This document shows, one piece after another, positions 1-18,326 of a DNA stretch of 18,326 nucleotides. How positions within the stretch are numbered: position 1 is the stretch's first letter; every line of letters starts with the position of its first letter. The DNA comes from a bacterium. GTDB lineage: Bacteria; Patescibacteriota; Saccharimonadia; Saccharimonadales; Saccharimonadaceae. Both the position numbers and the translations under genes were made by a program. The stretch lies in assembly GCA_030428585.1 (NCBI GenBank), contig JAUIDL010000008.1, forward strand, positions 1 through 18,326. Reading direction: 5' to 3'. The notes beneath the pieces are model-generated. The model made no database searches. It had not been told where the DNA came from and saw nothing but the letters and a program-made list of their open reading frames with translations.

Positions 1-1085
1 AGCTTGAGCAAGAAATGTATTCGATGGCAGGCTATGAATTTAACATCGGTAGCCCTGCCCAACTTTCAGAAGTGTTATTTACCAAACTACAACTCCCAAC
101 GACGGGTATTAAAAAAGGCAAGACTGTCTACAGTACCGGCCAAGCCGAGCTCGATAAGCTTCGTGGCCAACATCCAATTATTGAACTGATCGAGCAGACC
201 AGGGAGCTGGCAAAGCTCAAGAATACCTATACCGATGCGTTGCCAAAGCTCGCTGATGAACACAATCGATTACACACCACGTTTAACCAGGATGTTGCGG
301 CGACAGGACGACTGAGCAGCACCAGTCCGAACCTGCAGAACATTCCTATCAGGACTGATTTAGGCAAGAAGATTCGTGATGCCTTTATCGCTGATGGTGA
401 CAAGGTGCTGGTTAGCGCTGATTACTCGCAGTTCGAATTACGTTTGGCGGCAGTGCTGGCTGGTGATGAGAAGCTGATTAACGATTTTAACGGCAACGTC
501 GATATTCACACCAAGACCGCGAGCGAAGTCTACGGCATTCCAATGGACGATGTCACCAAGAACCAGCGTCGTGACGCCAAGGTAATTAATTTCGGCGTCC
601 TGTACGGTATGAGCCCACATGGCTTAGCGGCGAACACGGGTATGACATTTACGCAGGCACGCGATTTCATTGATCAGTATTTTGAACTTCGTGCGCCGAT
701 CCGAAAGTTTATTGACGACACGCTCGATAACGCCCGCAAGGAAGGCTACGTTGCAACTTATTACGGCCGCCGTCGTCCAACCCCAGACATTCACAGTAGC
801 AACTACATGGTCCGCAGCGCTGCGGAACGGGCCGCTGCTAATATGCCAATTCAGGGCACCGAGGCTGATCTGATGAAACGCGCCATGCTGGCGGTTGATG
901 AAAAACTGGGTGACCTGGGAGATCAAGTGCTACAGATTCACGATAGTATTTTGGTCGAATGTCCGGAAGAAAACGCCGATCAGGTAGCGAGTATTCTACA
1001 GGAGGTTATGGAATCGGTTGCACCCGAACTCGCCATCGCTCTCAAGGTCGATGTCACCACGGGCAAGACGTGGGGCGAGCTGTGA
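1..1085 (+). CDS. polA: DNA polymerase I, C-terminal polymerase domain (5' end outside window)
   Basis: Family A DNA polymerase, filling gaps and replacing RNA primers in replication and repair. The reading frame is open from the window edge (first whole codon at 3), so only the last 360 residues are seen, from the thumb onward; whether proofreading or 5' nuclease domains exist cannot be told. Three family A motifs are present: motif A DYSQFELR (about 420-445), motif B with R-x3-K-x3-F-G-x2-Y-G (about 567-610) and motif C QIHDSILVE (about 933-959). The O-helix Arg, Lys, Phe and Tyr are retained. One oddity: motif A has Phe where most Pol I enzymes have Ile (DYSQIELR). The TGA stop overlaps the GTG start of the next gene, so the two are probably translationally coupled. 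Head of a plus-strand run of replication and repair genes. Confidence 0.97.
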   Translation, partial: LEQEMYSMAGYEFNIGSPAQLSEVLFTKLQLPTTGIKKGKTVYSTGQAELDKLRGQHPIIELIEQTRELAKLKNTYTDALPKLADEHNRLHTTFNQDVAATGRLSSTSPNLQNIPIRTDLGKKIRDAFIADGDKVLVSADYSQFELRLAAVLAGDEKLINDFNGNVDIHTKTASEVYGIPMDDVTKNQRRDAKVINFGVLYGMSPHGLAANTGMTFTQARDFIDQYFELRAPIRKFIDDTLDNARKEGYVATYYGRRRPTPDIHSSNYMVRSAAERAAANMPIQGTEADLMKRAMLAVDEKLGDLGDQVLQIHDSILVECPEENADQVASILQEVMESVAPELAIALKVDVTTGKTWGEL

Positions 1086-1507
1086 TAAAGGCCGTTATCT
1101 TTGACTGTTTTGGGGTACTCGTCGACGTCATTTCAAACCGCCAATACGATGAAGTGATAAAGTATGTCGCGCATCTGCGTCGTCACTACAAAACTGCCAT
1201 GGTTAGTAATGTGTCGGGGCGGGCGACCCTTGATCGATTATTTGATGACGGACAACTCGATGAACTATTCGATCTTGTCGTGCCGTCAGGGGATGTTGGC
1301 TACGAAAAACCTCAAGCCGAGATTTTTCAACTGACCGCCGAAAAATTGGGAGTGAAGCCCAAGGAATGCTTATTTATTGATGATATCCAGCGATTTTGTG
1401 ATGCCGCGGCCGACGTTGGGATGCAAACAGTGACATTTTACGATAGACACGCGTCGCTAGGTGACATCAAAAAAGCATTGGGAGAGACGAGTGCAGATCA
1501 GAATTAA
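1082..1507 (+). CDS. Small HAD-like hydrolase lacking a cap domain
   Basis: Haloacid dehalogenase superfamily protein, 141 aa, starting at a GTG that overlaps the polA stop (GTGA). Superfamily motifs: motif I FDCFGVL with nucleophile Asp8; motif II VSN (Ser42); motif III Lys76 in YEKP; motif IV FIDD (Asp100, Asp101). Members usually carry a 60-90 residue cap after motif I. Here only about 25 residues separate motif I from motif II, so the helical C1 cap is missing. The usual second motif I Asp (general acid/base of phosphatases) is Phe10, somewhat like the FDFGGVL type of epoxide-hydrolase-N-like members. Phosphatase activity is therefore doubtful; a phosphotransfer or binding role is possible. 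Substrate unknown. The 3' end overlaps dut by 17 nt, and its placement between polA and dut hints at nucleotide metabolism, but that is inference. Confidence 0.85.
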   Translation: MIKAVIFDCFGVLVDVISNRQYDEVIKYVAHLRRHYKTAMVSNVSGRATLDRLFDDGQLDELFDLVVPSGDVGYEKPQAEIFQLTAEKLGVKPKECLFIDDIQRFCDAAADVGMQTVTFYDRHASLGDIKKALGETSADQN

Positions 1508-1937
1508 GAAACTCAAACCAACCGCCGTATTACCCGAGTATCAAACTGAACAAGCTGCCGCGATGGACGTTCACGCGTGTATTGATGAGCCTATCACGCT
1601 GCGACCAATGGAGCGACGAGCGATTCCGTCGGGGCTCGCATTTGAAATGCCCGAAGGTACCGAAATGCAGGTTCGCGCACGCAGTGGCCTGAGCATTAAG
1701 CACGGCGTGACGATGGTGAATGGTGTAGGAACAATCGATGCCGACTATCGTGGTGAATTGGCTGCGCTGATGATCAACCTTGGACAGGAACCATTTACGA
1801 TTGAACCAGGGATGCGTATTTGCCAGATTCTGATTGCAAGGTATGAGCCGGTGCAGTGGCAACAGGTCGATGAAATCAACGAGAGTGGTCGTGGTTCTGG
1901 CGGCTTTGGTAGCACCGGCATTGACAACAAAGCCTAA
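1491..1937 (+). CDS. dut: dUTP diphosphatase (dUTPase)
   Basis: Trimeric dUTPase hydrolysing dUTP to dUMP and pyrophosphate, keeping uracil out of DNA and supplying dUMP. All five family motifs are present in the 148-aa product: motif 1 AAAMDVHA (22-29), motif 2 RSGLSIK (64-70), motif 3 GTIDADYRGE (80-89, with Asp83 and Tyr86), motif 4 RICQILIAR (109-117) and the Gly-rich motif 5 RGSGGFGSTG (134-143) that closes over the substrate. I chose the GTG at 1491, preceded by GGAGAG, because the protein then begins MQIRIKKL as homologues do; a GTG at 1461 would add ten unrelated residues. It overlaps the HAD-like gene by 17 nt. A uracil-DNA glycosylase lies later in the window, so both prevention and repair of uracil in DNA are encoded here. 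Confidence 0.96.
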   Translation: MQIRIKKLKPTAVLPEYQTEQAAAMDVHACIDEPITLRPMERRAIPSGLAFEMPEGTEMQVRARSGLSIKHGVTMVNGVGTIDADYRGELAALMINLGQEPFTIEPGMRICQILIARYEPVQWQQVDEINESGRGSGGFGSTGIDNKA

Positions 1938-1955
1938 AACTACTAAGGTTATCTT

Positions 1956-2555
1956 ATGGTAAGCTATCGCACGCAACGGGTTCTGCCGTACATTCTCGTC
2001 GTCCTTATTGTCATCATTGGTGTGGTGGCGCTGGTTTCCTTTGCTCGAGCTATCTTTTTCCCAAGCTCAGGCACGCCCGAAACCGTCGATGTGAGTCGCG
2101 AGGCACTACTCAATACCTCAATAGGTCATAGTGTCAGTATGACCGTCCGTGGTCCAATCGTCGCTGACGAAGAGTTTCACTCGTTCAACATCACGATTTC
2201 ACCGACATCTCGTACACTGACAACGTATTCAGGCTACCTTGATCGTATCGTCGATCGAGTTCGGCTCGGCAATAACGTCGCCGCCTACGAACAATTTGTG
2301 TATGCGCTCGATCGGGCCAATCTCGCCAAAGGCACCGAGCCAGCCGGTCCGAAGAACGATGTACGGGGAATCTGCGCCACAGGCCGTCTCTATGAGTACG
2401 ATATTTTAGAGGATAACCAATCCGTCAAATGGCTCTGGACTTCAACGTGCCGCGGTTCTCAAGGCTCATTGCAAGCCAGTGCCGATCAACTGGGTGAATT
2501 ATTCTACAACCAGATTCCTGACGCAAACGACGTAATTCGCGAAATAGATTTGTAG
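1956..2555 (+). CDS. Single-TM membrane-anchored protein of unknown function
   Basis: A 199-aa protein I do not recognise. Residues about 10-35 form one strongly hydrophobic helix after a basic N-terminus (R6, R8), without a lipobox or an obvious cleavage site, so a signal anchor with the remaining roughly 160 residues outside the membrane is likely. That part is mixed alpha/beta in look and contains exactly two cysteines (in GICATG and STCRG), which could form a disulfide outside the cell. The gene lies 18 nt after dut and ends 3 nt before mutM, so it is probably cotranscribed with DNA repair genes, though nothing in its sequence suggests a DNA role. The ATG follows AAGGTTATCTT, a modest SD. 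Confidence 0.8.
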   Translation: MVSYRTQRVLPYILVVLIVIIGVVALVSFARAIFFPSSGTPETVDVSREALLNTSIGHSVSMTVRGPIVADEEFHSFNITISPTSRTLTTYSGYLDRIVDRVRLGNNVAAYEQFVYALDRANLAKGTEPAGPKNDVRGICATGRLYEYDILEDNQSVKWLWTSTCRGSQGSLQASADQLGELFYNQIPDANDVIREIDL

Positions 2556-2558
2556 CCG

Positions 2559-3428
2559 ATGCCAGAATTACCAGAAGTCGAAACAGTTCGACGGGGTCTG
2601 GCCGGTTTAATTATTGGCAAAACGGTTTCGGCTGAAACCCATGATACTGAAAAAGGCTTTCCGAATGCACCTAGTGACGTCAAGAAGTTTTTGATTGGTG
2701 CGGAAATTACTGACATTCGGCGTCGTGCCAAAGTCTTGCTAATTGATTTGTCGACTAGCTATTCGTTAATGATTCATCTAAAAATGACGGGGCAACTGGT
2801 GTATGAGGATCCCCAGACGCGCTTTGGGGCAGGGCATCCGAATGATAGCCTGGTCGGCACATTACCAGATAAAAGCACGCGGGTGAGTCTGACCTTTACT
2901 GACGGAGCAAAACTGTACTTTAACGATCAACGGAAGTTTGGGTGGATGCGACTTTTGCCGACTATCGAAATTCCGAACATTAATTTTATGCAGAAGGTCG
3001 GACCTGAACCCCTCGAAGCAGACTTCACCGCTAAAGCCTTCGCTGAACGATTTACCCGCCGAGCTAAAAGTCCAATCAAAGCTGCCTTACTCGATCAAAC
3101 AGTCGTTGCCGGCATCGGTAATATCTATGCCGATGAAGCACTGTGGGGTGCTCGGATTCATCCAAAAATGCTGGTCAAAGATTTGACACAGGCAGATTTC
3201 ACTAACATCTACCGAGAAGTTCGCGCAGTGATGACCCTCGCTATCGAAAAAGGCGGCTCTTCAAACAGTACGTACGTTAACGCCGAAGGCAAGAAGGGGA
3301 GTTACATGGATTTTGCTCGTGTCTTTCGTCGTGATGGCTTGGCGTGTCCTCGTTGCGGGACGACGATCGAGAAATTACGCGTGGCCGGTCGTGGTACCCA
3401 CATCTGTCCTGTCTGTCAGGTGGTATAA
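2559..3428 (+). CDS. mutM: Formamidopyrimidine-DNA glycosylase (Fpg/MutM)
   Basis: Base excision repair enzyme removing 8-oxoguanine and formamidopyrimidines, with beta/delta-elimination lyase activity. The N-terminus MPELPEVE gives the catalytic Pro2 (Schiff-base nucleophile after Met removal) and Glu3. Lys58 in RRAKVLL matches the conserved Lys57 of E. coli. FNDQRKFGW (about 121-129) is the minor-groove probe region, and the C-terminal zinc finger has C263-x2-C266 and C283-x2-C286 with Arg278 between them, matching the catalytic-site Arg of the family. At 289 aa it is about 20 longer than E. coli Fpg; the extra length is largely a loop near residues 85-107 (FGAGHPNDSL region). It sits 3 nt after the TM protein and 9 nt before holA. 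Confidence 0.97.
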   Translation: MPELPEVETVRRGLAGLIIGKTVSAETHDTEKGFPNAPSDVKKFLIGAEITDIRRRAKVLLIDLSTSYSLMIHLKMTGQLVYEDPQTRFGAGHPNDSLVGTLPDKSTRVSLTFTDGAKLYFNDQRKFGWMRLLPTIEIPNINFMQKVGPEPLEADFTAKAFAERFTRRAKSPIKAALLDQTVVAGIGNIYADEALWGARIHPKMLVKDLTQADFTNIYREVRAVMTLAIEKGGSSNSTYVNAEGKKGSYMDFARVFRRDGLACPRCGTTIEKLRVAGRGTHICPVCQVV

Positions 3429-3429
3429 T
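3424..3429 (+). promoter_or_regulatory. Possible -10 box for holA inside the end of mutM
   Basis: A perfect TATAAT overlaps the last mutM codons, 8 nt before the holA ATG. Transcription from it would begin at or next to that ATG and give a leaderless message. No convincing -35 is seen 16-18 nt upstream. The box also lies in the loop of a short inverted repeat (GTGGT at 3420-3424, ACCAC at 3431-3435), so the match may be accidental. The repeated occurrence of this spacing elsewhere in the window is the main reason to list it. Confidence 0.35.
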
Positions 3430-3437
3430 AACCACTG

Positions 3438-4334
3438 ATGATTACCGTTTTGGCCGGAGAAAATAGTTTTGCGTTGCAACAGACACTCAGTGAACTGGTG
3501 GGGGCGTTTGACGGGCCGGTTGAACGGGTTGATGGCGCTAACCTCGAAGCTCATCGGCTGGCCGATTTGTTTACGGGCGTGTCACTCTTTGCACCGCGAC
3601 AATTGGTGGTGATCCAGGATTTATCCCAAAACGCGGAACTGTGGTCGCAGTTGCCATCGTGGCTTGAACGGACAGGTGAGGATGCGTCAATTGTGCTCAT
3701 TGAGCCGACATTGGACAAGCGAACGACCGTCTATAAAACCTTACAAAAAGCCGCAACGATTCAAACGCACCCGATGTGGACCGAAAAAGACCGTCCGACA
3801 GCAGTCGCGTGGGTGATAGACCAGGCAAAGCAAGCCGATGTCGCACTTGACCGAACGTTAGCAACCCGTGTGGTGGAACGGGCTGGTCTCGACCAATGGG
3901 CATTAGCGCAGGCGGTCGAAAAACTGGCACTGCTAGACGACATCACGCTTGAAACGATTGATGATACTATCGATGGCGACGAAATCGCCAACGTGTTCCA
4001 ACTGCTGGACCTGGCACTCGATGGCAACCGAAAGAAGGTTAGCGACATGTTGAGCGTCCTCGAGCTGCAAGAAGATCCGTATCGTCTGTTCGGGTTGTTG
4101 TCAGGTCAGGTGATGCAGTTAGCGGCTGTTGCGACGGCGAAATCTGACGACACGCCAGCCAAGGATTTTGCGATTCCACCATTTGTTGTCTCGCGCCTAC
4201 AGCGACATGCCAAGAAACTCGGTCGCTCGGGAGTTGCTGGGGTTGTGACGAAATTCGCGGCGGCCGATGCCGATCTAAAATCATCTCGCGGCACACCGTG
4301 GCTCGTCATAGAAAAAACTTTGCTTTCATTATAA
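3438..4334 (+). CDS. holA: DNA polymerase III delta subunit
   Basis: Clamp-loader delta subunit, which opens the beta sliding clamp in the DnaX complex. The 298-aa protein begins MITVLAGENSFAL, the beta strand and loop typical of HolA (usually YLFYGEDxFL). RQLVVIQDL (about 55-63) follows in domain I, and a helical C-terminal collar domain spans about 205-298 (NVFQLLDLAL and the following helices). No Walker motif is present, as expected for delta. Sequence conservation in this family is low, so the call rests on length, the N-terminal pattern and the NVFQLLDLALDG-type segment. It is the last gene of the plus-strand replication/repair run, with a strong hairpin straight after its stop. Confidence 0.88.
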   Translation: MITVLAGENSFALQQTLSELVGAFDGPVERVDGANLEAHRLADLFTGVSLFAPRQLVVIQDLSQNAELWSQLPSWLERTGEDASIVLIEPTLDKRTTVYKTLQKAATIQTHPMWTEKDRPTAVAWVIDQAKQADVALDRTLATRVVERAGLDQWALAQAVEKLALLDDITLETIDDTIDGDEIANVFQLLDLALDGNRKKVSDMLSVLELQEDPYRLFGLLSGQVMQLAAVATAKSDDTPAKDFAIPPFVVSRLQRHAKKLGRSGVAGVVTKFAAADADLKSSRGTPWLVIEKTLLSL

Positions 4335-4362
4335 AACCCCGCCGAGATAGCGGGGTTTTGTG
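4333..4362. terminator. Bidirectional intrinsic terminator between holA and rpsT
   Basis: Perfect 10-bp inverted repeat: AAAACCCCGC (4333-4342) and GCGGGGTTTT (4350-4359) with a 7-nt loop. It has a T-run on the plus strand and the mirrored A-run gives one on the minus strand. It starts within the holA stop codon and lies 16 nt beyond the rpsT stop on the other strand, so it can serve both convergent genes. Confidence 0.9.
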
Positions 4363-4377
4363 ATTAGCTTAGCAGAC

Positions 4378-4755
4378 TTATTTCTTAGCAGCAGGTTTTT
4401 TGGCTGGAGCTTTTTTAGCAGCAGGTTTTTTGGCAGCGGCTGGTTTCGCAGTAGTAGTCTTTGGCTTCGCAGCGGTTGCTTTAGGAGCGGCCTTCTTTGC
4501 AGGCGCTAGTTTGACGCTAGCGTCTTTGGCAACCTTAGCAAGGTGAGCCTTGCGGCGGGCAGCGGTGTTTTTGTTCAACAAGTTTTTCTTGACGGCGGTG
4601 TCGATTTCGCTCTGGGCTTTCGCAAGCGTCGCCGCAGTTGGCTTCGCGATAAATGCTTTGGTCGCTTCTTTGACATCGCGCTTAATACCGACATTGCGGT
4701 CACGACGTTTAACGGTTTGTTTTGCGCGCTTGATAGCGGATTTGATGATTGGCAT
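4378..4755 (-). CDS. rpsT: 30S ribosomal protein S20 with a long Lys/Ala/Pro tail
   Basis: Ribosomal protein S20, binding 16S rRNA early in 30S assembly. Residues 1-85 match the family: MPIIKSAIKRAKQTVKRRDRN at the start and the helical segment NKNTAARRKAHLAK near residues 61-74. The protein is 125 aa instead of about 87. Residues from about 85 are a low-complexity tail of AKKA, AAKP and PAKK units resembling histone H1 or bacterial DNA/RNA-binding tails. The ATG is preceded by AAAGGA at normal spacing, a clear SD, in contrast to the leaderless-looking genes in this window. Monocistronic: own promoter upstream and terminator downstream. Confidence 0.96.
   Translation of the reverse strand: MPIIKSAIKRAKQTVKRRDRNVGIKRDVKEATKAFIAKPTAATLAKAQSEIDTAVKKNLLNKNTAARRKAHLAKVAKDASVKLAPAKKAAPKATAAKPKTTTAKPAAAKKPAAKKAPAKKPAAKK
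4385..4434. repeat. Tandem coding repeat in the S20 tail
   Basis: A 20-nt unit, TTAGCAGCAGGTTTTTTGGC, occurs at 4385-4404 and 4415-4434, a 30-nt period. It encodes part of the Ala/Lys/Pro tail of S20 in frame, so it is a coding microrepeat that could expand or contract in steps of whole codons. It is not a mobile or CRISPR element. Confidence 0.8.
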
Positions 4756-4799
4756 GAAGTTCCTTTACCTCTTTAACTGCTGTATCTAGTCAAAGGGTG

Positions 4800-4828
4800 A
4801 TTATAGAGGAAAACCCGATAAAAGTAAA
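4800..4828 (-). promoter_or_regulatory. Promoter of rpsT
   Basis: On the minus strand, -35 TTTACT (4828-4823), a 17-nt spacer and a perfect -10 TATAAT (4805-4800). The inferred start near 4793 gives a leader of about 38 nt carrying the SD. Confidence 0.8.
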
Positions 4829-4855
4829 GGGGTGGAGCAAACCCGGCCCAGGTAA

Positions 4856-4884
4856 TTGCCACAAGCGGGATGTCGGTATATAAT
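4856..4884 (+). promoter_or_regulatory. Promoter of the pilin-propeller gene, leaderless type
   Basis: -35 TTGCCA (4856-4861), 17-nt spacer, perfect -10 TATAAT (4879-4884). Only 7 nt separate the -10 from the ATG at 4892, so transcription should start at about the A of the start codon. No SD is present. Confidence 0.78.
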
Positions 4885-4891
4885 TTAACCC

Positions 4892-6439
4892 ATGAATCGG
4901 GTCAAGCAGCTGCAGCATGCTTTAAAAACGGATGAAACCGCTGGTTTTACTATCGTCGAACTCGCTGTAGTGATTGTAGTTATTGCTATTCTGGCTGCAC
5001 TGACGATTGTTGGCTATAACGGTATTACCATTCGAGCGAACGAGGCGAGTGCACAGCTAGACGCGCGACAGGTTGCGCAAACTCTGACGACACGAAAAGA
5101 CACCGACGGCTTTTTCCCAGCAAACTGTGTTGATACAGACATCCAAGTCAGTGCCGAGAATACCCTCGACTGTAATATTGCTGCTGATGGCAATAATTTT
5201 TGTGTTCAGATTTCGAACGGATCAATTTCGTATTATGCCACCAACGAAGACGCATCTCCAGTATCCGGTACCTGTAGTGGCATAATAGGCATCGCGCCTG
5301 GGGGAGATGTCACCGATGTCGACGCGGCCATTAACCATACCTGTGCTATTGCTGGGGGCAGAGCTTACTGTTGGGGCAATGGTGCTTCGGGAGAACTTGG
5401 CACTGGCTCAACATTAACAAGAGTGACACCAACAGCCGTCGATACATCCGGCGTTCTATCAGGAAAAACAATGAAATCGATCTCAACAGGCTGGTCGAAT
5501 ACATGCGCCGTTTCGACCGATAATAATATTTACTGTTGGGGATACGGACCAAATGGGTTGTTGGGTAATAATGGAACTGCTTCTAGTTCTATACCAGTTG
5601 CTGTCGACATGACCGCCTTTGGCGGGCGAGAGATCGACGATGTACAGGTTGCGACATGGGATGTCTGTGCGCTGGCCGAAGGTGATGTCTTTTGCTGGGG
5701 CCAGAACTCAAACTTCGGTATTGCCTCGCCACCATCACAATCATTGGTGCCAATCAAGGTCAGTGATTCAGGTGATATGGCCGGTAAAGTTGTCACACAG
5801 ATTGCCATGGACGGCTACTGGGGGCCAAACTGTTGGTTAACGACCGAAAATCAGATGTACTGCTTTGGCTATAACGGAACCGGTGGCGTTGGTAATGGAA
5901 CCACGACGTCGCCAGTATGGACACCACAGGCGGTTGATCAAACTGGCGTGCTTGCGGGCAAGACTATTACTGATATGAGTACGTATGAATATGCCACCTG
6001 TGCAGTGGCGAGCGGAGAGGCCTTTTGTTGGGGTGGAAACGGTAATGGACAGATTGGTGACGGGACCACTGTCGACAAGCTGTACCCAACCGCCACAGAT
6101 ACCTCCGGCGTCCTGAACGGAAAAACGGTGACCAGAATCGTGTCCGGTGACTACCACACCTGTGCGATTGCTGATGAAGAATTGTACTGTTGGGGTGATA
6201 ACGCCTGGGGACAACTCGGTAACAACTCGACGACCGATGTGTATTCTCCAATCAAAATAAATACTCCAGGTAATCTGGCAAACATTACTGTCGATGATAT
6301 CGCCACAGGATACGGCCACCTTTGTGCTATTGGTCAAGGTCTCCTTTATTGCTGGGGATCGAACAGCATCGGACAGATAGGCAATGGGTCTGCTGCTGAT
6401 GCGCGTGAGCCTGTCCTGATTTCCATGCCAAGCTCGTAG
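4892..6439 (+). CDS. Type IV pilin-like protein with seven-bladed RCC1-like propeller
   Basis: A 515-aa surface protein. Residues 1-18 are a prepilin leader ending in Gly18; GFTIVELAVVIVVIAILAAL (18-37) is the class III/N-methylation motif with Glu23 at +5, so prepilin peptidase should cut before Phe19 and the helix should assemble into a pilus or stay membrane-anchored. Residues about 40-130 resemble a short globular pilin part with four cysteines (79, 94, 104, 128). From about 140 come seven RCC1-type repeats of 54-56 residues. Each has a Cys pair 9-10 apart around the segment C-A-x(6-7)-[YF]-C-[WF]-G (Cys 151/160, 205/215, 259/268, 314/324, 370/379, 424/433, 478/487), and most continue into N-x2-G-x-[LIV]-G. 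Seven units fit a closed beta-propeller. A minor pilin carrying an adhesive tip domain is the best reading (inference); the ligand is unknown. Monocistronic with its own promoter. Confidence 0.88.
   Translation: MNRVKQLQHALKTDETAGFTIVELAVVIVVIAILAALTIVGYNGITIRANEASAQLDARQVAQTLTTRKDTDGFFPANCVDTDIQVSAENTLDCNIAADGNNFCVQISNGSISYYATNEDASPVSGTCSGIIGIAPGGDVTDVDAAINHTCAIAGGRAYCWGNGASGELGTGSTLTRVTPTAVDTSGVLSGKTMKSISTGWSNTCAVSTDNNIYCWGYGPNGLLGNNGTASSSIPVAVDMTAFGGREIDDVQVATWDVCALAEGDVFCWGQNSNFGIASPPSQSLVPIKVSDSGDMAGKVVTQIAMDGYWGPNCWLTTENQMYCFGYNGTGGVGNGTTTSPVWTPQAVDQTGVLAGKTITDMSTYEYATCAVASGEAFCWGGNGNGQIGDGTTVDKLYPTATDTSGVLNGKTVTRIVSGDYHTCAIADEELYCWGDNAWGQLGNNSTTDVYSPIKINTPGNLANITVDDIATGYGHLCAIGQGLLYCWGSNSIGQIGNGSAADAREPVLISMPSS
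5300..6420 (+). repeat. Seven RCC1-like coding repeats
   Basis: Seven divergent in-frame units of about 162 nt, each encoding a Cys-x8-9-Cys-Trp/Phe-Gly core. Six of the seven have CWG and the fourth has CFG. Several linkers share a segment like DTSGVLSGKT (about residues 184-193, 350-358 and 403-412). Divergence at the DNA level suggests an old duplication rather than a recent expansion. Confidence 0.85.
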
Positions 6440-6448
6440 ACACTTTTG

Positions 6449-6517
6449 TTGACGTTATCAAAAAGGTTATGGTATAGTTAAGCCAAACCATCCAAAAATA
6501 AAAAAACCACCCAAAAA
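6449..6517 (+). promoter_or_regulatory. Promoter and SD-less A/C-rich leader of the DHH-like gene
   Basis: -35 TTGACG (6449-6454), 18-nt spacer, -10 TATAGT (6473-6478), inferred start near 6485. The leader from there to the ATG at 6518 contains only A, C and a few T; it has no G and so no SD, and it cannot form G-C pairs. Initiation probably relies on an unstructured leader. Confidence 0.7.
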
Positions 6518-8281
6518 ATGGACGATATCAAAGCCAAACAACAGATTATCGACAAGATAAAAGACGCCACCAACATCTTGGTGACGGTTTCTGATAATCC
6601 AACGGTTGACGCCCTCTCGGCGGCGATTGGGTTGACGTTGTTAATCGACAAAATGGACAAGCATAGCACCGCTATCTTTAGTGGCGTTGTCCCTCCGGCG
6701 ATTGCTTTTTTGGAACCAGAAAAGATTTTGGATGACACGACTGACAGCTTACGCGATTTTATTATCGCGCTCGACAAGGAAAAAGCCGACCACCTGCGCT
6801 ATAAGCTAGAGGGTGATTCGGTCAAAATCTTTATTACTCCGTATAAAACCGCCATTAGCAGTGACGACCTGCAGTTTAGCCAAGGCGATTACAATGTTGA
6901 ATTGGTCATTGCGCTCGGCGTCGATAATCAAGATCACCTCGATAAAGCACTCGAGGCACACGGCAAGATCTTGCATGACGCTACCGTCGCGACGATTACC
7001 GCAGGCACTGATACGAGTGACCTTGGCGGTATTGATTGGCATGATGATAAAGCCAGTAGCCTCAGTGAAATGGCGACCGGTATTGCCGAGGCGATGAAAG
7101 GGGAGAAGGGGAAATCACTCCTCGACTCACAAATTGCGACCGCTTTACTCACTGGTATCGTTGCGCAAACCGAACGCTTTAGTAACCGCAATACTAGTCC
7201 AAAATCCATGACCGCTGCCTCGAATCTGATGGCGGCTGGAGCCGACCAACAACTGATTGCTTCAAAGCTCGAAGGCAGTTACGACTCTTCTCAGGTGAAT
7301 GAGCTCGACCAGCCGACACAGGAAGATTCCAAAGTGCTCGATGACGGCACGCTCAAAATCAATAACGATTCACGCAGTTCTGATACATTCAAGCCAAGTT
7401 CAGACCAATCGTTACAGGATAGTCTCAACGCTGAACATCCTGTCGAAACCTTAGAAGAGATGGACCGTCGAGTAAAGCAGGCTGAACAAGCCGAAGCCGC
7501 TGACGCGGCTGAATCAGCACTGGACCAAGTCGCAACTCCGCCGCAACCTGAAGCACCAGCTGTTCCACTACCGGAACCAACGCCAATCGTGACTGAACCA
7601 GTTATTGAACCAGCGCAACCCGAGCAGCCTTTAACATTGCCCTCGATGAACCCTGATATTCAACCAGGTAACTCAACAATGGATGCTGTACCTGAGCCAA
7701 CCTTGGGGGGAACGCTGAACGCTACCACCGAACAGGCGGCTGAGGATGCTCGCCGCGAAGCACTTGCTTCACAAAATCACACAATTCTCAGTCATGCCTA
7801 TATGCAAGGTGGCGAACAGTCGCCAAACGATATGCTGATGGCACCGAACGAAGGTGGTAATGACGCAGGAGGCTACATTCTAACAGGTGAGGGTGGACCA
7901 CATTTGCAGCCACCAGAACCAGCACCAAATCCATTAGCACCACCGCCAGCCAATGATTTTGGCTTGCCAATGCCTCCACCAGTACCAGACTTTTCTCAGG
8001 CGCAACCTGGGCTCGAGCCACCGCTGCCCGTTGCACCGCAAGCGACTGGACCGTATGCGCCCCTTGGTCCACAACCAGAACGTCTCGGCGACATTTTAGA
8101 AGAGCCAGCCGTACCGTCGGCACCAGCGCCGCAAGAAGCTAGCGAATTCAATCCATTTGATGCACCGGCTCCAGCAGCCGCCCCAGCTCCGCAACCATTA
8201 CCACCAGAACAGCAGCAACCAACTGGTCCGTATGCGCCACCACCTGCGGAACCAGGTCAGTTCAAGATTCCAGGCCAATAA
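6518..8281 (+). CDS. Degenerate DHH-family-like protein with Pro-rich C-terminal tail
   Basis: A 587-aa protein without signal peptide or TM segment. Residues 10-60 resemble the start of DHH/NrnA-type phosphoesterases. ILVTVSDNPTVDALSAAIGL (20-39) aligns with the motif HxxPDGDAIGSALGL, but the metal-binding His is Ser25 and the first Asp is Thr29; only Asp31 is kept. Where a DHH triplet is expected (about residues 160-175, TAGTDTSDLGG) none is present. Residues about 225-255 (SNRNTSPKSMTAASNLMAAG) look like the DHHA1-side helix of NrnA. Catalysis is thus unlikely; nucleotide binding or a scaffolding role is possible. From about residue 325 to the end the chain is low-complexity, rich in Pro, Ala, Glu and Gln, with a TGPYAP element twice (about residues 511 and 566). 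The next gene, truB, begins 31 nt on, probably from its own promoter. Confidence 0.7.
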   Translation: MDDIKAKQQIIDKIKDATNILVTVSDNPTVDALSAAIGLTLLIDKMDKHSTAIFSGVVPPAIAFLEPEKILDDTTDSLRDFIIALDKEKADHLRYKLEGDSVKIFITPYKTAISSDDLQFSQGDYNVELVIALGVDNQDHLDKALEAHGKILHDATVATITAGTDTSDLGGIDWHDDKASSLSEMATGIAEAMKGEKGKSLLDSQIATALLTGIVAQTERFSNRNTSPKSMTAASNLMAAGADQQLIASKLEGSYDSSQVNELDQPTQEDSKVLDDGTLKINNDSRSSDTFKPSSDQSLQDSLNAEHPVETLEEMDRRVKQAEQAEAADAAESALDQVATPPQPEAPAVPLPEPTPIVTEPVIEPAQPEQPLTLPSMNPDIQPGNSTMDAVPEPTLGGTLNATTEQAAEDARREALASQNHTILSHAYMQGGEQSPNDMLMAPNEGGNDAGGYILTGEGGPHLQPPEPAPNPLAPPPANDFGLPMPPPVPDFSQAQPGLEPPLPVAPQATGPYAPLGPQPERLGDILEEPAVPSAPAPQEASEFNPFDAPAPAAAPAPQPLPPEQQQPTGPYAPPPAEPGQFKIPGQ

Positions 8282-8305
8282 CACAGCGCCAAACTACGCT
8301 ATACT
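8278..8305 (+). promoter_or_regulatory. Probable leaderless promoter of truB
   Basis: -10 TATACT (8300-8305) lies 7 nt before the truB ATG. A moderate -35, ATAACA (8278-8283), sits 16 nt upstream and overlaps the stop of the preceding gene. No SD precedes the ATG, so initiation on a leaderless mRNA fits. Confidence 0.6.
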
Positions 8306-8312
8306 GTCTTCT

Positions 8313-8972
8313 ATGAACGAAGACAGTATTATTTTGGTTGATAAACCAGCCGGCATGACTAGTTTTGGTGTGGTTGCTCGCATCAGACGTCGTCTGAGCC
8401 AACAGTTGGGTAAGAAAGCCAAAGTAGGCCACACGGGCACGCTCGACCCGTTTGCGACCGGTCTGATGATGATTGTGACAGGCAAGGAATGCCGCAACGC
8501 GATGCAGTACAGCAAGCTCGACAAAGTTTACGAAGCGACAATCGAACTAGGTAAGACGAGCTCGACCGGTGATCCAGAGGGTGAGCTGAGCGATGTGTCG
8601 GCCAATCAGCCGACTCAAGAGCAACTCCAGACTGTTCTCGATGGATTTATCGGTGAGATTCAGCAACGGCCGCCAGCTTTTAGCGCTATCAAGGTAAACG
8701 GCCAGCGCGCTTACAAACTCGCCCGGGCAGGACAAACGGTGGAGATACCACTGCGAACCATTACGATTCATTCACTTGAACTGATTGATTATTCGTACCC
8801 CGATGTCCGCATTCGCGTCCATGTTAGTAGCGGGACATATATTCGAACTTTAGCTGAAGATATTGGCGCGAAGCTCGAAACCGGCGCGTACTGTCGTGAA
8901 CTGCGTCGGACAAAAGTGGGGCAGTGGAACGTCGAAGACGCGACGGTCACGCCACTTGAACTGACTGACTAA
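8313..8972 (+). CDS. truB: tRNA pseudouridine(55) synthase, PUA-less
   Basis: TruB isomerises uridine 55 in the T-arm of tRNAs. The 219-aa product has the family motifs: ILVDKPAGMTSF (7-18), KVGHTGTLDPFATGL (37-51, catalytic Asp in TLDP), KVYEATIELG (71-80), QRPPAFSAIKVNGQRAYKLA (118-137) and SSGTYIRTLAEDIG (170-183). It ends soon after the catalytic domain, about 90 residues shorter than E. coli TruB, so the C-terminal RNA-binding PUA-like domain is absent. The open frame extends upstream into the previous gene, but ATG 8313 gives the conserved N-terminus. Its stop (TAA 8970-8972) shares bases with the stop of the convergent gene. Confidence 0.96.
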   Translation: MNEDSIILVDKPAGMTSFGVVARIRRRLSQQLGKKAKVGHTGTLDPFATGLMMIVTGKECRNAMQYSKLDKVYEATIELGKTSSTGDPEGELSDVSANQPTQEQLQTVLDGFIGEIQQRPPAFSAIKVNGQRAYKLARAGQTVEIPLRTITIHSLELIDYSYPDVRIRVHVSSGTYIRTLAEDIGAKLETGAYCRELRRTKVGQWNVEDATVTPLELTD

Positions 8973-11731
8973 GACGGCTGTGAGCGGTCTTTTGGTGGAA
9001 CCGGCTGCTTGCCAAGCATGTCAGAGAGACGAACATCGATAGCTCGAGCAGGCGCGAGGCGGTCTGACATGCTCGCTGCTAATGTATCGTCGTGCAAAGC
9101 AATTTGCATTGCTTCGTGGAGTTTTTCCAATGTCTTTAGGTCGTCGGTATTTGTTGGCGTCATCTTGCTCAGCTTGATGATATCGTCAATCGAGTTCCCG
9201 AAGGCTTCAAATGCACCAGCTTTAACACTACCCATGCTATCGGCAGGAGTATTGCTAAAGCTTTCGATTTTACCTCGAGCAAGATCTCGGTCGTAAATTT
9301 CTTTCGTCTTTTTAGCATTTTCTCCATACCGTGCAGGATCTTTCTTGGCCATTTGTAGATACTTCTGTAAGCTTAGGTCTGGATTTGCCTGCCAGTGGAA
9401 ACCACCCTTCGCCTTCATTGTATTAACATTGCGTGAAACAACACGGTCAACGATTGATTGGTCAATGTGCATACTACCGCGACCAAACTCAATTGAGTTG
9501 ACCTGACCATCTTGCGCCAGTAATTCCATCGCTGCTTCGACTTGATCCTGTGTGAGAGAGTTTCGCTCTGCTGCCTTGTCACTGTTAGCGAGTGCAAGCA
9601 GTTTCTTGGCAAAGTCTACTGTTTGCTCGCCCCGCGCAGTTGCCTGGTCGCCAATCAAGCTAATGTTGTTCTCTAATGCCTCTTTATTCAAACGTGTCAG
9701 GGTAGCGGCAGCCGATGCTTGGGCGCGGGTAATACCAATCTGACCCTGGACACCACCAGCAGTGCGCAGTAAGGCTTGGCTCGCGATGTATTCGGCGCGG
9801 TTACTGCCGTCTTCTTTGAGCTCAACATTAAATGCTTCGGCAATTTTCTTCTGTAACTCGCCATCGGCGGCTTGGCCACGGCGGTCTTGGGCGGCTTTTT
9901 GTTGTGCCAAGCGCTGAGCTTGAGCGGCCAAGGCACTGATCTCGACATTGCCACGCATGCCAACCGGGACGTTACCAGACTTCATTTCACTTAATGCGTT
10001 ATCCAGATTGAGTTTGGCGTTCGCTTCATCTTCGGTCATTGCTTCGGCGCGACGGGCATGGGCAAAGCGATCGGGGTTCGCCGTAACTCGTTGGTGTAGA
10101 TCCCGCTCGAGCCGTTTCTCGGCAATCGTGTGGTCGGTATTAACGTCATGGGCACGGTCATGGGCACGACGTGCTTGAGGAGTGGCGAGGTAGCGTGCTT
10201 CATTAGCCTTTTCAGCGTTGTCAGTCCGTTGCTTGACGTATTTGTTACCTGTGTCAAACCGCTGGCCAATACGACGGAATGGGTTAAGGCGCGCGGCACC
10301 TTTCGTCTTTTCCAGCGATTCCATGCGGCGCATCTTGGCACGATCGTTTGCCCAGTGTTTGCTGCGATCCAATACGCCTTTGCGAGGGTCGTTGAGTAGT
10401 CCTGCGATACGCCCCAAGATACCACCACTCAACTTCAAAATTAAGGGAGTGATAACCAGTGGTGCGATCTGTACCGCCATACCAAACAGCATCATGACAA
10501 TGTTATTTGCGTTTTGGATGATGATACCTCCAGCCAGTTGCGACCCTCCAAACACCAAGGCGAAGGCAGGGAAGAAGATTAGCATGTTCATAAACAGGTC
10601 ACGCCATTTATCAAACCACTTTTCGGTATTTGGCAGCAGATTTGCGACAAACGCCAGCGGTGAGATGACAATCAGGATAACGATAATCGCTTGACGAGCC
10701 GCCAAGATGAGCAGAACGAAGATAACGGTCAAGACCAGGCCAATCAACAGAGGAACGAGCATGTAGAGCGCCACGCCCAGGTCACCGACTGTCGCGACAC
10801 TTCCGGCGATGACTCCAGCAGTCACTGCGCCACCAGACAGAATCAGCCCGGTAATGTTCGACCAGGTTGTCGTGTCATCGGTCCAGGTTTCTCCAGTGAT
10901 TGCGAACGTATCTTGTCGGATGCGGATTAATATTTCTTGCAGTGAGAATCCGGCAATGTTCGACAGGTCAACTGCGATTGCCGTGATGTAAAACGAAAGG
11001 TTGACCAGGATTGCGGTGATAAAGAGTCGTGGCAGTAGCTTTTTGATGCCGTAGTTGTTGATACCGATACCGGTCACCTGCGAGTAGATGATAATCAGTG
11101 CCATGATAATAAACGCCACGTTGGCGATATTGAGCATGACTGACCATGAAACATAGAGGGGGCTAGAGGTGTCATTAACGGGAATTGGTTGGACAGCGAC
11201 AAACCCAGCAATCATGATGAATAGGCTATCCATTGCGTCCGCCAAGAAGACGGTGATAGGACAAACGAACCAGCCGATACCTTCAACTGAACACGATGAA
11301 TAGGAGCTTTCGGCTCCTTGTATAGTGACGGTTATCGACTGACTGTTTTGTGGATTCGAAAAGACATCGTCGTCCGAGTAGTCGTACTCGACGTAGGTTG
11401 CGGTCGTCTCTGTTGGAGGACTGGTACCAGGGGCAAAATAAATGACGTAGGCTTTTCGTGCTCCGGTGTTCTGGTCGATGACTTCGGTCGAGATGTAGAC
11501 TTGACTGCCAACAGGCAGACCGTGACTGTCGCCCTCGACGGCTTGGCCGAGAGGGAAGTACTGACGCGTATCGTAGATGATGCTTTCGCCCTTCCAGCTG
11601 GCGTCGGCTGCGTTGGCCGGTGTACTAGCGATTGTTGCCCACAGCAAGACTGTCGAAATAACAGCCAGGACAAAAATAAGAATGCTTCGTACGGAGTACC
11701 CTCCGAGCGAAGTGGACCACACGCGTTCCAT
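8969..11731 (-). CDS. VirB6/TrbL-like polytopic membrane protein with long cytoplasmic domain
   Basis: A 920-aa protein. Residues 15-41 form a signal peptide-like helix ending in TPANA, with likely cleavage near 41. Residues about 42-150 are a polar, probably external domain. Then come about seven or eight TM helices (roughly 153-182, 197-220, 233-258, 295-345 as two, 347-366, 380-400, 405-435). The segment ARQAIIVILIVISPLAFVAN followed by LPNTEKWFDKWRDLF (345-380) is the pattern of the VirB6/TrbL channel subunit of type IV secretion systems. From about 445 to the end is a charged, helical, Ala/Arg/Lys/Glu/Gln-rich cytoplasmic domain of about 475 residues. Role inferred: inner-membrane component of a T4SS-like or CPR-specific apparatus. 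No VirB4 or other partner is in the window. The ATG at 11731 has no SD and is 9 nt from a -10 box. Confidence 0.75.
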   Translation of the reverse strand: MERVWSTSLGGYSVRSILIFVLAVISTVLLWATIASTPANAADASWKGESIIYDTRQYFPLGQAVEGDSHGLPVGSQVYISTEVIDQNTGARKAYVIYFAPGTSPPTETTATYVEYDYSDDDVFSNPQNSQSITVTIQGAESSYSSCSVEGIGWFVCPITVFLADAMDSLFIMIAGFVAVQPIPVNDTSSPLYVSWSVMLNIANVAFIIMALIIIYSQVTGIGINNYGIKKLLPRLFITAILVNLSFYITAIAVDLSNIAGFSLQEILIRIRQDTFAITGETWTDDTTTWSNITGLILSGGAVTAGVIAGSVATVGDLGVALYMLVPLLIGLVLTVIFVLLILAARQAIIVILIVISPLAFVANLLPNTEKWFDKWRDLFMNMLIFFPAFALVFGGSQLAGGIIIQNANNIVMMLFGMAVQIAPLVITPLILKLSGGILGRIAGLLNDPRKGVLDRSKHWANDRAKMRRMESLEKTKGAARLNPFRRIGQRFDTGNKYVKQRTDNAEKANEARYLATPQARRAHDRAHDVNTDHTIAEKRLERDLHQRVTANPDRFAHARRAEAMTEDEANAKLNLDNALSEMKSGNVPVGMRGNVEISALAAQAQRLAQQKAAQDRRGQAADGELQKKIAEAFNVELKEDGSNRAEYIASQALLRTAGGVQGQIGITRAQASAAATLTRLNKEALENNISLIGDQATARGEQTVDFAKKLLALANSDKAAERNSLTQDQVEAAMELLAQDGQVNSIEFGRGSMHIDQSIVDRVVSRNVNTMKAKGGFHWQANPDLSLQKYLQMAKKDPARYGENAKKTKEIYDRDLARGKIESFSNTPADSMGSVKAGAFEAFGNSIDDIIKLSKMTPTNTDDLKTLEKLHEAMQIALHDDTLAASMSDRLAPARAIDVRLSDMLGKQPVPPKDRSQPS
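8971..8993 (+). terminator. truB terminator embedded in the opposing gene
   Basis: AGACGGCT (8972-8979), loop GTG, AGCGGTCT (8983-8990), one G-G mismatch, followed by TTT (T-run 8990-8993). An extra A-T pair closes the base. It lies inside the last codons of the minus-strand membrane protein gene, so coding and termination signals overlap. The T-run is short, so efficiency is uncertain. Confidence 0.55.
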
Positions 11732-11740
11732 ATCCCTATT

Positions 11741-11769
11741 ATCATAGCATTTAACAGATTAAAAGTCAA
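11741..11769 (-). promoter_or_regulatory. Promoter of the VirB6-like gene
   Basis: Minus strand: -35 TTGACT (11769-11764), 17-nt spacer, -10 TATGAT (11746-11741), then 9 nt to the ATG. Inferred start near 11734 leaves a leader of 2-3 nt, so the message is almost leaderless. It is divergent from the rpsO promoter. Confidence 0.75.
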
Positions 11770-11827
11770 TAAAATGGTCTGTTTAGTTTTTTAAAAAAAT
11801 GCTATCGAGAAGACTCGACTTTAACCC

Positions 11828-11856
11828 TTGAAACATGGGGAAAACTCTGCTACAAT
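11828..11856 (+). promoter_or_regulatory. Promoter of rpsO
   Basis: -35 TTGAAA (11828-11833), 17-nt spacer, -10 TACAAT (11851-11856), 9 nt to the ATG. The predicted transcript has a leader of about 3 nt and no SD, unusual for a ribosomal protein gene. Confidence 0.78.
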
Positions 11857-11865
11857 ACACATTCG

Positions 11866-12132
11866 ATGATTACAACAGAAAACAAGGCGAAGGCCATCAG
11901 CCTGACCCAGACTCACAAGAACGACGTCGGTAGCCCACAAGCCCAAGCGTCTGTTTTGACGTCTCGTATCAAAGAGATCACCGAGCATCTCAAGACGAAC
12001 AAACAAGACCACATGGCTCGCCGTGGACTGATCCAAATGGTATCAAAGCGCAAAAAGCTTCTGAAATACCTCGAAGCCAAAGACTTCGAAGCCTACAAGG
12101 CCACTGTCGCAAAACTCGGACTCCGCAAATAA
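11866..12132 (+). CDS. rpsO: 30S ribosomal protein S15
   Basis: S15 binds the central domain of 16S rRNA and forms an intersubunit bridge. The 88-aa protein is full family length: MITTENKAKAISLTQTHKND at the start, then GSPQAQASVLTSRI (22-35), the HLKTNKQDHMARRGL region (41-55, with His and Arg residues that contact rRNA) and the basic end KRKKLLKYL. The gene precedes pnp as in most bacteria, but a hairpin overlapping its last codons separates the two transcripts. Confidence 0.98.
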   Translation: MITTENKAKAISLTQTHKNDVGSPQAQASVLTSRIKEITEHLKTNKQDHMARRGLIQMVSKRKKLLKYLEAKDFEAYKATVAKLGLRK

Positions 12133-12150
12133 CAGCGGGGTTCTTTTTTT
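12118..12150 (+). terminator. Intrinsic terminator overlapping the rpsO stop
   Basis: ACTCCGC (12120-12126) pairs with GCGGGGT (12135-12141) around an 8-nt loop that contains the rpsO stop codon; two outer pairs (12118-12119 with 12142-12143, one of them G-U) extend the stem. TTCTTTTTTT follows. The left arm is coding. Confidence 0.85.
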
Positions 12151-12151
12151 G

Positions 12152-12304
12152 TTGAAAATTCTGCCGTCCTCATCTGTTATAATAAGAACAGCCCACCGCG
12201 CGTGATAAGTGCTGGATACCGCGACTCATAACCACAATCAAGAGTCTCGATACCCGTTACTTACCTCGCCACAAGATAACAAGGTGAGCAGAACAAGGAG
12301 GCCT
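12152..12304 (+). promoter_or_regulatory. pnp promoter and long leader
   Basis: TTGAAA (12152-12157) followed by either TGTTAT (12175-12180, 17-nt spacer) or the better TATAAT (12178-12183, 20-nt spacer). The transcript would have a leader of about 115 nt. Near its end CTCGCC (12265-12270) can pair with GGTGAG (12283-12288), and CCTC (12264-12267) is also complementary to GAGG of the SD (AAGGAGG, 12295-12301), so two alternative folds are possible. pnp leaders are targets of autoregulation in E. coli; here this is only a suggestion. Confidence 0.5.
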
Positions 12305-14428
12305 ATGGGAGTCATTAACCCCTATGGAAAAGAGATTATTAAGGTCACGACCGAATTTGAAGGTCGGCCCCTGACTCTCGAAGTAAACCGCGTTGGATTT
12401 CGTACCACCGCCAGTGTATTAGTCACGTACGGCGACACCGTCGTTTTGGGAACCGCTATGGTTGGTTCTCGTCCGGTTGTGCTGGATTATTTCCCGCTCT
12501 CAATCGACTATGAAGAAAAATTTTATGCAGCTGGAAAGATCAGTGGCAGCCGCTTTATCAAGCGTGAGGGTCGCCCAAGCGACGAAGCGATTCTGATCGG
12601 GCGTCTGATTGACCGTCCAATTCGCCCACTGTTTCCAAAGGGCTACCGCCAAGAGGTGCAGGTGGTTTCAAGCGTCCTCAGTATGGACCCAACCTTCCGC
12701 CCTGACGCAGTTGCGATGATTGCTGCCTCAGCTGCCTTGACGCTGACCGGCACGCCATTCGATGGTCCGGTTGCAGGTCTGCGCATTGGTCGCGTCAACG
12801 GCGAATTCAAAGCCTTCCTCAGTCCTGAAGAGCGTGAAACCAGTGACCTGGATTTGGTCGTGGCTGGTATCGAGCGCGGTATTACCATGGTCGAAGCTGG
12901 TGCTGAACAAGTACCCGAAGAGGTCATCGCCGACGCACTCGCGTGGGCATTCGAACACTACCAACCAGCCATCGCCTTGCAACGCGAATTGGCCGAGAAA
13001 ATCAAACCAGAAGCTCAAGAATACAGCCTAGTTCTACCAAACGAAGATTTCCAAAAAGAAGTTGACGCATGGGTCGAGGGTAAGCTTGGCGAAGGCCTTC
13101 GCAAGCCATACCCAGAGCGCAACGAGCTAATCAACCAACTCCGCTGGGACTTCCACGAAGCAATGACCGAAAAAGTCGGCGAAGAAGAATATCCTGCCCT
13201 GCGTGATGAATATGACGAAGCCTTTACCAGCGCCGTTCACAAAGACGTCCGTAAGGGTATCATCGAAGACAAAATCCGCCCAGATGGCCGCGCTTTTGAC
13301 GAAATCCGTCCACTATCGAGCGAAGTCGGTGTCTTGCCACGAACACACGGATCAGCCATCTTTACCCGTGGAGTAACCCAAGGTCTCAACATCGTTACCT
13401 TAGCACCACTCAGCTACGCTCAGTTGGTCGACACCATGGAAGTCAACGACGGTGAACGGCGCTACATGCACCACTACAATGCGCCGGGATATACTGTTGG
13501 TGAAGTCCGCCGTCTCGGCAGCCCTGGTCGCCGCGAGATTGGTCACGGCTACTTGGCTGAACGCGCCTTAATCCCTGTCATGCCGACGGAAGAAGAATTC
13601 CCATACGCCGTCCGTAGCGTCACCGAAATCATGAGCCAAAACGGTTCAACCTCGATGGCAGCGACCTGTTCCAGTTGTCTGGCCTTGATGGACGCCGGTG
13701 TGCCAATCAAGAGTCCGGTCAGCGGTATCGCCATGGGTCTGATTATGGACGGCGACACACCGCACATTCTGTCTGACATCGCCGATGCCGAAGACTTTGC
13801 TGGCGATATGGACTTCAAGTCCGCTGGTACCGCCAACGGTATCACGGCGCTCCAGATGGACATGAAGGTCCACGGTTTGCCAGTTGAAATCCTCCGTGAA
13901 GCCTTGTTGACCGCCAAAGAAGGTCGAGCGCACATTTTGCAGCACATGGTCGCGACGATTGCTGCGCCACGCGTCAGTCTTAGTCCATTCGCCCCACGCA
14001 TCGAGAAGATCAAGATCAATCCAGACAAGATTGGTGCAGTCATCGGTAAGGGCGGGGAAGTCATTAACAAGATTACCGCTGAAACCGGTGCTGAAATCGA
14101 CATTAAAGAAGACGGCTTGATTACCGTTGCCGCCGCTGACACTGCCAACATCGAAAAGGCATTGGCCTGGATCAAGAGCCTAACCGAAGAACCAGAAGTC
14201 GGCCGTATTTACGAAGGTACTGTCGTCAGCATCAAGGAATTCGGCGCATTCGTGAACATCTTGCCGGGCACTGATGGCATGGTCCACATTTCACAGCTCG
14301 ACGACAAGCGCGTCGAAAAAGTTGAGGATGTCCTACACGAAGGTCAAGTCGTCAAGGTCAAGCTGACCGGCATCGACGAGCGCGGACGGTTGAGCCTGAG
14401 TCTCAAGGACGCGAAAAAGGAAGCATAG
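12305..14428 (+). CDS. pnp: Polyribonucleotide nucleotidyltransferase (PNPase)
   Basis: Phosphorolytic 3'-5' exoribonuclease of mRNA decay, acting as a trimer. The 707-aa chain shows two RNase PH domains (about 10-150 and 325-555) joined by a helical domain, KH at about 566-628 (GxxG loop GKGG at 581-584) and S1 at about 630-702 ([20 protein letters not shown]). In the second PH domain [20 protein letters not shown] precedes [10 protein letters not shown], whose Asp497, Asp503 and Lys505 match E. coli D486, D492 and K494. The start is the ATG at 12305 right after AAGGAGG, only 3 nt from it, which is closer than ideal; an earlier GTG at 12209 would add 32 unrelated residues. No terminator is obvious between its stop and the next promoter. 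Confidence 0.98.
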
Positions 14429-14443
14429 ACCCCTGTAAGAGTA

Positions 14444-14472
14444 TTGACTATTTTACGTATTTATGCTAAAAT
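14444..14472 (+). promoter_or_regulatory. Promoter of the 478-aa unknown gene
   Basis: -35 TTGACT (14444-14449), 17-nt spacer, -10 TAAAAT (14467-14472). It begins 16 nt after the pnp stop. Inferred start near 14479, giving a leader of about 113 nt that contains a terminator-like hairpin. Confidence 0.75.
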
Positions 14473-14507
14473 AGCATGTAAGCTCTTTACCATAGGCAAA
14501 AAGCGAG

Positions 14508-14544
14508 GAGGAAAGCGAGATAATCTCTCGCTCCTTGTTTTTTT
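14508..14544 (+). terminator. Terminator-like hairpin in the leader of the 478-aa gene
   Basis: AGCGAGA (14514-14520), loop TAATC, TCTCGCT (14526-14532). Across a 2-nt bulge, GAGG (14508-14511) can pair with CCTT (14533-14536). One G and then seven T follow (14538-14544). It stands between the promoter and the SD of the gene, so it is either an attenuator, the 3' end of a transcript of about 65 nt, or the pnp terminator placed downstream of the next promoter. Confidence 0.7.
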
Positions 14545-14591
14545 GTCATCCAAACTCTAGCAAGACAACATGGAAGAAGGAGGTGGGCTGT

Positions 14592-16028
14592 ATGCCCGCA
14601 ACTGGAACGGAAGCGCGAGTCACGACTTTCGAAGAGGCGTGCGCGACTTTGGGCCTGATGCCCGGTGAGTCGTATTCGACCACGGCGGTTCGTCAAGCAG
14701 AGACGCTTAAGCGGCTGCCGCTCGAGCTGGTTATTGCGACGCTCAGTCGGGACACCGATCGGTACCTGGATCTTCTCAAGGTCCACGACCAGCTCGCCGC
14801 GGTCCACCAGGCTCGTGAACTGTTGCTCGACGGTTATCCCGAGAGTTTCCAGAACGGCACGATTGATGAAATCGTGGTGGAGGACGAGACGATCGAACGA
14901 GACGGCGTGACGATGACCGCCAGCTACTACTGGTCGTTCAGTCGACTGGTGGTGACTGCCGAGATTCACGACGTTGACGTGCCCAAGTTGACGGCGTTGC
15001 CGCTGACTCAGTATGGCTATGCCAGTGTGGTTCGCATTCTGTCGGAAGGCGAGTCGGTGCAGACACACCATGTCGTGACCTTCTCTCAGTTCAAGGAGAT
15101 GTGGGAGGCACGCCAACGAGACAAGGCGCGTCGAGACGCTCGAGAGCTGCTTCAGCAGCGTATCAACGCGGCTCGACAGACCATTGCGAGTCTCAAGCGT
15201 GAAGGACTGCCAACCAAGCACCTGACCGATATGTTGACGAAGGCTGAACGACTGAGCTATGGCAACTATCGTCGTAACTGGTCGTCTCAGTCCTGCGATG
15301 ATGCCCTGAAGGGTGTCGAACGGGCCATCGAAGCGGTTCGCCAGAACCCGATCGACAGCCTGGTCGACGCATTGATGCGTGGTGACGCTCATCAGATCCA
15401 GCAGTCCAACTACCAGACGATTCAGACGATCAACACCTGGTCTATCATGACCGGGGGCTGGCTCAAGGCAAACCCTTGGGTCCAGTACATCGACGAGGAG
15501 CGCCTGCGTGCGTTCTACCGAAAGCGGATCGAGCAGACGAACATCACCTCGCTCGAGCGGGCGCTGTTGCACCCCGGTGAGTTCCTGCTGGCACTCGAGG
15601 ACTACTTCGTCGAAGAAATGATTGTCGAGGCTGGGAGGAACGAGGAGTTCGACATCGCTCAGCCGGTCATCGTCCTTCACGGCAACAAGGGTTACCAGGA
15701 ATACCCGATGGATTTCGTCCTCACCGACGACGGTCCCGAGTGCCAGTTGACCATTCCGCTGTCGGTCTACGACAAGAACCCGTACGAGTACGGCAAGAAC
15801 GAGCCGTACTTCTGGCAGCCGCATGGCATCGCTTGGCATTTGTTCCTGACGGTTCAGGGTCGAGTGGTCTGTCATGGACGACTCGACGTCATCGATACCA
15901 AGGTCAAGAAGTACAAGCGCAGCGTTCAGCGCAGCAAGAATGCGTCGAAGGTCGACGAGAACGGATTGACCCGCTTCGGCCCCAACCTCGGCACCACCCC
16001 GCCTCCGTGGCACGTCCGCGGTCGCTAG
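14592..16028 (+). CDS. Unrecognised 478-aa soluble protein
   Basis: I do not recognise this protein. No signal peptide or TM segment is visible, so it is probably cytoplasmic. Residues 10-85 look helical (TTFEEACATLGL, then LPLELVIATL and a helix to LLLDGYPE). Residues 90-160 look like a beta-rich part (IDEIVVEDETIE, MTASYYWSFSRLVVTAEI), 165-260 is charged and helical with coiled-coil character (WEARQRDKARRDARELLQQR), 295-345 is helical, and 355-440 is beta-rich and aromatic (PYFWQPHGIAWHLFL). The C-terminus is basic. No catalytic motif stands out. ATG 14592 is preceded by GAAGGAGGTG, a near-perfect SD; an in-frame start at 14535 lies in the T-run of the leader hairpin and is rejected. Lys, Gln and Glu are mostly AAG, CAG and GAG, unlike the flanking genes. 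A 12-bp terminator follows. Possibly lineage-specific or acquired. Confidence 0.8.
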   Translation: MPATGTEARVTTFEEACATLGLMPGESYSTTAVRQAETLKRLPLELVIATLSRDTDRYLDLLKVHDQLAAVHQARELLLDGYPESFQNGTIDEIVVEDETIERDGVTMTASYYWSFSRLVVTAEIHDVDVPKLTALPLTQYGYASVVRILSEGESVQTHHVVTFSQFKEMWEARQRDKARRDARELLQQRINAARQTIASLKREGLPTKHLTDMLTKAERLSYGNYRRNWSSQSCDDALKGVERAIEAVRQNPIDSLVDALMRGDAHQIQQSNYQTIQTINTWSIMTGGWLKANPWVQYIDEERLRAFYRKRIEQTNITSLERALLHPGEFLLALEDYFVEEMIVEAGRNEEFDIAQPVIVLHGNKGYQEYPMDFVLTDDGPECQLTIPLSVYDKNPYEYGKNEPYFWQPHGIAWHLFLTVQGRVVCHGRLDVIDTKVKKYKRSVQRSKNASKVDENGLTRFGPNLGTTPPPWHVRGR

Positions 16029-16040
16029 AGCAGTAAAGAG

Positions 16041-16077
16041 CTACCCCGCATCCACGTGATGCGGGGTAGTTTCTTTT
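16041..16077 (+). terminator. Strong intrinsic terminator after the 478-aa gene
   Basis: Perfect 12-bp stem, CTACCCCGCATC (16041-16052) and GATGCGGGGTAG (16058-16069), loop CACGT, then TTTCTTTT. Confidence 0.93.
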
Positions 16078-16083
16078 CGGCGC

Positions 16084-16089
16084 TATAAT
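16084..16089 (+). promoter_or_regulatory. -10 box for udg, leaderless type
   Basis: Perfect TATAAT 6 nt before the ATG of the glycosylase gene, just past the preceding terminator. No good -35 is visible because the expected position falls in the terminator stem. There is no SD, so a leaderless mRNA is likely. Confidence 0.6.
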
Positions 16090-16095
16090 AGAGCC

Positions 16096-16659
16096 ATGCA
16101 ACAAACCCACCTCGACCAACTCGCGACAGAAATTATCGAACAAAATATTTGCCCAGACCTCGCTGCCCAGGCAACGCAACTCGTGATGGGGTCGGGTAAT
16201 CCAAACGCCAACATTCTTTTTATTGGTGAAGCGCCGGGAAAGAAAGAGGACGAGCAAGGTGTTCCTTTTATCGGTGCGGCAGGCAAATTCTTGGATACGA
16301 TGCTGGCCGCCGCTGGCATGAATCGCGACGATGTGTACATTACAAATATTGTGAAGTATCGACCACCGAATAATCGGGATCCAAAACCAGCCGAGAAAGC
16401 GGCATTCTTGCCATTCTTACTCAAACAAATTGACATTATCCAGCCAAAAGTCATTATCACGCTCGGTCGACACAGTATGGAATACTTTTTGCCAGACCAA
16501 AAAATCGGGCACATTCACGGTCAACCACGACAGATTAAGCTTGGCGGAAAGGACTATACGATTATTCCACTTTTTCACCCGGCCGCCGCACTCTATAACG
16601 GTTCACTCAGACAAACTTTACTCGATGATTTTGTCAGCGTAACAGAGAGCATAAATTGA
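16096..16659 (+). CDS. udg: Uracil-DNA glycosylase, family 4-like, lacking most Fe-S cysteines
   Basis: Removes uracil from DNA, starting base excision repair. The 187-aa protein has the family 4 pattern: FIGEAPGKKEDEQGVPFIGAAG (42-63; motif A GEAPG and a polar residue run), YITNIVKYRPPNNRDP (81-96), ITLGRHSMEYF (121-131) and the second active-site motif FHPAAALY (160-167, His161). Classical family 4 enzymes carry a [4Fe-4S] cluster bound by C-x2-C near the N-terminus, a Cys in VxCRPP and a Cys in ACRPF. Here only Cys19 remains; the others align with Gln16, Tyr88 and Phe104. The cluster is therefore almost certainly absent. It may partner dut in uracil control. Monocistronic between a terminator and the next promoter. 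Confidence 0.9.
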   Translation: MQQTHLDQLATEIIEQNICPDLAAQATQLVMGSGNPNANILFIGEAPGKKEDEQGVPFIGAAGKFLDTMLAAAGMNRDDVYITNIVKYRPPNNRDPKPAEKAAFLPFLLKQIDIIQPKVIITLGRHSMEYFLPDQKIGHIHGQPRQIKLGGKDYTIIPLFHPAAALYNGSLRQTLLDDFVSVTESIN

Positions 16660-16684
16660 CAAAAACGTAAAAATTTGCTATAAT
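16656..16684 (+). promoter_or_regulatory. Consensus promoter of the 114-aa unknown gene
   Basis: TTGACA (16656-16661), 17-nt spacer, TATAAT (16679-16684): a perfect sigma-70-type consensus, the best in the window. The -35 begins inside the last codons of udg. Inferred start near 16691. Confidence 0.88.
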
Positions 16685-16688
16685 ATAG

Positions 16689-16752
16689 TCATACGACGTA
16701 ACTGAGCAAACGCCTCGGTTTTTGACCCATAGAGAGGGGAGTCGTGGTATGA
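16689..16752 (+). promoter_or_regulatory. Structured leader with terminator-like hairpin
   Basis: AACTGAG (16700-16706) pairs with CTCGGTT (16714-16720), one G-U, 7-nt loop, followed by a T-run (16719-16723). Around it, TCATACGAC (16689-16697) is complementary to GTC...GTATGA (16741-16752) apart from a 3-nt insertion, and this second arm contains the start codon. The SD (GAGGGGAG, 16734-16741) lies between. The two helices could coexist as a closed leader fold hiding the AUG, provided transcription starts by about 16691. Confidence 0.5.
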
Positions 16753-17093
16753 CCGATACACAGGCGTCAACGCAACCCGTGTCCGATGACCAGATCCGCC
16801 AGACCTGTCTGGCAGTGTTGGAGCACATGGGCTACGTCGCGGACGATCCCAAGTGGGTCGCCCAGCTCGTCAACAACGTGCTGCGGTACCTGCAGCGCAA
16901 GCCTGTCAAGGACACCTTCTCGGGTGAGACCTGGCGGTACGACTGGCGCGATTCGTTGCGAATCGAGATCATCTGCGAGACCATCGCGCAGCAGTTCATC
17001 GACGTCGTCAACCATGGTCGTCTGATGGATCTGCAAATCCGTGCGATGATTGTTAGCCAGCATCATGCGCACCAGGCATCCGCTGCCACCTAG
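16749..17093 (+). CDS. Unrecognised 114-aa soluble protein
   Basis: Not recognised. The protein is largely helical: a polar N-terminus (MTDTQASTQPVSDDQ), helix 16-30, a PKWVAQLVNNVLRYLQRK segment (about 43-60), a Trp-rich turn (GETWRYDWRD, about 68-77), helix 78-110 and an Ala/His-rich end. There is no TM segment, signal peptide or recognisable motif. ATG 16749 follows GAGGGGAG at normal distance; a TTG nine codons upstream is rejected as it lies in the leader hairpin's T-run. It shares AAG/CAG/GAG-biased codon use with the 478-aa gene. Promoter strength suggests high expression. It has its own terminator. Confidence 0.72.
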   Translation: MTDTQASTQPVSDDQIRQTCLAVLEHMGYVADDPKWVAQLVNNVLRYLQRKPVKDTFSGETWRYDWRDSLRIEIICETIAQQFIDVVNHGRLMDLQIRAMIVSQHHAHQASAAT

Positions 17094-17096
17094 CCA

Positions 17097-17161
17097 CCCC
17101 AACCACGGGGCTCCCGGATTTATTCCGGCGAGCCCCGCAGGTGGGGCGGTGTTCAATTTTT
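17097..17161 (+). terminator. Long GC-rich terminator of the 114-aa gene
   Basis: Core stem CGGGGCTC (17106-17113) with GAGCCCCG (17130-17137), capped by CGG/CCG (17115-17117, 17125-17127) and extended below by CCCC-A-ACC (17097-17104) with GGTGGGG (17140-17146). CGGTGTTCAATTTTT follows. Confidence 0.82.
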
Positions 17162-17174
17162 CCCGATTAAAATA

Positions 17175-17233
17175 GCCCAGCATCAGCTGGGCATTCTTGT
17201 TGGCGCAGGGGAGGGGGTGTCATGCCCCCTCCC
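17175..17233 (-). terminator. Two hairpins after the 69-aa gene
   Basis: Read on the minus strand, a 9-bp hairpin (17233-17225 with 17217-17209, loop 7) begins 1 nt after the stop. A second 7-bp stem, GCCCAGC/GCTGGGC (17192-17186 with 17181-17175, loop 4), follows and ends in TATTTTAAT. The second has the form of an intrinsic terminator; the first may stabilise the 3' end. The intergenic stretch 17094-17234 is otherwise without a gene. Confidence 0.7.
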
Positions 17234-17234
17234 G

Positions 17235-17444
17235 CTACTCGTCTGTCGAAGGTGGTTCGGGTGGCTTGTGTCGCCAGTTTCGTACTAGGACGATGAACTC
17301 GATGACCGCGCGCTGACCTTTCTCGAACATCATGGTGATGGCGAAGAAGAGGGTAATCCCAATGATGCAGGCGATACCCCAGATGACAGATAGGTAATAC
17401 ACCGCAATGACCCACATAGGAGTCGCTTGATCGATGCCGTTCAT
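17235..17444 (-). CDS. Small membrane protein of unknown function (69 aa)
   Basis: Not recognised. Residues about 10-42 are one long hydrophobic stretch (MWVIAVYYLSVIWGIACIIG and onward through LFFAITMMF), long enough for one helix plus a short hairpin or a tilted helix. Then comes a basic/amphipathic segment (EKGQRAVIEFIVLVRNWRHK, 43-62) and an acidic Pro-rich end (PPEPPSTDE). The frame choice is supported by the SD AAAGGAG 6 nt before ATG 17444 and by a promoter at 17487-17515; a longer overlapping frame on the same strand lacks these. CCTT just upstream of the SD can pair with AAGG of the SD around a 3-nt loop, which could damp translation. Divergent from the RNase J gene. Confidence 0.72.
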   Translation of the reverse strand: MNGIDQATPMWVIAVYYLSVIWGIACIIGITLFFAITMMFEKGQRAVIEFIVLVRNWRHKPPEPPSTDE

Positions 17445-17481
17445 TGCAACTCCTTTCGAAGGTTCGTCTCAACAAGAGGTA

Positions 17482-17510
17482 TTGACAGTATAGATCATTA
17501 ATGCTATTAT
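17482..17510 (+). promoter_or_regulatory. Upstream promoter of the RNase J gene
   Basis: -35 TTGACA (17482-17487), 17-nt spacer, -10 TATTAT (17505-17510). Inferred start near 17517, with a leader of about 150 nt to the RNase J ATG. Confidence 0.68.
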
Positions 17511-17515
17511 TACAA
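17487..17515 (-). promoter_or_regulatory. Promoter of the 69-aa gene
   Basis: Minus strand: -35 TTGTAA (17515-17510), 17-nt spacer, -10 TATACT (17492-17487). The leader is about 36 nt. It is interlocked with the plus-strand promoter at 17482-17510. Confidence 0.68.
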
Positions 17516-17534
17516 CAACTACCGTGGCGTCGCC

Positions 17535-17563
17535 TTGTCGCTCGCCGAACTCTCTGCTACAAT
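17535..17563 (+). promoter_or_regulatory. Second promoter of the RNase J gene
   Basis: -35 TTGTCG (17535-17540), 17-nt spacer, -10 TACAAT (17558-17563). Inferred start near 17570, giving a leader of about 97 nt. Confidence 0.68.
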
Positions 17564-17579
17564 AAGAGCACTTGTTCAT

Positions 17580-17613
17580 AGGGATTCTTGTAACTAAAAA
17601 CCGACTAATCCCT
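17580..17613 (+). promoter_or_regulatory. Stem-loop in the RNase J leader
   Basis: AGGGATT (17580-17586) and AATCCCT (17607-17613) form a perfect 7-bp stem with a 20-nt loop. It lies at the 5' end of the leader, about 10 nt into the transcript from the second promoter. CACTTGT is repeated beside it (17569-17575 and 17614-17620). A 5' stem could shield the message from 5'-end attack, possibly by RNase J itself (inference). Confidence 0.45.
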
Positions 17614-17666
17614 CACTTGTACGGTAATCAACACGATTTAATTCTTAATAAGGAGAATAAACACAC

Positions 17667-18326
17667 ATGGGTCAACGCAGACTTGCTACCCCGCAGGCCG
17701 ACGATTCGTCGAAAGCGCCTCGAAATAACAAACAACATGGTGGGAACAACAATAACAACCGCCAAAATCAAAACCAAAAACCGCAGCAGAACAACACTGT
17801 TCTGGCGAACACGCAGACCCGCCGTGGGGAAGTCTTCCGCGCGCAGCGTCGAACCAGCGAAGGCGTGAACCTCCGCGCCAGCCAACACATCATTAACGTG
17901 CCGGTTAACAAATCAGTCTACAACGGCTACGATGGTCGCCAGTTTAGTTTGGCTGATCAAAAGAAAATGCCCCGCAACAACGGGCCGAAGCTCAAGATTA
18001 TTCCAATCGGTGGTGTGGGTGAAATGGGTATTGGCAAGAACATGAATGCCATCGAGTACGACAACGAAATCATCATTGTCGACATGGGCTTCTTGTTCCC
18101 AGGCCCTGATTATCCTGGTATCAATTACATCGTGCCGGACATTACCTATCTGTTGGAAAACAAGCACAAGATTCGCGGCATCGTCTTTACCCACGGTCAC
18201 CTTGACCACATTGGGGCAGTCCGTCACTTGTTGCACCAACTACCAGCACCAGTCTACGGTTCGAAATTTACCTTGGCTATGGTGCAAAAGAACATGGAAG
18301 AAGCCGATACTGATTATCAGCCTGAT
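17667..18326 (+). CDS. rnj: Ribonuclease J, N-terminal part (3' end outside window)
   Basis: Metallo-beta-lactamase/beta-CASP ribonuclease with 5'-3' exo- and endonuclease activity, central to mRNA decay and rRNA maturation. The first 220 residues are seen. Residues 1 to about 108 are a low-complexity, basic, Asn/Gln-rich extension (NNNNN, QNQNQ, then RRGEVFRAQRR), probably disordered and RNA-binding. The MBL domain starts at LKIIPIGGVGEMGIGKNM, followed by IIIVDMGFLFPG and the metal-binding HGHLDH (176-181). ATG 17667 is preceded by AAGGAG with an 11-nt gap. Together with PNPase, the window supplies both 5'-3' and 3'-5' RNA decay enzymes. Two tandem promoters precede it. Confidence 0.94.
   Translation, partial: MGQRRLATPQADDSSKAPRNNKQHGGNNNNNRQNQNQKPQQNNTVLANTQTRRGEVFRAQRRTSEGVNLRASQHIINVPVNKSVYNGYDGRQFSLADQKKMPRNNGPKLKIIPIGGVGEMGIGKNMNAIEYDNEIIIVDMGFLFPGPDYPGINYIVPDITYLLENKHKIRGIVFTHGHLDHIGAVRHLLHQLPAPVYGSKFTLAMVQKNMEEADTDYQPD

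What the first reader, a model, noticed from the sequence alone, without database searches (positions are those of the whole stretch)
4892..6439. Type IV prepilin fused to a seven-bladed, disulfide-stapled RCC1-like propeller
A complete prepilin motif (cleavage after Gly18, Glu at +5) leads into seven RCC1-like repeats. All seven blades carry a Cys pair 9-10 residues apart at the same place (C-A ... [YF]-C-[WF]-G), which eukaryotic RCC1 does not have. Fourteen regularly placed cysteines suggest one staple per blade in an oxidising exterior. A pilus-tip propeller would be a good candidate adhesin for the host attachment that Saccharibacteria depend on. The pilin motif, repeat count and Cys spacing are seen; adhesion is inferred.
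Basis: partly seen in the sequence, partly recalled or inferred. Interest (0 to 1): 0.8.

Follow-up and report, generated by a model that had tools for sequence, protein, structure and literature searches.

The report
Type IV pilin with RCC1 propeller
A tiny parasitic bacterium carries a hair-like pilus subunit whose outer end is a seven-bladed propeller, probably a gripping head for its host; the same kind of protein is already known in a cultured relative, and here it is one of many different heads carried on similar pilus subunits.

The parts
4892..6439 (+). modular type IV prepilin with RCC1 propeller, 515 aa (stop included in coordinates)
4892..4945 (+). class III leader peptide, residues 1-18, predicted PilD cut after Gly18
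   Evidence: sequence
4946..5107 (+). N-terminal pilin helix alpha-1, residues 19-72
   Evidence: model secondary structure H21-72
5108..5284 (+). pilin beta-sheet part, residues 73-131, with Cys 79, 94, 104, 128
5285..6436 (+). seven-bladed RCC1-type propeller, residues 132-515
5342..6352 (+). seven cross-strand Cys pairs, residues 151/160 to 478/487
4856..4884 (+). promoter-like site TTGCCA-17-TATAAT, 7 nt before the ATG (own promoter, possibly leaderless mRNA; inferred)
4828..6445 (+). approximate extent of the inserted single-gene unit, judged by eye against the empty sites of G007 and G041
4378..4755 (-). left flank: rpsT (ribosomal protein S20; name by eye)
   Evidence: neighbour in relatives
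6449..6478 (+). promoter-like site of the right flanking gene, seen by eye also in the empty sites of G007 and G041
6518..8281 (+). right flank: DHH-family gene (Pfam DHH 22.0 bits, cut-off 28.1)

Best explanation
A minor, modular type IV pilin of a Saccharibacteria episymbiont. PilD removes the 18-residue leader, the pilin module is built into a type IV pilus by one of the two PilB/PilC machines, and the bulky propeller is shown on the filament, most likely at the tip, where one hypervariable face binds a ligand on the host (or another) cell surface. Cross-strand disulfides harden each blade. The gene is one of a set that carries different heads on related pilin modules; heads and whole genes turn over between genomes, which would re-target the pilus. 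Shown: ORF, motifs, predicted folds, machinery genes, single-gene insertion, sibling heads, one clear case of module sharing between heads (in a relative). Inferred: processing, assembly, tip position, disulfide formation, binding, ligand, re-targeting.
For: Prepilin motif; pilin fold of the module alone: the 22 best entries by Z in the second look are type IV pilins or pseudopilins; propeller fold. Machinery: two PilC-type genes, five PilB/PilT-type ATPase places, one PilD. Published precedent: deletion of TM7x pilX2 lowers host binding from 10.6% to 4.6%, like deletion of pilA2, pilB2 or pilC2. Variable face: in 41 RCC1 pilins, 35 positions in the ab and cd loops (same side of a propeller by general geometry, recalled) have mean entropy 3.08 bits against 1.49 for the other 344 propeller positions; they were picked after seeing the data, but the same positions peak in 833 blades of the 73 homologues without a pilin motif by my pattern. 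Sibling heads include two Laminin_G_3 lectin-like domains and repeat domains.
Against: No direct evidence of expression, processing, assembly or binding. The variable face is shared by RCC1 homologues that show no pilin motif, so it does not argue for a pilus adhesin in particular. In TM7x, pilX2 deletion also changes filament number and length, so its binding defect may be indirect. PilX2 was predicted to lack a PilD signal, unlike this protein, and lies in a pilin cluster, unlike this gene; its sequence was not compared. The window's own module is not close to any other (best 42% identity), so module sharing is not shown for this gene itself. Which of the two machines would assemble this pilin is unknown.
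Confidence: 0.62

Rival explanations
1. A structural or priming minor pilin: the propeller caps or helps to start the filament (as PilY1 with minor pilins is thought to do) and does not itself bind the host.
For: TM7x pilX2 deletion changed filament counts and length; the authors raise PilY1-like priming.
Against: The head is patchy and divergent even in the genus: with the single protein as query, 4 of 17 genomes match at E 1e-40 (own included), the other three at 34-43% identity; the profile search lists full-length copies in six of the genus's genomes, own included. A core assembly part would be expected to be conserved. The hypervariable face suggests a binding role.
Confidence: 0.15
2. 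A surface-anchored or shed binding protein not built into pili, working like BLIP-II (an RCC1-fold inhibitor that binds a beta-lactamase) against host surface enzymes.
Against: Class III leader conserved in 41 homologues and pilin fold of the module.
Confidence: 0.1
3. A DNA-uptake pilus subunit.
For: Pilins with extra domains such as ComZ serve competence (named in PMC8179133); three sibling modules touch Pfam ComP_DUS, each below cut-off.
Against: TM7x T4P-2 pilin mutants kept normal competence. DNA binding of this propeller was not specifically tested.
Confidence: 0.06
4. A recently acquired gene under little selection, one of a drifting pool of pilin genes.
For: Single-gene insertion and patchy spread; 2 of 19 full-length copies listed have an internal stop.
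Against: This copy is intact, has a near-consensus promoter-like site and keeps all fourteen propeller Cys.
Confidence: 0.07

Closest known systems
PilX2 of Nanosynbacter lyticus TM7x (PMC12206443; passages, sections 17 and 20 read)
   Same: Minor type IV pilin with a hepta-bladed RCC1 propeller in a Saccharibacteria episymbiont; proposed adhesin of T4P-2.
   Different: PilX2 was predicted to lack a PilD signal and lies in a cluster of five pilins; this one has a canonical motif and stands alone among housekeeping genes. Sequences not compared: PilX2 was not retrieved.
Modular type IV pilins, e.g. PilB and PilC of Streptococcus sanguinis (PMC8179133; passages and section 9 read)
   Same: A bulky functional module grafted after a small pilin module, thought to be shown at the tip.
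   Different: Their modules are vWA and a lectin fold; RCC1 is not among the domains named in the section read. Supplementary dataset not read.
RCC1-like domain proteins (UVR8, HERC2, RCC1, BLIP-II)
   Different: UVR8 lacks the Cys pairs where aligned; none of these is a pilin (recalled).
RCC1-repeat proteins with Cys pairs among the best 120 hits (within P0002-P0120)
   Same: Same repeat, same Cys spacing, same variable positions.
   Different: 73 of the best 120 hits have no pilin motif by my pattern; the pattern may miss some (I treated two of them, P0022 and P0104, as pilin homologues in alignment A1).

Membership tests
Type IV pilin (modular) | class III leader with Gly(-1) and Glu(+5) | tested here: met
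   TIGR02532 over its cut-off, Pfam N_methyl under its own
Type IV pilin (modular) | long N-terminal helix and pilin beta-sheet | tested here: met
Type IV pilin (modular) | prepilin peptidase and assembly machine in the genome | tested here: met
   Peptidase_A24 42.1 bits (cut-off 26.5), T2SSF 4 matches in 2 genes, T2SSE 5 matches
Type IV pilin (modular) | cut by PilD and assembled in a filament | not testable with these tools
   needs protein work
Type IV pilin (modular) | second, unrelated domain after the pilin module | tested here: met
RCC1-like propeller | seven RCC1 repeats | tested here: met
   PF00415 seven stretches, 162.4 bits, cut-off 21.7; PF25390 256.9 bits, cut-off 150
RCC1-like propeller | closed seven-bladed fold | tested here: met
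TM7x PilX2 (orthology) | same domain architecture | tested here: met
   against the published description
TM7x PilX2 (orthology) | gene inside a cluster of T4P-2 pilins (locus three) | tested here: not met
   neighbours in the window are rpsT and a DHH gene
TM7x PilX2 (orthology) | closest sequence relative is PilX2 | not tested
   PilX2 sequence was not retrieved
PilC/PilY1 tip adhesin | PilY1-type beta-propeller domain (Pfam match) | tested here: not met
   six Pfam families at E up to 1, none of them a PilC/PilY1 model

The most novel reading that the evidence does not exclude
Saccharibacteria of this family keep a swappable-head pilus system: a pool of single-gene pilin cassettes with their own promoters, in which pilin modules are recombined with unrelated binding heads (RCC1, NHL, FISUMP, lectin-like, fn3, BspA-type LRR, even phage tail-fibre domains), and gain or loss of a cassette re-targets the episymbiont to another host.
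Probability: 0.35. Interest if true: 0.75.

Novelty: new member of a known kind. Interest (0 to 1): 0.45.

Why it matters
How ultrasmall episymbionts choose their hosts is open. In the one TM7x study seen here, an RCC1 pilin was the only minor pilin found to be needed for T4P-2 host binding. Finding this head as one of many, moving gene by gene between genomes, makes a testable link between pilin head repertoire and host range in uncultured relatives.

Tried and rejected
Cys staples as a novelty: rejected, because the pairs are in 116 of the 119 other listed homologues (that list is the best 120 of 4634 hits, so biased towards the query). One pilin-RCC1 homologue (P0105, 510 aa) has no pair at all, so staples are not obligatory.

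Diversity-generating retroelement behind the heads: reverse transcriptase family PF00078 found in 1 of 5 genomes (G057), not in the window's genome; not pursued.

Insertion by a transposon: among the repeats found in window 4300-6800 I saw no pair of direct repeats at the two ends of the insert; no transposase was noticed beside the gene among the ORFs (read by eye). Mechanism unknown.

Modules following head or genome as a whole: neither clearly. Mean module identity is 38.5% within a genome under different heads (120 pairs) and 39.5% between genomes under the same head (51 pairs).

Orthology to TM7x PilX2: no sequence retrieved. S-S distances: no coordinates returned. Literature: RCC1 with disulfide, bacterial and propeller gave three papers, none relevant by title (listing only); 'modular pilin' with 'Patescibacteria' gave none; 'RCC1' with 'Saccharibacteria' gave one, PMC12206443.

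Full report
WHAT IS THERE. The ORF at 4892-6439 (+) encodes 515 residues. It starts with a class III leader, MNRVKQLQHALKTDETAG|FTIVELAVVIVVIAILAAL. NCBIfam's prepilin domain scores 17.8 bits against a cut-off of 16.3; Pfam's N_methyl scores 14.9, under its cut-off of 21.2. Pfam finds seven RCC1 stretches, E 3.5e-48. The seven Cys pairs are real: five are nine residues apart and two are ten. In 41 aligned RCC1 pilin homologues each of the fourteen positions is Cys in 39 or 40 rows. That alignment (A1) holds 39 of the 47 listed proteins with a pilin motif by my pattern, query included, plus two without it (P0022, P0104); the eight longer ones (571-890 aa) were left out.

THE CYS PAIR IS ORDINARY. 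Among the best 120 hits (of 4634), 116 of the 119 other than the query have six or more pairs. By my N-terminal pattern 46 of those 119 are pilins (45 with six or more) and 73 are not (71 with six or more); the pattern may miss some pilins. The three exceptions are P0105 (a pilin, none), P0065 (two) and P0072 (none). The list leans towards the query by construction. The organism has the means for disulfides: VKOR (PF07884) and Thioredoxin_4 (PF13462) were found in five of five genomes searched, the window's included.

MACHINERY AND TAXON. The genome (0.70 Mb in 87 contigs, 87.49% complete) has two genes of the PilC family, five T2SSE ATPase places and one prepilin peptidase. Contig C3 reads pilB-pilT-pilC-pilin-pilD, and C82 has a second pilB-pilC (gene names from family matches and order). 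Polynucleotide phosphorylase of the window is 84-89% identical to proteins named Candidatus Saccharibacteria, Saccharimonadota, Saccharimonadaceae or Microsaccharimonas, the few of the 120 listed hits that bear an organism name.

IT IS ONE OF MANY HEADS. A search with the whole protein hit eleven other places in the genome: eight end within the pilin module or just after it (query residue 144 or less), two reach residues 158 and 174, one reaches 234. A module profile gave 18 places at E up to 1e-5, this gene included. Nine have a complete head by Pfam or by eye: RCC1 (this gene), Fib_succ_major (FISUMP) twice, NHL twice, DUF285, Laminin_G_3 twice, and an RTX-like stretch (by eye, no Pfam match). 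A tenth is cut by a contig end (L011). The other eight are short pilins or unresolved. Relatives have 13 to 22 module places each: G007 13, G041 22, G051 18, G057 21, G024 18; I fetched the longer ones of four of these five genomes. Heads there include RCC1, NHL, FISUMP, Laminin_G_3, fn3, LRR_5, FGE-sulfatase-type, and in G007 phage tail Collar with Gp10_C. Twelve longer pilins had no recognised head, and two fetched stretches (L132, L149) gave no pilin ORF by my pattern.

MODULES AND HEADS ARE SHUFFLED, IN PART. I compared 35 modules from five genomes. Left out were plain pilins and the twelve without a recognised head. Four head labels were by eye (L131, L154, L019:864, L011), and two are just under the Pfam cut-off (L157 FGE, L151:3093 FISUMP). 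In G057 the module of an RCC1 pilin (L152:4168) is 77% identical to that of a FISUMP pilin (L151:4318), more than to the other two RCC1 pilins of that genome (68%, 61%); the likeness ends just after GACAGH-ASG, where unrelated heads begin. Recombination or gene conversion would both explain this. On the module tree the five RCC1 rows need five changes, no fewer than shuffled labels (mean 4.8; 500 of 500 as low). All heads together need 21 changes (least possible 9) against a shuffled mean of 23.5 (12 of 200 as low), so there is some clustering by head: FISUMP 24, NHL 23 and fn3 20 of 500 shuffles as low. Half the inner branches are weak (16 of 32 open). The window's module pairs with the FISUMP pilin L009 of its own genome with support 95/59, but its nearest modules by identity are only 42%, 41% and 41% (NHL of its own genome, RCC1 of G057, L009), so no recent swap is shown for this gene. 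On average, same genome with different head (38.5%) and different genome with same head (39.5%) do not differ.

SINGLE-GENE INSERTION. In seven of eight relatives mutM, holA, rpsT, DHH and truB are found in the window's order; in the eighth (G060, short contig) only rpsT and DHH were found. In all eight rpsT lies beside DHH with no match to this pilin between them; the gap between match ends is about 140-200 bases in seven and about 625 in G004, where its content was not examined. In the window this gap holds the gene. By eye against G007 and G041, the insert runs from about 4828 to about 6445. It brings a promoter-like site (TTGCCA-17-TATAAT, 11 of 12, 7 nt before the ATG) and ends just before the promoter-like site of the DHH gene, which is also seen in both empty sites. 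The scan found five promoter-like sites where shuffles give 2.5 (sd 1.4), so only the best one carries weight. Of twelve further RCC1 pilin loci fetched, none has rpsT or DHH in the stretch seen (one, L215, has pnp; L216 starts at a contig end). Some copies do share sites with each other (UvrC-like to aminopeptidase-like in L160, L209, L214; similar flanks in L213 and L215; names by eye), so part of the set is inherited in place.

SPREAD. In 392 genomes of the class, 32 had an RCC1 match at E up to 1e-105, all in the window's family. Nineteen full-length pilin-RCC1 copies (profile positions 12 or less to 490 or more) in 16 genomes are listed, two with an internal stop. Only three candidates per genome were scored, so this is a lower bound. 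In the genus (17 genomes, single-protein query) 4 have a match at E up to 1e-40, the window's own included; the other three are 34-43% identical and one of them covers the propeller only. The profile search lists full-length copies in five further genomes of the genus (G123, G181, G271, G276, G393). The genus-mate G007 shows only module matches in the rows listed.

VARIABLE FACE. Mean entropy per class is 2.44 bits in ab loops, 1.94 in cd loops, 1.78 in bc loops, 1.07 in da loops and 1.00-2.03 in strands; the peaks are in the ab loop and the start of the cd loop of every blade. Five such positions per blade average 3.08 bits against 1.49 for the rest (35 against 344 positions), and 21 of the 35 most variable positions are among them. 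The set was chosen after seeing the data, so the random test there (0 of 20000) is not independent. The pattern recurs in 833 blades of the 73 homologues without a pilin motif, so it marks these RCC1 heads in general.

WHAT IS KNOWN. PMC12206443 (passages, sections 17 and 20) describes PilX2 of TM7x: minor pilin, hepta-bladed propeller with RCC1 repeats, host binding 4.6% against 10.6% when deleted; deletion also changed filament counts and length, so an indirect effect is not excluded (my remark). PMC8179133 (passages, section 9) describes modular pilins as widespread: over 1,200 proteins, 264 architectures. So the kind is known. A full-text search for RCC1 with Saccharibacteria gave that one paper, and 'modular pilin' with 'Patescibacteria' gave none; the library lacks most subscription papers.

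VERDICT. The less expected part is the wider setting: a small genome with many heads on related pilin modules, and gene-by-gene turnover. On checking, several counts and ranges were mended; no score needed changing.

Noticed in passing
L133:194-2356 (G007, same genus): A protein with a prepilin motif (by my pattern; Pfam N_methyl not listed) followed by fn3, three phage tail Collar stretches and a phage Gp10_C domain: a phage-fibre-like head on a type IV pilin.
   Followed up: no
L174:4573-5871 (G060): An RCC1 ORF lies on the other side of rpsT in another genus; the contig ends just past its matched start, so whether it is a pilin is open.
   Followed up: partly
G057 C2 (open frame of 6781 aa, matches 3718-13047): A giant open frame with several RCC1 propellers in a 0.9 Mb genome.
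   Followed up: no
P0105: A pilin-RCC1 homologue of 510 aa without any of the blade Cys pairs: a natural control for the role of the disulfides.
   Followed up: no
P0004, P0015, P0023, P0044, P0108: Pilin-type homologues of 883-890 aa with fourteen Cys pairs, probably two propellers in a row.
   Followed up: no
window 4378-4755 (-): rpsT (125 aa) has an Ala/Lys/Pro-rich C-terminal tail made of 15-nt repeats; in six of eight relatives the match ends at residues 83-92.
   Followed up: no
window 8969-11731 (-): A 920-residue protein with membrane-like stretches (by eye) and no Pfam match over cut-off (best E 0.53), found beside truB also in G007 and G041.
   Followed up: no
window 14535-16028 (+): A 497-residue protein without a Pfam match over cut-off.
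   Followed up: no
L019:864-1754 (-) and L019:1863-2972 (+) (G000 C7): Two divergently transcribed modular pilins side by side, one with an RTX-like repeat stretch (by eye) and one with a Laminin_G_3 head.
   Followed up: partly
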